A DNA stretch of 64,000 nt, taken from Streptomonospora salina. Its GTDB lineage: Bacteria; Actinomycetota; Actinomycetes; Streptosporangiales; Streptosporangiaceae. Location: positions 682,001-746,000 of the forward strand of contig NZ_JACHLY010000001.1 in the NCBI RefSeq assembly GCF_014204715.1, in the 5' to 3' direction. Below, in pieces: positions 1-64,000 of the stretch (the first letter of the stretch is position 1; the number at the start of each line of letters is the position of its first letter). The notes under the pieces were generated by a model. The model was not told the DNA's origin. It did not search any database and saw only the letters and a program-made list of their open reading frames with translations. The translations under genes were made by a program, and so were the position numbers.

Positions 1-584
1 GCGGCCAGGTCGGCCAGTTCGGCGCCGACGGTCTCCAGGTCGGCGGCGCCGGTCAGGTCGCGCCCGGCCAGGCGCAGCACGCGCCGGTGGTAGGCGACTC
101 GCAGCGCGTGGGCGCGGACATCGGGGCCGTCGGTGTTGCGCGCCGCCACGGGGGCGGCGGGGTCGGAGTTGGGATCGGCGCCGACGATGTGCAGCATGCC
201 GGCCCGCAGCTCGCTGGGCCCGGGGGCGCGGGCGGCGTCGGCGCCGCGCAGTTCCCGCCAGTCGCCGGGGTGACGCACCAGGTGGTCGGTGAGGGCGGTG
301 CTGGCGCCCAGCACCTTGACCAGCCGGGCACGCAGGTCGGGGTCGGCGGTCAGCGCCTCCAGCAGGTCGCCGGGTTCGGCGCAGCAGTCCAGCAGGCGAC
401 TCAGGCCCAGCAGGGCCTGGTCGGCGTCGGGCGCGGCGCCGAGTTCGTCGACGACGCCGGCGTGGTGCCCGGGGGCGAGGCCGCAGTCCTGCATCAGCCT
501 CGCTGCGCGCGCGCCGTCGCCGAATCCGCGCCGCGCCAATGCCCCCGCCGTCAGTGTGAATGTCTCCCGAGCCACGTTGATCAC
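1..584 (-). CDS. glnE: Glutamine synthetase adenylyltransferase/adenylyl-removing enzyme, N-terminal part
   Basis: GlnE attaches AMP to, and removes it from, a tyrosine of glutamine synthetase according to nitrogen supply; it is cytoplasmic. Only the first 194 residues are in the window because the gene runs off the left edge, so the nucleotidyltransferase GSxxD motifs cannot be checked. The call rests on the typical actinobacterial GlnE opening: ALARRGFGDGARAARLMQD, then LLGLSRLLDCC, LVKVLGASTALTDHLVRHP and LRVAYHRRVLRLAGRDLTG. The GTG at 584 is the first start of this frame. A sigma-A-like promoter (TTGAAC, 16 bp, TAGTCT) lies just upstream and overlaps an inverted repeat, see 612-640. A glutamine-synthetase-like gene at 8.0 kb is separated from it by six unrelated genes. 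Family call is firm; the exact start is likely. Confidence 0.88.
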   Translation of the reverse strand, partial: MINVARETFTLTAGALARRGFGDGARAARLMQDCGLAPGHHAGVVDELGAAPDADQALLGLSRLLDCCAEPGDLLEALTADPDLRARLVKVLGASTALTDHLVRHPGDWRELRGADAARAPGPSELRAGMLHIVGADPNSDPAAPVAARNTDGPDVRAHALRVAYHRRVLRLAGRDLTGAADLETVGAELADLA

Positions 585-611
585 GGTAGCCGCCGTCGGG
601 GAGCGACCGGT

Positions 612-640
612 AGACTAAACTTGTTGAACAGAAGTTCAAC
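612..640. promoter_or_regulatory. glnE promoter overlapped by a TetR-type operator
   Basis: Read leftwards, TTGAAC (639-634), a 16-bp spacer and TAGTCT (617-612) make a good sigma-A promoter for glnE. The sequence GTTGAAC-AGAA-GTTCAAC (623-640) is a perfect 7-bp inverted repeat that covers the -35 box. A TetR gene lies in the rightward SMR operon that starts at 733, so this is a plausible operator for it. Seen: promoter-like boxes and the repeat. Inferred: which protein binds. Confidence 0.55.
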
Positions 641-732
641 TTTTTCTGGTGCGAGTCCGCCCGCACCGTCCCCCTCCGCCGTCGAACCGGGTCCGCGCCC
701 TCCGCGGTGACCGGGAGGAAAGGACCGCCCCA

Positions 733-1056
733 ATGACGTGGCTACTGCTGGTGAGCGCGATCGCCGCCGAGGTCACCGGCACTATCGCACTGCGCTTCTC
801 CGAGGGGTTCACGCGCCTCGTGCCGTCGCTGGTCGCCGTCGCGGGCTACGGAGCCGCGTTCTGGCTGCTGGCCCAGGTCCTCAGCCGCGGCATGAACATC
901 GGCGTCGCCTACGGCGTCTGGGCGGCCCTGGGCGTGTCGCTCGTAGCGGCGATCGGCGCCCTCTTCCTCGGCGACGGCCTCACCTGGATCCAGGCCGGCG
1001 GCGTCGTGCTGGTCATCGGGGGCGTGCTCGCCCTGGAGATGGGAGGGGCACACTGA
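733..1056 (+). CDS. Small multidrug resistance (SMR, EmrE/QacE-like) exporter
   Basis: A 107-residue protein with four hydrophobic segments, the normal size and topology of SMR proteins, which work as dimers in the cytoplasmic membrane and exchange protons for cationic drugs or small organic cations. The essential membrane glutamate is present at residue 13 (SAIAAEVTGTIALR, the counterpart of EmrE Glu14), and the segment NIGVAYGVWAALG matches the family signature. The start ATG at 733 follows a GGGAGGAAAGG ribosome site; longer upstream reading frames carry no family sequence. It overlaps the next gene, a TetR regulator, so the pair is very likely an exporter with its own repressor. Substrate is unknown; guanidinium exporters also belong to this family. 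Confidence 0.88.
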   Translation: MTWLLLVSAIAAEVTGTIALRFSEGFTRLVPSLVAVAGYGAAFWLLAQVLSRGMNIGVAYGVWAALGVSLVAAIGALFLGDGLTWIQAGGVVLVIGGVLALEMGGAH

Positions 1057-1619
1057 GCACGGGCGAGCACGCCGACGGCCGCCGGGCGCGCGGCGAGCGC
1101 CGCCGCGCCGAACTGATCGCCGCGACGCTGCGGGTGGTCGAGGCCGACGGAGCGGCCGGCGTCACCCATCGGGCCGTCGCGCGCGAGGCCGGAGTGCCCG
1201 CCAGCTCGGCGGTCTACCACTTCGCGACCCTCGACGACCTGCTGGTCGCGGCGCTGACGTCGGTCACCGACGCCTACGTCGAACAACTGGAGGCGCTGGC
1301 CGACCGGCACAGCGACGTCCGCACCGCCCTGGCCGAATTCGTCGCCGACGGCGCGGCGGCCGACCGCCGCCGCGCGCTGGCCGAGTACGAACTGACCCTG
1401 CTGGCGGTGCGGCGCCCCGCCCTGCGCCCGGTGGTACGGCGCTACCTGGCCGCCCTCACCGACGTCGCGGCCTGCTGCGTCGACGACCCCACCACGGTCC
1501 GCGCGGCGGTCGCGGCGGTCGACGGCCTGTTCCTCCAGGCCCTGCTGGACGACCGGGGGGTGTCCGCAGAGGAGATCCGCGCCGTGCTGGCCTGCGTCCT
1601 GGGCGGGGGCGACGGCTGA
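1053..1619 (+). CDS. TetR-family transcriptional regulator
   Basis: About 188 residues. The N-terminal helix-turn-helix (AAGVTHRAVAREAGVPASSA, then VYHFATLDDLL) is typical of TetR repressors; the C-terminal half is the variable ligand-binding domain, with a YELTLLAVRRPALRPVVRRY segment. No ATG, GTG or TTG in the frame lies near the conserved N-terminus. The most likely start is the CTG at 1053 in CTGA, which overlaps the stop of the SMR gene and would be translationally coupled; this start is inferred. It probably controls the SMR exporter through the inverted repeat at 623-640. A GTG at 1132 is possible but would cut into the first helix. Confidence 0.8.
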   Translation: MSTGEHADGRRARGERRRAELIAATLRVVEADGAAGVTHRAVAREAGVPASSAVYHFATLDDLLVAALTSVTDAYVEQLEALADRHSDVRTALAEFVADGAAADRRRALAEYELTLLAVRRPALRPVVRRYLAALTDVAACCVDDPTTVRAAVAAVDGLFLQALLDDRGVSAEEIRAVLACVLGGGDG

Positions 1620-1638
1620 CTTCCGCTCCCCGGCGGTG

Positions 1639-2301
1639 TCAGGCGGCGTCGCCCCGCCCCGGGGTCCCGCGGGCGCTCGGGCGCAGGCGGCTCCCGAGGA
1701 CGGCGGCCGCTGCGGCCGTCGCGAGGACGAGGAGGACTCCGGTGAACAGTCCGGTCACCGTGAGGACGCGCTGCGGGGCCGACACCGCCGAGGCCGCGGT
1801 GCGGGTCGAGCGGTCGACCGTGTTGGCGTCGGTGGCGCAGGCCACCGGAGGCGCCCCCGCCTCGGTCTGGGCGCAGACGGTGGTGGCCACGCGCCACAGC
1901 CGCCGGCCCGGTTCGCCCAGCCGCACCCGGGCGGTGCGTTCGATCTCGGCGCCGGGTCCGACCTCCACCCGCCACCTGGCGACCGCGCCCGCGGTCTCGC
2001 CGTCGGCGCCGACGTCGACGAACTCCGCATCCCCCGATACACGCTGGGAGACGACGGCGGACTGTTCGCGGTCGGCGTCGTTGCGCAGTGTCAGCGTATA
2101 GCGCGCTTCGTCGCCGGCGGCGACCTCGTCGCGGCCGTCGCTGACGCGGACGGCCAGGGTCGCCCCCTCGACCGCTGCGGTGCGCTCGCCTCCGGCTCCC
2201 GGAGCCGCGGCCGCGGGGGCACCCGCCGCTGCCGCCGCCACCAGGGCGGCCGTCGTCGCACCCGCAGCGAGCCGGCACCGGCTCGCGGTCTCCTCGCCCA
2301 T
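1639..2301 (-). CDS. Exported, membrane-anchored protein of unknown function
   Basis: A 220-residue protein from the ATG at 2301 (a GTG two codons upstream is possible). It has an Ala-rich signal peptide (RLAAGATTAALVAAAAAGAP), an extracellular region with a beta-sandwich look of the kind called DUF11-like (ARYTLTLRND, VARWRVEVGPGAEIERTARV), and one C-terminal transmembrane helix (VTGLFTGVLLVLATAAAAA) followed by an Arg-rich tail. It therefore should sit on the outer face of the membrane. Two cysteines (VCAQTEAGAPPVACA) could form a disulfide. It converges on the TetR gene with only 19 bases between the stops. No enzyme motif is visible and I cannot name a function. Confidence 0.65.
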   Translation of the reverse strand: MGEETASRCRLAAGATTAALVAAAAAGAPAAAAPGAGGERTAAVEGATLAVRVSDGRDEVAAGDEARYTLTLRNDADREQSAVVSQRVSGDAEFVDVGADGETAGAVARWRVEVGPGAEIERTARVRLGEPGRRLWRVATTVCAQTEAGAPPVACATDANTVDRSTRTAASAVSAPQRVLTVTGLFTGVLLVLATAAAAAVLGSRLRPSARGTPGRGDAA

Positions 2302-2646
2302 GCCCACCGATCCCCGATCGTCGTGCCGATCGTTCGCACGCCGCCGCTGTCCGCAGGCGCCTACCGATGACAACTACGCGCATGCGGGTGGGAACGGAAC
2401 GTGACACGCCTGCGGTTCCCGATATCGGCGCCGCACCGCGGTCGGGGAGCGCGGGGAACCTTCCGGGATTCCCCGGGGCCTCGGGGCGGGACCGCCTGAG
2501 CCGTGCGGCCGGGGTCGCACGGTTGCGGCCGCCCTCGGGGCGGGATAAGGCGTTCGCCCGATGCCGGAGCGCCCTTCTTAGGCGGAGCGTGGTGACTCGC
2601 CGGGCCCGAACACGGGCCTGTTCCGCGTTGCAAAGGATAGGACGCC
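2302..2646. other. Intergenic region between divergent genes
   Basis: About 345 bases between the exported protein (leftward) and a small rightward ORF. It contains no convincing ORF or RNA. The end holds the ribosome site AAAGGA (2631-2640) of the small ORF. I see no clear repeat or operator. Confidence 0.4.
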
Positions 2647-2832
2647 ATGATGCACCCGGACCTGCTGCGCGCCGCCGCCGACGAGCGGATCGCCCGCCTG
2701 CGCGAGGAGGCGCGGGAGAACGCGCTGCATCGCGCCCTGCGGGCGGCGCGCTCACCGAGCCGGCGGAACCGCCGCGGGAGCCCGCCCGATCCGGGCTCCC
2801 CTCGCGCCGGCCGAGCTCCGGCCGGGCGCTGA
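2647..2832 (+). CDS. Small basic protein, unknown function
   Basis: A 61-residue ORF starting MMHPDLLRAAADERIARLRE with an AAAGGA ribosome site 8-10 bases upstream. The first 35 residues form an amphipathic, charged helix (MHPDLLR..A.ER...LREEARENALHRALR), a pattern often seen in very small actinobacterial proteins; the rest is Arg/Pro/Ser-rich and probably disordered. It ends 83 bases before the LAL regulator. No function can be assigned; codon use looks genuine only in the first half. Confidence 0.5.
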   Translation: MMHPDLLRAAADERIARLREEARENALHRALRAARSPSRRNRRGSPPDPGSPRAGRAPAGR

Positions 2833-2902
2833 TCCGCGCACCCGGGCGCCGCCGCGGGTCCCGCTCGCGGAAAACGGAGTGCTCGAACTCCGCACCCCGG
2901 GG

Positions 2903-2908
2903 CATACT
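2903..2908 (+). promoter_or_regulatory. -10 box of a leaderless promoter (LAL regulator)
   Basis: CATACT ends 7 bases before the ATG at 2916, and no Shine-Dalgarno sequence is present, so the mRNA probably begins at or next to the start codon. Confidence 0.5.
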
Positions 2909-2915
2909 GGACTCC

Positions 2916-5900
2916 ATGACACCGGCCGGACCCGCTTCCGTGTTCATCGGGCGCCAGCGGGAATTGCACACGCTTCTCGACCACGCGCACCGTGCGCGCT
3001 CCGGATCCGGTGCGGCGACGGTGCTCGTGGGCGGCGACGCGGGAGTGGGCAAGTCCCGGCTGATCGCGGAGTTCGCCGACCGCGTCGCGGGCGGGCGCGT
3101 GGTCGCCGGCGGGTGCCTGGAGCTGGGGGTCGACGGGGTCCCCTTCGCGCCGTTCGTCGCCGTGCTCCGGCAGCTCCTGCGCGACCGCGGCCGCGGGGTC
3201 TTCGACGCCCTGGCGCGGCGCGGCGGACCGGACTCCCCTCAGGAGCCTGTCGCCGCCCAGGAGCTGGCCCGGCTGCTGCCCGAGCTGGGCGCGCCTCCCG
3301 AGGACCGGCGCGAGCCGCGCGGACTGCTGTTCGAACAGGTGCTGCGCCTGCTGACCGCGGTCGCGGGCGACGAGGGCCTCACAGTGGTCGTCGAGGACCT
3401 GCACTGGGCCGACACCGCCACCCGGGACCTGCTGGTGTTCCTGCTGCGCAACCTCGGCACGGCCGCCGTGCAGATCGTCGCCACCTACCGCAGCGACGAC
3501 CTCCACCGCGGCCACCCGCTGCGCCGCCTGCTGCTGGAGCTGGAACGGCTGCCCTCGGTCACCCGGCTGAAGCTGGATCCGCTCACCCCCGAGCAGGCAG
3601 CGGAGCAGGCAGCGGCTGTCCGCGGCCGCGACCTGGCGCCCGACGAGGCCGCCGCCCTGTTCGACCGCACCGGCGGCAATCCGCTGTTCGTGGAGTCGCT
3701 GGCCGGCCAGCGCGGATTCGTCGGCGCGGGCCTGCCCGAGCGGCCTCGGGAACTCCTGCTGGCCTCTTTGGACGGGCTCGACGACGCCCACCGCCAGGTA
3801 CTGCGCGTGGCGGCGATCGGCGCCGTCAGCGCCGCCCACATCGAGCACGACCTGCTCGCCCGTGTCGCCGGGCGCGACGAGGACGACCTCGACACCGCGC
3901 TGCGCGTCCTGGTCGACACCAATGCGCTGCGCATCGACGGCACCGGATACCGGTTCCGGCACGCGCTGCTGCGCGAGGCGGTGCACGGCGAACTGCTGCC
4001 CGGCGAGCACGCCCGGCTGCACCTGCGCTTCGCCGAGGCCCTGGACGCCCTGCCCGGCGCCGTCCCCGTCCACCGCCTCGCCGCGGAGCAGGCCCACCAC
4101 TACTACTCCGGCCGCGACGTCCCGCGCGCGCTCAGCGCCGCGTGGCGGGCGGCGGTGCGGGCCTCCGAGACCCTGGCCTTCGGCGAGGAGCTGCGCATGC
4201 TCGAACGCGTCCTGGAGCAGTGGGAGGACGTGCCCGACGCTGCCGAGCGGGTCGAGGGCCTCAGCCGCGTCCAGGTGGTCTCCCGTGCTGCGGCCGCCGC
4301 GATCGAGGGCGGCGACTTCTTCCGGGCGCGGACGCTGTGCGACGCCGGCCTCGCCGAGATCCCCGAGGACGCCGAGCAGAGCCGCGTCGACCGCGCCGTT
4401 CTGCTGCGGCGCCGCGGCCAGGCACGCACCCAGCTCTCCGACGGAGACGGGATCTCCGACTTCGTCGAGGCGATGTCGATCCACCCGCCCCACGACCCCG
4501 GGTACGGCTTCGTGCTCTCCCTGCTGGCCCGCGAGGTCAAGCTGCACCAGCAGCCCCTCGCCGACGACCACCCCGAGTGGCGCCGGTTGCAGGAGACGGC
4601 GCCGGTGGCGCTGAACGCGAGCGACCTGGCCGCCGAGGCCATCCGCCGCTCCCGCGAGTCGGGCGACACCTGCGCCGAGTCCGACGCGCTGACCACGCTC
4701 GGCACGGTGCATATGAACGACGGCCGCTTCGAGGAGGGACGCGCCCTGGTCGAGCACGGCCTTGACCTGGCTCGCGAGCGGCAGGACCCCACCCTGGAAT
4801 GCCGCGGCCTGGCGTGCTTCGCCCACTACCTGCGCGAGCGCGGGCTGCACGGTGAGGCCGGCGCCCGCCTGGAGGCCGCCCTCGAACGCCTGCGCGCGAT
4901 CGGCCTGATGAGCACCAGCGGGCCTTTCGTCGCGCTGAACCTGGCCGAGACGCGCTTCGACACCGGCGACCTCGCCGAGTGCCGGAGGCTGATCGAGCGG
5001 GCCATGTCCTGGTCGCCCTCGCCGGCCCATCGGATGTACCTGGCCACCGCCGGCGTTCGTGCGGCCGTGGCCCAGGGCGACCTGGAGGGCGCCCGCCGCA
5101 GCGCGGCGTTCATCGAAGGCGACCCCGCGACGCTCCATTCCCGCATCCACATGATCCAACTCAGCGTCGGCGCGCTCCTCGACCTGTACCTGGCCGAGCA
5201 GGACTTCGCGCGGGCCCTGGCGCTGGCGGGCACGGCGCTGGAGCGCATCGAGTTCGAGCGCTCCACCGGATACGGCTGGGTGGTGGCCGACCGCATCGCC
5301 GAGACCGTGCGCCAGGCCGCCGAGCGCCCGCAGGCGGGTTCGCCCGATGCGGAGGCGGTGCGCGAGAAGGTGCTGCGCGTGGCCGCGGCGATGCGCGCCG
5401 ACGGGCCCGTCCAGACGGCCTTCCGGGCGACGACCCGCGCACGCCTGGCCTGCGCCCGCGGCACCTCCGGGGCGACGGCGGCCGAGACCGCCGAGGCGTG
5501 GAGCGACGCTGTGCAGGAGTGGAACCGCGTGGGCATGCCGCTGCACCGGGCCGAGGCGCTGCTGCTGGCGGCGGAGTCCGCGCTGACCGCCGACCGGTCC
5601 GCGCAGGTGGGCGACCGGTTGCGCGAGGTCGCCAAGCGCGCGGCCGAGCACGGCGCCGCGGTGCTGGAGGGCCGCGCACGCGAGCTCGCGCGGCGGGCCG
5701 GGGTGGCGCTGGACGACGGCGGCTCAAGCGGCGGCACGGCGCAGGCGGGCCCGCCTGCCGGGCTGACCCCGCGCGAGGCCGAGGTGCTGCGGCTGCTCGC
5801 CCGCGGTCGCACCAACGCCGGGATCGCCGCGGAGCTGTTCATCGCGCCCAAGACCGCCAGCGTGCACGTGTCCCACATCCTGGCCAAGCTGGACCTGCCC

Positions 5901-5948
5901 AACCGCGCCAGCGCGGGCGCCCGGGCCCACGAGCTGGGGCTGGTCTGA
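2916..5948 (+). CDS. LAL-type (large ATP-binding) LuxR-family transcriptional regulator
   Basis: A 1010-residue regulator of the MalT/LAL class. Residues about 9-240 form an AAA/STAND ATPase: Walker A GGDAGVGKS (39-47) and a Walker B with VVVEDLHWAD near 155. A long helical, TPR-like middle part senses the signal, and the last ~65 residues are a LuxR helix-turn-helix (LTPREAEVLRLLARGRTNAG, then KTASVHVSHILAKL). Such proteins bind an inducer and ATP, then activate carbon or antibiotic genes; the inducer here is unknown. The ATG at 2916 directly precedes the conserved FIGRQREL box and has a -10 element just upstream instead of a ribosome site. It converges on nadE, separated by a hairpin. Confidence 0.9.
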   Translation: MTPAGPASVFIGRQRELHTLLDHAHRARSGSGAATVLVGGDAGVGKSRLIAEFADRVAGGRVVAGGCLELGVDGVPFAPFVAVLRQLLRDRGRGVFDALARRGGPDSPQEPVAAQELARLLPELGAPPEDRREPRGLLFEQVLRLLTAVAGDEGLTVVVEDLHWADTATRDLLVFLLRNLGTAAVQIVATYRSDDLHRGHPLRRLLLELERLPSVTRLKLDPLTPEQAAEQAAAVRGRDLAPDEAAALFDRTGGNPLFVESLAGQRGFVGAGLPERPRELLLASLDGLDDAHRQVLRVAAIGAVSAAHIEHDLLARVAGRDEDDLDTALRVLVDTNALRIDGTGYRFRHALLREAVHGELLPGEHARLHLRFAEALDALPGAVPVHRLAAEQAHHYYSGRDVPRALSAAWRAAVRASETLAFGEELRMLERVLEQWEDVPDAAERVEGLSRVQVVSRAAAAAIEGGDFFRARTLCDAGLAEIPEDAEQSRVDRAVLLRRRGQARTQLSDGDGISDFVEAMSIHPPHDPGYGFVLSLLAREVKLHQQPLADDHPEWRRLQETAPVALNASDLAAEAIRRSRESGDTCAESDALTTLGTVHMNDGRFEEGRALVEHGLDLARERQDPTLECRGLACFAHYLRERGLHGEAGARLEAALERLRAIGLMSTSGPFVALNLAETRFDTGDLAECRRLIERAMSWSPSPAHRMYLATAGVRAAVAQGDLEGARRSAAFIEGDPATLHSRIHMIQLSVGALLDLYLAEQDFARALALAGTALERIEFERSTGYGWVVADRIAETVRQAAERPQAGSPDAEAVREKVLRVAAAMRADGPVQTAFRATTRARLACARGTSGATAAETAEAWSDAVQEWNRVGMPLHRAEALLLAAESALTADRSAQVGDRLREVAKRAAEHGAAVLEGRARELARRAGVALDDGGSSGGTAQAGPPAGLTPREAEVLRLLARGRTNAGIAAELFIAPKTASVHVSHILAKLDLPNRASAGARAHELGLV

Positions 5949-5967
5949 CCGGTGCACGGCTCGGCCG

Positions 5968-6010
5968 CCGGGCAGGCGCCCTGGCCGGGAGAGCGCCGAC
6001 GCCTGCCCGG
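5968..6010. terminator. Hairpin between convergent LAL regulator and nadE
   Basis: CCGGGCAGGCG (5968-5978) pairs with CGCCTGCCCGG (6000-6010), an 11-bp perfect stem. No T-run follows, as is common in actinobacteria. Position between two convergent stops supports a two-way terminator. Confidence 0.55.
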
Positions 6011-6043
6011 CCGGGCGCAGCGGCCGGCCCCTCGCGCCCGCCG

Positions 6044-7825
6044 TCAGTTCCGGGGCGTCCAGCGGTTGGTGATGGGCAGGCGGCGGTCGCGGCCGAAATT
6101 GCGGGAACTGATCTTGGGGCCCGGCGGGTACTGGCGGCGCTTGTACTCGGCCTTGTCGACCATGCGGATGACCCGGTGGACCAGCTCGGGGTCGTAGCCG
6201 TCGAGGGTGAGCTCGCGCATCCCCTTGTCGGTGCCGATGTAGGTGTCCAGCATCCCGTCGAGCAGGTCGTATTCCGGCAGCGAGTCGGTGTCGACCTGGC
6301 CGGGCCGCAGCTCGGCGCTGGGCGGCTTGCTGATGGAGTTCTCCGGGATCGGCGGCACCGCGCCGGTGCGCTCGGCTTCGGCGTTGCGCCAACGCGCCAG
6401 CTGCCACACGAGCGACTTCCAGCAGTCCTTGATCGGCGCGAACCCGCCGACCGAGTCGCCGTAGAGGGTCGAGTAGCCGGTGGCCAGCTCGCTCTTGTTG
6501 CCGGTGGCCAGCACCAGGTGGCCCTCCTGGTTGGACAGGCCCATCAGCAGGGTTCCGCGCACCCGCGCCTGGAGGTTCTCGGCGGCCACCCCCTCCAGGG
6601 GCATGCTCTGCTCGAAGGCCTCCACGATGGGCGCGATGGCGACCGTGCGGGCGGCGACGCCCTGGCGCGCGGCCAGGTCCTCGGCGTCGGAGACGGAGTG
6701 CTCGCTGGAGTGCTCGCTGGGCAGCAGCAGCACGTGGACGCGGTCGCCGCCCACCGCGTCCACGGCCACGGTCGTGGCGAGCGCGGAGTCGATGCCGCCG
6801 GACAGCGCCAGCGCCACCGATCCGAAGCCGTTCTTGCGCACGTAGTCGCGGACGCCCACCACCAGCGCGCGGTAGACCTCGCCGACGTCGGAGGAGGGGT
6901 CGGCGCGCGGGGTCAGCACCGCCGGCTCGGGTGCGTAGGGCGCGATCGGCGCGGACGAGTGCAGGTGGCGCACCACCCGCACGCCGTCGACGGCGTCCTC
7001 GGGCTCCTCGGAGCGCGGCGGGTGGCCGCCGGCGTCCTCGGCGGCCGGCAGCGCCAGGTCGGTGACGAACAGGTCCTCTTCGAACTTCGGCGCCCGCGCG
7101 ATCAGCTCGCCCTCGGCGTCGACGATCAGCGAGTCGCCGTCGAAGATCAGCTCGTCCTGGCCGCCGCTCATATTCACATAGCCCACCGCCGCGCCCGTCT
7201 CGCGGGCGCGGCGCTGGCACAGCTCCATGCGGACGTCGTCCTTCTCGCGCTCGTAGGGCGAGGCGTTGAGCGTCACCAGCAGTCCGGCGCGGGCCCGCCG
7301 GGCCGCGGCCACCGGCCCGCCGCCCTGCCAGAGGTCCTCGCAGACGGCGAAAGCGACGTCGACACCGTGCAGGCGCACCACCGGCAGCGTCTCGCCGGGC
7401 ACGAAGTGGCGGAACTCGTCGAAGACGCCGTAATTGGGCAGGTGGTGCTTGGCGGAGGTGATCTCGACGCGTCCGCGGTACAGCAGCGCGAAGGCGTTCT
7501 GCGGGGTGCCGGCGGGCTGGCCGTAGCGCTCCCCCACGCCCGCGCGGCGACTGAGGTAGCCCACCCCCACGGGCAGCTCGCCCAGCCCTTCCTCGGCCAG
7601 GCGCTCGGCGAGCGCGGCCACGGCCTTGACGGAGGCCGACACGAAGGAGTTGCGCAGGGCGAGGTCTTCGACCGGGTAGCCGGTCACCATGAGTTCGGGG
7701 AACACCGCCAGGTGCGCGCCCGCCTGGTGGGCGCGCCGGGCGCAGTCCACGACGGTACGGCTGTTGCCGTCGAGGTCGCCGACGGTCGGGTTCACTTGCG
7801 CCATCGCGATTCTGAGCTGGGCCAC
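6044..7825 (-). CDS. nadE: Glutamine-dependent NAD+ synthetase
   Basis: 593 residues, the two-domain form. The N-terminal nitrilase-like glutaminase domain releases ammonia from glutamine (catalytic Glu in FPELMVTGYPVEDLALR, Lys in SAKHHLPNYG, Cys in FAVCEDLW). The C-terminal synthetase domain activates nicotinic acid adenine dinucleotide with ATP (PP-loop ALSGGIDSALA near residue 345) and amidates it; the end PGPKISSRNFGRDRRLPITN is typical of the family. This is the last step of NAD biosynthesis, in the cytosol. The GTG at 7825 follows TAGTCT by six bases, so the transcript looks leaderless. nadE lying near glnE and a glnA-like gene matches the order I recall for Streptomyces. Confidence 0.97.
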   Translation of the reverse strand: MAQLRIAMAQVNPTVGDLDGNSRTVVDCARRAHQAGAHLAVFPELMVTGYPVEDLALRNSFVSASVKAVAALAERLAEEGLGELPVGVGYLSRRAGVGERYGQPAGTPQNAFALLYRGRVEITSAKHHLPNYGVFDEFRHFVPGETLPVVRLHGVDVAFAVCEDLWQGGGPVAAARRARAGLLVTLNASPYEREKDDVRMELCQRRARETGAAVGYVNMSGGQDELIFDGDSLIVDAEGELIARAPKFEEDLFVTDLALPAAEDAGGHPPRSEEPEDAVDGVRVVRHLHSSAPIAPYAPEPAVLTPRADPSSDVGEVYRALVVGVRDYVRKNGFGSVALALSGGIDSALATTVAVDAVGGDRVHVLLLPSEHSSEHSVSDAEDLAARQGVAARTVAIAPIVEAFEQSMPLEGVAAENLQARVRGTLLMGLSNQEGHLVLATGNKSELATGYSTLYGDSVGGFAPIKDCWKSLVWQLARWRNAEAERTGAVPPIPENSISKPPSAELRPGQVDTDSLPEYDLLDGMLDTYIGTDKGMRELTLDGYDPELVHRVIRMVDKAEYKRRQYPPGPKISSRNFGRDRRLPITNRWTPRN

Positions 7826-7831
7826 GGTCCG

Positions 7832-7837
7832 AGACTA
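7832..7837 (-). promoter_or_regulatory. -10 box of leaderless nadE promoter
   Basis: On the minus strand TAGTCT ends six bases before the GTG start at 7825; there is no ribosome site between them. Confidence 0.55.
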
Positions 7838-8032
7838 GCGGGTGCTCCGCCCGGCGCGCCGCTCCCCTCCCCCGTGTGCGCGTGGGCCCGCGATGTGAGG
7901 CTGCGTACACTGTGCCCACCGGCAATGGGCGCGAGCTGCGTTAATGCGCCGGAAACCTGCGAAGTGCACACTGGCGGTAGGAGACCGCACCAGGCGGTAC
8001 GGCCGCGTGCACCATGACGAGGAAGGTGGCCC

Positions 8033-9394
8033 GTGAACCGACAGCAGGAGTTCGTGCTCCGTACTCTGGAGGAGCGCGATATCCGGTTCGTGCGACTGTG
8101 GTTCACCGATGTACTCGGTTACCTCAAGTCGGTCGCCGTCGCCCCGGCCGAGCTCGAAGCGGCGTTCACCGAGGGAATCGGGTTCGACGGGTCGGCCATC
8201 GAGGGATTCGCCCGGGTCTACGAAGCCGACATGCTCGCCCAACCCGACCCGTCGACGTTCCAGGTGCTGCCCTGGCGCAACGAGCCGCACGGCACGGCAC
8301 GGATGTACTGCGACATCCTGATGCCCGACGGCAGCCCCAGCTACGCCGACCCCCGCCACGTGCTCAAGCGGCAGCTGAGCAAGGCCTCCGATCTCGGGTT
8401 CACCTTCTACACCCACCCCGAGATCGAGTTCTACCTGCTGAAGAAGAAGCCCGAGAAGGGCGAGCTGCCCGAGCCCAACGACTCCGGCGGCTACTTCGAC
8501 CACACGCCCCACAACAGCGCCCACGACTTCCGGCGCAACGCGATCAACATGCTGGAGGCCATGGGCATCTCGGTGGAGTTCAGCCACCACGAGGGCGGCC
8601 CCGGCCAGCAGGAGATCGACCTGCGCTACGCCGACGCGCTGACCACCGCCGACAACATCATGACCTTCCGGCTGGTGATGAAGGAGGTGGCGATGGAGCA
8701 GGGCGTCTACGCCACCTTCATGCCCAAGCCCTTCACCGAGCACCCGGGCTCGGGCATGCACACCCATATGTCGCTGTTCGAGGGTGAACGCAACGCGTTC
8801 TACGAGGCCGGGGCCGAGTACCAGATGTCCAATGTCGGCCGCGGCTTCATCGCCGGTGTGCTGCGCCATTCCGCCGAGATCACGGCGGTGTGCAACCAGT
8901 GGGTGAACTCCTACAAGCGGCTGTGGGACAACGCCGCCGCCTCTGCGGGCGCCGGCGGCGAAGCGCCGGCGTACGTGTGCTGGGGCCACAACAACCGCTC
9001 GGCGCTGGTGCGGGTGCCGATGTACAAGCCCAACAAGAGCAACTCCAGCCGGATCGAGTTCCGCTCGGTCGACACGGCCTGCAACCCCTACCTCGCCTAC
9101 GCGATGATCCTGGCCGCCGGGCTCAAGGGGATCGAGGAGGGCTACGAACTCCCTCCCGGCGCCGAGGACGACGTGTGGGCGCTGACCGACTCCGAGCGGC
9201 GGGCGCTGGGGATCGCGCCGCTGCCGCAGAGCCTGGACGAGGCGATCCGCGCGATGGAGAACAGCGAGCTGGTCGCCGAGACGCTGGGGGAGCACGTCTT
9301 CGACTTCTTCCTGCGCAACAAGAAGGCGGAGTGGGAGTCCTACCGGCGCCAGGTGACCCAATACGAACTGGACCGGTACCTGCCGACGCTTTAG
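8033..9394 (+). CDS. Glutamine synthetase-like enzyme (GlnA2 type)
   Basis: 453 residues with the complete type I glutamine synthetase fold: N-terminal beta-grasp (IRFVRLWFTDVLGYLKS), metal and substrate motifs (GFDGSAIEGFARVYEADM, HPEIEFYLL, HPGSGMHTHMSLF, NKSNSSRIEFRS). It is shorter than GlnA1 and the adenylylation loop is different: where GlnA1 has the tyrosine of NLYDLPPEE, this protein has Trp382 (DDVWALTDSERR), so GlnE should not modify it. In Streptomyces the GlnA2-type paralogue near nadE and glnE has been reported as a gamma-glutamylpolyamine synthetase; by length and position this is the likely counterpart, but a true glutamine synthetase role cannot be excluded. GTG start at 8033 follows GAGGAAGG. 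Confidence 0.85.
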   Translation: MNRQQEFVLRTLEERDIRFVRLWFTDVLGYLKSVAVAPAELEAAFTEGIGFDGSAIEGFARVYEADMLAQPDPSTFQVLPWRNEPHGTARMYCDILMPDGSPSYADPRHVLKRQLSKASDLGFTFYTHPEIEFYLLKKKPEKGELPEPNDSGGYFDHTPHNSAHDFRRNAINMLEAMGISVEFSHHEGGPGQQEIDLRYADALTTADNIMTFRLVMKEVAMEQGVYATFMPKPFTEHPGSGMHTHMSLFEGERNAFYEAGAEYQMSNVGRGFIAGVLRHSAEITAVCNQWVNSYKRLWDNAAASAGAGGEAPAYVCWGHNNRSALVRVPMYKPNKSNSSRIEFRSVDTACNPYLAYAMILAAGLKGIEEGYELPPGAEDDVWALTDSERRALGIAPLPQSLDEAIRAMENSELVAETLGEHVFDFFLRNKKAEWESYRRQVTQYELDRYLPTL

Positions 9395-9418
9395 CCGCGG
9401 TCCGCACCCCGCGTGCAG

Positions 9419-9453
9419 CCGGGCTCCGCATCCGCACCGGGTGCGGGGCCCGG
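9419..9453. terminator. Hairpin after the glnA-like gene
   Basis: CCGGGC-T-CCGCA pairs with TGCGG-G-GCCCGG (one mismatch). It lies 25 bases after the glnA-like stop and 24 bases before the stop of the convergent response regulator. Confidence 0.6.
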
Positions 9454-9476
9454 TTCGTGTCCGCGCCGGCGCCGGC

Positions 9477-10199
9477 CTATTCGGAGTCGAGGAACTTCTC
9501 GCGGACCGCGTAGACCGCGGCCTCGGTTCGGGAGTGCAGCTGCAGCTTCTCCAGGATGTTGCGCACGTGGTTCTTCACCGTGTGCTCGGAGATGAACAGT
9601 TCGTCGGCGATCTCCTTGTTGTTCCGGCAGCGCGCCACCCGGCGCAGGACCTCGGTTTCGCGGCCGGTGAGCTGCGGAGCGGGGACCCGGCGGGCGCGGC
9701 CGCCGTCCCTTTTGGCCAGAGCGGTGAACTCGCCGATGAGCTTGGTGGCCATCGACGGAGTGATGAAGGACTGCCCGCTGGCGATGGCGCGCACCGCGCC
9801 GGGCAGCTCGTCGACGGAGATCTCCTTGAGCAGATAGCCGGTGGCTCCGGCTTTGAGCGCCTCGAAGAGGTCGTCCTCCTCGTCGCTCATGGTCAGCATC
9901 ACGATCTTGGCGCCGGGCGCCGCGCTCTTGATTCCGGGGCAGGCGTCGATGCCGCTGCTTCCGGGCATCCACACGTCCATCAGCACGACGTCGGGCACCA
10001 GGTCGGCGGCGGTGCGCACGGCGTCCTCGCCGTCGCCGGATTCGCCGACGACGTCGATGTCGCACTCGCCGTCGAGCACGGACACCAGCCCGCGCCGGAA
10101 GAAGGCGTGATCGTCGACGACGAGCACCTTGATCGGCGGAGCCTGGGTCTGGGTCGGCGCGGTTTCGACCGCGTCCGGGGCTGGGGGGTGCCCACTCAC
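9477..10199 (-). CDS. Orphan NarL/LuxR-family response regulator
   Basis: 240 residues. A receiver domain (VLVVDDHAFFRRGL, phospho-acceptor Asp in DVVLMDVWMPGSSG, conserved Lys in GYLLKEISVDEL) is joined to a LuxR-type helix-turn-helix (LTGRETEVLRRVARCRNNKE, SEHTVKNHVRNILEKL). It should bind DNA after phosphorylation, but no sensor kinase is nearby. The GTG at 10199 follows GGAAGGGAA and leaves a 20-residue Pro/Thr/Gln-rich N-terminal tail; upstream ATG starts give a frame without family sequence. It faces a long 700-bp non-coding stretch that probably holds its promoter and that of panB. Confidence 0.88.
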   Translation of the reverse strand: MSGHPPAPDAVETAPTQTQAPPIKVLVVDDHAFFRRGLVSVLDGECDIDVVGESGDGEDAVRTAADLVPDVVLMDVWMPGSSGIDACPGIKSAAPGAKIVMLTMSDEEDDLFEALKAGATGYLLKEISVDELPGAVRAIASGQSFITPSMATKLIGEFTALAKRDGGRARRVPAPQLTGRETEVLRRVARCRNNKEIADELFISEHTVKNHVRNILEKLQLHSRTEAAVYAVREKFLDSE

Positions 10200-10898
10200 A
10201 ACGGAATTCCCTTCCTGGCGCGATGTGGCCGGGCATCTGCTATTCGCCGGGAGGGCGGCGAAACCCGCAGGGTGCATGACCCCGCGAACAACGGGCGGGA
10301 TGCGTGGTTCCGGAGCCGTTTGTGCACACCAGTTTATGGCATTGCCGCGCACTTCAACAGTGGCCGCGTGCGTACGGATGCCGCTGCATCGGCCGCATTG
10401 CCGGGCATGGGCGGAACCGGCGGACAATACACCCGGATGCGTCCGCATGTCCGGTATATTCTGGCGATTCACACACTTTTCGTGCCCTCGCCGCCTGACC
10501 GGAGACGCGCGGCGTCGTACGGAATCATTCGACTCCCCGAGATCACGATGGAAGACGCTTCATGTCGAGATGAATACGCGGTGGCCCGCGGAAACCATTC
10601 CACCGCCCATAGTCCTCTCGGACACGGCCCGCATTGCGGTCCCAAGGCGGTCGGGTCGGGCGGCCCGCGCACGGCCCTGCCCCCGCCGCCCCGCCGCGAA
10701 ACCGCTTCGGGCCCGGTTACCGCGGGCCGGCGCCGTTCTCCGGGATGATCCGCGCTCCCGCCGCGGTTGGGACAGGGTGAAAGCTCCGAATCCGCTTATG
10801 CGATGATGAAACAACCGGTGGCGCCCAGTGCCGCCGAGTCCGTCCGAATCCGTCCGGAGACGCCTCAGCCGCGCTTCGAGACACCGGAGGAGAGCATC
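10200..10898. other. Long intergenic region between divergent response regulator and panB
   Basis: About 700 bases with unusually AT-rich patches for this genome (10318-10350, 10450-10500). It holds an imperfect palindrome around 10420-10462 (CGGACA...ATGCG-TC-CGCAT-GTCCG) followed by TATATT. A GATGAT or TATGCG box near 10797-10805 could be the panB -10. Short ORFs here have no recognisable product. A small RNA is possible but not shown. Confidence 0.35.
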
Positions 10899-11744
10899 AT
10901 GAGCACAACCGCATCCACCCCCGCCCCCCTTTACGGGGGCGCATCCGGCCGCCGGGTGAGTGTCCGCGACATCCTGCAGGCCAAGGAGCGCCACGAGCGC
11001 TGGCCCATGCTCACCGCCTACGACGCGCTGACCGCGCGCGTCTTCGACGAGTCCGGGATCCCCGTACTGCTGGTGGGCGACTCGGCGGCGATGGTCGTCT
11101 ACGGCTACGACTCCACCCTGCCCGTGACCGTCGACGACCTGCTTCCGCTGACCGCCGCGGTCTCGCGGGCCACCCGGCGCGCGCTCGTCGTGGCCGACCT
11201 GCCCTTCGGCTCCTACCAGGGCTCGCCGGAGCAGGCCCTGGACGCCGCCGCGCGCTTCATGAAGGAGGGGCACGCCCAGGCGGTGAAACTGGAGGGCGGG
11301 CAGCGCGTCGCCCACCACGTCGAAGCACTGGTGGCCGCGGGCGTTCCCGTCATGGGCCACCTCGGCCTGACGCCCCAGTCGGTCAACACGCTCGGCGGCT
11401 ACCGGGTGCAGGGCCGCGGTGAGGAGGCCGGCGCCGCCCTGCTGGCCGACGCGAAGGAGCTGGAGCGCGCCGGCGCGTTCTCCGTCGTCCTGGAGTGCGT
11501 GCCCACCGAACTGGCCCGGCGCGTCACCGAGCAGCTGACGATCCCCACCATCGGCATCGGCGCCGGCCCCCGCACCGACGCCCAGGTGCTGGTCTGGCAG
11601 GACATGGCCGGCCTCAGTCCGCAGGTGGCCACGTTCGTGAAGGCCTACGCCGACCTCAACGAGACCCTCTCCACAGCCGCCCGGGCCTTCGCCGACGAGG
11701 TCGTACAGGGGGCCTTCCCCGACACCGAGCACTCCTACGACTGA
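10899..11744 (+). CDS. panB: 3-methyl-2-oxobutanoate hydroxymethyltransferase
   Basis: 281 residues. PanB transfers a hydroxymethyl group from 5,10-methylenetetrahydrofolate to 2-oxoisovalerate to give ketopantoate, the first committed step to pantothenate and coenzyme A, in the cytosol. Visible family motifs are [18 protein letters not shown], the metal-binding [44 protein letters not shown] and the catalytic glutamate in VVLECVP, ending with [18 protein letters not shown]. The ATG at 10899 has a GGAGGA ribosome site. A strong hairpin follows the stop, so it is probably monocistronic. Confidence 0.97.
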
Positions 11745-11749
11745 ACGCC

Positions 11750-11785
11750 GCCGCGCGCCGGGACCCGTCTTCCCCGGCGCGCGGC
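11750..11785 (+). terminator. panB terminator hairpin
   Basis: A perfect 13-bp stem (GCCGCGCGCCGGG at 11750-11762 with CCCGGCGCGCGGC at 11773-11785) and a 10-base loop, six bases after the panB stop. Confidence 0.65.
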
Positions 11786-11926
11786 CGGCCGAGCCGTGCC
11801 CGGGTCCGTGCGCCGATCCGGCCCCGCGACGGCGCGCCCGCCGACCGCCCGGACCGCATGAAGTTACTCGGTAGTAGAGTTGCGGCATCCGTGCGCGCCC
11901 CGCCGCGCGAGTCAGAGGGAGGCACA

Positions 11927-12964
11927 ATGCGCATCTCCATGCCGCTGCAATACGCCGGCGAGGCGAAGCCGGCCGTGGACCGGGTCGTCGAGTTGGAGAA
12001 GGTCGGGCTCGACACCGTGTGGGTGGCCGAGGTATACGGCTACGACAGCCCGACTCTGATGGGATACATCGCCGCGCGCACCGAGCGCGTGGACATCGGA
12101 TCGGCGATCCTGCCCGTCTACACCCGCACGCCCAGCCTCATCGCGCAGACCGCCGCCGGACTGGACTACCTCTCCGACGGCCGCGCCGTTCTCGGGCTGG
12201 GCGCCAGTGGACCCCAGGTCATCGAGGGCTGGCACGGCATCCCCTACAGCAAACCGCTGGGCCGCACCCGCGACGTCGTCGAGGTCTGCCGCAAGGTCTG
12301 GGCACGCGAGGAGCGCCTCACTCACGACGGCCGCACCCACTCCCTGCCGCTGCCGCCCGAGGAGGGCACCGGCCTGGGCAAACCGCTGAAGATCATCAAC
12401 CACCCGGTACGCAGCGACCTTCCCATCTTCGTCGCCTCCCTGGGCGAGAAGAACGTGGCGATGACCGCCGAGATCGCCGACGGCTGGCTGCCCCACCTGT
12501 TCATCCCGGAGAAGGCCGCCGACGTCTGGGGCGACTCGCTGGCCCGCGGCAAGGCCAAGCGCGACCCGACGCGGGGCGACCTGCAGATCTCCGCGGGCGG
12601 CCTGCTCGCCATCGGCGAGGGCGAGCAGACCCGCAAGCTCGCCGACCTCACCCGGCCGATGATCGCCCTCTACGTCGGCGGCATGGGCGCCAAGGGCAAG
12701 AACTTCTACAACGACGTCGCCAAGCGCTACGGCTTCGAGGACGCCGCCGAGCACATCCAGGACCTCTACCTGGACGGCAAGAAGGACGAGGCCGCCGCGG
12801 CGGTGCCCGACGAGTTCGTCGAGCTGACCAACCTGGTGGGCCCCGAATCCTACGTGCGCGAGCGCGTGGCCGCCTTCCGCGAAGCCGGCGTCACCGACCT
12901 CAACGTCACCCCCGTGGGCGACGACCCGGTCACCCTGATCGAGAAGCTGCGCTCGATGCTGTAG
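11927..12964 (+). CDS. LLM-class F420-dependent oxidoreductase
   Basis: 345 residues with a luciferase-like monooxygenase TIM barrel: MRISMPLQYAG at the start, VWVAEVYGYDSPTLMGYIAA, RTERVDIGSAILPVYTRTPS, LDYLSDGRAVLGLGASGPQV and a C-terminal GPESYVRERVAAFREAG. This subgroup in actinobacteria generally uses coenzyme F420 rather than FMN and reduces or oxidises small organic compounds; the substrate cannot be read from sequence. It has a good AGGGAGG ribosome site before the ATG at 11927. A convergent F420:NADP oxidoreductase lies directly downstream, which could regenerate the cofactor. Confidence 0.9.
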   Translation: MRISMPLQYAGEAKPAVDRVVELEKVGLDTVWVAEVYGYDSPTLMGYIAARTERVDIGSAILPVYTRTPSLIAQTAAGLDYLSDGRAVLGLGASGPQVIEGWHGIPYSKPLGRTRDVVEVCRKVWAREERLTHDGRTHSLPLPPEEGTGLGKPLKIINHPVRSDLPIFVASLGEKNVAMTAEIADGWLPHLFIPEKAADVWGDSLARGKAKRDPTRGDLQISAGGLLAIGEGEQTRKLADLTRPMIALYVGGMGAKGKNFYNDVAKRYGFEDAAEHIQDLYLDGKKDEAAAAVPDEFVELTNLVGPESYVRERVAAFREAGVTDLNVTPVGDDPVTLIEKLRSML

Positions 12965-12972
12965 GCGCCGCA

Positions 12973-13005
12973 GCGGGGCGGGCGGCCGCGCACCGCCCGC
13001 CCCGC
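12973..13005. terminator. Hairpin between LLM gene and npdG
   Basis: GCGGGGCGGGCGG pairs with CCGCCCGCCCCGC (13-bp perfect stem, 7-base loop) between the two convergent stops. Confidence 0.7.
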
Positions 13006-13009
13006 ACGC

Positions 13010-13696
13010 TCAGACGTCGGTGATGCGCAGGCCCGCGTGGGCCTTGTAGCGGCGGTTGATCGCGATGACGTTGGCGGTCAGCGCCTCGACCTGGTGGGCG
13101 TTGCGCAGCCGGCCCCCGTAGATCCCGCGCACACCCGGGATCCGGGCGGCCAGGGCGCGCACGGTGTCGGTGGCGTCGCGGTCGTCGCCCAGCACCAGCA
13201 CGTCCAGGTCCACCTCGGCGATCCCGGGGTCCAGCAGCACCACCGCCGACACGTGGTGGAACGCCGCGACCACACGGCTGTCGGGCAGCAGCGCCTCGGC
13301 CTGCTGTGCGGCGCTGCCCTCCGCGACCTCCAGCGCGTAAGGGCCCTTGCCGTCGAACCCCAGCGGGTTCACGCAGTCGACCACAAGCTTGCCCGCCAGG
13401 TCGCCGGCCAGCGACTCCAGCAGCGCACGGTGCCCGTCCCAGGGCACGGCGACGATGACGACGTCGCAGCTGCGGGCGGCCTCGGCGTTGTCGGCGCCGC
13501 TGACCGGGAGGTCTTCGCCCAGCTCGTCGGCGGCGCCTTGGGCGCGCTCGGGGGCGCGGGAGCCGATGACGACCCGGTGTCCGGCCATGGCCAACCGCAG
13601 CGCGAGGCCGCGGCCCTGGTCGCCCGTACCGCCCAGCACCGCGACGGAGAGGCCGGAGACGTCGGGGAAATCGTATGGGGATCTCTGCTCTGCCAT
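13010..13696 (-). CDS. npdG: NADPH-dependent F420 reductase
   Basis: 228 residues. The enzyme moves hydride between F420H2 and NADP+ and thus feeds F420-dependent enzymes such as the LLM gene beside it. Evidence is the N-terminal Rossmann motif VAVLGGTGDQGRGLALRLA, the NADP-binding VIGSRAPERA, the DVVIVAVPWDG segment, VVDCVNPLGF, and the C-terminal RIPGVRGIYGGRLRNAHQVE with ANVIAINRRYKAHAGLRIT, which is characteristic of NpdG/Fno. ATG start at 13696, preceded by AGGATCGGATC. Length is normal for the family. Confidence 0.94.
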   Translation of the reverse strand: MAEQRSPYDFPDVSGLSVAVLGGTGDQGRGLALRLAMAGHRVVIGSRAPERAQGAADELGEDLPVSGADNAEAARSCDVVIVAVPWDGHRALLESLAGDLAGKLVVDCVNPLGFDGKGPYALEVAEGSAAQQAEALLPDSRVVAAFHHVSAVVLLDPGIAEVDLDVLVLGDDRDATDTVRALAARIPGVRGIYGGRLRNAHQVEALTANVIAINRRYKAHAGLRITDV

Positions 13697-13882
13697 GATC
13701 CGATCCTGTCAGGTCCCCGCCGCAGAACCGAACCGGATTCGGTGTCGGACGGGTCACCCCGAGACACCGCCCCCGGACCCCGGGATCCGAGCGCACGCCG
13801 CGATGCTCGGCGGGCCCCGGCGCCGCCGGACCGTCGGCCCCCGCGAACCACGTGGCGTCGCCGCGGCGCCGCCGGCGGCGGT

Positions 13883-14818
13883 TCACACCAGCGCGGGCCG
13901 GTCCAGAACCAGGGTGCAGGCGTCGGCGTCCAGCGTGGCCGCCGCGCCCAACGGCACCGTGAGCTGGGCGGCGCGGTGGCCGAACCCGAACTCGCCCACC
14001 ACCGGCACGCCCAGCGGCGCCAGGCGCTCCAGCAGCAGCGTGCGCACGGCCGAGGCGTCGGGCGTGCACCGCTCCCACGATCCCAGCACCAGCCCCGCCG
14101 CGCCGTCCAGCCAGCCGCTGCGCAGCATGCGGGTGAGCATCCGATCGATCCGCGACACGTCCTCGGCCACGTCCTCCAGCAGCACGATGGCGCCGCGGGC
14201 CGAACGGCGGCTGTGCGGTGCGGCCAGGCTGTCGTTGAGCACGCTCAGGTTGCCTCCGGCGGTCACACCGCGCGCGACGCCCCCGACCAGGGTTTCGGCG
14301 CCCGGCACGGACAGCACGGCGGCCTCCTCGGGCGCGAACAGCGTGGTGCGCAGGTGCTCGGCGGCCACAGGATCCTCGGCGAAGGACTCCAGGGCCACCA
14401 CCGGCCCGTGCAGGCCTGCGGCGCCCAGCTCCACCGCCACCGCCTCGTGCAGCGCGGTCACGTCGCTGAAGCCCACCAGCGGCTTGACCGGGGCGCGCCG
14501 CAGCTCCCCGAAGTCCAGCCCGTCCAGGACCCGGTGGGCGCCGTCGCCGCCGCGCGCGCACAGCACCGCGGACGTGCGCGGGTCCGCCAGTGCCCGTTGC
14601 AGGTCGGCCGCCCGCTCGGCGTCGGTGCCGGCGAGATAGGGCAGGCGGGGATGGCGGCCGCGCAGGTGCGCGCCCGCGACCGCCTCCAGTCCCCACCCGT
14701 GCAGCACCGCCAGGCCCGCCTCCAGCATGTCGGCGGGCACGGGGCTGCACGGGGCCACCACCGAGACGGCGTCGCCGGGGCGCAGGCGCCGCCCGCGCCT
14801 GCCCGGCCCCTGCGTCAC
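13883..14818 (-). CDS. Peptidase S66 (LD-carboxypeptidase) family protein
   Basis: 311 residues. S66 enzymes cut L,D bonds in murein tetrapeptides, releasing D-Ala in peptidoglycan recycling; some relatives deactivate microcin C. The catalytic serine motif GFSDVTALHEA, the LCARGGDGAHRVLDGLD segment, the glutamate in LGSWERC and histidine in EFGFGHRAAQLTVPLG fit the Ser-His-Glu triad. No signal peptide, so cytoplasmic. Its GTG at 14818 overlaps the stop of the S9 peptidase by four bases (GTGA), showing translational coupling. Together with the M20 and remnant M55 genes upstream it points to use of imported murein or other peptides. Confidence 0.88.
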   Translation of the reverse strand: MTQGPGRRGRRLRPGDAVSVVAPCSPVPADMLEAGLAVLHGWGLEAVAGAHLRGRHPRLPYLAGTDAERAADLQRALADPRTSAVLCARGGDGAHRVLDGLDFGELRRAPVKPLVGFSDVTALHEAVAVELGAAGLHGPVVALESFAEDPVAAEHLRTTLFAPEEAAVLSVPGAETLVGGVARGVTAGGNLSVLNDSLAAPHSRRSARGAIVLLEDVAEDVSRIDRMLTRMLRSGWLDGAAGLVLGSWERCTPDASAVRTLLLERLAPLGVPVVGEFGFGHRAAQLTVPLGAAATLDADACTLVLDRPALV

Positions 14819-16887
14819 GGGGCCAGTTCCAGGTGCGCGGCGTCGGTCGCGAACCCGAAAACCCGCGCGTACAGCGACAACTCGGCCTCCAGCGCCGCCC
14901 GGACGGTCTCCTTGCGGCGGAAGCCGTGCTGCTCGCCGTCGAAGGCCAGGTAGGCGTGCGGAACGCCGCCCACGCGCCGCAGGAACCGCTCGGCCTGGGC
15001 GGGCGGGCAGATGGCGTCCTCGCGGCCCTGCATCAGCACGAAGGGCGCACTGATGGCACCCGCGCTGTTGGCGGGCGATCGCTCGGCGTAGCGCCGGGCG
15101 GCTTCGGGCCAGGGGCCGACGAGGCTCTCCAGGTACTGCGACTCGAAGTCGTGGGTCTCTCCGGTGCGCCACCCGGCGAGGTCCACGATCGGGTAGAGGA
15201 TGGCGGCGCAGGCGAACACGTCGGTGAAGGCCAGCGCCGCGGCGGCGGTCCACCCGCCGGCGCTGCCGCCGCGGATCGCGATGCGGGCGGGGTCGGCCAG
15301 GCCTTCCTCGGCCAGGGCGTGGGCGGCGGCCACGCAGTCCTCGACGTCGACCACGCCCCAGTTCTCCCGCAGCCGTTCGCGGTAGGAGCGGCCGAATCCG
15401 GTGGAGCCGCCGTAGTTGACCTCGACGACGCCGATCCCCCGGCTGGTGAAGTAGGCGACGGCCGGGTCGTGGATCATCGGGGCGCGGCCGGTGGGGCCGC
15501 CGTGCGCCCACACCGCGTACGGCGGGCGCTCGCCCGGTGCGGGACCGGCGTGCGGATTGCGCGGCGGGTACAGGTTGGCGTGCACCTCGCGACCGCCCGG
15601 GCCGGTGAACACCCGCGGGCGCGGAACGGGGAGGTAGTCGCGCGCCGCGTCCGGGGCCGCGGTCCTCGCCGCGGCTCCGGCGCCGCCCCCGGTGCGGGCG
15701 CCGCCCCCGGGAGCGGCGGCGTCGCGGGCGCGGTGGCGCTCGGGGGCGCTGAGGGAGCGCCAGGAGCCGCCCGGCCCCACGGCGACGATCTCGGGCGCGA
15801 TGTCGGGCGCCGCGGCCAAGCCGATCAGGGTGTCGCCCGCGGCACCGCCGGCGACGAGCCGGCCCGACCACTCGGTGTGGGGGGTGTCGGCGTCGGCGAC
15901 GGTACCGGTTGCGGGGTCGATCCGGCCCAGGGCGGAGGTCGCCCGGCCGTGCACGGCCGCGACCGGCCCCCCGGACGGGACCGCGAGCCAGGTGTAGCCC
16001 AGTTGCCACAGAGGGCCGCCGAACTCCTCCTCGGCGGCGGCCGCCGGCTGCGGCGCGCCCCAGGTGCCGTCCGCGGCGGCGCTGATCCGGTAGGGGTTCC
16101 ACCAGCCCGAAGGGTCGGCGACGCAGTAGAGCGTGCCGGCGTCGGCCCACTCGGCTTGGACGACGGATACCCCGGGCCCGCCGGCGACGGTGCGCGGCGC
16201 GCCCGCCACCCGCCCGTCCGGCCCCAGCTCGGCGACGTGCAGCACGGTGCTGTCCCAGGGCATGTCCGGGTGGTCCCAGCCGATCCAGGACAGCCGCCGC
16301 CCGTCCGGGCAGATCCGGGGACAGGTCAGGAAACGGTGGCCGGAGGCGACCTCGCGCACGGCGGCGGGGTCGCCGGCCGCCGATCCGTCCAGCGGCACCG
16401 CGACGATCGACCGGCGCAGATCGGTGGGTGCGGGGCCGGTGTGGTGCTCGCGCACGCACCACACCTCGCTGCCGCCGGGCGAGAGGACGGGCTCGACGTA
16501 GCGCAGTGCGGCGGGCTCGGGCGGTTCGGGGCTCAGCGGTTCGGGGTCGTCGCCCGGCCGCCACAGGTACAGGCGCTGGTCGGCGAACTCGGCGAAGACG
16601 ACGGAGGTGCCCGCCGCGGCCGCCACGAGGGTGTAGGGGCGGCCGCCGTACTCGTGGACGCGGCTGCGGACGTTCCACGGCCCGGGCAGCATCTCCTGCG
16701 GCCGGGCCGCAGGGTCGTCCAGCCGGCTGCGGCACAGCGTGACACGGCCGCCTTCGGCCGGGCGCGGCTCGGTCCACCAGACCTCCTCGCCCAGGACCGC
16801 GGGCCACGTGGGGGCGGCGAGGCCGCCGGCGACGCCGTCGGCGTCGATCGGGGACGGCCAGGAGCCGCAGGGGGTGCCGTCGTTCAT
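14815..16887 (-). CDS. S9 family prolyl oligopeptidase-like peptidase
   Basis: 690 residues. The N-terminal part is a beta-propeller rich in repeats such as VHEYGGRPYTL and RLSWIGWDHPDMPWD that restricts entry to small peptides; the C-terminal alpha/beta hydrolase domain holds the catalytic Ser in GGSAGGWTAAAAL (about residue 542), an acidic residue in LMQGREDAICPP and the His in FDGEQHGFRR. No signal peptide, so probably intracellular. ATG at 16887 has GAGAAGGG upstream; the region 15650-15740 encodes an Ala/Gly-rich linker (about residues 385-415) that is unusual in length. It sits between M20 and S66 peptidase genes in one transcript direction. Substrate is unknown; acyl-aminoacyl or dipeptidyl peptidase activity is also possible. 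Confidence 0.88.
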   Translation of the reverse strand: MNDGTPCGSWPSPIDADGVAGGLAAPTWPAVLGEEVWWTEPRPAEGGRVTLCRSRLDDPAARPQEMLPGPWNVRSRVHEYGGRPYTLVAAAAGTSVVFAEFADQRLYLWRPGDDPEPLSPEPPEPAALRYVEPVLSPGGSEVWCVREHHTGPAPTDLRRSIVAVPLDGSAAGDPAAVREVASGHRFLTCPRICPDGRRLSWIGWDHPDMPWDSTVLHVAELGPDGRVAGAPRTVAGGPGVSVVQAEWADAGTLYCVADPSGWWNPYRISAAADGTWGAPQPAAAAEEEFGGPLWQLGYTWLAVPSGGPVAAVHGRATSALGRIDPATGTVADADTPHTEWSGRLVAGGAAGDTLIGLAAAPDIAPEIVAVGPGGSWRSLSAPERHRARDAAAPGGGARTGGGAGAAARTAAPDAARDYLPVPRPRVFTGPGGREVHANLYPPRNPHAGPAPGERPPYAVWAHGGPTGRAPMIHDPAVAYFTSRGIGVVEVNYGGSTGFGRSYRERLRENWGVVDVEDCVAAAHALAEEGLADPARIAIRGGSAGGWTAAAALAFTDVFACAAILYPIVDLAGWRTGETHDFESQYLESLVGPWPEAARRYAERSPANSAGAISAPFVLMQGREDAICPPAQAERFLRRVGGVPHAYLAFDGEQHGFRRKETVRAALEAELSLYARVFGFATDAAHLELAP

Positions 16888-16951
16888 GGTCCAACGCCCT
16901 TCTCGTCGTCGCGGTCGCGGTGCGCCGGTGCTCCCGAACCCGGCTGCGGGT

Positions 16952-18358
16952 TCAGCCGGCTCCGCGCAGGAAGCGGTCCAGCACCCGCACTCCGAAGTGC
17001 AGCCCGTCCACGGGGACACGCTCGTCGACGCCGTGGAACAGGGCGCCGTGGTCGAGCCCGGGCGGCAGGTACAGCGGCGCGAACCCGTAGCCGCGGATCC
17101 CCAGTTCGGCGAACTGCTTGGCGTCGGTGCCGCCGGTCAGGCACACGGGCACCGCGTGCGCGCCGGGGTCGAACTCCCGCAGCGCATCGCGCATCGCGTC
17201 GAACAGGGGCGCGTCCACCGGCGACTGCAGCGGCCGTGAGCGGTGCCGGTACTCCCACTGGACGCGGTCGCCGGTGAGCGCGTCCAGCGTGGCGGCGAAC
17301 TCCTCCTCGGTTCCCGGCAGTACGCGGCCGTCGATCCCGGCCTCGGCCCGGTCCGGGACCACGTTGACCTTGTAGCCGGCCTCCAGCACGGTGGGCGCGC
17401 TGCTGCAGCGGACGGTGGGGCGGACGAGCTCGGCGGCGTCCCCCAGGCTGTCGATCAGCGCGTCGGTGTCGCGCGCGGGATCGAAGCCGGGGTCGGCGGT
17501 GGAGGCGCCGGCGCCGACTGCGGCGGCGACGCCGTCGAGAGCGGTGCGGGTGACGGGGGTGAGCCGCACCGGCCATTCGTGGGCGCCGATGCGTGCGGCC
17601 GCCGCGGCCAGCGCGCTGACGGCGTTGTCGCGGTTGGTCTTGGATCCGTGCCCGGCCGTGCCCTCGGCCCGCAGCCGCAGCCAGGCGGTGCCCCGTTCGC
17701 CCGCGCCGACGGGGTACAGCCGAACCGGGCCGCCGTCGGCCGCGGTGGCGTGCACGGTGTGGCCGCCGGATTCGCCGACGGCCTCGGTGCAGCCCTCGAA
17801 CAGACCGGGGTGCTCGCGGGCCAGCCACTCGGCGCCGCAGGCCGCGCTGTCCTCCTCGTCGGCGGTGAAGGCGAGCACGATGTCGCGGCGGGGCCGCCGT
17901 CCGGTGCGGGCCCAGTGCCGCACCAGCGCCAGCACCATGGCGTCGGTGCCCTTCATGTCGACGGCGCCGCGGCCCCACACGAGGCCGCCGTCGACGTCGC
18001 CGCCGAACGGGGGCCGGCTCCACCGCGCAGGGTCGGCGGGAACCACGTCGAGGTGGCCGTGGACGAGCAGAGCCGGTGCCGACGGGGCCGCGCCCGGGAC
18101 ACGGGCGACGACGTTGGCCCGGCCCGGTGCCGACTCCAGCACCTGGGGCCGCAGGCCGGCCTCGGCCAGGCGCGCGGCGGCGTACTCGGCGGCGGGCCGC
18201 TCCCACCCGTCACCGCCGCCGCGGTTGGTGGTGTCGAGGCGGATCAGCTCGGAGGTGAACCGCACCGCCTCGGCGTCGAGCCGGTCGAGGTCCCCCTCCC
18301 CCGTTCCGGAGTCCGCTGCCGGCCCCGGTGCTGTGCGGGCGTGCTCCACCTCGCGCAT
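16952..18358 (-). CDS. M20-family metallopeptidase (ArgE/DapE/ACY1-like)
   Basis: 468 residues. Zinc ligands of the M20 family are all visible: His in LLVHGHLDVVPAD, Asp in GRGAVDMKG, the catalytic and ligand acid pair in AFTADEEDSAACGAEW, and the late His in LFHGVDERVP. The inserted dimerisation domain includes EGTAGHGSKTNRDNAV, and GGTDAKQFAELGIRGYGF is typical. Members hydrolyse dipeptides, N-acyl amino acids or D-peptides in the cytosol; specificity is not readable. ATG at 18358 follows GGAGGAGGC. Only 64 bases separate it from the S9 peptidase gene, so they are probably co-transcribed. Confidence 0.9.
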   Translation of the reverse strand: MREVEHARTAPGPAADSGTGEGDLDRLDAEAVRFTSELIRLDTTNRGGGDGWERPAAEYAAARLAEAGLRPQVLESAPGRANVVARVPGAAPSAPALLVHGHLDVVPADPARWSRPPFGGDVDGGLVWGRGAVDMKGTDAMVLALVRHWARTGRRPRRDIVLAFTADEEDSAACGAEWLAREHPGLFEGCTEAVGESGGHTVHATAADGGPVRLYPVGAGERGTAWLRLRAEGTAGHGSKTNRDNAVSALAAAAARIGAHEWPVRLTPVTRTALDGVAAAVGAGASTADPGFDPARDTDALIDSLGDAAELVRPTVRCSSAPTVLEAGYKVNVVPDRAEAGIDGRVLPGTEEEFAATLDALTGDRVQWEYRHRSRPLQSPVDAPLFDAMRDALREFDPGAHAVPVCLTGGTDAKQFAELGIRGYGFAPLYLPPGLDHGALFHGVDERVPVDGLHFGVRVLDRFLRGAG

Positions 18359-18418
18359 GCCTCCTCCGTACCCCGCCGGCCTTCGGGGCCGGCCCTCGGT
18401 GCCGTCGGTCCCGCCCGC

Positions 18419-18949
18419 TCAGCCGTAATCGGATTCGACCGCGTCGGAGACGAGCGTGGTCACGGCCTTGAAGCAGCGGATCATGCCGAATGCGATCGTA
18501 GCGGTGTAGCGGACACGCCGGGGCGCGACGAGCTCGACGCCGGGTACCAGCGCGGCGGCGCCGGCCAAGTGGGCGGCGTCGACGTCGACCTCCGCCGTGA
18601 ACGGGCCGGTGCGCTCGGGCTCGGTGGCCCCGGCCTCGGCCGCGGCGGCCCGGGCGGCCTCGGCGATGTCGCCGTAGGTGGCGGCTCCCGGCGGACGGCG
18701 CTCGGCGGCATAGCGCGAGACGTGGCGCTTGACCGCGACGGTGCGGGCGTCGGGAGCGTAGGCGGCGGCGTCGGCGCAGGCCCGGTCGTCGCCGGTGACC
18801 AGCAGCACGGGCACCCCGTACTCGGCGGCGTTGACGTCGGAGGTGAACATGGCCCGGCAGCGCTGCCACTGCTCGGTGCCCGGTGTGACGTCTGCGGGCC
18901 CGGTGGCCCCGGTGGCGCCCTCCATGTCTGCCGATACCAGGATCCGCAC
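18419..18949 (-). pseudogene. M55 D-aminopeptidase (DppA-like) with a large internal deletion
   Basis: 176 residues from the GTG at 18949 (GAGGGG ribosome site). The N-terminus matches DppA, including metal ligands Asp8 and Glu10 (VSADMEGATG), and the C-terminal half matches again from EYGVPVLLVTGDDRA, but the two parts are joined at about residue 42. In normal DppA (about 270 residues) roughly 100 residues lie between these blocks and carry the other zinc ligands (two His and a Glu) and the active-site region. The frame is open, so a protein may still be made, but D-aminopeptidase activity is very unlikely. Position within a peptidase gene block supports descent from a working D-peptide operon. 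A GTG at 19039 would add a low-complexity tail and is less likely. Confidence 0.8.
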
Positions 18950-19039
18950 CGGCGTCCGCCCCTCGCCTGTCGCCGCCTGCCGTGCCGTCGCTTCCGCGGT
19001 CGCCCGCGGCGCCCCCGCCCCGGGCCCGGGGCCGTGCAC

Positions 19040-19891
19040 TTAGGGCCGGGTGAGGATCTCGACGCCGTCGTCGGTGATGACCAGGGAGTGCTCGAACTGG
19101 GCGGTGCGCTTGCGGTCGGCGGTCACGGCCGTCCAGCCGTCGTCCCAGACGTCGTAGTCGACGGTGCCCAGCGTGATCATCGGCTCGATGGTGAACGTCA
19201 TGCCGGGCTGCATGACCGTGGTGGCGCGCGGGTCGTCGTAGTGCGGCACCACCAGGCCGGAGTGGAACTCGGGGCCGACGCCGTGGCCGGTGAAGTCGCG
19301 GACCACGCCGTAACCGAAGCGCTTGGCGTAGGACTCGATGACCCGGCCGACGGCGCTGAGCTGGCGGCCGGGGCGGCAGGCCTTGATGGCGCGCATGGTG
19401 GCCTCGTGGGTGCGCTCGACGAGCAGGCGGGACTCCTCGTCGACGTCGCCGGCCGCGAAGGTGGCGTTGGTGTCGCCGTGCACGCCGTGGATGTAGGCGG
19501 TGATGTCGATGTTGACGATGTCGCCGTCGGCGACGACGGTGTCGTCGGGGATCCCGTGGCAGATGACTTCGTTGAGCGAGGAGCACAGCGACTTGGGGTA
19601 GCCCTTGTAGCCCAGCGTGCTGGGGTAGGCGCCGTGGTCGCAGAGGAATTCGTGGCCGACGCGGTCGAGTTCGTCGGTAGTCACGCCCGGAACCACGTGC
19701 TCGCCCACTTCGCGCAGCGCCTGGGCCGCGATGCGCCCGGCTTCGCGCATGGCCTCGACGGTCTCCGGCGTCTGCACGTCGCCGAGCACGCCCTCGGCGG
19801 GGCGCTTCTTACCGACGTACTCCGGACGCACGATGGCGGAGGGGACCGAACGGGGCGGCGAGATGCGCCCGGGAACCAGCGGAGTAGTCAT
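19040..19891 (-). CDS. map: Methionine aminopeptidase, type I
   Basis: 283 residues. Removes the initiator methionine from nascent proteins. Metal ligands are in place: Asp in [19 protein letters not shown] (two Asp), His in [13 protein letters not shown], Glu in [10 protein letters not shown] and Glu in [10 protein letters not shown]; the conserved His is in EVICHGIPD. An N-terminal extension of about 40 residues ([20 protein letters not shown]) is usual for one actinobacterial Map type and resembles an SH3-binding linker. The ATG at 19891 follows the -10 box TAGAAT by eight bases, with GGAAGA overlapping, so the transcript is leaderless or nearly so. It heads the peptidase gene block but is probably a housekeeping gene. 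Confidence 0.96.
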
Positions 19892-19899
19892 GTCTTCCG

Positions 19900-19955
19900 A
19901 TTCTAGTGCCGCGCGGGGCGCGGCGCCGCCGGCGGCGGCGGCGCCGCGCCCCGCG
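19900..19955. promoter_or_regulatory. map -10 box and perfect 19-bp inverted repeat over the -35 region
   Basis: On the minus strand TAGAAT (19905-19900) is the likely map -10. Directly upstream, 19912-19930 and 19937-19955 form a perfect 19-bp GC stem with a 6-base loop, which covers the place of the -35 box. The position between divergent genes makes a simple terminator unlikely; it may influence promoter function. Confidence 0.5.
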
Positions 19956-20069
19956 ACGTTTCGGCAACGGAACACGGGGACTCGCGCCGATCCGCGTCGG
20001 GACGGCGGCACGCGGGTAAGAGGCGGGGAGCAGGCAACCGAAAGCCGGACGAATCAGCAGGAGCCGACC

Positions 20070-20267
20070 ATGAGCGACCGGGACCAGGCCACCCCGGACG
20101 AGGACCACCAGTGGTGGTATTGCCTCCGACACAGCAGGCCTGAGCAGGGCCCCGGGTGCCCGGGCAAGTACCGGCTCGGCCCCTACCCCGACGAGGCCAC
20201 GGCCGCCGCCGCGCTGAACATCGTCGCCGAGCGCAACGAGGCGTGGGACGACCGCGAAGGCGAGTGA
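20070..20267 (+). CDS. Small conserved actinobacterial protein, unknown function
   Basis: 65 residues, acidic, with a WWYCLRHSRPEQGPGCPG segment followed by YRLGPYPDEATAAAALNIVA and a final NEAWDDRE. The pattern of an aromatic-Cys stretch followed by a GPYP..E.A..AL helix is one I know from small conserved proteins of actinobacteria, where it looks like half of a SPOR-type fold; no function is established. Three residues (two Cys, one His) could bind metal. ATG at 20070 has the ribosome site CAGGAG. Divergent from map. Confidence 0.7.
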   Translation: MSDRDQATPDEDHQWWYCLRHSRPEQGPGCPGKYRLGPYPDEATAAAALNIVAERNEAWDDREGE

Positions 20268-20366
20268 ATCCCCGAGTTCCGGGCGGCCGCGTGCGAGCGG
20301 TCTCCGCTGTGCCGCAGAGACCGGGCGCCGCGGCCGCTTCGCTCCGCCGTAGCCGGCGGCCGGCCC

Positions 20367-20963
20367 TCAGTCGACGATCCGGGGGCCGCTGACCACGTCG
20401 AGGAACCGCGAGAGCCGCTCGCGCAGCCCCGGCTTGCGATCGGCGCCCGCACCCGGCTGCCCGGCGGCGGTGCTGACCAGATGCTGCAGCCCTTCGAACG
20501 TCAGCGGCTCGCGTTCGGGGCGCAGGCTGATCGCTTCGTGGGCCAGTGATGAAAGCTCGCGGTCGCCCTGGTCCAGCGAGAGGATCGTCGCGCCGGTGCG
20601 GCGGGCGTCGTCGATGCGCTCCAGCAGCGGCACCGGCGCCTCCTCCTCGGAGTTCACCACGAACAGCGTCTGCCCGCGCCGCGCCTCCGCCAACCGGTCC
20701 AGACCGATGCGCAGGTGGTCCGGGGCGTCCGGCGGCGGCTGCCAGCGCACCAGGCTGGGCGACAGCTGCGGCAGGCCGCTGTAGCGGGCTTCGTCGTCGA
20801 GGTGGGCGGCCAGGTGCCAGGGCTCGTCGTCCGGAGCGCCGATGAGCATGAGGCCGCCGGGGTCGCGGGTGCGGCGGAGCGCTTTGGCGAAGTCCTCGGT
20901 GCGGTCCAGCCACGGAGTCGTGGCCAGCAGCTCGCGCAGGAGCGCTACGTGTTGGGCGTCCAC
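20367..20963 (-). CDS. Conserved hypothetical protein
   Basis: 198 residues from GTG 20963 (ATG 20981 is an alternative). Sequence such as LLRELLATTPWLDRTEDFAKALRRT, GLMLIGAPDDEPWHLAAHLDDEA, LVRWQPPPDAPDHLRIGLD and TLFVVNSEEEAPVPLLERID suggests a small alpha/beta domain, and TGATILSLDQGDRELSSLAHEA resembles a sugar-isomerase-like (SIS) or Rossmann tail, but no catalytic motif is recognisable. I have seen similar proteins only in actinobacteria and cannot assign a function. The next gene upstream is a broken ABC ATPase whose frame runs into this one, so the start needs care. Confidence 0.6.
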   Translation of the reverse strand: MDAQHVALLRELLATTPWLDRTEDFAKALRRTRDPGGLMLIGAPDDEPWHLAAHLDDEARYSGLPQLSPSLVRWQPPPDAPDHLRIGLDRLAEARRGQTLFVVNSEEEAPVPLLERIDDARRTGATILSLDQGDRELSSLAHEAISLRPEREPLTFEGLQHLVSTAAGQPGAGADRKPGLRERLSRFLDVVSGPRIVD

Positions 20964-21063
20964 GCTCCCATGGTGCCTCATCGCGGGGCGGCACGCGGGG
21001 ATTCCCCGCAGACGCCGGACGTTCCCCGGCCTCGGCCGCGGGCCGCCGGAGGACCGGCGCGGA

Positions 21064-21501
21064 TCACTCCGCCGGTTCGGGGCTGCGGCGTGCGCCCAGT
21101 GGCAGGCGACCCCGGCGGAGGAGGCGGATCCGCCGAGCATGCCCGGGTCCTCGGTCCGGCAGCGCTCGGCGACCCCCGCCGCATGCGCGGCGCCGGAGGT
21201 GGAAGCGGCACCCGGCGGGAATGTGCGCGGGGTCGGGCGGCTCGCCCGCCAGGACCTGCTCCTCGCCGGCGGCCGACTCGGGCAGCACCGACAGCAGCGC
21301 GCGGGGGTAGGGGTGGCGGGGCGCGGCGAGCACCTCCTCGACGGTGCCGGTCTCCACCACGCGCCCCAGATACATCACGGCGGCGCGGTCGGCGATGTTC
21401 CACGCCGGCCCGAGGTCGTGGGTCACCACCAGCGCCGCCAGACCGCAGTCGTCGCGCAGCCGCAGAAGCGGCTGCAGGATCTCCCCGCGCACCGAGGCGT
21501 C
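21064..21501 (-). pseudogene. Remnant of an Opp/Dpp-type ABC transporter ATPase
   Basis: Only the C-terminal part of an oligopeptide/dipeptide ABC ATPase remains. It begins in the block that follows Walker B (DASVRGEILQPLLRLRDD), keeps the switch His (ALVVTHDLGPAWNIADR), VMYLGRVVETGTVEEVLAAP, HPYPRALLSVLPES and the oligopeptide-specific tail beginning IPAGCRFH. Walker A, the Q-loop and signature motif are missing. The tail is then frameshifted near 21195-21205: AERCRTEDPGM and GVACHWAH, expected after CRFH, are in a different frame. No intact start is found. The Opp/Dpp type is meaningful because DppA-like and LD-carboxypeptidase genes follow in the same direction. Confidence 0.8.
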
Positions 21502-21623
21502 CTTGCCGACCGCCGCCGCACCCGGTGCGCAGCCGGCCCCGATCGCGGGTGCCGGACCGGCGCGGGTCCGGTTCCCGTCGCTCCGAAACCCCCCGCGGAT
21601 TCGCCTGGAAAACCGCCGACCGT

Positions 21624-21629
21624 TACTGT
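21624..21629 (+). promoter_or_regulatory. -10 box of a leaderless promoter (DUF457 gene)
   Basis: TACTGT ends eight bases before the ATG at 21638, with no ribosome site in between. Confidence 0.45.
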
Positions 21630-21637
21630 TTTCGCTC

Positions 21638-22351
21638 ATGATGGGGCACGCGCACGCACTCAGCGGCATAGTCGGATGGATGGCCGTCGTTCCTTTCCTG
21701 GACGGCCAGGAGTTCCTCGGGGTCCGGTTCGACCTGGGGCCCGGCGAGATCGTCGCCGGCTCGCTGGTCTGCGCGGGAGCGGCACTGATCCCCGATCTCG
21801 ACGCCAAGAGCTCCACCATCACCAACACCTACGGGTTCGTCACCCGCTGGCTGAGCGCCCTGTTCAACTGGATGTTCGACGGTCACCGCAACGGCACCCA
21901 CTCGCTGCTGTTCGCCGCTCTGATCGGCGGCCTGACCCAGGCGCTGGCGATGTGGTCGCCGATGGCGGTGCAGATCTTCGTGTTCCTGCTGCTGGGCATC
22001 GGCTTCAACGGCCTGGGTCTGGGCAGCGACAAGAACAGCGTCGCCGCCTCGGTCATCAACGCGATGGCCACCGGCGCCGTGACCCTCGCGCTGTTCACCG
22101 CGGGCGTCGACTACAGCTGGATCGGTCTGGCGGTGGCGTTCGGGTGCCTGCTGCACTTCGGCGGCGACATGGCCACCGAGCTGGGCGTGCCGCTGATGTG
22201 GCCGATCTCCAAGTACCGCGTCGGCCAGAACATCGGTTTCACCACCGACGGCAAGGTCGAGCGCAATCTCGTGACCCCGGCCATGGCGATCTCCGTCGTG
22301 CTGCTGTCGCTGTACCTGTTCCCGTGGCCGGAACTGCTGCCCGAGGTTTGA
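21638..22351 (+). CDS. Membrane-bound metal-dependent hydrolase family (YdjM/DUF457-like)
   Basis: 237 residues with five or six predicted transmembrane helices. The family pattern is visible: MGHAHALSG at the N-terminus, GALIPDLDAKSSTIT-like DLD motif (ALIPDLDAKS), and DGHRNGTHSLLFAALIGG with His residues near a membrane edge, plus LHFGGDMATELGVPLMWP. These motifs suggest a metal-binding membrane hydrolase, possibly acting on lipids, but no member I know has a firmly established reaction. Two ATG codons in tandem (21638 and 21641) are possible starts; the -10 box upstream favours a leaderless message. Confidence 0.85.
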   Translation: MMGHAHALSGIVGWMAVVPFLDGQEFLGVRFDLGPGEIVAGSLVCAGAALIPDLDAKSSTITNTYGFVTRWLSALFNWMFDGHRNGTHSLLFAALIGGLTQALAMWSPMAVQIFVFLLLGIGFNGLGLGSDKNSVAASVINAMATGAVTLALFTAGVDYSWIGLAVAFGCLLHFGGDMATELGVPLMWPISKYRVGQNIGFTTDGKVERNLVTPAMAISVVLLSLYLFPWPELLPEV

Positions 22352-22399
22352 GCGGGGCGGGCGCGGCCGCGCCGCCCGGACCGCCGCAGGAGCCGCGGC

Positions 22400-22405
22400 T
22401 AGAGT
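22400..22405 (+). promoter_or_regulatory. -10 box of a leaderless promoter (O-methyltransferase gene)
   Basis: TAGAGT ends seven bases before the GTG at 22413. It overlaps the upstream GTG at 22404, which argues against that codon as the start. Confidence 0.5.
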
Positions 22406-22412
22406 GGCGCGT

Positions 22413-23075
22413 GTGACACGCACTTCGGAATCTGTGACCCCGCAACTGCACGACTACCTCGTCGCCCACAGCGCCCCGGTCGATCCGGTGCTGGCCGACC
22501 TCGCCGAGGAGACCGCCCGGCGCTACCCCGACCAGACGACCATGCAGATCGGGGCGGAACAGGGCACGTTCATGACGCTGCTCGCCCGCATCGGCGGCGC
22601 CCGCGACGTCGTCGAGGTCGGCACGTTCACCGGGTACTCCGCCATCTGCATGGCGCGCGGCATCCCCGCCGACGGCAGCCTGCTGGCCCTGGACGTCAGC
22701 GAGGAGTGGACCGCCCTCGCCCGGCGCTACTGGCAGCGCGCCGGCGTCGCGGACAAGATCGAGCTGCGCCTGGCTCCGGCGCTGGAGACGCTGCGCGCCC
22801 TGCCCGGCGACCGCCGCTTCGACCTCGCCTTCATCGACGCCGACAAGGAGGGGTACATCGGCTACTGGGAGGAGCTGGTGCCGCGGATGCGCCCCGGCGG
22901 GGTGCTGCTGGTGGACAACACCCTCTCCCACGGGCGTGTGATCGACCCGGCCGAGACGTCGGCGCCGGTGCAGGGAATCCGTGATTTCAACGACCACGCC
23001 CTGGCCGACGAACGCGTCGAACCGGTGCTGCTGCCCGTGGGCGACGGGCTCACCATGGCGCGCGTACGGGGCTGA
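22413..23075 (+). CDS. SAM-dependent O-methyltransferase (family 3, COMT-like)
   Basis: 220 residues. The SAM-binding motif is VVEVGTFTGYSAICMARG; LALDVSEEWTALARRYWQRA, FDLAFIDADKEGYIGYWEEL (metal-binding Asp) and GGVLLVDNTLSHGRV (Asp-Asn metal ligands) are those of Mg-dependent catechol/caffeoyl-CoA type O-methyltransferases. It should methylate a small phenolic or related compound in the cytosol; the mycobacterial relatives are abundant and of unsettled function. I place the start at GTG 22413 because TAGAGT forms a -10 box over the earlier GTG. A 34-bp perfect palindrome after the stop ends transcription. Confidence 0.9.
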   Translation: MTRTSESVTPQLHDYLVAHSAPVDPVLADLAEETARRYPDQTTMQIGAEQGTFMTLLARIGGARDVVEVGTFTGYSAICMARGIPADGSLLALDVSEEWTALARRYWQRAGVADKIELRLAPALETLRALPGDRRFDLAFIDADKEGYIGYWEELVPRMRPGGVLLVDNTLSHGRVIDPAETSAPVQGIRDFNDHALADERVEPVLLPVGDGLTMARVRG

Positions 23076-23104
23076 GCCGCACCGCCCGGGACCGCTGCGG
23101 TTCG

Positions 23105-23138
23105 GGACCGGTCCGGCGGCGCGCCGCCGGACCGGTCC
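23105..23138 (+). terminator. Perfect 34-bp palindrome after the O-methyltransferase
   Basis: Each arm is 17 bp (GGACCGGTCCGGCGGCG and its complement), without a free loop. It lies 30 bases after the stop and upstream of the sbcD promoter. Confidence 0.6.
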
Positions 23139-23180
23139 ACAGGTTCGCACGAGCCGCTGCGCCGCCCACCGCGACTGCAG

Positions 23181-23186
23181 TACCGT
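23181..23186 (+). promoter_or_regulatory. -10 box of leaderless sbcD promoter
   Basis: TACCGT ends eight bases before the ATG at 23195; there is no ribosome site. Confidence 0.45.
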
Positions 23187-23194
23187 GCCGGAAC

Positions 23195-24345
23195 ATGCGC
23201 CTCTTGCACACCTCCGACTGGCATCTGGGACGCTCCTTCCACCGCGAGAACCTCATCGACGCCCAGGCGGCGTTCGTCGACCACCTGGTCGACACCGTCC
23301 GCGCCGAGCGCGTCGACGTCGTCGCGGTCTCCGGCGACCTGTACGACCGCGCCCTGCCCCCGGTCGAAGCCGTGCGGCTGTTCGACGAGGCGCTGCGCCG
23401 CATCCGCGACACCGGCGCGCGGGCCGTGCTGATCAGCGGCAACCACGACTCCATGGTGCGGATGAGCTACGCCACCGACCTCATCGACGCCGCGGGCATC
23501 CACCTGCGCTCGTCGCTGGACGCCGTGGGCGCGCCGGTGCTCATCGGCGACGAGCACGGCCCGGTCGCCTTCTACGGCATCCCCTACCTGGAGCCCGAGA
23601 TCGCCCGGCAGCACTGGGGGCTGGAGCCGCGCGGCCACGCGGCCGTACTCGGCCACGCGATGGACCTGGTGCGCGCCGACCTCGCCGCGCGCCCCGCCGG
23701 CACCCGCTCGGCGGTGCTCTCCCACGCCTTCGTCACCGGCGGCGAAGGCTCCGACAGCGAACGCGACATCTCCGTGGGCGGCGCCTCCCACGTGCCGGCG
23801 TCGGTGTTCGACGGCGTCGACTACGCGGCGCTGGGCCACCTGCACGGCCGCCAGACCATGACCGCGACCGTGCGCTACTCCGGCTCCCCCCTGGCCTACT
23901 CCTTCTCCGAGGAGCACCAGGTCAAGGGGTGCTGGATCCTGGACATCGACGCCTCGGGGGTGGCCGCCGCCGAGTTCGTGCCGGCTCCGGTCCCGCGGCC
24001 GGTGGCCCGCATCCGCGGCCGCATCGACGACCTGCTCACCGGCGAGCGGTGGGAGGCCTACACCGGCCACTGGCTCCAGGTCACCCTCACCGATCCGCTG
24101 CGCCCGGCCTTTCCCATGGACCGCCTGCGCGAGCGGTTCCCGCACACCCTGGCCCTGGACTTCGCCCCCGACGACCGGTCGGACACCGACAGCGCCACCT
24201 GGCGCCGGCGCACCGCCGACCGGTCGGCGTCGGAGCTGGTGCTGGACTTCGTCGACTGGGCCCGGGGCGCACCGCCCACCGGCGGCGAGCGCGACCTGGT
24301 CGCCGCCGCGTTCGAGGACATCCGCATCGGGGAGGCCGAGAACTG

Positions 24346-24346
<1 letters not shown>
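23195..24346 (+). CDS. sbcD: Exonuclease SbcCD, nuclease subunit
   Basis: 383 residues, an Mre11-type calcineurin-like phosphoesterase. All metal motifs are present in order: TSDWHLGRSF, SGDLYDRALPP, LISGNHDSMVR, VLSHAFVTGG and GHLHGRQTM. With SbcC it forms an ATP-dependent nuclease that cuts DNA hairpins and processes blocked double-strand ends. The stop overlaps the sbcC start by one base (TGATG), so the two subunits are translationally coupled. The C-terminal part (about residues 290-383) is the capping and SbcC-binding region. Confidence 0.97.
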
Positions 24347-27354
<3,008 letters not shown>

Positions 27355-27532
27355 CCCGGATCTCGCCGAGAGGCCGTGCGGTCCCGCGGATCGGCGGGAG
27401 CCCCCTTCGGCGACCGCCTACCGCACCGTGGGCGCACATCGCCGAGTGCGCGCCGACTCCTCGCTCCGCGCCGGGACACATGCGCAGAGACGACCGGCAG
27501 CGCCGCGAAGCCGCCGACGAGCGGTCCGCGCA

Positions 27533-28399
27533 TCACAGGATCTCCAGCGGGACGGGGCCGGTCGGGGGCGGGAACGCGCGGTCCAGGGCGGTCAGCTCCT
27601 CCTCGGTGAGCCGGATGCCGGCCGCCTCGGCGTTCCGGCGGGCGTGGTCGGGGTCGGCGGCCTTGGGGACGGCGACGACGTCGCCGTCCCGGATCACCCA
27701 GGCCAGGGCCACCTGGCCGGGCCGGACACCGCGGTTTCGGGCGATGGCGCCCACGGTCGGATCCTCCAGGATCCGGCGGCGGGCCCGGCCGCCCTGGCCC
27801 AGCGGGGAGTAGGCCATCACCGGAAGCCCGGGCGCGGTGTCGCGGCACCACGGGAGCAGGTCGTACTCGATGCCGCGCGAGGCCAGGTGGTACAGGACCT
27901 GGTCGGTGACGCAGGCCTGGCCGGAGGGTACGCGCCACAGCTTCCGCATGGCCGCGGTGTCGAGGTTGGACACGCCCCAGAAGCGGATCTTGCCCTCGTC
28001 GCGCAGCTCCCCCATCACCGCCGCGGTCTCCGACAGCGGAACCGTCCCTTGCCAGTGCAGCAGGTAGAGGTCCACGGTGTCGGTGCCCAACCGGGACAGG
28101 CTCCGCTCACACGCGTCTTTGGCCCCGCGCCGCCCCGCATTGCGGGGGTATACCTTGGTGACGATGACGACCTCGTCGCGGCGGCCGGCGATCGCCTCGC
28201 CGACCACGCGTTCGGCGCCGCCCTCGCCGTACATCTCCGCGGTGTCGATGAGGGCGGCCCCCGCGTCGATCCCCGCCCGCAGCGCCCGCACCTCCGCGGC
28301 CGACCGGTCGGCGCGCTCGCCCATACGCCACGTGCCCTGGCCGATCGCCGGCACCCGGATCGCCGGTCCCAGCGGAACCGTCCTGTCGCCGTGTCCCAT
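27533..28399 (-). CDS. Aldo/keto reductase
   Basis: 288 residues, an NADPH-dependent TIM-barrel oxidoreductase. The catalytic tetrad is present: Asp and Tyr in LIDTAEMYGEGGAE, Lys in IVTKVYPRN, His in LYLLHWQG. The C-terminal cofactor motif VVAVPKAADPDHARRNAEA replaces the more usual IPK..s...R.EN. Related to the YeaE/MocA-like branch of the family; reduces aldehydes or ketones of unknown identity. ATG at 28399. It stands alone, convergent with sbcC and divergent from the P-loop gene. Confidence 0.92.
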   Translation of the reverse strand: MGHGDRTVPLGPAIRVPAIGQGTWRMGERADRSAAEVRALRAGIDAGAALIDTAEMYGEGGAERVVGEAIAGRRDEVVIVTKVYPRNAGRRGAKDACERSLSRLGTDTVDLYLLHWQGTVPLSETAAVMGELRDEGKIRFWGVSNLDTAAMRKLWRVPSGQACVTDQVLYHLASRGIEYDLLPWCRDTAPGLPVMAYSPLGQGGRARRRILEDPTVGAIARNRGVRPGQVALAWVIRDGDVVAVPKAADPDHARRNAEAAGIRLTEEELTALDRAFPPPTGPVPLEIL

Positions 28400-28508
28400 T
28401 CGCCGCTCCCTGCGCTCGATTCCACCGGCCTCCGGTGCGGGGCCGGCGTCCCGCGGGCGACCGCCCGCCCCTTAACCGTCGCTTATCCGAGAGGCGCATA
28501 AACCCCCC

Positions 28509-29204
28509 ATGGCCCCCTCGACGGCTCCGGCCGCACCTTCGAGCCCCGTACACGACCTGCGCGGGACCTCCGCAACGCGGGTCCTGCCGTATCCGCCCGA
28601 CTCGCTGCTGCTCGTGGGAGGCATCCCGGGCGCGGGCAAAAGCACCCTGCTCAACCGGCTGTTCGCACTCCAGGGCACCGAGACCGGTCCGGTCGCCACA
28701 CCCGACGGTGCGCGGGTCGTCGATTCCCAGCAGGTGCGCAACCGGCTCGCCCGACGACTGCGCGCACTCCCCTCCCCCTTCCGGCGACGCGTGACGCACC
28801 TGGTGCACTATCTGGCGGTGCTGCGCGCCCTGCGTACCGGGGACGGCCCGGTGGTGGCACACGTGACGGCCACCCGGCGCACGGCGCTGACACTGCTGGG
28901 GCGGTACTGCCGGCGCCGCGGCTTCGGGGTCCACCTGCTGCTGATCGACGCCGACCCGCAGGCCGCCCTGCACGGCCAGATCGCGCGGGGGCGGGCGCTG
29001 AGCCCGCGCAGCCACCGGCGGCACGCGCGCCGGTGGCTGCGGGTGCTGGCCGACTGCGCATCGGGCGCGCACGCGGTCGTGCCGGGGGCGCGTTCGGCGG
29101 TTCTGCTGGACCGCACGGCCGCCGCGGCTCTGGCCGAGATCCGGTTCACACCGGCCCCGCGCACGCCGGAGGGCGGCGGGGACGTTCCCGGGGCGATGCC
29201 ATAA
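28509..29204 (+). CDS. P-loop ATPase/kinase-like protein
   Basis: 231 residues. After an unstructured 30-residue start, LLLVGGIPGAGKSTLLNRLF is a clear Walker A, and the spacing GARVVDSQQVRNRLARRLRA, GPVVAHVTATRRTALTLLGRY and VHLLLIDADPQAALHGQIARG fits the small AAA/zeta-toxin/polynucleotide-kinase-like group that phosphorylates or binds small molecules. The C-terminal 50 residues are basic and then Pro/Gly-rich. No antitoxin-like gene is adjacent. The 3' end carries the -10 box of the next gene (CATAAT overlaps its TAA stop). Confidence 0.8.
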   Translation: MAPSTAPAAPSSPVHDLRGTSATRVLPYPPDSLLLVGGIPGAGKSTLLNRLFALQGTETGPVATPDGARVVDSQQVRNRLARRLRALPSPFRRRVTHLVHYLAVLRALRTGDGPVVAHVTATRRTALTLLGRYCRRRGFGVHLLLIDADPQAALHGQIARGRALSPRSHRRHARRWLRVLADCASGAHAVVPGARSAVLLDRTAAAALAEIRFTPAPRTPEGGGDVPGAMP

Positions 29205-29205
29205 T
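29200..29205 (+). promoter_or_regulatory. -10 box of a leaderless promoter (small membrane protein)
   Basis: CATAAT ends six bases before the GTG at 29212 and overlaps the stop codon of the P-loop gene. Confidence 0.5.
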
Positions 29206-29211
29206 GATCGG

Positions 29212-29613
29212 GTGGATTCGCTGGTCGACATCGTCGTTTTCGGGTTCGCCGGCGCCGTCGTGCTGGCGGCCCTGGTCGGGTTGCTGCTGGTCGCCGGGCG
29301 TTCGCTGCCCACGGGCGCGCTCGGCGCCGTATGCGCCGCGCTGCTCTTGGCGGTCCCGGCGATGGCCGCCGGCCGGACCCTGAGCGCAGGCGTCGGCGCG
29401 GGCCAGGCGTTCCTCGTCGCCTCGGCGTCGGTGGTGGTGGTCTACGCCGCCGGTGTGGCGCTGCTGCCGATCGTGGCGCGCCAGGCCGCGGCCGGGCGCG
29501 GAACCGCCGTTCCGAGCGGACTGCGGTTCACGCCCGCCACCGCGGGCGGCGGCCTGCTGGTGTGCGCCGCTCTGGGCGCCGCCGGCACCGGAATCGCCCT
29601 GCTCGTCGGCTGA
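29212..29613 (+). CDS. Small integral membrane protein, unknown function
   Basis: 133 residues with four predicted transmembrane helices (VFGFAGAVVLAALVGLLLVA, ALGAVCAALLLAVPAMAAG, FLVASASVVVVYAAGVALLP, ATAGGGLLVCAALGAAGTGI) and short polar loops. No conserved motif recognised. It may be expressed alone from the leaderless promoter at 29200 and is convergent with the LLM gene. Confidence 0.7.
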   Translation: MDSLVDIVVFGFAGAVVLAALVGLLLVAGRSLPTGALGAVCAALLLAVPAMAAGRTLSAGVGAGQAFLVASASVVVVYAAGVALLPIVARQAAAGRGTAVPSGLRFTPATAGGGLLVCAALGAAGTGIALLVG

Positions 29614-29653
29614 CCGGCTGACCGGCGTCCACGCGCGCCGCCCGGCGCCCGGC

Positions 29654-30592
29654 CTACGTCGCCGCTGCCGGCGCGCCGTCGCGCGCACCGGACTCTGCGG
29701 CCCGGTCGCGCACCACGGGGATCACCTCGCCCAGCGCCCCGCGGTAGGGTCCGTGCGTGGTGATGTAGGAGAACCCGAACTCCGCGCGGTCGGCGATCAG
29801 CTGCGCGGCGATCTCCGCCGGCGTGCCGATGAGCACATACGGGGCGTCCAGCACCTTGCGCGCGGTGTCCAGGCCGTTTCCGGAGTGGTCCCGAGCCAGT
29901 TCGGCCGCGCTCTTCTCGGCGTCGTCGGTGACGACCACCGCCTGCACCAGCAGGTTGAACTCCAGGGCGTCGGCCCGCTGGCCCGCCTGCGCCCGGACGA
30001 AGTCCACCCGCCGCCGCGTCTCCGCGCGGTCGGCGACGCGGAAGGTGCCCATACGGGCTCCCTCGATCTGGCTGAGGCCGGAGAATCCGACGATGTCGGC
30101 GTGGCGGGCCGCCAGTTCGAGGCCGCGGTCGCCGTGCGCACCGATCAGCAGCGGAGGGCGCGGAACCTGGTGCGGCAGCGGCTCCTGCCCGTCCTCGGCG
30201 AACAGCCGGTCCAACTCGCCGATGCTGCGCTCCAGTCGCCGCGTCCGCTCGGCGTGGGACCGCCAGGGGATGCCCGCCGCTTCGAACTCCGACTTCATGT
30301 GCCCGGCTCCCAGCCCCAGCTCCAGCCGGCCGCCGGAGACCCGGTCCACCGTGGCGGCCTCGCGCGCCAGCAGGGCCGGATTCCAGAACTCGTTGTTGAG
30401 CACCAGGGTCCCCAACCGAATCCGCGATGTGGCGGCGGCGGCCGCGGCCAGCAGCGCGAACGGCGAGGCCGCCCCCAGGTGGTCGGGCACCTGGACGGAG
30501 TCGTAGCCCGCCTGTTCAGCGGACCGGCACACCTGCATCCAGCGGTCGATCTCGTCTTGGCGTCCGGAAAAGCCGAACCGGAATCTCCTCAT
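29654..30592 (-). CDS. LLM-class F420-dependent oxidoreductase (TIGR03621-like)
   Basis: 312 residues with the luciferase-like fold: RFRFGFSGRQDEIDRWMQ, AEQAGYDSVQVPDHLGA, SRIRLGTLVLNNEFWNPALL, EAATVDRVSGGRLELGLGAG and the C-terminal YVLIGTPAEIAAQLIADRAE followed by GFSYITTHGP. The pattern VPDHLG...FWNP and the GxGAGHMKSEF box are those of a widespread actinobacterial F420 group. Substrate unknown. The ATG at 30592 is followed by MRRFRF; it is preceded by a CGGGCC stretch without a strong ribosome site. Confidence 0.88.
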   Translation of the reverse strand: MRRFRFGFSGRQDEIDRWMQVCRSAEQAGYDSVQVPDHLGAASPFALLAAAAAATSRIRLGTLVLNNEFWNPALLAREAATVDRVSGGRLELGLGAGHMKSEFEAAGIPWRSHAERTRRLERSIGELDRLFAEDGQEPLPHQVPRPPLLIGAHGDRGLELAARHADIVGFSGLSQIEGARMGTFRVADRAETRRRVDFVRAQAGQRADALEFNLLVQAVVVTDDAEKSAAELARDHSGNGLDTARKVLDAPYVLIGTPAEIAAQLIADRAEFGFSYITTHGPYRGALGEVIPVVRDRAAESGARDGAPAAAT

Positions 30593-30681
30593 GGCCCGAG
30601 CCAACCGGAATCCCGCACGCGGCGCCACCCCGTTCCTTAGCCGCGGCCGCGTTTTCCGCTCAGGGCGGATGCGGTGGCGTG

Positions 30682-32730
30682 TCAGCGCCCTCCTTGGGAG
30701 CGCCGGTCCAGCTCGGCCAGGTAGGCGTTGTAGGCGTCCATGTCGGCGTCGTCGGAGCCGTCGCGGCGGCTGTGGCGCTCCCGGCGGCGCTCGGTGCGCT
30801 CGTCGTCGACCCGCCATTGCCGGACCATGGCCAGCGTCACCAGGGCCGTGGGGATCTCGCCCACCGCCCAGGCGATGCCGCCGCCGGTGTACTGGTCGGC
30901 GCTCTGGCCGTCCAACCAGGGCACCTCGAACTGGCCGTAGTAGCCCATCGCCAGCGGGTCCGTCTGCATCATGATCGCGATACCGAAGAACGCGTGCACG
31001 CCCATCGCCACCAGCAGCAGCACCAGGCGCATCAGGTAGGGCAGTTTGCGCGGCCCCGGGTCCACGCCCACGATGATCCAGTAGTAGAGGAACCCCGTGA
31101 CCAGGAAGTGCACGTTCATCAGCAGGTGCCCGGTGTGGTCGTTCATCAGTGCCGGGAACAGCGGAGTGAAGTACAGCGCGTAGGGGCTGAGGACGAACAG
31201 CGGGGCCGCCACCGCCGGGTGGGTGGCCGCCCGGGAGAACCCGCTGTTGACGAAAGCGGTGAGCCATTCGCGCGGGCCGCGGTCGCCGCGGCGGTGCGCC
31301 GGGTGCAGCGCGCGCAGCGCCAGGGTGACCGGGGCCCCCAGCACCAGCAGGATCGGCACGAGCATGGACAGCACCATGTGCTGCACCATGTGCATGCTGA
31401 ACACCACCATGGAATAGGTGGCGACGCCGCTGAGCAGCATGGCCGCCAGAACCGCCAGGCCCGCCGCCCACGCGACCGTGCGGCCCCAGGGCCACCGGTC
31501 GCCGCGGCGCCGCAGGCGCACGACCCCTGCGGCGTAGCACCCGCCCAGCACCGCGATCACCAGGGCGAAGAACAGGTCGGGCCGCCACAGGGTGAGCAGG
31601 GTCTGCACGCTCACCGGAGGGGGCACGGCGAAGCCGAGGACCGCCTCGGCGGGCGTCGTCCCGCCCTCCTGGGGCGGAGGCGCCGTGCGGCTCAGCGCGG
31701 CGGCGATACCCATGGTGGCCGCCATGACGGCGATCTCCACCCCCGCCAACCGCACGAACAGCCGCCGCCCGCCGGTCTCGGCGATGCGGGGGACCGTCCT
31801 GCGGCGGTGCATCCAGCCGATCAGGCCCAGCACGAGGAACAGGGCCGTCTTGGCGACGACGATCCAGCCGTACGCGGTGGTGAACACGTCGGCCACCGTG
31901 TACATGCGGCTGGCGGCGCTGGCGACTCCGCCCGCGCCCACGCCGATGTAGGCCCACAGGGCGGCCCGGCTGAACCGCTCGGCGGCGACGGGGGCGTCCT
32001 CGGGTGCGGCGCGCAGGCCGTGGAAGGTCACCGCGGCCAGGCCGCCCACCCACAGCGACACCGCCACGACGTGCAGCGCCAGGCCCGTGACGGCCAGTTC
32101 GTGGCTGCCGGCCGAAGCGGCGTGGCCGGTCAGTGCCGGCGGCAGCAGGCCGGCGCCGGTCAGCACGAGCGGGGCGAAGGCGCCGGCGGCGCTTTCGGCG
32201 GTGCGGCACAGCAGCGCGACCGCGCAGGCCAGCAGGATCGTCGCGAGCAGCCCGATGCCCTGGGCCACCGAGACGGCGTAGCTGGTGAGCTGGTCGCCGA
32301 TGACGTCGCCGGGCGGCAGCCCGGATACGTCGGAGAGTTGGAACACGAGGGTGGCACCCGCGGCCGCGGCCCACACCAGCGCCGGCCAGGCGGCGGCGCG
32401 CAGGTACCCCAGCGCCTGCGGTCCCAGAGCACCGCTGCGCAGCGGCAGCAGGAACAGGGCGAGCACGATCGGTCCTGCGGTGAGGGCGGCTGCGACGTCG
32501 CGCACGGTCGTGGCCGCCGGCAGGCCCCAGCGTGTGAGGGGGCCGGCGTCGGGCAGTCCGGGAACCACCCGGGCGGTGACCGATCCCCCGGCCACGAGCG
32601 TCACGACGAGGGCGATCAGGCACGTGGCGACGGCGGCGACGGCGATGGTGGCGGCGGTGTCGCCGCCGGGGGCGCGCGCGGACGCGCCTTGGGCGGCGCC
32701 GCCGCTGCCGCGGACTCCGGGGGAATTCAC
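30682..32730 (-). CDS. CopD-CtaG fusion: copper resistance D domain with cytochrome c oxidase assembly factor domain
   Basis: 682 residues, about 15-16 transmembrane helices. The first half is CopD-like (PVAAERFSRAALWAYIGVGA, GWIVVAKTALFLVLGLIGWM), a family thought to move copper across the membrane. The second half is the caa3-type CtaG domain (FSMHMVQHMVLSMLVPILLV, GAPVTLALRAL, LMNVHFLVTGFLYYWIIVG, DPLAMGYYGQFEVPW), which helps insert copper in cytochrome oxidase. The many Met and His residues near helix ends fit copper binding. Such fusions are common in actinobacteria. ATG at 32730. A small membrane ORF starts 160 bases upstream in the same direction; no copper-sensor site is seen here. 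Confidence 0.92.
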   Translation of the reverse strand: MNSPGVRGSGGAAQGASARAPGGDTAATIAVAAVATCLIALVVTLVAGGSVTARVVPGLPDAGPLTRWGLPAATTVRDVAAALTAGPIVLALFLLPLRSGALGPQALGYLRAAAWPALVWAAAAGATLVFQLSDVSGLPPGDVIGDQLTSYAVSVAQGIGLLATILLACAVALLCRTAESAAGAFAPLVLTGAGLLPPALTGHAASAGSHELAVTGLALHVVAVSLWVGGLAAVTFHGLRAAPEDAPVAAERFSRAALWAYIGVGAGGVASAASRMYTVADVFTTAYGWIVVAKTALFLVLGLIGWMHRRRTVPRIAETGGRRLFVRLAGVEIAVMAATMGIAAALSRTAPPPQEGGTTPAEAVLGFAVPPPVSVQTLLTLWRPDLFFALVIAVLGGCYAAGVVRLRRRGDRWPWGRTVAWAAGLAVLAAMLLSGVATYSMVVFSMHMVQHMVLSMLVPILLVLGAPVTLALRALHPAHRRGDRGPREWLTAFVNSGFSRAATHPAVAAPLFVLSPYALYFTPLFPALMNDHTGHLLMNVHFLVTGFLYYWIIVGVDPGPRKLPYLMRLVLLLVAMGVHAFFGIAIMMQTDPLAMGYYGQFEVPWLDGQSADQYTGGGIAWAVGEIPTALVTLAMVRQWRVDDERTERRRERHSRRDGSDDADMDAYNAYLAELDRRSQGGR

Positions 32731-32761
32731 GGGGGCCGCTCCGTGGGGCAGGGGTGGACGG

Positions 32762-32890
32762 TCACTGGCGGTTGCGATGGCGCACCACCGCAGCGGCGGC
32801 GGCCGCGCCGACCAGGAGTCCGGCCGCGCCCTGCATCCAGGGGGCGAACCAGCCGGTCATCTCGGCGATGAGCACAACACCGACGTCCAC
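32762..32890 (-). CDS. Possible 42-residue single-span membrane protein
   Basis: From GTG 32890 the ORF reads MDVGVVLIAEMTGWFAPWMQ, then GAAGLLVGAAAAAAVV and a basic end RHRNRQ: one transmembrane helix with an inside-positive tail. It ends 31 bases before the CopD-CtaG gene, in the same direction, and an AT-rich promoter-like stretch (TAGTAGATTTATC) lies about 40 bases upstream of the start. I recognise no family. A shorter start at ATG 32860 is possible. Confidence 0.4.
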   Translation of the reverse strand: MDVGVVLIAEMTGWFAPWMQGAAGLLVGAAAAAAVVRHRNRQ

Positions 32891-33531
32891 GCGAACACCA
32901 CCACGAACCACGATAAATCTACTACAACCTGTCGGAGACACTTCCGGACCCCGGACCGGCGACCGGAGAACCGGCGCCGTACGGCGACGCCGGACGGACG
33001 GGGGCGCCCCAACCTCCGGCGCCCAGTGTCGCCCCGGAAGCCGTCGCGCACCAGCCCCCCGCGCGCAGCATGAGGCGCCCCGGGGTGCCCGTGCGGCGGG
33101 CCACCGCACGGGCTGCGGCTACGGGACCGCTCGGGGAGCGTAGGCGCGGGCGCGCCGTTCCCGATCCCCGAGCCAAGCACGCGAAACGGAATTTCCGGAG
33201 GGAACGCCCATTCCCCGAGCACGGACGCGCATCCCCGAACAGAAGATCGAAAACCCGTCCCATTCCACGCGGCACCGCTGCACTGCGCACGATCCGCCCC
33301 GCCTTTCCGCGTCCGGAGGCGGGGCGCCCGCATTCTTTCGCGGCGCGTTCACGCAGTCGGCCCCCGGTAGGGCGGTGTTCGCGGTACGGTCGGGAAATCG
33401 TTCCGCACCGGGGCCGAATCCGCCGGTCCGGCGGCGGCCGGGGCCGCGCCGGGGACGGAACTCCGATCGCGGGTGCGGGCGATTCCCGCGCTGCGTGCGA
33501 ATACCGCCATCAGCCACGGAGGGGATCGCGA
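32891..33531. other. Intergenic region without recognisable gene
   Basis: About 640 bases between divergent transcription units. It has an AT-rich patch near 32905-32935 (promoter for the leftward genes) and an otherwise uneventful GC-rich sequence. The ribosome site GGAGGGG for the next gene is at 33518-33524. No convincing ORF or repeat. Confidence 0.4.
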
Positions 33532-34851
33532 ATGCCCCAGTTCGACACCGTCGTCCGCTCGCGGCAGGTGGCCGCACCGGCCGGCGTCGCACCGGCATCG
33601 GTCTGCATCAGCGCGGGAAGCGTCGTCTCCGTCGGCGACTACCGGGCCTGCGTCACCGCCCAGCAGGACGTCGATCTGGGCGATACGGCCCTGCTGCCCG
33701 GCGGAGTCGACATCGACGCGGCCGTCCAGGAACCCGCGCAGGACCTCTCCGAGGGCTATGCGGCGACCGCGGCCGCCGCCGCACGCGCCGGCGTCACCAC
33801 CCTGGTGGTATCGGGGCCCTCCGTCCCGCCCCTGACCGACGAGGCGGGGCTGCACACCCACGCGACCGCGGCCGCGGACACCCGCGTACGCGTCGCGTTC
33901 CTCGGTGCGGTCACCGGCACCACCACGTGCGCCGATCTGGCCGAGCTGCGCGCGGCGGGGGCGGTGGGCTTCCACTGCTCCCTGTCCGACGGCGCCGGCC
34001 CGGCCTCCCGCCCCGTCGACGATGCGCGGCTGCGCAAGGCGATGCTGGAGCTGACCGCCCTGGACGCCCCGCTGGTGGCCCATTCGGAGGACGCCGCCGA
34101 GCTGTCCGAGCCGCAGCGGCCGGGCCTTTCGGCGATGCTGGAGGCCCGCCCGGCGCGAGCGGAGCGGCGCGGGGTGGAGCGGCTGGTCGCCGCGGCCCGC
34201 ATGGCCGGCACCCGCGTGCTCGTGTCTCCGTTCAGCGCCGCCGAGTGCGCGGCCGTGCTGGCCGCGGCCCGCGCCATGGGCGCGCCCGTCAGCGCCCAGA
34301 CCTGCCCGCACTACCTGTGCCTGCCCGCCGAACAAGTGCCCGACGATTCCCCCGCGCACACGTGCCGGCCGCCGCTGCGCAACGGCCACAACCGCAGTGC
34401 GCTGTGGAGCGCGCTGCTGGATCCCCACGACCCCGTGGTCACACAGGTCGGGTCGGGGCACCGGCCGGGTACCGGCGCCAGGACGGTGTCGTGGACGCTG
34501 CCGGCGCTGTGGACCGCCGCCCGGCGGCGCGGCTGCGACCTGGCCGACCTGGCGCGCTGGACCTCCGAGGCGCCGTCGCGATTCCTGGGCCTGGACCGCA
34601 GGGGCCGCATCGCGCCCGGCTGCGACGCCGACCTGGTGGCCTTCGACCCCGCGGCCGAGCAGGCGGTCCCGGCGGCCGACTCCGGCCCCTACGCCGGACG
34701 CACGCTGGCGGGCCGCGTGACGGGAACCTGGGTCGGGGGCCGCGGTGCGTCCGGGTGCGCACTGCCGGCCGCCCCGCGAAACCGGTCCGCGGTCGACGGC
34801 GGCGACCCGCTGCACACGGCACCGGACCCCACGGCGGTCCCGCCGCGCTGA
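33532..34851 (+). CDS. Allantoinase/dihydroorotase-like protein lacking catalytic metal ligands
   Basis: 439 residues aligned along the full length with allantoinases and dihydroorotases: LLPGGVDIDAAVQEPAQDLS, SEGYAATAAAAARAGVTTLV, LDAPLVAHSEDAAELSE, QTCPHYLCLPAEQVPDDS, CRPPLRN, RFLGLDRRGRIAPGCDADLV. The binuclear zinc centre is largely gone: the HxH pair is Asp62-Ala64, the carboxylated lysine is His148 (GFHCS for GFKCF), the second His is Pro233 and the Asp of SDH is Gly309 (GSGH). Only His184 remains. So hydrolysis is improbable and a scaffold or ligand-binding role is more likely. The frame is intact and has a strong ribosome site. It lies upstream of ald, with about 125 bases between. 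Confidence 0.8.
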   Translation: MPQFDTVVRSRQVAAPAGVAPASVCISAGSVVSVGDYRACVTAQQDVDLGDTALLPGGVDIDAAVQEPAQDLSEGYAATAAAAARAGVTTLVVSGPSVPPLTDEAGLHTHATAAADTRVRVAFLGAVTGTTTCADLAELRAAGAVGFHCSLSDGAGPASRPVDDARLRKAMLELTALDAPLVAHSEDAAELSEPQRPGLSAMLEARPARAERRGVERLVAAARMAGTRVLVSPFSAAECAAVLAAARAMGAPVSAQTCPHYLCLPAEQVPDDSPAHTCRPPLRNGHNRSALWSALLDPHDPVVTQVGSGHRPGTGARTVSWTLPALWTAARRRGCDLADLARWTSEAPSRFLGLDRRGRIAPGCDADLVAFDPAAEQAVPAADSGPYAGRTLAGRVTGTWVGGRGASGCALPAAPRNRSAVDGGDPLHTAPDPTAVPPR

Positions 34852-34864
34852 CCGGCCGCCCGGG

Positions 34865-34877
34865 TTACATCGTGTAA
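34865..34877. promoter_or_regulatory. Palindrome TTACA-TCG-TGTAA upstream of ald
   Basis: A perfect 5-bp inverted repeat with a 3-base centre, about 100 bases before the ald start, in an AT-rich patch. Its size suits a GntR- or Lrp-type regulator; which protein binds is unknown. Confidence 0.4.
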
Positions 34878-34976
34878 AGATGCCGCGACAACGAAAGCCA
34901 TGCTGGAAATGGCGGTTGCGGCACCGGGAACGCGAGAGTGAAGACGTGTGTCAATGACGATGCGAGGAGGAGCCCT

Positions 34977-36095
34977 GTGCGCGTCGGCGTACCCAGTGAA
35001 GTGAAGAACCACGAATACCGGGTGGCCATTACCCCCGCAGGCGTCCACGAACTGGTCGCCCGCGGCCATTCCGTCGCCGTCGAGCGCGGAGCGGGCGACG
35101 GGTCGTCCATCTCCGACGAGGAGTTCGCGGCGGCCGGTGCCCGCATCCTGGACTCGGCCGACGACGTGTGGGCCGAGGGCGATCTCGTCCTGAAGGTCAA
35201 GGAGCCGGTGGCCGAGGAGTACCACCGCATGCGCCCCGGCCAGACGCTGTTCACCTACCTGCACTTGGCGGCCTCGCGCGAGTGCACCGAGGCCCTGCTG
35301 GAGCGCGGTGTCACCGGTATCGCCTACGAGACGGTCCAGCTGATCGACGGCTCGCTGCCGCTACTGGCGCCGATGTCGGAGGTCGCGGGCCGGCTCGCCC
35401 CGCAGGCGGGCGCCTACACCCTGCAGCGTCCCAGCGGCGGCCGCGGCCGGCTGATGGGCGGCGTGCCGGGAGTGAGCCCGGCGCGGGTGACCGTCGTCGG
35501 CGCCGGGGTCGCCGGCCTCAACGCCACCCGCATCGCCGCGGGCATGGGCGCCGAGGTCACACTGCTCGACCTCAACGTGGCCAAGCTGCGCCACGCCGAC
35601 GACCTCTACCAGGGGCGGGTGCGCACCGTGGTCTCCAACGCTTTCGAGCTGGAGAGCGCCGTACTGGAGTCGGACCTGGTGATCGGCGCGGTGCTGATCC
35701 CCGGCGCCAAGGCCCCCAAGCTGGTGTCCAACGAACTGGTCTCCCGGATGCGAGCGGGGTCGGTGCTGGTGGACATCGCCATCGACCAGGGCGGCTGCTT
35801 CGCCGACTCCCGTCCCACCACCCACGACGACCCCAGCTTCGCCGTGCACGACAGCGTCTTCTACTGCGTCGCCAACATGCCCGGCGCGGTGCCCAACACC
35901 TCCACGCACGCGCTCACCAAGGAGACGCTGCGCTATGCGGCGGAGCTGGCCGGCAAAGGGTGGCGGCGCGCGCTGGCCGAGGACCCGGCCCTGGCCCACG
36001 GGCTGAACACCCATGACGGCGTGATCACCAACGAGGGGGTCGCCGAGGCGCACGGCTTGAAGTCGCGCACCGTCGCCGAGGCGCTCGAAGGCTGA
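34977..36095 (+). CDS. ald: Alanine dehydrogenase
   Basis: 372 residues. Catalyses NAD-dependent interconversion of L-alanine with pyruvate and ammonia. Family features: [20 protein letters not shown] (Arg15 and substrate Lys region), [10 protein letters not shown] with the pyruvate-binding lysine, TYLHLA with the catalytic histidine, the Rossmann motif [19 protein letters not shown], and [23 protein letters not shown] at 34977 has GAGGAGGA upstream; the ATG-like starts before it lack a ribosome site. In actinobacteria ald is often controlled by an Lrp-type AldR; none is in the window. A methyltransferase gene follows after 167 bases. Confidence 0.96.
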
Positions 36096-36262
36096 GCCCG
36101 CGGCGCGCGCTCCCCTGCCCGCCGCACCCGGGCAGGTCCGACGGTGTTGCCCGCACCGTCCAGCGGGCACCATCCCCGATAGCCCGGTGCCGCGTTCCGG
36201 CGGTGCGCGGCACCGCGGCGGCCGGGCGCGGACGCGGGAGGCACGCGGGAGGGAGGGCGGCG

Positions 36263-36859
36263 ATGGCGCGGCGGCTGTGGACCGGCGAACCGGTCGGCGC
36301 CAACCCGTTCGCACTGCCGCGCGGGCCCGCGGGCCTGGCCGCGGGCTGGATCCTGGCGCGCACCAACCGGCGGCAGCAGCACGAGGTGATCCGGGCACTG
36401 GCACCGGTCGCCGGCCGGCGCGTGCTGGAGGTCGGGTGCGGCCCCGGTGTGCTGATCGGGCTTGCCGCCGACGCCGGGGCGGAGGCGGTCGCCGGCGTCG
36501 ACCCTTCGCGGGAGATGGTGGCCATGGCCCGGCGCCGCAACGCCGCCGCGGTGCGCTCCGGCCGCGTGCGGCTGCACCGGGGCTCGGCCGCGGCGACCGG
36601 TGCGGCCGACGCGGAGTTCGACCTGGTGGTCACGGTCAACACGGTCGCGATGTGGCCGTTCCTGGACGACGGCGCCGCCGAATTGCACCGCGTCCTGCGG
36701 CCCGGCGGGCGCGCCGTCGTCTCCTGGCACGGCGCCCGTTCGCGGTTCGCGCTGAGGGCCGACGAGGACGCCGCCGTCGCCGCGGCCCTGCGGCGGCGCT
36801 TCGGCACGGTCCGGCGCCGGGAGACGGAGACCGCGGTGCTGTTCGAGGCGGCCACTTGA
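36263..36859 (+). CDS. Class I SAM-dependent methyltransferase
   Basis: 198 residues. SAM motif RVLEVGCGPGVLIGLAADAG, acidic end of strand two in VAGVDPSREMVAMARRRN, motif with FDLVVTVNTVAMWPFLDDG and post-motif LHRVLRPGGRAVVSWHGA. Of the UbiE/Methyltransf_11 type; the substrate cannot be told. ATG at 36263 has GGGAGGG. Its stop codon TGA (36857-36859) is also the first base triplet of the IS remnant boundary TGACTTCC, so the element inserted exactly at the 3' end of this gene. Confidence 0.85.
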   Translation: MARRLWTGEPVGANPFALPRGPAGLAAGWILARTNRRQQHEVIRALAPVAGRRVLEVGCGPGVLIGLAADAGAEAVAGVDPSREMVAMARRRNAAAVRSGRVRLHRGSAAATGAADAEFDLVVTVNTVAMWPFLDDGAAELHRVLRPGGRAVVSWHGARSRFALRADEDAAVAAALRRRFGTVRRRETETAVLFEAAT

Positions 36860-37477
36860 CTTCCTCTCCTTCCTGAAGGAGGGAGAGCCCGACCGTCCCC
36901 GACGGGGGACGGTCCCGCTCAGGCGGACTGCCTCACGGCAGCGGTTTCCTGCTTCGTCGCCGACCGCGGACGGGCGGACCCGTGCCGTCTCACATCGGCT
37001 CCCTCCCCTACTGTGCGAGCTCCGCAAGCCCCGCATATTCGCACAGCGGGGGCCCAGCGGGGCCCAGCGGGGCCCAGGCCCCGCCCGGGAGTCTCTCCCG
37101 GGCTGCGACTCGACCAGCCGCACCGATGTTCTTCGCCGCATTGAGGTCCCGATCGTGTCGGGCGCGGCAGGACGGGCACGTCCACCGGCGCGTGCCCAAG
37201 GACAGCGTGTCCAGCACGTGCCCGCAGTGCGAGCACGTCTTGCTGCCGGGATACCACCGGTCGACCACGATCAGGGTGCGCCCGTAGTGGCGGGCTTTGC
37301 ACTCCAGCTGGCGGCGGAACTCGCCCAACCCGGCGTCCAGTACCGACCGGTTGAGCCCGGCCTTCTGACGCACCCGCCTGCCCGGCGACTCGACGGTGCC
37401 CTGAACCGGGGGAAGCGCCGGTCGCCTGCCCGCATTTCCTCTCCGGCCACAAGGCCGGGGCATCCTCCCGGAAGTCA
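36857..37477 (-). mobile_element. Remnant of an IS200/IS605-family element
   Basis: A 621-bp segment bounded by TGACTTCC (36857-36864) and GGAAGTCA (37470-37477), which are exact inverted copies. Next to each border is a hairpin with a shared flank: CTCTCC-TTCC-TGAA-GGAGGGAGAG (36866-36889) and CTCCGGCC-ACAA-GGCCGGGG (37441-37460). Read leftwards, the hairpin near 36880 followed by GGAGAGGAAGTCA is the usual right end of actinobacterial IS605-type elements. It contains only the 3' third of tnpB and no tnpA, so it cannot move by itself. Confidence 0.7.
37008..37400 (-). pseudogene. tnpB, 5'-truncated
   Basis: The frame covers only the last 130 residues of a normally about 400-residue TnpB: GTVESPGRRVRQKAGLNRSV, LDAGLGEFRRQLECKARHYG, the zinc finger (CSHCGHVL and CPSCRA) and the last RuvC motif with its Asp in HDRDLNAAKNI. 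The first RuvC motifs are absent, so RNA-guided nickase activity is lost. The C-terminal tail (WAPLGPAGPPLCEY) comes from a 10-bp tandem repeat near 37044-37075 and differs from normal TnpB ends. No proper start codon or ribosome site is present. Confidence 0.8.
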
Positions 37478-37612
37478 CGTGAACGGGCGGTGCGCCGCCC
37501 CGCCCCGCTGGCAGCCTCGGCGGTGAGCGGATACGTTCGAATGGAGGCGGCCTGCCGAGGCAGGAAAGCCGCCGCCCCGCACCTACCCCGGCCGCATCGA
37601 GACGGAGCCCGC

Positions 37613-38737
37613 GTGTCACCCACCGAACCGGCCACCCTTGCCCGTGTCACGGGCATCGACGCCACCCTGGTCCGGTTGCCGCTGGTCCATCCCCGCTCCC
37701 GCGGCGCGGCCGAGGCCCGGCCGCAGTTCGCCCGCCACGCCCTGGTCCGGGTCCGCGACGAGTCCGGGAACACCGGGTGGGGCGAGGTTCCCGTGATCGA
37801 CGAGGAGCGCTGGCGCATGCTCGTCGACGACCACGCGCCGGCCCTGCTGCGCCACAGCTGGCACCGCCCCACCGAGGCCGCCGGCGCCTGGGCCGACCTG
37901 CCCCCGGCACCCTCTGTGGCGGCCGGGCTGGACGCGGCGTGCTGGGACCTGTGGAGCCGCCAGCGCGGGACACCGCTCTCCCACGCTCTGGGCGGCCACC
38001 GCACCGCCTTCACCGCCGGCGCCACGGTGGCCCGCCAGCCCTCCGCGGAGTCGCTGGTGCACGAGGTCAACCGGCAGGTGGGCAGCGGCTTCCGCCGGGT
38101 GCGGCTGGAGGTGGGGCCCGGATGGGACACCGACGTGGTGCACACCGTCCAGGAGACCTTCCCGCATCTGGTGCTGCAGGTCGACTGCGGCGGCCGCTAC
38201 ACCGAGGACCCCGCCGACGTGCGGGCGCTGCACGCGCTGGATTCCTACGGTCTGGTCGCCATCGAGGAACCGTTCGCCCGCGGCGACCTCGACGCCCATG
38301 CGCGGCTGCAGCGCGAACTGCGTACGTCCGTGGCGCTGAGCACCTCGATCGACTCGCTGGAGACCCTGGACCGCGCCGTCGCCGCCGAGGCGGCCGGCGC
38401 GCTGAGCCTGCGCATGAGCCTGCTGGGCGGGATCACTCCGGCGCGCCGCGCCCACGACCGCGCCGCCGACGCCGGTTGGGACGTGTGGTGCGGCTGGGAT
38501 GCCGAGTCGGGCGTGGGCCGGGCGGCCATCGCCGCGCTGGCATCGCTGCCGGGGGTTTCGCTGCCCAGCGAGATGCCGCCGGCGGGCGGCCACGTCACGC
38601 GCGAGACGGTGCGCCCGCCGGTGCGCGCGCACGACGGCATCACGCCCATTCCGCTGACGGTGCCGGGCCTGGGCTACGAGGTCGACACCCGGCAGGTGGC
38701 CGGCATGGCCCTCGACTCGGTGACTCTGGGGTCCTGA
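37613..38737 (+). CDS. Enolase-superfamily (NSAR/MenC-like) protein lacking catalytic lysines
   Basis: 374 residues that align from end to end with N-acylamino acid racemase/o-succinylbenzoate synthase: LVRVRDESGNTGWGEVPV, LDAACWDLWSRQRGTPLSHA, WCGWDAESGVGRAAIAALAS, TVPGLGYEVD. Key residues are altered: the KxK lysines are Arg164 and Glu166, the third metal ligand Asp is Ser243 (LSTSI in place of LDESI), and the lysine of NIKPGRVGG is Arg267 (SLRMSLLGG). Asp191 and Glu218 are kept. Racemase or synthase chemistry is therefore not expected. GTG at 37613 follows ACGGAG. It is the second TIM-barrel protein with a dismantled active site around ald. Confidence 0.8.
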   Translation: MSPTEPATLARVTGIDATLVRLPLVHPRSRGAAEARPQFARHALVRVRDESGNTGWGEVPVIDEERWRMLVDDHAPALLRHSWHRPTEAAGAWADLPPAPSVAAGLDAACWDLWSRQRGTPLSHALGGHRTAFTAGATVARQPSAESLVHEVNRQVGSGFRRVRLEVGPGWDTDVVHTVQETFPHLVLQVDCGGRYTEDPADVRALHALDSYGLVAIEEPFARGDLDAHARLQRELRTSVALSTSIDSLETLDRAVAAEAAGALSLRMSLLGGITPARRAHDRAADAGWDVWCGWDAESGVGRAAIAALASLPGVSLPSEMPPAGGHVTRETVRPPVRAHDGITPIPLTVPGLGYEVDTRQVAGMALDSVTLGS

Positions 38738-38832
38738 CCCCGCGGTTCTCCCCCCGGGCGCACCGCGCCGGCGGCGTCGGGGCGCCTCCGGCGGCCGCTC
38801 CGCGATTCCAGACGCCCCACCCACTCCCATAC

Positions 38833-38854
38833 CGAACGGTCGGTTCGCTAGAGT
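38833..38854 (+). promoter_or_regulatory. Promoter and operator-like repeat of the MaoC gene
   Basis: CGAAC-GGTCG-GTTCG (38833-38847) is a perfect 5-bp inverted repeat, followed two bases later by the -10 box TAGAGT (38849-38854). The repeat fills the -35/-10 spacer, as expected for a TetR-type repressor site. Confidence 0.5.
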
Positions 38855-38895
38855 CGGGGGAATCGTCAGTCCGGGCCAAAGGAGTGCACACGAAC

Positions 38896-39351
38896 ATGCG
38901 GACCTTCACCGACCTCGCCGAACTCGTCGCCGCCAAGGGCGAACACCTGGGCTACAGCGACTGGGTGACCGTCACCCAGGACTCCATCGACACCTTCGCC
39001 GACGCCACCGGCGACCACCAGTGGATCCACGTCGACCGGGAGAAGGCCGCCGCGGGCCCCTTCGGCGGGACCATCGCCCACGGGTTCCTCACCCTGTCGC
39101 TGCTGTCGGCGTTCAGCCCGATGGTGTGGCGGCTGGAGAAGCAGCCCTCCATGGCGATCAACTACGGCCTCAACCGGGTCCGCTTCCTGCAGCCGGTGCG
39201 CTCGGGCGCCCGCGTGCGCGACGGCATCCAACTCACCGACACCCGCGAAGTGAAGAACGGGATGCTGCTGACCTTCCAGCACACCGTCGAGATCGAGGGC
39301 GAGGAGCGCGACGCCCTCGCCGCCGAGGGCCTGTCCCTCATCGTCCCCTGA
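38896..39351 (+). CDS. MaoC-family (R)-specific enoyl-CoA hydratase
   Basis: 151 residues, a single hot-dog domain. The hydratase motif is ATGDHQWIHVDREKAAAGPF with the catalytic Asp and His, followed by GGTIAHGFLTLSLLS. The enzyme should add water to trans-2-enoyl-CoA to give (R)-3-hydroxyacyl-CoA in the cytosol. The C-terminal LNRVRFLQPVRSGARVR is the usual second-half signature (NRVRF..PV..G). It matches the NodN/Rv0130-like subgroup. ATG at 38896. Its promoter carries a TetR-type palindrome, which suggests control by an acyl-CoA-sensing repressor. Confidence 0.93.
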   Translation: MRTFTDLAELVAAKGEHLGYSDWVTVTQDSIDTFADATGDHQWIHVDREKAAAGPFGGTIAHGFLTLSLLSAFSPMVWRLEKQPSMAINYGLNRVRFLQPVRSGARVRDGIQLTDTREVKNGMLLTFQHTVEIEGEERDALAAEGLSLIVP

Positions 39352-39360
39352 CCGCCCCTG

Positions 39361-39387
39361 ACCGCCCCGGGCCCGCCCCGGGGCGGT
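39361..39387. terminator. Hairpin between MaoC and glycosyltransferase genes
   Basis: ACCGCCCCGG pairs with CCGGGGCGGT (10 bp, 7-base loop) between convergent stops. Confidence 0.6.
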
Positions 39388-39409
39388 GCCACACGGCGCG
39401 GTCGCGGCG

Positions 39410-41050
39410 TCAGCGCGTCAGCCGCTCGACCAGCCGCCGCGGCAGGCCGCGGCCGAGCCAGCGCAGCCGCCGCTCCAACCGGTCGGCGCGGGCGCGCTGC
39501 GCGTCGGCCTTCCGCTCGGCCGCGCGCAGCCGCGTACCCCAATCGCGGGGCGGCTCCTCGTCCTCGTCGCCGACGATGCCCGCCCCGCCGATCCAGTGCA
39601 GCCCGTAGAGCCGGTCGACCGCGGCGTCCAGTTCCTCCGGCCCGCCCTGGTCGGCACCCAGTCGGCGGGCGCGCATGAACGCCGCGGTGCGCTCCAGCCG
39701 AACCGGGCGCGGCCCGAAGGCGTCCACGCTCGGGTCCGTGAGGCGTACCAGGCCGACCCGGTGCTGGTCGGCGACCTCGGTGATGCGCTCCACGGCGCGC
39801 CGTGTCGGCGCGCAGCCGGCGGGCAGGTGCAGCCGGAACGGCACCGCGATATCGCGTTCTGGCTCCTCCTCCGCGAAGGAGACACGGCTGTCCCCGCGGA
39901 ACGCCTCCCGGATCAGCCGCAGGTCCAGCAGGTCCTCGTCCAGCGGGGAGCGCCGCTCCTCGCTCAGTGCCGACCAGGTTCCGACGACGCGGACACGGAT
40001 GTCGGGAACGGTTCCGGCCAGCAGCGGCGCGAGCGTGGTCTCGGCGTCCTCCAACGACGCCGCGCCGACGTCGACCACGACGTCGACGTAGGGCACCGCC
40101 CACTGCCGCGGACCCTGGTTGCGCCAGTCCCGGAAGTCGGGGACCCGCGTGGCGACGAACGGACGCCGGTAGCGGGCACCGGCCTCACGGCGGGTCTGCA
40201 TCTGGGTACGGCCCAAGTGCCAGCTGCTGCTGTCGAGGTCGGGGACGAACACCGCACCGGCCTGGGCCAGGCGGTAGGCGAACTCGGAGTCGCCGCCCAG
40301 CACCATCTCGCCCGCGAGCCCGCCGGCTTCGTCGAACAGGTCGCGGTGCAGCGAACCCGACGCGCCGATGAACACCGTATGGGCCCGATGGTCGGCCGCG
40401 GCCAGCGCCTCGGTGCGGTCGATCGTCCGCTCGATCCAGTGCTTCTCGGCGCTGCCGGCGTCGAACAGCTCGGCGGCGCGGCCCTCGGCGACGGCCGCGC
40501 GCACGCTTTCCGGATCCGGCTCGCCCGGGGTGAAGGGCACGAACAGCTTGTGACCCAGCACGGCCAGGTAGTCGGCGGCGTGGTGCCAGCGCAGCTGCGA
40601 CTCCACGTGCTCGCGGTAGACCAGCATGTCGGCGTCCAGCCGCAGCACCACATCGCCGTCGCCGGCCGCGGCGCCGCAGGTGACCGCGTGCGCCGATCCC
40701 CAACCGCCCTCATCGGAGGCGATCAGCCTCGTGTTCTCCGGGCGCGCCTCGGGCAGACGCAGCGGCGGCTCGCTGCCGTCGTCCACGACCACGGTCTCCA
40801 TCAAACGGGACGGATAGCTCTGCTCGGCCAGCGCCGCCAGCACCAGGTCGAGCTTGTCCTGGTGGCCGTGCGCGGGGACGATCACGCTCACGCTCAGGTG
40901 CGGCTCCCACTCCCCCAGACGCGGGATCTCCAGCGCCGTGTAGTCGTTGCGGCGGATCCAGGGCCGAGGCACTGCGGCGCCCCCGGACGCCCGCCCGGTG
41001 CTTTCCGGCTTCGTGCGGCCGCCTGCGGCGCCGCCGTCGACGATCGTCAC
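39410..41050 (-). CDS. GT2-family glycosyltransferase with C-terminal helical tail
   Basis: 546 residues. GT-A domain at about 50-300: SVSVIVPAHGHQDKLDLVLA, ETVVVDDGSEPP, DxD motif in VVLRLDADMLVYREHVESQL, and GGDSEFAYRLAQAGAVF for acceptor recognition. Residues 330-440 form a second, less conserved domain; the last 40 residues (RLRAAERKADAQRARADRLE) are a basic coiled coil that may bind the membrane or partners. GTG at 41050 overlaps the preceding stop by four bases (GTGA). It is the third gene of a leftward glycan operon. The sugar and acceptor are not readable. Confidence 0.85.
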   Translation of the reverse strand: MTIVDGGAAGGRTKPESTGRASGGAAVPRPWIRRNDYTALEIPRLGEWEPHLSVSVIVPAHGHQDKLDLVLAALAEQSYPSRLMETVVVDDGSEPPLRLPEARPENTRLIASDEGGWGSAHAVTCGAAAGDGDVVLRLDADMLVYREHVESQLRWHHAADYLAVLGHKLFVPFTPGEPDPESVRAAVAEGRAAELFDAGSAEKHWIERTIDRTEALAAADHRAHTVFIGASGSLHRDLFDEAGGLAGEMVLGGDSEFAYRLAQAGAVFVPDLDSSSWHLGRTQMQTRREAGARYRRPFVATRVPDFRDWRNQGPRQWAVPYVDVVVDVGAASLEDAETTLAPLLAGTVPDIRVRVVGTWSALSEERRSPLDEDLLDLRLIREAFRGDSRVSFAEEEPERDIAVPFRLHLPAGCAPTRRAVERITEVADQHRVGLVRLTDPSVDAFGPRPVRLERTAAFMRARRLGADQGGPEELDAAVDRLYGLHWIGGAGIVGDEDEEPPRDWGTRLRAAERKADAQRARADRLERRLRWLGRGLPRRLVERLTR

Positions 41051-43146
41051 ACTGCCTCGCTCTCTCTGTCGCCTCGGCTCCCGGCACCGCCTTCCGCGTC
41101 GCCTCCGCCCTCGCCGGCCGGCCCGGCCTGCTCCTCGGGCAGGCCCGCAGGTCGGCGCCCCGGCCACTGGCGCAGCGAGTTGCGCAGGAAGTACCCGTGG
41201 TGCTCGACCCACGTGTGGCCCGACGAACGGCGCCGGATCAGGTAGTTGTGCGCGTGGGTGCGGTAGATCCGCCCGCCGGAGCCGCGGACCGCGAGCAGCA
41301 GCTGGGTGTCCACGGCACGCGCCAGCGGACGGAATCCGCCGCACTCCTCCAGAACCACCCGGTCGGTCAGCAGGCTGCCGCCCGACACGTGGGGGATGAT
41401 CCGCTCCGACGCACCGGGGCGCCAGACCGTGCGGTCGATATCCTCCAGGTAGACGAACTCCGGGCCGCAGCCCACCACGTCGGCGGAGGCGTAGGTGCGG
41501 GCCAGCAGCAGGTCCGCGAGGTAGTCGGGACTGTAGAAGTCGTCGTCGTCCATTTTGGCGACGACGCTGCCGCGGGCGCGTGCGGCCGCCCGGTTGAGCA
41601 CCGCCCCGAACACGTCGTCCTGGTCGGCCTCGTACACGGTGATTTCGCGCCCGCCGGCGGCGAAGCGCTCGACGGCGCCGGCGACGCCGGGCGCGTCGGT
41701 GCCGAACCCGTGCAGCGCCAGCACCACCTCCAGCTCGACGCCGCGCTGGCGGCCGATCTGCTCCAGTGCGAATCCCACCAGTTCGGGGCGCCGGGTGCAC
41801 AGCAGCACCGACACCCGCGGCTCGGGCGCGGGCACCACCCCGGCGTGGGCGCCCAGGGTCCGCCAGCGCGCCGAGACCGAGTGCGTACGCAAGGCGCAGC
41901 GCCGCAGCGCGATGCTGTGGCGCTCACGGCACAGCTGGTCGGCGAGGTCCTCGGCGGTGACCGACGTCAGCAGCGTGCTGAGCTCGGCGCCCAACGGAGC
42001 GGCCCACGCGGGTGCTTCCTGCGTAGTGAAGAGCGGCACGCCTCCTGCCGCGAGGCCGGCGACGGCGCGCATGGCGGCCAACGGGCCGCTGTGGCCCGAC
42101 CACCCGAAGCGGACGGCGCGCAGGCCGCGCAACCGCGCCAGCTCGACCTCGGTGACCGCACCGGAGTCGGGAAGGCGCGCGACCACCTCGTTTCCGGCGA
42201 TGACGGCCGGGCGTCCGTCGCGCGCCACGAGGTCTCCCACACGCCGGCCCGCCTCGCCGACGAAGCCGACCGGGTTGACCACGCGCTCGTCGACCGGCGG
42301 CAGCTGCGCGGGCGCGCCCCGCCCCAGACTCGCGCGCCGGATGCGCCGGGGCCCTTCGGGGCCGCTGATGGCCGACCAGCTCAACTCGTCGGAGGCGGGC
42401 CGGTCCAGCGCCGGTACCTCGTCGTCCTCCCATCGGGGGTGCACCGCTCCGCCGACCCGCAGCGCCACGTCGGCCAGCGGTGTGGTCCGGTTGAGCGGTA
42501 CCGGACCTGCGGGCGCTGCGGCGACCGCCCGAGCCTGGCCGGGCAGCCACGACGGCGCGTCGGCTCCGCTCAGCGCGGCCGCCGGGGTCGGCGCCGGTCC
42601 CCGGGGCCTGCCGATCGCTCCGTCGGCCACCGCGTTCAGCGCCGGGCCGGGATCGACCGGTTCCAGGAAGTACAGTTCGCAGGCCCAGTGGCCGGCGGCG
42701 CCGAGCCGGCGCACGCGCGCCTCTTGCAGCTGCCGCCACTGGCCCAGCCCCGGAGCCGCGGGCAGCGGGGGCTCGTGGTGGGCCGCGGAACCGACGACCA
42801 CCACGACCTGGTGGGTGCGGGGCAACCGCGACCCCAGACTGACGGCGCGCCGCAGGTCGGCGACGGTGGCGGCGACGACGGCGACCACGCCGGCCGCGGG
42901 AGCGGATCCGGTCCCGCCCGGAGGTTCGGCCGCTGCGACGCCGGAAGGTGCGCTCACCGCGGCGTCCAGCAGCGGTCCGCCGTGCGCGGACGTGCGTTCC
43001 AGGTCGACCCGTCGGTCGCCGGACCGCAGCGCCACGGCGCCGAGTCCGCGCCCGGCGCCCTCGCCGATATGGCCGACCAGTGCCGGAGCGCCGCCGCACA
43101 GATGCAGCGCCCGGTCCAGCACCTCCTCGACCGGCTCCCCGGTCAC
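41047..43146 (-). CDS. Two-part glycosyltransferase (degenerate N-terminal half, GT2 C-terminal half)
   Basis: 699 residues. Residues about 425-660 are a GT-A (GT2) domain: PRVSVLLCTRRPELVGFALE, VYEADQDDVFGAVLNRAAA and the metal motif VVAKMDDDDFYSPDYLADL, then FVYLEDIDRTVWR. The first 420 residues show alternating strands and helices; AVRFGWSGHSGPLAAMRAVA and GGVPLFTTQEAPAWAAPLGA recall the end of a GT-B (GT4-like) domain, but no firm assignment is possible. Start GTG overlaps the previous stop by four bases. The last 40 residues are Gly/Glu-rich and disordered. Likely makes or modifies a surface polymer with its neighbours. Confidence 0.75.
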   Translation of the reverse strand: MTGEPVEEVLDRALHLCGGAPALVGHIGEGAGRGLGAVALRSGDRRVDLERTSAHGGPLLDAAVSAPSGVAAAEPPGGTGSAPAAGVVAVVAATVADLRRAVSLGSRLPRTHQVVVVVGSAAHHEPPLPAAPGLGQWRQLQEARVRRLGAAGHWACELYFLEPVDPGPALNAVADGAIGRPRGPAPTPAAALSGADAPSWLPGQARAVAAAPAGPVPLNRTTPLADVALRVGGAVHPRWEDDEVPALDRPASDELSWSAISGPEGPRRIRRASLGRGAPAQLPPVDERVVNPVGFVGEAGRRVGDLVARDGRPAVIAGNEVVARLPDSGAVTEVELARLRGLRAVRFGWSGHSGPLAAMRAVAGLAAGGVPLFTTQEAPAWAAPLGAELSTLLTSVTAEDLADQLCRERHSIALRRCALRTHSVSARWRTLGAHAGVVPAPEPRVSVLLCTRRPELVGFALEQIGRQRGVELEVVLALHGFGTDAPGVAGAVERFAAGGREITVYEADQDDVFGAVLNRAAARARGSVVAKMDDDDFYSPDYLADLLLARTYASADVVGCGPEFVYLEDIDRTVWRPGASERIIPHVSGGSLLTDRVVLEECGGFRPLARAVDTQLLLAVRGSGGRIYRTHAHNYLIRRRSSGHTWVEHHGYFLRNSLRQWPGRRPAGLPEEQAGPAGEGGGDAEGGAGSRGDRESEAV

Positions 43147-44318
43147 AGCGCCTTCCTGGTGAAGACGCGGGCGCCCTTCTCGGTCTGCTCCTCCTCCACG
43201 CTGAGCTCGGGGAACTCCTCAAGCCAGCGCTCCTCGACCGCGCGTTCGTCGGGGCGGTCGGCGTCGTCGAGCACGAAGACCGCGTCCGAAGCGCACCGGG
43301 GAATCAGAACGGGCAGAGCGGGATAGCGCGCCTGCTCGGCGGTACTGCCGGGCGGCCCGTCGACGAAGACCAGGCCGATGTCGTGCAGGTCCGCCACGGC
43401 CGCGGCGTCGTACCAGGGCCGGTCGGCCTCGTCGGCGTCCCCGTCCGCTCCGGAGTCGGGGCTCCATTCGGTCAGGGGCGCGTCGCGGATCTCCACGATG
43501 TCGTCGAGCCCGTGGTCGCGCACCAGCCGGCGCGACCGCTCGGCGTAGTACCCGCTGTGCTCCAGCGCGACCAGGCGCCCCCGGCCGGCACGGCGCAGCG
43601 CATACCCCAGCCACACGCTGGAGGCGCCGCTGCCGCATTCGACCACCAGATCCGGCCCGTGCCGGTCGACGAGGCGCACCACCACCCGCATCACGTCGGG
43701 TGACGCGGCCCAGCCGCGCAGCGGGGGCATGAAGGCGGCCGCGCCGAGGTGGTCGCGCAGCTCGGCCCAGGCCACCTGCTGTTCGTAGTCGTTGCGGCCC
43801 TGTACGGCGACCGAGCGGGACAGTTCCGCCGACATCTCCGGAAGGACCCGGGCGCGCATCCGCTTGAGCTCGTTGCGGGTGCTGCCGAGGGTCTTGACCG
43901 TCTCAAGGCGGTCGGCTTCGACGGTCTCGACGACCTTGCGCCCGTTGGCGTCGACGCGCCGATCGATCTCCTTGAGCTCCTCGCGGGCGCTGTCCAGCGC
44001 CGTGACCATCTCCAGGCGGTCGGCTCCGACGGCCTCCACCACCGTGCGCCCTTGGGCGTCGACCCGCCGGTCGATGTCCTTGACCTTGCGGCTGACCGCG
44101 CCCACCCGGCGGACCAGAACCACCGCGAGCAGCGCGTTGGCCGCAGCGGCGGCGCCGACGGCGCCGGTCGCCGCCAGCAGCAGGGCGCCCTCCCACGAGA
44201 GCGCTCCCGAGCTCGCCAGTGCCGCGATCCCGGCCAGTCCGGCGAGTCCGACCGCTCCGGCCGGCACGGCGACCGCCAGGTACTTCCGGCGGGATCGCAG
44301 AAGGCGCAGGAACCGCAT
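43143..44318 (-). CDS. Membrane coiled-coil protein with C-terminal methyltransferase-like domain
   Basis: 391 residues: two N-terminal transmembrane helices (KYLAVAVPAGAVGLAGLAGI and WEGALLLAATGAVGAAAAAN), then two tandem ~35-residue repeats (DIDRRVDAQGRTVVEAVGAD and EIDRRVDANGRKVVETVEAD) that form a coiled coil, then a class I SAM-methyltransferase-like domain (LVVECGSGASSVWLGYALRR, LVALEHSGYYAERSRRLV, GLVFVDGPPGSTAEQARYPA). This FkbM/TylF-like domain is common beside polysaccharide glycosyltransferases. ATG at 44318 has GGAGGT. It heads a three-gene operon, coupled by overlapping stops and starts. Whether it methylates a sugar or only organises the enzymes at the membrane is open. Confidence 0.8.
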   Translation of the reverse strand: MRFLRLLRSRRKYLAVAVPAGAVGLAGLAGIAALASSGALSWEGALLLAATGAVGAAAAANALLAVVLVRRVGAVSRKVKDIDRRVDAQGRTVVEAVGADRLEMVTALDSAREELKEIDRRVDANGRKVVETVEADRLETVKTLGSTRNELKRMRARVLPEMSAELSRSVAVQGRNDYEQQVAWAELRDHLGAAAFMPPLRGWAASPDVMRVVVRLVDRHGPDLVVECGSGASSVWLGYALRRAGRGRLVALEHSGYYAERSRRLVRDHGLDDIVEIRDAPLTEWSPDSGADGDADEADRPWYDAAAVADLHDIGLVFVDGPPGSTAEQARYPALPVLIPRCASDAVFVLDDADRPDERAVEERWLEEFPELSVEEEQTEKGARVFTRKAL

Positions 44319-44534
44319 TGAGGACCTCCAGGGTCGTGGCCCGCCGATCTGGGGACGGACTGGGGGATCTCCCACGCCGTGGCCGCGACCGCTGCTTCGA
44401 AACGGTCGAGGCCGCCGGAGCACGGGGTCACCCGTGTTCGAAACGGACTGAAGCGGGGCGTAATCGACACTAACCCAGGGGGCGAGAGCTGCACACCGGG
44501 CACGCGCAGCGGTGTGAAATCCGAAAATCCGCGG

Positions 44535-46616
44535 TCACCACCCGGTCGCCGCGCGCACGCGCTCGCCGAGAATCGGCGCCAGCGTGCGGCTGTAGGTGGC
44601 GGTCAGGTGGGAGTGGTCCCAGAACACCAGCACGTTGCCGACGACGGCGGGACAGCGGCCGTCGGGGCAGACGTAGTCGGTCAGGTCGATCAGTTCCACG
44701 TTGGCCGGGATGTCGCTGCGGCTCCGGGCGGGGTCGGTCTCGGCATGGCTGTAGGACTCCGGCGACGCGCACCCCGCGCGCCCGTTCGCCTCCACGCACG
44801 CGGCCCCTTCGTAGTCGATCCGGGGCAGATCGCGGATTCCGACGACGTCGATCCCCATGGCGTCCAACTGCTGCCAGCGCTCGATGAAGCCCGGGTGCAC
44901 GGTCTCGTCGGAAGGGAGGGCGCGCGTGGAAGAGGTGAGCACCGCGTCGGGGCGCCGTCGGTCGAGTTCGGCCATGGCGCCTTCGCGCCATTCGACGCAC
45001 TCGGCGAACGGCTCTCCGTCGAGGGTGGGCGGGTCGGTGCTGAACTGGCAGCCGCTCTTGGTCAGCGTCACGACCCGCCACCCGTTGGCCTGCGCCGCCT
45101 CCCACAGGGCGGCGAACCAGTGCGCCGAGCGGGAGGCGCCCACGAGCGCAACGGTGTGCTCGGCCGAGTCGGGTCCGTACTCGCAGACGACCGGCTCGGC
45201 CTCGTCCAGGCCCACGTGGCAGCCGTTCTCAAAGTCGATGTTCTGGTCGGCCTTGGCATCGGCGGGCGCGGGCAGCACCGGCGCCCGGGGCGTGGTCTCG
45301 GCGAGGCGCGGATCGGCCAGTACCTGCGCGCCCGGATACCGGCCCTCGTCGGTCACCGATTCCGCCTGTTCCCGGCGCTCCTCGCGCTCCTGTGTGAGCC
45401 GGGCCGACCACGCCGACGACGCCGCTGCCACGAGCAGGAGCGCGGCGGCTGCCGCGCCCAGGGACGACAGCCGGCCGCGCGGGCCGCGCTGCAGCCGCGC
45501 CAGGCCGTCCCGGACCAGCGCCGTGGTCGCCGCGGCCAGCAGCACCGACACCGCCAGCACGAGGCATCCGCCCAGCAGCCCGGCCGCCTCGCGGCCGGTG
45601 GCCTGCAGGTAGAAGACCAGCACCGGCCAGTGCCACAGGTACAGCGCATAGGCCAGGTCGCCCAGGCGCGTCAGCGGGCGCCACGACAGCAGGCGGTCGG
45701 CGCCCCACCACCGCTCGGATCCGCCGCCGAGAACGACCAGCGCCGCGGCGGTCGTGGGCCACAGCGCGGTGTAGCCGGGGAACAGCGCCGAGACGTCCAT
45801 CAGCGCCCCGCACAGCACGAGCGCCGACAGCCCGACCCAGCCCAGCACCGCGCGGACCCGCCCCGGCACGCCCGGCGCCGGCGGCAGCAGCGCCAGCAGC
45901 CCGCCCAGTGCCAACTCCCACAGGCGCGCTCCGGTGTCGAAGTAGGCCCAGGGCTGGTCGGCCGCGGTGATATGCACGGAGTAGGCCAGCGACCCGGCGA
46001 ACACCGGCGCGAGCGCCACCGGAACGGCTCGCCGCAGGCCCACGCCCAGCCGGTTCGCGGCCAGGGCCGCAGCGGCTACCAGAGCCGGCCACAGCAGGTA
46101 GGCCTGCCCCTGGACGGACAGCGACCAGAAATGCTGCAGCGGGCCGGCGGCGCTGTTCTGCGCCGTGTAGTCGACCGCGTTCAGTGCCAGGTGCCAGTTC
46201 TCGACGTACAGCGCCGAGGCGAGCACCTGGTCGGCGGTCGCCTGGAGCTGCGAGCCCGGCAGGAGGAAGGGAGCCGCCGCGAGGACCGCGGCGAGTACCA
46301 CCGCGGCCGCCGGCACGAGCCGGCGCACCAGTCGCCCGAAGAAGGCGGCGAAGCCGACGGCGCCGTCGCGCTCCAGCGCACGCACCAGCGACCCGGTGAT
46401 CAGAAACCCGGTGAGCAGCAGGAACACGTCCACGCCGCCCGAGACGCGGTCGAACCAGATGTGGTACACGGCGACGAGCACGACGGCCACCGCGCGCAGC
46501 CCTTGGACCTCCGGGCGGTACCGCCGTTCCCGGCCTCCGGGCGGACCCCCCGGCGCCGGTGCGGGTGCGCTGGCGGCGCGAGCCGCGGAACCGGCGGCCG
46601 ACGACGACACGGACAT
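44535..46616 (-). CDS. Acyltransferase-3 (OafA-like) with C-terminal SGNH domain
   Basis: 693 residues. N-terminal membrane domain of ten helices with the family start YRPEVQGLRAVAVVLVAVYH and RVSGGVDVFLLLTGFLITG; these move acyl groups across the membrane to surface sugars. An extracytoplasmic SGNH esterase-like domain follows: the serine block VALVGASRSAHWFAALWEAA, TKSGCQF, and the Asp-His block VLVFWDHSHLTATYSR near the end. Cysteines at DYVCPDGRCPAVVG may pair outside. ATG at 46616 with GGAGGT. It is 216 bases downstream of nothing in operon order but reads towards the glycosyltransferase operon in the same direction and likely acetylates its product. Confidence 0.92.
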   Translation of the reverse strand: MSVSSSAAGSAARAASAPAPAPGGPPGGRERRYRPEVQGLRAVAVVLVAVYHIWFDRVSGGVDVFLLLTGFLITGSLVRALERDGAVGFAAFFGRLVRRLVPAAAVVLAAVLAAAPFLLPGSQLQATADQVLASALYVENWHLALNAVDYTAQNSAAGPLQHFWSLSVQGQAYLLWPALVAAAALAANRLGVGLRRAVPVALAPVFAGSLAYSVHITAADQPWAYFDTGARLWELALGGLLALLPPAPGVPGRVRAVLGWVGLSALVLCGALMDVSALFPGYTALWPTTAAALVVLGGGSERWWGADRLLSWRPLTRLGDLAYALYLWHWPVLVFYLQATGREAAGLLGGCLVLAVSVLLAAATTALVRDGLARLQRGPRGRLSSLGAAAAALLLVAAASSAWSARLTQEREERREQAESVTDEGRYPGAQVLADPRLAETTPRAPVLPAPADAKADQNIDFENGCHVGLDEAEPVVCEYGPDSAEHTVALVGASRSAHWFAALWEAAQANGWRVVTLTKSGCQFSTDPPTLDGEPFAECVEWREGAMAELDRRRPDAVLTSSTRALPSDETVHPGFIERWQQLDAMGIDVVGIRDLPRIDYEGAACVEANGRAGCASPESYSHAETDPARSRSDIPANVELIDLTDYVCPDGRCPAVVGNVLVFWDHSHLTATYSRTLAPILGERVRAATGW

Positions 46617-46900
46617 GGGCGGGATGACCTCCGAGGAGCAATAGGAGCTGCGCCGAAGCGCGAAGGCCGGTCCGGCGGGAGCGAAGCGCGGGTACAGGGG
46701 CCCACCGCGGTACCGCGCCCGGATCCGGACGGAGGCTGTGCCACCGCCCTCCCGGCCCGCCCCGGCTCTGCTCTGGACATGCGGCTCGGGTCGCCGCTGC
46801 CGCACCGCCGGACACGAGTGCCGGAGGGCGGGCGGGCCGGGCCGCAGAAGGTCGGCCACGGCCCAGGATTCGCCATTCGGGTACTGCTTCGGGGGTCGAA

Positions 46901-46932
46901 TGGTCGACGGAAGGGTGAATTCCAGTCGACCA
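46901..46932. promoter_or_regulatory. Inverted repeat TGGTCGAC...GTCGACCA between divergent genes
   Basis: A perfect 8-bp inverted repeat with a 16-base spacer, in the 431-base region between the acyltransferase (start 46616, leftward) and the sulfotransferase-like gene (start 47048). The rest of this region (46617-46900, 46933-47047) shows no gene; AAAAGGGG before 47048 is the ribosome site. A shared regulator is possible. Confidence 0.4.
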
Positions 46933-47047
46933 CCGTCGGTCGTTCCATTCTCATGGGGTGAACCGCCCGGCCCCGGGGTGCGAATATAGACGCCTCTTAT
47001 GTCACCCCTCGGCACCCCAATCCTCCTGTCTCTTCAAAAGGGGCGAA

Positions 47048-47596
47048 ATGCGTGTTTTCGTGCTATGCACCGGCCGCTGCGGATCGGTCACCCTCGCCAC
47101 CGCCTGCGGCGAGCTGACCGACTTCACGGTCGGCCATGAGAGTCGGTCCCGCCTCGTGGGGGACGAGCGCTTGGCGTTTCCCGATCAGCACGTCGAAGTC
47201 GACAACCGGCTCTCCTGGTTCCTGGGCGAGCTGGACGAGCGCTACGGCGACGACCCGCTCTACGTGCACCTGCGCCGCGACCCGGAGCTGGTCGCGCACA
47301 GCTACGCCCGGCGCTGGGACAGCGGCGACCCGGCGGGCATCATCCGGGCATTCGCCGGCGGGGTCGTCATGCGCAGGAAATCCTGGCCCCAGGAGCAGCG
47401 GCTGGAGGTGAGCCGCTACTACGTGCGCACCGTCACCGCCAACATCGAAGCGTTCCTGGCCGACAAGTCGCGGCAGATGACGGTGTGGCTGGACGAGGTC
47501 GAGGAGTGGTTCCCGGTCTTCTGGGAGCGGCTCGGCGGCCGCGGCGACTGCGACGCCGCGCTCAAACACTTCGAGGTGCGCCACAACGCGAGCTGA
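47048..47596 (+). CDS. Sulfotransferase-like protein
   Basis: 182 residues. The N-terminal MRVFVLCTGRCGSVTLATAC is the PAPS 5'-phosphosulfate loop (GRCGS) found in sulfotransferases, and later DDPLYVHLRRDPELVAHSYA fits the 3'-phosphate-binding region (RxDPxxxxxS). The protein is shorter than most sulfotransferases (250-300 residues), though compact bacterial members of this size exist. It should transfer sulfate from PAPS to a small molecule or glycan. Given its position opposite the acyltransferase, it may sulfate the same surface polymer; this is inference. ATG at 47048 with AAAAGGGG. Confidence 0.75.
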   Translation: MRVFVLCTGRCGSVTLATACGELTDFTVGHESRSRLVGDERLAFPDQHVEVDNRLSWFLGELDERYGDDPLYVHLRRDPELVAHSYARRWDSGDPAGIIRAFAGGVVMRRKSWPQEQRLEVSRYYVRTVTANIEAFLADKSRQMTVWLDEVEEWFPVFWERLGGRGDCDAALKHFEVRHNAS

Positions 47597-48028
47597 ACGG
47601 CCCGCGCCGGACCGATCCGGGCCGGCGCCGCCGAGCGCCGCGGCGAGATCGACGCCGGCGCGTCGCGCCTGGACGCGGTCGTCGACCGCCTGGAGCAACG
47701 GGCCCGCTGGGGCGACCTCGTACCGGGACGGCGCGAACCCGCCGCCACCATCGCCGGGTTCACCGGCAGCCGAGTGCGCTACCAGGCCGCCAAGCTGGCG
47801 GTTCGGGTGCAGCGCGGCGCCGAGGACGTGCTCAGCGCCGCCGAAGGCGCCCGCGAGGTCTCCCGCGAGCCGGCGGCCGCGCGCGGCGACCCGGCCGGGG
47901 CGGCTGTCCAGCGACGCGCTGGAGGTGCTGTGCGCACTGCTCCGGCCTGACCGCGGCCCTGCAGCCGCGGCCGCAGGCCCGGGGGGCGCGCATCGGTTCT
48001 GAGCTGGGGGCGCTGGAGCTGCACGGGG
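47597..48028 (+). other. Degenerate coding-like sequence
   Basis: The + strand frame read from about 47630 gives a helical, charged segment (EIDAGASRLDAVVDRLEQRA, DLVPGRREPAATIAGFTGSR) that stops near 47950. It has coding-like base composition but no start codon with a ribosome site and no clear homologue. It could be the coiled-coil part of the SMC-like remnant that follows, or another decayed gene. Confidence 0.4.
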
Positions 48029-48515
48029 GTGGAGGTGACCTGGACGTGGCGGACCCGCCGGTGGTACGCCTACCGCGGGCGGATCCACGACACCGGCCCC
48101 GACGGCAAGCCGCGCGACCACCGCATCCGCCGGCTCTCCTCGGGCGAGACCCGGTCGGTGTCCTATGTCACTCTGTTCGCCGCGAGCGCGGCGTTCTACG
48201 ACGCGCTGCAGAGCGACGCCGAGGGCCCGCTGCGCATGGCACTGCTGGACGGGGCGTTCGGGCGCCCCCACCATCGCGCGGCTGCTGGAGCTGGTGGATC
48301 TGGACATGGACGGGGCGATCACCTGGCCGTCGGGCTACGGAGTATCCCCCCGCATCGACCGCATGCACATCTGCGACATCCTCAAGCGCACGGGTGCGTG
48401 GGGTGCGGCCTGCGCCCGCACGACCTGGAACGGAGCGGGGGTCGAACGCGCCGGACAGGCCGGCGCCGGCAGGGGCCCGCGCGCCGCGGGGGTAAGAGCC
48501 GGGGCCGGTGGGTAG
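48029..48515 (+). pseudogene. C-terminal remnant of an SMC-like ATPase (TIGR02680/JetC-like)
   Basis: The frame from 48029 carries IRRLSSGETRSVSYVTLFAA (ABC signature-like LSSGE), AFYDALQS and LRMALLDGAFGR (degenerate Walker B; the usual LLDEAF glutamate is Gly). Just after this, around 48262 in a run of five C, the frame shifts, and the next block PTIARLLELVDLDMDGAITW, GYGVSPRIDRMHICDILKRT continues in the +1 frame to about 48430. This order matches the end of large SMC-like proteins of the TIGR02680 type, which resemble the JetC ATPase of Wadjet plasmid-defence systems. The N-terminal two thirds are absent. It is a pseudogene. Confidence 0.65.
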
Positions 48516-48662
48516 CGCTGCCGGGGGCGCCCCGCCGCTATTCCCGAACCGGCCTGTCACAAGGGCTACACGGGCGATCGGTGCCCGCTGCTGATAGCTT
48601 CTTTACCGGCGATCAACGTCGTCCCGCAAACATTGGAATCGCGTCAGAGAGGTGCGTAGAAC

Positions 48663-49277
48663 ATGCCTGCGCCTTACGAGCTCCCGGAGTTGCCTTACGA
48701 CTACTCGGCGCTGGAGCCGTGGATCTCCGGTCAGATCATGGAGCTGCACCACGACAAGCACCACGCCGCCTACGTCACGGGTGCCAACACCGCGCTCGAC
48801 AAGATGGCCGAAGCTCGGGACAAGAACGACCTGAGCACGGTCAACATGCTCGAGAAGAACCTGGCGTTCAACCTGGCGGGGCACGTCAACCACTCGGTCT
48901 TCTGGCCGAACATGTCGCCCGACGGCGGCGACAAGCCCGAGGGCGAGCTCGCGGCCGCCATCGACGACCAGTTCGGCGGCTTCGACGCCTTCCGCGCCCA
49001 CTTCACCGCGGTGGCGACGGGCGTGCAGGGCTCGGGCTGGGCGATCCTCGCCTGGGACATCCTCGGTCAGCGGCTGATCATCGAGCAGCTCTACGACCAC
49101 CAGGGAAACCTGGCCGCGGGCTCCTACCCGCTGCTGATGCTGGACATGTGGGAGCACGCCTTCTACCTGCAGTACCTGAACGTCAAGGCGGACTACGTCA
49201 AGGCGTTCTGGAACGTCGTGAACTGGGCGGACGTGCAGCGCCGCTTCGACGACGCGCGCAAGGTCCAGCTGGGCTGA
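48663..49277 (+). CDS. sodA: Superoxide dismutase, Fe/Mn type
   Basis: 204 residues. Converts superoxide to oxygen and peroxide. The metal ligands are His29 ([13 protein letters not shown]), the His in [15 protein letters not shown], and Asp and His in [35 protein letters not shown] is the usual opening. Residues that often separate Fe from Mn forms are mixed here, so the metal is left open. No signal peptide: cytoplasmic. ATG at 48663 with GAGAGG. A long hairpin follows the gene. Confidence 0.96.
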
Positions 49278-49314
49278 GAGTCGGGCTCGACCGGCCGGCC
49301 CGGGGCCGGGTCCG

Positions 49315-49345
49315 CGGGGGGCGGCACCGCCGGTGCCGCCCCCCG
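49315..49345 (+). terminator. sodA terminator hairpin
   Basis: CGGGGGGCGGCACC (49315-49328) pairs with GGTGCCGCCCCCCG (49332-49345): a perfect 14-bp stem with a 3-base loop, about 40 bases after sodA. The rest of the gap up to 49600 shows nothing else recognisable. Confidence 0.75.
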
Positions 49346-49600
49346 TCGCGTGTCCGGCGCCGGCGCTCCGGGCGCTACTCGCCCTGCGCCCGGCGGCGAG
49401 GACGGAGGTGGGTCGGCTCAGCGGCTGCCGGGTGTCCGGTCGCCCACGGCCCGGGATCCGGAACGAGCGCGTCGGTCACCCGGCGGCGGTCGGAGAAAAC
49501 CGCCGAGAACCGTCGCGAGCCGCCCCGGGGGCCTGGTGGAGTCGGCGGTGACCGCTCCGCTGCGATCTCCACGGTGGGCCGCTCGACGCCCGACCGGATC

Positions 49601-50275
49601 TCAGGCGGAGAGGGCGGCGACGGCCTGCCGCGGGGTGTCGACCACGGGGTGGCCGGTCGCCTCCAACCGCTCCCGGCTCATCAGCCCCGAGGCCACCAGA
49701 ACCGCGTTGGCTCCGGCTTCGGAGGCGGCGCGGCCGTCGTCGTCGATGTCGCCGACCAGCGCCACGGTGGCGGGGTCGACGCCCAGCTCATCCAGGTGGG
49801 CGGCCAGGTGGCGGGCCTTGGAGCCGTCGGGGGTGTCGAAGCGCCGCCCGTCCACCCGCGCGAAGTGCTCGCCGAGGGCGCGTTCGGCGACTACCCCGGC
49901 GAGTTGGTCGTGGGAGGCCATCGACAGCAGCGACTGCGATCCGCCGTACGCGTGCCAGTCCAGCAGGATGTCGGGGACCCCGTCGGCCAGGCCGCAGGAC
50001 GGCAGCATCGCGGTGTAGTGGTCGTCGTAGGTACGGTTCAGCCGCGCCCACTCCCGCTCGGTCAGGCGGCGGCCCAGCAGATCCTCGTAGCACCCCAGCA
50101 GCGGCCTTCGGAAGAAGGTGCGCCAGAAGTCCAGTTCGACCGGATCCCGGCCGAACTCCGCGCAGACGCGGTTGAGGGCGGCGATGTTGGCGTGGTTGTC
50201 GTCGAGCAGCGTCCCGTTCCAGTCCCAGACGATGTGCTTGACGCCGTTGAGGCGAGTGAACCCGTTGTATTCCAC
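49601..50275 (-). CDS. HAD-superfamily hydrolase
   Basis: 224 residues. Haloacid dehalogenase phosphatase with motif I HIVWDWNGTLLDDN (nucleophile Asp), motif II in SMASHDQ, and motif III/IV around GSKARHLAAHL and VALVGDIDDDGRAASEAGAN. The WDWNGTLLDD variant and the helical cap are those of the phosphoglycolate phosphatase-like subgroup (Gph). Substrate unknown. GTG 50275 is chosen because a -10 box TATAGT lies seven bases upstream (50288-50283) and overlaps the GTG at 50284, so the message is leaderless. Confidence 0.9.
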   Translation of the reverse strand: MEYNGFTRLNGVKHIVWDWNGTLLDDNHANIAALNRVCAEFGRDPVELDFWRTFFRRPLLGCYEDLLGRRLTEREWARLNRTYDDHYTAMLPSCGLADGVPDILLDWHAYGGSQSLLSMASHDQLAGVVAERALGEHFARVDGRRFDTPDGSKARHLAAHLDELGVDPATVALVGDIDDDGRAASEAGANAVLVASGLMSRERLEATGHPVVDTPRQAVAALSA

Positions 50276-50282
50276 CCTGAGC

Positions 50283-50288
50283 ACTATA
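50283..50288 (-). promoter_or_regulatory. -10 box of leaderless HAD-gene promoter
   Basis: TATAGT on the minus strand, seven bases before the GTG at 50275. Confidence 0.55.
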
Positions 50289-50372
50289 GGTCGCCGCCTC
50301 CGCGGCGCTGAACGGGGCCGGGCGGCCGAGCGGCGGCGTCCGCCGTGCGGCGGGCACCGCCGTGTTCCGGTC

Positions 50373-50999
50373 TCAGTACACGCCCGGCGGCGCCGCGGCG
50401 GCCGCCCGGCGGCGGTACCTGCGCCGCCGGGCGGCCCACACGCCTACCGCCGCCAGCAGCACCGCGGCGGCCGCGGCCAGGACCGGGACGAGGACGGCCG
50501 CCAGTGCGGTGAGCACGCTGGCGCCGTCCTCGGCGACGCTGACCAGCGGGCCGCCGGCGCCGAAGGTGGCGGCGTTGAGCACCGGGCGTGCGGCGGCCTT
50601 CAGCAGGTGGAAGACCAGCGCGATCAGTACACCCGCGGCGATCGGCCACCAGCCGGCGCCCGAGTCGCCGCCGGACGGGCCGCCGGCGGCTGCGGCGAAC
50701 TCGGCGGCGCCCGTGGAGGAGACTCCGGCTCCGAAGTTGACACCGCCCGAGCTCGGGCGGACGACGGTCTGCACGATGTCGTTGACGCTGTCGACGAACG
50801 GGATCTTGTCTGCGGCCAGTTCCAGCATCAGCAGTACGCCGATCACGCCGAGCGCGGCCGGATGCTCGAGCCACTGCCACGCCTCGCCCAGTGGCAGCAG
50901 GTCGGTGAAGCGCGCGAGGATTCCGACGGTCAGCAGGGGTATGTACGCGTTGAGGCCGGCGGCCGAGGCGAGCCCGGTCCCGGTCAGAATCTCCAGCAT
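50373..50999 (-). CDS. DUF4126-family membrane protein
   Basis: 208 residues. The start LEILTGTGLASAAGLNAYIP, then LLTVGILARFTDLLPLGEAW and LMLELAADKIPFVDSVNDIV are the DUF4126 signature; five to six membrane helices follow. Function is not known for the family. A Gly/Ser/Ala-rich loop (residues about 88-112) separates the two halves, and the C-terminus is Arg-rich (RRRRYRRR). ATG at 50999. Confidence 0.88.
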   Translation of the reverse strand: MLEILTGTGLASAAGLNAYIPLLTVGILARFTDLLPLGEAWQWLEHPAALGVIGVLLMLELAADKIPFVDSVNDIVQTVVRPSSGGVNFGAGVSSTGAAEFAAAAGGPSGGDSGAGWWPIAAGVLIALVFHLLKAAARPVLNAATFGAGGPLVSVAEDGASVLTALAAVLVPVLAAAAAVLLAAVGVWAARRRRYRRRAAAAAPPGVY

Positions 51000-51150
51000 C
51001 GAAGGGCGGCCCGATCCGTCTCATCCGCTCCGGTCACCTGAGCCGGAGTGCGGACGCGCGGGTGCGCGACCGCCCGGCGCGGTGCGTTCACCGGATGCGA
51101 CTCGCCGGATCCCCCGCAGGTTCCGGATTTTCGGCGTCCCCCGGATCAGA

Positions 51151-51405
51151 TCACTGGCGGTAGTTCTCGACCTCGTCGAGGGACCGCGGGCGGACGCCGT
51201 CGGGGTCGTCGCCGAACTCTTCGCGGGCGCGGCGCCGGCGCAGCAGGTCCCAGCACTGGTCGAGTTCGCTCTCCAGGCGGCGCATGCGCTGGCGCTCGTC
51301 GGGCGTCAGCCGGTGCTCGCTCTGCTCGCGCAGGTCGCGCTCCTCGGTCACCAGAGCGTCGATACGGCCGAGAATGCTGCTCTCCTGGCTGCTGGAGTCG
51401 TTCAT
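51151..51405 (-). CDS. DUF2630-family small protein
   Basis: 84 residues, strongly charged and helical: SSILGRIDALVTEERDLREQ, RMRRLESELDQCWDLLRRRR and the end DPDGVRPRSLDEVENYRQ, which is the common DUF2630 pattern (VE.Y.). No function is established; the family is widespread in actinobacteria. ATG at 51405 follows a GGGGG ribosome site. Confidence 0.85.
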   Translation of the reverse strand: MNDSSSQESSILGRIDALVTEERDLREQSEHRLTPDERQRMRRLESELDQCWDLLRRRRAREEFGDDPDGVRPRSLDEVENYRQ

Positions 51406-51695
51406 ACCCCCATGGTCGGCGCCGTGCCACGGCGTTGGCAAGCCTGCCCCGCGACTGTGCGCTGCGAATTCACTCGGTTGCGCGCCCGTTCGGGGACCCG
51501 CGGTACCCGCACGGCGGAGCCCGGGGCCGGCGGCGCGCGGGCCGGGGCGCCGCCTGCGCCCGGATACGCCCCGCGGGTACCGGTTCGCGGTGTTGCGCCT
51601 GCCGCGGCGGCGATACTGGAGACCGTCGGGCGGCCGGTATGGTTCCGGGGCGACGCACCCGGTCGCGGGAATTCCGGACGCGCACAGGGCGCTGC
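51406..51695. other. Intergenic region upstream of csoR
   Basis: About 290 bases with no convincing ORF. It precedes the CsoR operator at 51696 and should hold the csoR promoter; a TATACT-like box is not clear. No repeats other than the operator. Confidence 0.35.
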
Positions 51696-51714
51696 TATAC
51701 CCGAAGGGGGTATA
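51696..51714 (+). promoter_or_regulatory. CsoR operator
   Basis: TATACCC-GAAGG-GGGTATA is a perfect 7-bp inverted repeat, the known form of CsoR sites (TATACC..GG.GGTATA). It ends three bases before the csoR start codon and includes its ribosome site, so CsoR should repress its own gene and copZ. Cu(I) would release it. Confidence 0.85.
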
Positions 51715-51717
51715 TTG

Positions 51718-52041
51718 ATGGCTGCAGAGCGGGACACTCAGGAGAACACGCAGATGGCCACCTACGGCTACCACGACAACAAGAAGAGCCACCTGGACCG
51801 GCTCAGCCGGATCGAGGGGCAGGTGCGTGGACTGCAGCGGATGGTCGAGAGCGACTCCTACTGCATCGACGTACTCACGCAGACGACCGCGGTGAACAAG
51901 GCGCTGCGTTCGTTCGCGCTGTCGATGCTCGACGAGCACCTCAAGCACTGCGTCGGCCATGCCGTCGCCAACGGCGGCGAGGAGGCCGACGAGAAGGTGC
52001 GCGAGGCCTCCGAGGCCATCGCGCGGCTGGTGCGCTCCTGA
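51718..52041 (+). CDS. csoR: Copper-sensing repressor CsoR
   Basis: 107 residues, all-helical. The Cu(I) ligands occur at the CsoR spacing: Cys49 (SYCIDVLTQ), His74 and Cys78 (LDEHLKHCVG), as Cys36-His61-Cys65 in M. tuberculosis CsoR. LSRIEGQVRGLQRMVE is the DNA-binding conserved helix. The ATG at 51718 is placed by the overlapping operator and GGGGG ribosome site; a start at the ATG 51754 (MATYGYHD) is also possible. It is followed at 57 bases by copZ. No copper P-type ATPase gene lies downstream here. Confidence 0.93.
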   Translation: MAAERDTQENTQMATYGYHDNKKSHLDRLSRIEGQVRGLQRMVESDSYCIDVLTQTTAVNKALRSFALSMLDEHLKHCVGHAVANGGEEADEKVREASEAIARLVRS

Positions 52042-52097
52042 CCCGCCTTGCGGAGACGAACACGCGTCCGGGAGGACCGGGAGGAAAGGGGTCGGCC

Positions 52098-52304
52098 ATG
52101 TCCGCTACCGCCATCACCGTCAAAGGGATGACCTGCGAGCACTGCGTCACGGCGGTGACCGAGGAGGTCTCGGCGCTGCCGGGGGTGACCTCGGTCCAGG
52201 TCGACCTGGGCAGCGGCCGGGTCGACGTCGAGAGCCGGAGCCCGCTCAGCGGCGAGCAGCTCGATGCCGCGATCGACGAGGCGGGTTACGAGATCGTCCG
52301 CTGA
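52098..52304 (+). CDS. copZ: Heavy-metal-associated (CopZ-like) copper chaperone
   Basis: 68 residues, ferredoxin-like fold with the metal motif GMTCEHCVTAV, then LPGVTSVQVDLGSGRVDVES and AIDEAGYEIV. It should carry Cu(I) to a CopA-type ATPase in the cytosol. ATG at 52098 follows GAGGAAAGGGG. Same operon as csoR, which is the usual arrangement. A hairpin follows. Confidence 0.92.
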   Translation: MSATAITVKGMTCEHCVTAVTEEVSALPGVTSVQVDLGSGRVDVESRSPLSGEQLDAAIDEAGYEIVR

Positions 52305-52352
52305 ACGCGGCCGGCCGCGGCGCCGCCGGGCGGCCCGGGAAACGGGGGCGCC

Positions 52353-52382
52353 GGCGGTGCGCCGGCCGGCCGGCGCACCGCC
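52353..52382. terminator. Hairpin between copZ and ndh
   Basis: GGCGGTGCGCCGG and its exact complement with a 4-base loop (52353-52365, 52370-52382), 48 bases after copZ and 37 before the convergent ndh stop. Confidence 0.7.
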
Positions 52383-52418
52383 GCGCTCGCGTCGCCCCGC
52401 CGCGTTCGGCCCGGCCGA

Positions 52419-53795
52419 TCAGCCGCCGCTTCCGGCCGCTTCCTGTGCCTGCAGCAGCTGCGCACTCTGCCGCTGCGCGTCCGCGGCGCTGAGGTAGTGG
52501 GCCGCCTCCAGGTCGACGAAGGTCGACGGTTTTCCGCGGTGGAAGCCCAGGCGGGCGACCTCGCCGCCGGTGATGCCGCGGATCATCCAGTTGGCCGCCA
52601 CCCGCGCGCGAGCGGGGTTGGAGGGCAGCGACCACAGGTGGTATCCGCGTGTGACCGCGAACGCCGGGAAGCCCGACAGGTCGTAGCCCAGCGGCCGCGC
52701 GACGGCGTCGCGCCCGCTCAGGTCGACCACCAGGCCCAGGTCCTTGTGCAGGAACGTGCGCAGCGGCCGCCCGGTCAGCGAGGAGATCGCGTTGTCGGCG
52801 GCGACGGTGCCCTGGCGCTCGGCGTACTGGGCGGTGGGCGGGCACACCGCTCCGCGGTCGTCCTTGCTCAGGTCCGGCACCGCGGCCGCGTCGCCGACCG
52901 CGAAGACGTCGGGCATCTCGGGAACCGCGAGGTCGGATCCCACCACAAGCTTTCCGCGGCTGGTCTCGGTACCCAGCGATTCCATCAACGGGCTGGGCGA
53001 AGTCCCGGCGGTCCAGATCAGCGTGCGGCACGGCAGTATGCGGCCGTCGGTCAGCGCCACCTTCTGCTCGGTGACCTCCTTGACGGTCACCTCCAGCTTG
53101 ACTTCCACCCCCATGGAGCGCAGCAGGTCGAGCGCCTCGTCGCCCAGCTTGGTACCCAGCTCGGGCAGCAGCCGCGGCGCGATGTCGACCAGGTGCCAGC
53201 TGATGGCCGAGCGCAGCGAGGGGTAGAGCTGGGCCGCCTCTTCGGTCAGCCGGCGCAGTGAGGCCGCGGTCTCCACGCCGGTGTAGCCGCCGCCGACCAC
53301 GACGAACCGGCAGCGCTCCTCGCGCTCGACGGGGTCGGCCGTGGCGTTGGCCAGCTCCAACTGGGCGAGCACGTGGTCGCGCAGGACGGTTGCTTCGGCG
53401 AGGTTCTTGTTGCCGAAGGCGTGCTCGGTCAGCCCGGGGATGTCGAAGACGCGGGTGAGACTGCCCGGCGCGACGACGAGCCGGTCGTAGCGCTCCACGG
53501 TCATGTCGTCGGAGATCTTGCGGACCAGCACCGCCTTGGACTCGGTGTCGACGCCCACGGCCGATCCCGGCACGATGCGGGTGCGCCGCAGCGACCGGTG
53601 CAGCGACACCGCCAGCGACTGCGGCGTGAGCAGCCCCGAGGCCACTTGCGGCAGCAGCGGACTGTAGAGCATGTAGTCGTTGGGTGCGACCAGGACGATG
53701 TCGGCGGCACCTTTGGGGACGCGCCGTTCGAGCCGCTTCAGCACCTGCAACCCTGCGAATCCTGCGCCGATCACCACGATGCGAGGCCGTGCCAT
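52419..53795 (-). CDS. ndh: Type II NADH dehydrogenase
   Basis: 458 residues. Membrane-bound but not a proton pump; passes electrons from NADH through FAD to menaquinone. Two dinucleotide motifs are visible: RIVVIGAGFAGLQVLKRLER for FAD, and CRFVVVGGGYTGVETAASLR for NADH. Further family features are VAPNDYMLYSPLLPQVASGL, TLIWTAGTSPSPLMESLG, MPDVFAVGDAAAVPD and PPTAQYAERQG. The C-terminal amphipathic helix (AADAQRQSAQLLQAQEA) may attach to the membrane. ATG at 53795 with GGGGGAG. It is alone between hairpins. Confidence 0.95.
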   Translation of the reverse strand: MARPRIVVIGAGFAGLQVLKRLERRVPKGAADIVLVAPNDYMLYSPLLPQVASGLLTPQSLAVSLHRSLRRTRIVPGSAVGVDTESKAVLVRKISDDMTVERYDRLVVAPGSLTRVFDIPGLTEHAFGNKNLAEATVLRDHVLAQLELANATADPVEREERCRFVVVGGGYTGVETAASLRRLTEEAAQLYPSLRSAISWHLVDIAPRLLPELGTKLGDEALDLLRSMGVEVKLEVTVKEVTEQKVALTDGRILPCRTLIWTAGTSPSPLMESLGTETSRGKLVVGSDLAVPEMPDVFAVGDAAAVPDLSKDDRGAVCPPTAQYAERQGTVAADNAISSLTGRPLRTFLHKDLGLVVDLSGRDAVARPLGYDLSGFPAFAVTRGYHLWSLPSNPARARVAANWMIRGITGGEVARLGFHRGKPSTFVDLEAAHYLSAADAQRQSAQLLQAQEAAGSGG

Positions 53796-54035
53796 CGTCG
53801 TACCACTCCCCCTTGAACCGCTCTGCGGTGCGGACCCGACCGGGCGCGGCCGCACCGGCGGCGCGCCGAACGGACGGGTCCGTTGGTGTTCAGGGCTGCC
53901 CGAGTGCCCCCAGGTCAAACCTAGGGCGCGCCGCACGGAAGCGCACCGCCCGACACCCCGGCGGCGCCGGAGGCACGGCGGGCGGGGCTCCGGCGAAACG
54001 GTGGCGCACGTGCGAGCCGCCTCCGGTGCCGTCGG

Positions 54036-54611
54036 TCAGTCCCCGGCCAGCAGCGCGGCCCGGCCCATGTCCAGCAGGAGTCCGGCCATGGGTTCGGGCG
54101 TCAGCTCCTGGGCGCTGTGCGGGGTGGAGTTGAGCAGGCCGAACGCGGCGTGCACGGCCGCACGCAGGGTCGCCGGGTCCGACGCGGGGCGCAATCGCGC
54201 GAGCACGCCCACCCACTGCTCGACGTAGCCGCGCTGAAAGCGGCGGATGCGGCGGCGGTCGGGGGCGGGGACGTTGTCCAGCTCGCGGTCGTGCACGGTG
54301 ATCAGCGCGGGTTCGGTCAGCGCGAAGCGGATATGGCCGCGCAGCAGTTCCTCCAGCGCCGATCGGGGGTCGTCGGCGCAGGCCTCGGCGCGCTGCTTGC
54401 CGTCGGCGGCCAGACGCTCGCTGACCTCCAGAAGGATGGCCGCCAGCAGCGCTTCCTTGCCGGGGAAGTGCCGGTAGAGGGCGGGACCGCTGGTGCCGAC
54501 GGCACGTCCCAGGTCGTCGATGCTGACGCCGTGGAAACCGCGGGCGGCGAACAGCCCGGCCGCGGCCCGCAGGATCTCGGCGCGGCGGTCGCCCCCGGAG
54601 CGGCCGGCCAT
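54036..54611 (-). CDS. TetR-family regulator of the adjacent acyl-CoA operon
   Basis: 191 residues. TetR helix-turn-helix: AAAGLFAARGFHGVSIDDLG, RAVGTSGPALYRHFPGKEAL. The sequence VHDRELDNVP and RRFQRGYVEQWVGVL in the C-terminal domain are typical of the acyl-CoA-responsive TetR group that controls fatty acid or branched-chain catabolism. ATG at 54611 has GGAGG. Divergent from the carboxylase operon with a symmetric operator between them, so it most likely represses both. The effector is inferred to be an acyl-CoA such as isovaleryl-CoA. Confidence 0.9.
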   Translation of the reverse strand: MAGRSGGDRRAEILRAAAGLFAARGFHGVSIDDLGRAVGTSGPALYRHFPGKEALLAAILLEVSERLAADGKQRAEACADDPRSALEELLRGHIRFALTEPALITVHDRELDNVPAPDRRRIRRFQRGYVEQWVGVLARLRPASDPATLRAAVHAAFGLLNSTPHSAQELTPEPMAGLLLDMGRAALLAGD

Positions 54612-54678
54612 CTGCGCCTCCTTCCCTCGGCGCCGCGCGTCGATCTCAGAAGGCGGGCGCGCGGCTCTGGACACCGGC

Positions 54679-54719
54679 GTTAACGGACACTAACATCCCG
54701 AATGTTAGCGATCATTAAC
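54679..54719. promoter_or_regulatory. Nested palindromic operator of the TetR/acyl-CoA operon
   Basis: GTTAA-N6-CTAACAT-N5-ATGTTAG-N6-TTAAC: two concentric perfect inverted repeats sharing one centre, exactly symmetrical over 41 bp. The inner half carries TAACAT, usable as a -10 box. Two TetR dimers could bind it. It ends 13 bases before the carboxylase start. Confidence 0.8.
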
Positions 54720-54732
54720 CGCGGAGGCCACG

Positions 54733-56358
54733 ATGCCAACGGGACCGGTGCTCAGCTCGGCCATCGACACCGAGAGCGCCGAATTCGCAGCCAACACCCG
54801 CGCCAACCGCGCCCTGGCCGACCAGCTGCGCGACCGGGTCGCCGCAACCGCCCTGGGCGGACCGGAGAAGACCCGCGCCCGCCATGCGGAGCGCGGCAAG
54901 CTGCTGCCGCGCGAGCGCGTGGACCGCCTGCTCGACCCCGGCTCGCCGTTCCTCGAACTGTCGCCGCTGGCCGGCTGGGGCCTCTACGGCACCGACGGCC
55001 ACGACGCCCCCGCCGCCGGGATCATCACCGGAATCGGACGGGTATGCGGGCGCGAGACGGTGATCGTGGCCAACGACGCCACGGTCAAGGGCGGCAGCTA
55101 CTACCCCGCCACCGTCAAAAAGCACCTGCGCGCGCAGGAAGTGGCGCTGCACAACCGGCTGCCGTGCGTGTACCTGGCCGACTCCGGCGGCGCGTTCCTG
55201 CCGATGCAGGACGAGGTCTTCCCCGACCGCGAACACTTCGGCCGGATCTTCTACAACCAGGCGACCATGTCGCAGCTGGGCGTCCCGCAGATCGCCGCGG
55301 TACTGGGGTCCTGCACGGCCGGAGGCGCCTACGTCCCGGCGATGAGCGACGAAGCCGTGATCGTGCGCGACCAGGGCACGATCTTCCTGGGCGGCCCGCC
55401 CCTGGTGAAGGCCGCCACCGGCGAAGTCGTCACCGCCGAGGAGCTGGGCGGCGGCGACGTGCACGCCCGCGTGTCCGGGGTCGTCGACCACCTGGCCGAC
55501 GACGACGGCCACGCGCTGGCGCTCGTCCGCCAGATCGCCGACACGCTGGGGCCGCGCGCCGAACCGGCCTGGGAGCGCGCCGAGCCGGAACCGCCCGCCC
55601 TCGACCCCGCCGAGATCCACGGTGTGGTGCCCACCGACACCCGCACCCCCTACGACGTGCGCGAGGTCATCGCCCGCGTGGTCGACGGCAGCGGGTTCAC
55701 CGAGTTCCGGGCCGAGTACGGCACCACTCTGGTCTGCGGGTTCGCCCGCATCCACGGCCACCCGGTGGGGATCGTCGCCAACAACGGCATCCTGTTCGGG
55801 GAGTCGGCGCTCAAAGGCGCGCACTTCATCGAGTTGTGCGACCGGCGCTCCACGCCGCTGGTGTTCCTGCAGAACATCTCCGGGTTCATGGTCGGCCGCG
55901 ACTACGAAGCCGGCGGGATCGCCAAGCACGGCGCCAAGATGGTCACGGCGGTGGCCTGCGCGCGGGTGCCCAAGTTCACCGTGGTCATCGGCGGCTCCTT
56001 CGGCGCCGGCAACTACAGCATGTGCGGGCGGGCGTATTCGCCGCGGTTTCTGTGGATGTGGCCCAACGCGCGGATCTCGGTGATGGGCGGCGAGCAGGCC
56101 GCCTCGGTCCTGGCCACCGTGCGGCGCGAGCAAGCGGAAGCCCGCGGCGAGGAGTGGCCGGCCGACGAGGAAGAGCGGTTCAAGGAACCGATCCGCGAGC
56201 AGTACGAACGGCAGGGCGACCCCTACTACTCCACGGCGCGGCTGTGGGACGACGGCGTCATCGACCCGGCCGACACCCGCACCGTGCTGGCGCTGGGGCT
56301 GGAATCCGCCCGCCACGCGCCGCTGGAGCCGGTGGGCTATGGCGTCTTCCGGATGTGA
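54733..56358 (+). CDS. Acyl-CoA carboxylase, carboxyltransferase (beta) subunit, methylcrotonyl-CoA type
   Basis: 541 residues. Uses carboxybiotin to carboxylate acyl-CoA. Both crotonase-like halves are present: [76 protein letters not shown], then [40 protein letters not shown] and [20 protein letters not shown]. These motifs, in particular [15 protein letters not shown], separate methylcrotonyl-CoA carboxylase from propionyl-CoA carboxylase. In leucine breakdown it turns 3-methylcrotonyl-CoA to 3-methylglutaconyl-CoA. ATG at 54733. First gene of the operon with the biotin subunit 9 bases after it. Confidence 0.92.
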
Positions 56359-56366
56359 GGTGGACG

Positions 56367-58637
56367 ATGTCCGAACGTGAACAGCACCCGGCGGCGGCCG
56401 GCGGCCCGGCCGCGGTGCTGGTGGCCAACCGCGGCGAGATCGCGGTGCGCATCATGCGGACGGTGCGGCGCATGGGGCTGCGCTCGGTGGCCGTGCACAG
56501 CACCGCCGACCCCGGCGCCCGGCACGTGCGCGCGGCCGACTCCGCGGTGTGCGTCGGCGGCGCGTCCCTGGCCGACAGCTACCTCGACGCCGAAGCGATC
56601 GTGGCGGCGGCCGCGGAATCGGGAGCGCAGCTGGTACACCCCGGCTACGGCTTCCTGTCCGAAAACGCCGACTTCGCGCGACGCTGCGCCGAGGCGGGCC
56701 TGGTGTTCATCGGGCCGCCGCCCGAGGCCGTCGAGGCGATGGGCGACAAGATCCGCGCGAAGCGGCGCGTCGCCGAAGCCGGAGTTCCGCTGCTGCCCGG
56801 TTTCGCCGAAGCCCCCGGCCGTCCCATGGACGACGGCGAGCTGGCCCGTGCCGCCGACCAGGCGGGCTACCCGCTACTGCTCAAGCCGTCGGCGGGCGGC
56901 GGCGGCAAGGGGATGCGCGTGGTCGACGGGCCCGGCGAACTGGCCGGCGCCGCCGCTGCGGCGCGCCGCGAGGCCGAAACCGCCTTCGGCGACCCGACCC
57001 TGCTGGCCGAGCGGCTGGTGCGGCGGCCGCGCCACATCGAAGTGCAGGTGCTGGCCGACGGACACGGCGGCGCGGTCCACCTCGGCGAACGCGAATGCAG
57101 CCTGCAGCGCCGCCACCAGAAGATCGTGGAGGAGTCGCCCTCCCCTCTGCTGAGCGAGGAGCAGCGCGCCGCCATGGGCCGGGCCGCCGTGGCGGCGGCC
57201 CACGCCTGCGGGTATGTCGGGGCGGGCACGGTGGAGTTCATCGTCGAACCGCCGCAGGAGAGCGCCCCGGGCACCGCGTCTGCGCGGTCCGCTCCCCCGG
57301 CGGCGAGCGCCGGGCTCGACTACTCCTTCCTGGAGATGAACACCCGTTTGCAGGTCGAGCACCCCGTCACCGAGGCCGTGGCCGCGCTCGGCGGGCGGCG
57401 CGGCCTCGACCTGGTCGAACTGCAGATCCGTATCGCGCGCGGCGAGCCGCTGCCCTTCGCCCAGGCCGACGTGTCGCTGTCGGGCCACGCCGTGGAAGCG
57501 CGGGTCTACGCCGAGGACCCCGCCCAGGGGTTCCTGCCCACCGGCGGCCGCGTACTGCTGCTGGACGAGCCCGCCGGCGAGCACGTCCGCGTCGACTCCG
57601 GGACGGACGAAGGCGGCGAGGTCACCTCGGCCTACGACCCCATGCTCGCCAAAGTCGTCACCTGGGCGCCGGACCGCCCGGCGGCCCTGGACCGGATGGA
57701 TGCGGCGCTGGCCGACTACACCCTGCTGGGGTGCGGCACCAACGTCGCATTCCTGCGCACCCTGCTGCGCACACCCCAGGTGCGCTCCGGTGCGCTGAGC
57801 ACGGACCTCACCGAACGGCTCGCCCCCGGACTCACCGCGGCCCCGGACGGCGGAGCCGGCGACGACGGCGCGCCCGTGGCCGACGAGCTGCTGGCGGCGG
57901 CCGCCGACCACCAGCTCGGCCTGGAGCCGGACCCGCGCACCGCCGACCGCTTCAGCGTCCCCGACGGCTGGCGCTTGGGCCCACCGGCCTGGACCGTGTG
58001 GCGGCTGCGCTCGGCCCGGCACGGCGCCGCCGCCGTCCGCGTCCGGCGGCGCCCCGCCCCCGAGCCGACCGGCGCCGCCGACCCGCGGAACCCGCCCGTC
58101 CCCGCCCTCCTGCCCGAGGACGGCGCCGGCGCGCGCACCCTCGGCTACGAGGTCGGCATCGACGGCGCCCCCGCTGTGGCCGTCGACGCAGCCCGCTCCC
58201 CCGACGGCCGCACCCTGACCGTCGCGCTGCGCTCGCGGACGCTGCGCTACGCCCGCGCCGCCGAAGCCTCCGGGCTGTGGCTGGGCCGCGGCGGCGCGGC
58301 GTGGCACTTCCGCGACGATCCCGTCCTCGCGCCGGCCCGCGGCGCCGGCGCGGCGGGCGACGGCTCGGTGCGCAGCCCCATGCCCGGCACCGTCCTGTCG
58401 GTCGCCGTCGCCGAGGGCGACTACGTCAGCGCCGGCGCCCCCGTAGTCGTCGTCGAGGCGATGAAGATGGAGCACACCGTCACCGCGCCCGCCGACGGCA
58501 CGGTCGCCGAACTGCCCGTGCGTCCGGGCCGCCCGGTGGCCATGGACGCCCTGCTGGCCCGCATCGCGCCGGAGTCCGAGCACACCCCGCCCGGCCTCGG
58601 CGCCCCCGGCTCCGCATCCACCACATCCGAGGAGTAG
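56367..58637 (+). CDS. Acyl-CoA carboxylase, biotin carboxylase/BCCP (alpha) subunit
   Basis: 756 residues. The biotin carboxylase part has VLVANRGEIAVRIMRTVRRM, the glycine-rich ATP loop LLLKPSAGGGGKGMRVV, HIEVQVLADGHGGAVHLGER, ECSLQRRHQKIVEESPSPLL and EMNTRLQVEHPVTEAV. The C-terminal biotinyl domain has VVEAMKMEHTV with the biotinylated Lys. Unlike most members, a 25-residue Ala/Pro/Ser-rich insertion (PPQESAPGTASARSAPPAAS, about residues 295-315) interrupts the ATP-grasp domain between EFIV and FLEMN. It provides carboxybiotin to the beta subunit. ATG at 56367. Confidence 0.93.
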   Translation: MSEREQHPAAAGGPAAVLVANRGEIAVRIMRTVRRMGLRSVAVHSTADPGARHVRAADSAVCVGGASLADSYLDAEAIVAAAAESGAQLVHPGYGFLSENADFARRCAEAGLVFIGPPPEAVEAMGDKIRAKRRVAEAGVPLLPGFAEAPGRPMDDGELARAADQAGYPLLLKPSAGGGGKGMRVVDGPGELAGAAAAARREAETAFGDPTLLAERLVRRPRHIEVQVLADGHGGAVHLGERECSLQRRHQKIVEESPSPLLSEEQRAAMGRAAVAAAHACGYVGAGTVEFIVEPPQESAPGTASARSAPPAASAGLDYSFLEMNTRLQVEHPVTEAVAALGGRRGLDLVELQIRIARGEPLPFAQADVSLSGHAVEARVYAEDPAQGFLPTGGRVLLLDEPAGEHVRVDSGTDEGGEVTSAYDPMLAKVVTWAPDRPAALDRMDAALADYTLLGCGTNVAFLRTLLRTPQVRSGALSTDLTERLAPGLTAAPDGGAGDDGAPVADELLAAAADHQLGLEPDPRTADRFSVPDGWRLGPPAWTVWRLRSARHGAAAVRVRRRPAPEPTGAADPRNPPVPALLPEDGAGARTLGYEVGIDGAPAVAVDAARSPDGRTLTVALRSRTLRYARAAEASGLWLGRGGAAWHFRDDPVLAPARGAGAAGDGSVRSPMPGTVLSVAVAEGDYVSAGAPVVVVEAMKMEHTVTAPADGTVAELPVRPGRPVAMDALLARIAPESEHTPPGLGAPGSASTTSEE

Positions 58638-58639
58638 CC

Positions 58640-59794
58640 ATGGCCCACGGGCTGTCCGCCGAGTACGAAGACCTGCGCCGCACCGTCGAGGATTTCGCCC
58701 GCACCGAAGTGGCGCCGGTCATCGGCGACTACTACGAGCGCGGCGCCTTCCCCTACGGCATCGTCGCCGGTATGGGCAGCATGGGCCTGTTCGGCCTGCC
58801 GTTCCCGGAGGAGTACGGCGGTATGGGCGGCGACTACTTCGCGCTGTGTCTGGCGCTGGAGGAACTGGCCCGCGTCGATTCCTCGGTCGCGATCACCCTG
58901 GAGGCCGGGGTCTCGCTCGGCGCCATGCCCATCCACCGGTTCGGCAGCGATGCGCAGCGCCGCGCCTGGCTGCCGCGCCTGTGCTCGGGCGAGGCGCTGG
59001 GCGCCTTCGGCCTGACCGAGCCCGGCGGCGGGTCCGACGCCGGCGCGCCCCGCACCACCGCGCGGCTGGAGGGGGGCGAATGGGTCGTCGACGGCACCAA
59101 GTCGTTCATCACCAACTCCGGGACCGACATCACGGCCCTGGTCACCGTCACCGCGGCCACGGGGGTCAAGCCCGACGGCCGCCCGGAGATCTCGGCGGTC
59201 CTGATCCCGTCGGACACGCCGGGCATGTCGGTGGGCCAGCACTATTCCAAGGTCGGCTGGAACGCCTCCGACACCAACGAACTGGTGTTCGACGGCTGCC
59301 GGGTCCCCGAGGAGAACCTGGTGGGCGAGCGCGGCCGCGGCTACGCGCAGTTCCTGCGCATCCTCGACGAAGGCCGGATCGCCATCGCGGCGCTGGGCGT
59401 GGGCCTGGCGCAGGGGTGCGTCGACGAGAGCCTGCGCTACGCCGGCGAGCGCGAGGCGTTCGGCAACGCCATCGGCTCCTACCAGGCGATCCAGTTCACC
59501 ATCGCCGACATGGAGGCGCGGGTCCACACCGCCCGTCTCGCCTACTACGACGCCGCTTCGCGCATGCTGGCCGGCGAGCCGTTCAAGAAGCAGGCCGCGA
59601 TCGCGAAGCTGGCCTCGTCCAACGCCGCCATGGACAACGCCCGCGACGCGACGCAGATCTTCGGCGGCTACGGGTTCATGAACGAATACCCGGTGGGCCG
59701 GTTCTACCGCGACGCCAAGATCCTGGAGGTCGGCGAGGGGACGTCGGAGATCCAGCGGATGCTCATCGCCCGGGAGCTGGGCCTGCCCGCCTGA
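58640..59794 (+). CDS. Acyl-CoA dehydrogenase
   Basis: 384 residues, FAD flavoprotein. Motifs: GLFGLPFPEEYGGMGGDYFA, FGLTEPGGGSDAGAPRTTAR, WVVDGTKSFITNSGT, and the C-terminal QIFGGYGFMNEYPVGRFYRD and EVGEGTSEIQRMLIARELGL. The Glu in GEGT is the usual base of short- and medium-chain dehydrogenases; in isovaleryl-CoA dehydrogenases the base lies elsewhere, so the substrate (isovaleryl- or another short acyl-CoA) stays open. ATG at 58640 overlaps the preceding stop context (GAGGAGTAGCCATG). Third gene of the operon; hydroxymethylglutaryl-CoA lyase and 3-methylglutaconyl hydratase are not in the window. Confidence 0.92.
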   Translation: MAHGLSAEYEDLRRTVEDFARTEVAPVIGDYYERGAFPYGIVAGMGSMGLFGLPFPEEYGGMGGDYFALCLALEELARVDSSVAITLEAGVSLGAMPIHRFGSDAQRRAWLPRLCSGEALGAFGLTEPGGGSDAGAPRTTARLEGGEWVVDGTKSFITNSGTDITALVTVTAATGVKPDGRPEISAVLIPSDTPGMSVGQHYSKVGWNASDTNELVFDGCRVPEENLVGERGRGYAQFLRILDEGRIAIAALGVGLAQGCVDESLRYAGEREAFGNAIGSYQAIQFTIADMEARVHTARLAYYDAASRMLAGEPFKKQAAIAKLASSNAAMDNARDATQIFGGYGFMNEYPVGRFYRDAKILEVGEGTSEIQRMLIARELGLPA

Positions 59795-59806
59795 GGCCGC
59801 CCCGGT

Positions 59807-60136
59807 GCGGCGGCCGCTGCGTGGTGTGGTCGCCGCCGCCTCCCCGTGCCCTGAAGGCTAGGCGCCGCCGAGGGCCCTCCCCCGCGCCGCTTCGGCTTCG
59901 ATCAGGGGCACGGCGGCGGCCGCTGCGTGGTGTGGTCGCCGCCGCCTCCCCGTGCCCTGAAGGCTAGGCGCCGCCGAGGGCCCTCCCCCGCGCCGCTTCG
60001 GCTTCGATCAGGGGCACGGCGGCGGCCGCTGCGTGGTGTGGTCGCCGCCGCCTCCCCGTGCCCTGAAGGCTAGGCGCCGCCGAGGGCCCTCCCCCGCGCC
60101 GCTTCGGCTTCGATCAGGGGCACGGCGGCGGCCGCT
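59807..60136. repeat. Tandem repeat, three perfect 106-bp units plus 12 bases
   Basis: Units at 59807-59912, 59913-60018 and 60019-60124 are identical; the first 12 bases of a fourth follow. The unit contains the last 55 bases and the stop codon of the leftward glycosyltransferase plus 51 bases of its downstream flank, so the extra units are duplicated gene ends. No coding function is seen in the extra copies. The identity suggests recent duplication or slippage. Confidence 0.95.
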
Positions 60137-61362
60137 CCCTCCTCGCTGCGCACGAGATCGGCGGTGCGGCGGGCCGTCTCCCGGTTGCCTGCGGCCCGCC
60201 GGATCCGCTCGGCGAGCGCAGCGGCGGTGACCCTGCCGGCGGGCAGCGGCTCGGGTCCGAGGCCGGCGGCGTGCACACGCTCGGCCCAGAAGCGCTGCTC
60301 CCGGTGGAACGGGCACACGATCTGCGGGCGCCCCGCGGCCAGCGCCGCGCCGGCGACCCCGGCGCCGCCGGCGTGGACGACGGCCGACACGCGCGGGAAG
60401 AGCCAGTCGTGCGGGACCTCCCGCACGACCAGGACGTCCTCGCCCTCGGCCGCCTCGGCGAGGCCGCCCCATCCGGTCGCGAGCACCGCGCGTGCGCCGG
60501 CGCTCCGCACGGCCGCGACGACCTCCCGGCCCAGCCCGGCAGGGTCGCTGCCGGGCATGGAGCCGAACCCGGCGAACACGGGAGGGTCTCCTGCGGCGAG
60601 GAAATCCGTCAGCCGCTCCGGCGGCGTCCAGTCGGCGGGCGCGGGCAGGAACCAGTGCCCGGTGGTGTGCACCCATTCGGGGTGGTCGGCGGGGGCGGGG
60701 ACGAGGTGGCGGCTGAACGCCTGAAGCAGCGGCGCGGCCGAACCGTCGGGCCTGCGCAGCACGCGGTGCCTGCCGGGGCGGCGCGGCAGGCCCAGCCGGC
60801 GCCCGCGCCAGTCGTCCTCCGTCCCCGCGTAGGAGCGCAGCACGAGGGTGTTGAAGCGGTGGCTCGCCCGGTTCAGCGCGCGCGGAACGGGCACCGGAAG
60901 CATGGGATTGGGGAACGCCGCGGTGGGCACCCAGAACGGCTGCAGCGCCGCCGGAACGGAGGCAACCCCCAGGTACTCGGCGATGTGGTGGCCCGGATAG
61001 CCCATCCCGTGCACCACCACGTCGGCGACGAACAGGTCGGCGGCCGCGGCCATGTCGTCGAGCACCCGCACCATATCGGCTTTGGCCCGGCGGATGATGT
61101 TCAGCATCGCACCGGCCTCCCGCAGTCTGCCGCGGCCCCCGCCCGCGCCGCCGACGTCCCCGAGGAGCTGCCGGTCCTCAAGCATGCGGAGGGGCCCGTC
61201 GTCCAGCGGCGCGAACGGGACACCGTGCTCGGCGGCGAGGGCGGCGGACGACTGCGGGGCCGCCAGCAGGGCCTCGTGTCCGGCGGCCTCCAGGGCCTTC
61301 GCGAGCGCCGCGAACGGCTGGACGTCGCCGCGTGTGCCGTGGGTGAAGATGAGGACCCGCAT
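60070..61362 (-). CDS. MGT-type glycosyltransferase (GT1/GT28-like)
   Basis: 430 residues, GT-B fold. The N-terminal RVLIFTHGTRGDVQPFAALA is typical of macrolide or sterol glycosyltransferases; the C-terminal part has VFAGFGSMPGSDPAGLGREV, VREVPHDWLFPRVSAVVHAG, GAGVAGAALAAGRPQIVCPF and AERVHAAGLGPEPLP for nucleotide-sugar binding. It should glycosylate a hydrophobic small molecule, which can inactivate antibiotics or make a product. ATG at 61362 with GGAG upstream. The last 55 bases are part of the 106-bp repeat. Divergent MarR-type gene upstream suggests inducible expression. Confidence 0.9.
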   Translation of the reverse strand: MRVLIFTHGTRGDVQPFAALAKALEAAGHEALLAAPQSSAALAAEHGVPFAPLDDGPLRMLEDRQLLGDVGGAGGGRGRLREAGAMLNIIRRAKADMVRVLDDMAAAADLFVADVVVHGMGYPGHHIAEYLGVASVPAALQPFWVPTAAFPNPMLPVPVPRALNRASHRFNTLVLRSYAGTEDDWRGRRLGLPRRPGRHRVLRRPDGSAAPLLQAFSRHLVPAPADHPEWVHTTGHWFLPAPADWTPPERLTDFLAAGDPPVFAGFGSMPGSDPAGLGREVVAAVRSAGARAVLATGWGGLAEAAEGEDVLVVREVPHDWLFPRVSAVVHAGGAGVAGAALAAGRPQIVCPFHREQRFWAERVHAAGLGPEPLPAGRVTAAALAERIRRAAGNRETARRTADLVRSEEGAAAAVPLIEAEAARGRALGGA

Positions 61363-61452
61363 CGTGGGGCTCCGGTTCGCGTGGGTGCCGTGTCCGACCG
61401 CGGACCCGGCGCGCGCGCCGGTGCTCCGCACCACACACCATCGTACTCGATT

Positions 61453-61468
61453 TTCAGAATTTTCTGAA
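61453..61468. promoter_or_regulatory. Palindrome TTCAGAA-TT-TTCTGAA in divergent promoter region
   Basis: A perfect 7-bp inverted repeat with a 2-base centre between the glycosyltransferase and MarR-type gene, in the most AT-rich patch of this region. Fits a MarR-type site for self-regulation and control of the glycosyltransferase. Confidence 0.65.
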
Positions 61469-61532
61469 TACTCGGATTCGACGAAGACGTCGGTATCATC
61501 GGGGTGAACAGCGGAACCGGGGAGGAGCCGAC

Positions 61533-62003
61533 TTGTCCACAGCAGAGGAGCGCCGGGAGGCGACCGAGCAGCTCGCGCTGGTCCTGAGCGAGCACGGGAT
61601 GCAGCGCATGACCGCACGGGTGATGGCGGCCGTCATCTTCGCCGAGCAGCCCGCACTGACCCAGGGCGACCTCGCCGCGGAGCTCTCCGTCAGCACCGGG
61701 TCGGTGTCGGGCGCGGTCACCATGCTGACGTCGGTGGGGCTGGTGGAGCGCGTCCCTGCGGCGGGCAGCCGCCGCGACCACTACCGGCTGCGCGACGACG
61801 CGTGGGCGCGGCTGTTCAGCAAGCAGAACGAGGTCGTCGCAGCGCTGCTGCGGATGGCCGAGCACGGCGTCGAGGTCACCGCGGAGGACGGCTTCGCGCA
61901 GCCCCGGCTGGAGGAGATGCGCGACTTCTACGCGTTCATGCTCGGCGAGTTCCCGGCGCTGATCGAACGCTGGCGCGAGCAGCGGGCGGCGCGGAGCCGA
62001 TAA
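61533..62003 (+). CDS. MarR/GbsR-family transcriptional regulator
   Basis: 156 residues with a winged helix-turn-helix: MQRMTARVMAAVIFAEQPAL, LTQGDLAAELSVSTGSVSGA, VERVPAAGSRRDHYRLRDDA (wing). The set matches the GbsR-like branch of MarR. TTG at 61533 is the start: it follows GGGGAGGAG by seven bases. The helical tail should make the dimer. Together with the divergent glycosyltransferase it likely forms a ligand-inducible unit. Confidence 0.88.
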   Translation: MSTAEERREATEQLALVLSEHGMQRMTARVMAAVIFAEQPALTQGDLAAELSVSTGSVSGAVTMLTSVGLVERVPAAGSRRDHYRLRDDAWARLFSKQNEVVAALLRMAEHGVEVTAEDGFAQPRLEEMRDFYAFMLGEFPALIERWREQRAARSR

Positions 62004-62258
62004 GCCCCTCCGCCGGCGCCGACCGCGGCCGGAGGATTCCTCGGCCCAGCGGGACGCCGAGCCGCCGCCCGCGGCCGTGCACGCTCAGTCGTCCGCTGCG
62101 AAGCGGGCAGCGAGAGGCGCCCCCGGCTGTCCGGGTCCGGGGCCGCGTTCTCCGCCGCCGCGCTCGCCCCCGCTGCACGTGCTCGGCTCGCGGGTGTGAC
62201 GAATCCAGTACGCCCTGCACCCGGAATGAACCGCTTGAATCGGGTACACCTGGTGTTC

Positions 62259-63083
62259 ATGGACACGTCGCGCATCGTCTACGACGACCGGGGAACCGGC
62301 GAGGCCGTACTGCTGCTGCACGGGCTGGGCCACCACCGCCGGGCCTGGCGGACCGTGGCGGCCGGCCTCGCGCCCCACTACCGGGTCGTGGCCGCGGACC
62401 TGCCGGGCTTCGGGGAGTCGCCCGCACCCGGCCCCGGGGGCCCGCGCGCCTACGACGTGGACTACCTCGTGGACGCCGTGCTGCAGCTGTGCGCCGACCT
62501 CGGGCTGGAGGAGCGCCCGCACGTGGTGGGCAACTCCCTGGGCGGCGCTGTGGCACTGGAGATGGCCGCACGCGGCCGGGCGGCCTCGGTGACCGCGCTG
62601 TCTCCGATCGGGTTCGGCTCCGCCGCGCGCACCGCCGGTGCGCGCACCCTGGCCCTGGGCGCCCGCGCGGCGGCCCGCATTCCGCAGCGCCTCGTCCGCG
62701 CCGCCGCGCACACCCCGCCGGCCCGCGCACTGGCGCAGCGGGCTCTGCGCGCCGACCCCGGGCCACCGGCCGCGCACGGCATCGCCTTCGACACCTCGGT
62801 GATCGCGCCGGGCTCGCCGTTCGTGCGAATGGCCCGGCACGTGGCCCGCTACACCTTCTCCGGCACCGTCGCCTGCCCGGTCACCGTCGCCTGGGGCGAG
62901 CGCGACCGGTTGCTGCCGCCCGCCGGGGCGCGGCGGGCGCTGCGCCGCATCCCGCACGCCCGCAGCGTCGTGCTGCCGGGCTGCGGGCACATCCCCATGG
63001 CCGACGACCCGCGCGCGGTGGCGGCCGTGGTCCTGCGCGGCTGCCGCGGCGCCGCCCCGTACGCAGACGCGGCGCGCCGCTGA
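62259..63083 (+). CDS. Alpha/beta hydrolase
   Basis: 274 residues. Catalytic Ser in VVGNSLGGAVALEMAARG, acid in VTVAWGERDRLLPPAG and His in LPGCGHIPMADDPRAV; oxyanion region LLLHGLGHHRRAWRTVA, DLPGFGESPAPGPGG. Single-domain fold with a small cap; esterase, epoxide hydrolase-like or haloperoxidase-like activity cannot be separated. ATG at 62259 leaves the conserved core complete; ATG at 62226 would add 11 residues. No ribosome site is clear. Confidence 0.88.
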   Translation: MDTSRIVYDDRGTGEAVLLLHGLGHHRRAWRTVAAGLAPHYRVVAADLPGFGESPAPGPGGPRAYDVDYLVDAVLQLCADLGLEERPHVVGNSLGGAVALEMAARGRAASVTALSPIGFGSAARTAGARTLALGARAAARIPQRLVRAAAHTPPARALAQRALRADPGPPAAHGIAFDTSVIAPGSPFVRMARHVARYTFSGTVACPVTVAWGERDRLLPPAGARRALRRIPHARSVVLPGCGHIPMADDPRAVAAVVLRGCRGAAPYADAARR

Positions 63084-63120
63084 TCCGGCCGCCGGGCGGC
63101 TGCGGATCCGGTCCGGCGGC

Positions 63121-63164
63121 GGAGTGGTGCGCTCGGCTCCCGCGGGAGCCGAGCGCACCACTCC
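63121..63164. terminator. Perfect 44-bp palindromic terminator between hydrolase and thrS
   Basis: Two 21-bp arms with a GC centre (GGAGTGGTGCGCTCGGCTCC in the left arm) between two convergent stops. The position fits a strong two-way terminator. Confidence 0.8.
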
Positions 63165-63188
63165 CGTTCCGGAGAACGGCGCCCGGTT

Positions 63189-64000
63189 CTAGCGGCGCTC
63201 GCGCACCGCGCGGACGATCTCCTCGGCGGCGTCGTCGAGCGTCACCCCGTTGTTCTGGGAACCGTCGCGGTAGCGGAACGACACGGCGCCCTTGGCGATG
63301 TCGTCGTCGCCGGCCAGCAGCATGAACGGGATCTTCTGCTTCTGGGCGTTGCGGATCTTCTTCTGCATCCGGTCGTCACCGGAGTCGACCTCGGCGCGGA
63401 CGCCCTCGGCGCGCAGCCGCTCGGCGAATCCCGCCAGGTAGGGCGCGTGCTCGTCGGCGATGGGGATGCCCACCGCCTGCACCGGCGCCAGCCAGGCGGG
63501 GAACGCGCCGGCGTAGTGCTCCAGCAGCACGCCGAAGAACCGCTCGATCGAGCCGAACAGGGCACGGTGGATCATGATCGGGCGGCGGCGGGATCCGTCG
63601 GCGGCGGTGTACTCCAGCTCGAAGCGCTTGGGCTGCTGGAAGTCGACCTGCAGGGTGGCCATCTGCCAGGTGCGGCCGATGGCGTCCTTGGCCTGCACCG
63701 AGACCTTGGGACCGTAGTAGGCGGCACCGCCGGGATCCATGACCAGGTCCAGCCCCTGCTTCTCGGCGGCCTGGCGCAGGGTCGCGGTGGCCTCCTCCCA
63801 CTCCTCGGGCTCGCCGATGAACTTCTCGGACTCGCCGCGGGTGGACAGCTCCAGGTAGAAGTCGCTGAGCCCGTAGTCGCGGAGCAGGTCCAGCACGAAC
63901 GTGAGCAGGCTGTCCAGCTCGTCGGGGGCCTGTTCGCGGGTGCAGTAGATGTGGGAGTCGTCCTGGGTGAATCCGCGGGCGCGGGTCAGGCCGTGCACGA
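63189..64000 (-). CDS. thrS: Threonyl-tRNA synthetase, C-terminal part
   Basis: The last 270 residues are in the window; the gene begins beyond the right edge. Class II motifs are seen: [15 protein letters not shown] (motif 2 region), [20 protein letters not shown] with the zinc and threonine pocket, [16 protein letters not shown], and motif 3 [20 protein letters not shown]. The anticodon-binding domain follows ([53 protein letters not shown]). It charges tRNA-Thr. It ends on a strong palindrome. Confidence 0.98.

Follow-up and report, generated by a model that had tools for sequence, protein, structure and literature searches.

An allantoinase-like protein is maintained by selection in a group of related actinobacteria, where its present task is probably to bind something and no longer to degrade allantoin. 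In the window, the stretch of 64,000 nucleotides of Streptomonospora salina DNA analysed here, it is encoded on the forward strand at 33,532–34,851, and its product has the allantoinase fold by profile, structure and alignment matches but has lost five of the six metal ligands. We lean towards reading this pseudo-allantoinase as a lineage-wide pseudoenzyme that is derived from an allantoinase, is now non-hydrolytic and acts by binding, most likely to a protein. Cyclic amidohydrolase pseudoenzymes are already known among the dihydroorotases and dihydropyrimidinases; our literature search found no example derived from an allantoinase, nor any relevant paper on allantoinase in Thermobifida or Nocardiopsis, and judging from its sequence the window protein would add the allantoinases as a new branch for such proteins. 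Where the gene is annotated as an allantoinase, allantoin breakdown could be predicted wrongly; a case in point are the 12 genomes that have the gene but neither urate oxidase nor a second allantoinase match at 1e-60. How an enzyme turns into a non-enzyme can be tested directly here, because the protein has a single origin on the tree, an intact relative in the apparent ancestral slot and the variation of about 70 genomes.

The translation runs over 439 residues without a stop, and GGAGGGG precedes its ATG. Residues 5–404 match the allantoinase profile TIGR03178 (7e-73), at 245.9 bits and thus below the equivalog cut-off of 357.85 bits, and the best sequence matches among solved proteins are the allantoinases 3e74, 8hfd and 3hm7. 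The metal ligands of Escherichia coli AllB are reported as H59, H61, Kcx146, H186, H242 and D315 (PMC9863593), and in the alignment their counterparts in the window protein are D62, A64, H148, H184, P233 and G309, so that His184 (34,081–34,083) is the sole ligand kept. The former HxH motif (residues 62–64, 33,715–33,723) reads D-A-A, the former carboxylated lysine is a histidine (residue 148, 33,973–33,975), a former histidine ligand is a proline (residue 233, 34,228–34,230) and the former aspartate is a glycine (residue 309, 34,456–34,458), all on the forward strand. A loop of 13–16 residues that follows the aspartate in intact relatives is absent as well. The structure model has the barrel and beta-sandwich of an allantoinase; the six-ligand binuclear metal centre is absent. 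The original prediction, that five of six ligands are replaced while fold and frame are well kept, is borne out in both parts, with the frame open throughout and a structure model that matches allantoinases at a TM score of 0.85.

The same loss runs through a whole lineage. Across 341 genomes of the family the HMM scores are bimodal, with 68 places scoring at least 453 bits and the next one down at 402, and the 68 genomes with the pseudo-allantoinase thus stand at a clearly separate score level. Two partial cases, one frameshifted and seen as two adjacent matches (G011, locus L081) and one truncated where contig C10 begins (G144), bring the count to 70 genomes in 16 genus groups, with named members in Nocardiopsis, Streptomonospora, Thermobifida, Marinactinospora, Murinocardiopsis, Allosalinactinospora, Actinorugispora and Marinitenerispora. 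A search of 394 genomes sampled across the class, covering matches of 1e-112 or better, gave scores at this level in 21 genomes, all of the same family, and 380–390 bits in two further ones (G010, whose locus L015 is intact, and G239). All 60 relatives searched gave some allantoinase-like match; in a first ligand comparison, 29 of 30 best loci were read (the fragment L030 was left out), and 12 of them, the window genome included, were dismantled and 17 intact.

For the lineage alignment we left out a contig-edge fragment (L082), two broken frames (L077 and L081) and distant Azospirillum matches (L084–L087), which served only as outgroup (the tree contains L084 and L086). None of the 51 aligned members has any of the five ligands, whereas each of the 25 intact relatives has the full six, and the identical loss in every member excludes chance or sequencing error. 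At position 62 the members have G (28), D (22) or N (1), at position 64 G (33), A (14), V (3) or T (1), and at position 148 H (20), Q (19), A (6), S (3) or R (3); position 233 is P in 49, with one A and one S, and positions 184 and 309 are invariably H and G. Because positions 62, 64 and 148 drift in the kind of residue among the 51 members, there is no conserved replacement metal site, and this candidate was rejected. Of the 126 columns that do not vary in the intact set, the lineage keeps 63, has changed 43 and partly keeps 20. The search for orthologues with the same substitutions, which the original prediction proposed, led to 51 aligned members that all lack the same five ligands; intact orthologues, which it took to speak against an inactive protein, are represented by one syntenic homologue (L089), set against a lineage that is dismantled in every aligned member.

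The pseudo-allantoinase descends from the allantoinases of the family through a single loss of the five ligands and the loop. In a tree of the window protein and 18 of the 50 open loci (L027 was left out as the same gene as L089), these 19 members form one clade (support 100/100) that branches from within the AllB proteins of the family on a stem of 1.04 changes per column, and the second, intact AllB of six lineage genomes falls into a different clade. The closest intact proteins by the tree are L013, L014, L016 and L090 (96/89); the genome that L013 comes from, G007, has its alanine dehydrogenase gene (ald) on another contig. One genome of a sister genus (G031, L088/L089, contig C356) has an intact allantoinase in the slot between ctaG and ald, where it lies inside a urate-degradation cluster, although the tree sets it immediately outside the intact proteins closest to the lineage (88/94 and 96/89). 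The cluster begins with a 423-residue open reading frame without a family match, uraD, a 109-residue open reading frame and uox, and continues with xdhB-like and xdhC-like genes (names given by best matches below their own cut-offs), an 8-oxoguanine deaminase gene, an xdhA-type gene, intact allB (555 bits) and an allantoicase gene. The slot is flanked in this genome also by homologues of the two window genes upstream of it, presumably sbcD and sbcC, and a homologue of the o-succinylbenzoate synthase (OSBS)-like gene is found some 8.5 kb beyond ald. Between ctaG and ald, the allB-derived gene is the only one that occurs regularly in the lineage. Since the slot in G031 holds an intact allantoinase within such a cluster, the pseudo-allantoinase looks like an exapted relic of a cluster of this kind; on the evidence of this one genome, an ancestor that was part of a urate-degradation cluster in the ctaG–ald slot is well indicated, and the simplest reading is that the cluster was lost and one gene exapted. 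The five metal ligands and the loop were lost a single time, at the root of the Nocardiopsis–Thermobifida–Streptomonospora lineage, and the ancestral cluster would have shrunk to one gene.

On the left of the slot lies a gene on the reverse strand for what we take, by name, to be a CtaG-like membrane protein (30,682–32,730), which is present in 53 of 53 rows of the synteny tables (the window and 52 loci; L082 was left out), and on the right lies ald on the forward strand (34,977–36,095), identified by an HMM match and with a GTG start conserved in relatives. Further along the forward strand, an OSBS/N-acylamino acid racemase-like protein of the enolase superfamily (37,613–38,737) is syntenic in 52 of 53 rows and a presumed MaoC-like dehydratase, which matches the C-terminal part of PaaZ (38,884–39,351), in 50 of 53. 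The gene next downstream of the pseudo-allantoinase is ald in 51 of 53 rows (L077 is truncated, and in L081 the upstream gene is broken), at gaps of 34–283 bp, or 631 bp in L077. In L077, from Nocardiopsis eucommiae, pseudo-allantoinase and ald are both interrupted, which suggests assembly errors and not real gene loss. An Rfam scan of 32,700–38,900 gave no match at the gathering score, and a promoter and terminator scan of 32,600–35,200 gave no sigma-70-like and two terminator-like sites.

The structure prediction that had been proposed as a check returned an allantoinase fold (monomer model, pLDDT 87.4, pTM 0.87), with the allantoinases 3hm7, 8hfd and 3e74 as the best structural matches (TM 0.80–0.85), followed by an L-hydantoinase, dihydroorotases and CRMPs. 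Constraint was compared between 19 lineage rows and 17 intact rows (mean identity 64% versus 61%; left out were L015, a near copy of L092, L090 and six second-type AllB), in a test that ignores correlation between neighbouring sites. Constraint was gained most strongly in a helix of residues 209–223 (RAERRGVERLVAAAR; 34,156–34,200, forward strand), where the entropy is 0.22 in the lineage versus 1.43 in the intact proteins and 0 of 2,000 site shuffles were as extreme. Residues 233–247 gained constraint less strongly (p 0.01), and the old-loop windows 67–81 and 297–311 are less constrained, a trend that stays within the site shuffle (p 0.14 or more). The helix has a z of −4.9, versus −2.4 to −3.0 in three intact-group comparisons; in eight subsamples, each of 6 or 8 members, z ranged from −3.7 to −5.1, with the peak at residue 203 in two of them, and the peak of the full set is the same when the second-type AllB rows are added back. 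Part of the helix, RPPRAERR, is already found in the closest intact allantoinases. In the model, the two segments comprise two helices and, between these, the end of a strand; from the barrel fold they are expected to face outward, and the barrel face around residues 206–247 would then be a protein-contact face. Without its metals the protein would no longer hydrolyse allantoin by the binuclear metal mechanism, and we infer that it would now bind another molecule, most likely a protein, through this face. Such a role fits the intact enzyme, because E. coli AllB is reported to bind the transporter AllW and the kinase GlxK (PMC10163214). The former pocket keeps the conserved polar residues H184, E186, D187, H260 and S308, and nearly H310, and from the sequence may still bind a ligand or support metal-free chemistry. 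More tentatively, the function gained after the cluster was deleted, and fixed lineage-wide, might be that of a partner-binding hub on the helix 206–247 face or of a sensor or non-metal enzyme in the pocket.

Compared with AllB (TIGR03178; E. coli 3e74/8hfd), the window protein has the same fold, length, overall sequence and ancestry, and the syntenic homologue in G031 is intact; it differs in the five ligands and the one loop that it lacks, in its score below the equivalog level and in having no purine genes beside it. The pseudo-dihydroorotase (pDHO) of Pseudomonas aspartate transcarbamoylase (ATCase) likewise has a cyclic amidohydrolase fold that is kept while the zinc ligands are lost, and the absence of catalysis would be common to both. 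Adjacency to pyrB, which marks pDHO, is not seen: the window gene lies at 715,532 of contig C1 of its genome (G000), and what we take to be the pyrimidine-type cluster, including a separate pyrC-like gene, lies within 588,000–605,000. The CRMP/dihydropyrimidinase-related proteins have lost metal ligands too and are among the structural matches of the window model, but they are animal proteins of the dihydropyrimidinase branch, with an origin separate from that of an allantoinase-branch pseudoenzyme. Both are reported as inactive relatives that act in complexes: pDHO forms the Pseudomonas ATCase dodecamer (PMC7053772), and the CRMPs oligomerise, CRMP-4 keeping two of six metal ligands (PMC4051505). 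In the AllB–AllW and AllB–GlxK pairs of E. coli, an allantoinase stabilises or is regulated by its partners (PMC10163214), although this enzyme is active and stands inside the allantoin pathway. The interpretation originally drawn from inactive dihydroorotase subunits that stabilise partner enzymes is probably right in kind, with ligands lost and fold kept, and is partly contradicted as to the partner, since the case for Ald is weakened.

Were the gene a decaying pseudogene, kept only by the conserved chromosomal order, broken frames and a dN/dS near 1 would be expected. Nothing else of the presumed old cluster is left, L081 is frameshifted and L077 interrupted, and in six genomes compared for both proteins the pseudo-allantoinase has evolved faster than intact AllB (mean identity 62% versus 73%). 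However, frames of at least 400 residues are open in 50 of 53 lineage loci (L082 being a contig-edge fragment), the L077 assembly has ald split as well, and 126 of the 439 columns are at least 95% conserved in the lineage. By the Nei–Gojobori method (NG86), 20 pairs of our own choosing gave a median dN/dS of 0.24 (range 0.13–0.41), and the neighbours gave 0.27 (ctaG), 0.23 (OSBS), 0.22 (MaoC-like) and 0.165 (ald, 19 pairs); with very GC-rich codons, this comparison with the neighbours counts most. In the window's genus both values for the gene (0.34 and 0.41) lie above the range of its four neighbours (0.15–0.32), so that constraint may be weaker there. On the 20 pairs tested, the lineage has been under purifying selection since the ligands were lost; a recent pseudogene was rejected on the open frames and dN/dS, with a reservation for the window's genus, and decay is highly improbable. 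The original claim of conservation without catalysis is strongly supported as far as the dismantled metal centre and dN/dS are concerned, and the structural or regulatory role it deduced is the best inference. A different use of the fold, as a metal-independent enzyme or small-molecule sensor in the remodelled former active-site pocket, would account for the polar residues retained there and for 16 lineage-specific conserved residues, including H110, S150, K169, C263 and R279, and cavities are reported to persist in CRMPs (PMC4051505). We consider it unlikely, given the drift at the three former ligand positions, a mean entropy of 1.11 in loop I (residues 58–70) versus 0.16 in intact enzymes, and the lower model confidence in blocks 151–160, 271–280 and 311–320.

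The fixed order and strand with ald would fit a structural or regulatory partnership with the neighbouring alanine dehydrogenase, like that of pDHO with ATCase. Against this, two of the 70 lineage genomes (G015 and G345) keep the gene without an ald match at 1e-60, and at their loci (L080 and L044) ald is missing between an open pseudo-allantoinase and the OSBS-like gene, while ald is present in 58 of 60 relatives, and most of these lack the pseudo-allantoinase. Furthermore, the intact cluster of G031 already adjoins ald, with allantoicase as the upstream gene, and a TTACA-N3-TGTAA element before ald (34,865–34,877, forward strand) has a similar TTACA...TGTCA counterpart before ald in G031. 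By regular expression, TTACA...TGT occurs in 31 of 49 lineage intergenic regions upstream of ald, and its presence in G031 too indicates that it probably serves ald regulation. A partnership with Ald is weakened by these observations and seems quite unlikely. An auxiliary subunit of a second, intact allantoinase or of urate metabolism would fit the 57 of 70 lineage genomes with urate oxidase and the second allantoinase-like match in most genomes, but among the 13 without urate oxidase, which include the window genome, 12 keep the gene at full score and have no second match at 1e-60, and in the thirteenth, G011, it is frameshifted; this reading is very unlikely. As neither ald nor urate breakdown is required, neither alanine dehydrogenase nor allantoin breakdown explains the gene, and the partner of a binding pseudo-allantoinase is probably neither Ald nor a urate-pathway enzyme.

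Some features of the surroundings may be noted separately. The stretch upstream of ald (34,865–34,963) holds a GTATC-N-GATAC-like inverted repeat together with TTACA-N-TGT(A/C)A in many members. Past the syntenic genes, 39,410–44,318 carries three consecutive reverse-strand genes (about 546, 699 and 391 residues), the first two presumably glycosyltransferase-like; some of the related loci carry homologues of them. The slot genes of L051, labelled Glycomyces fuscus, are 93–97% identical to those of Nocardiopsis alborubida (L054), and its organism label may therefore be wrong.
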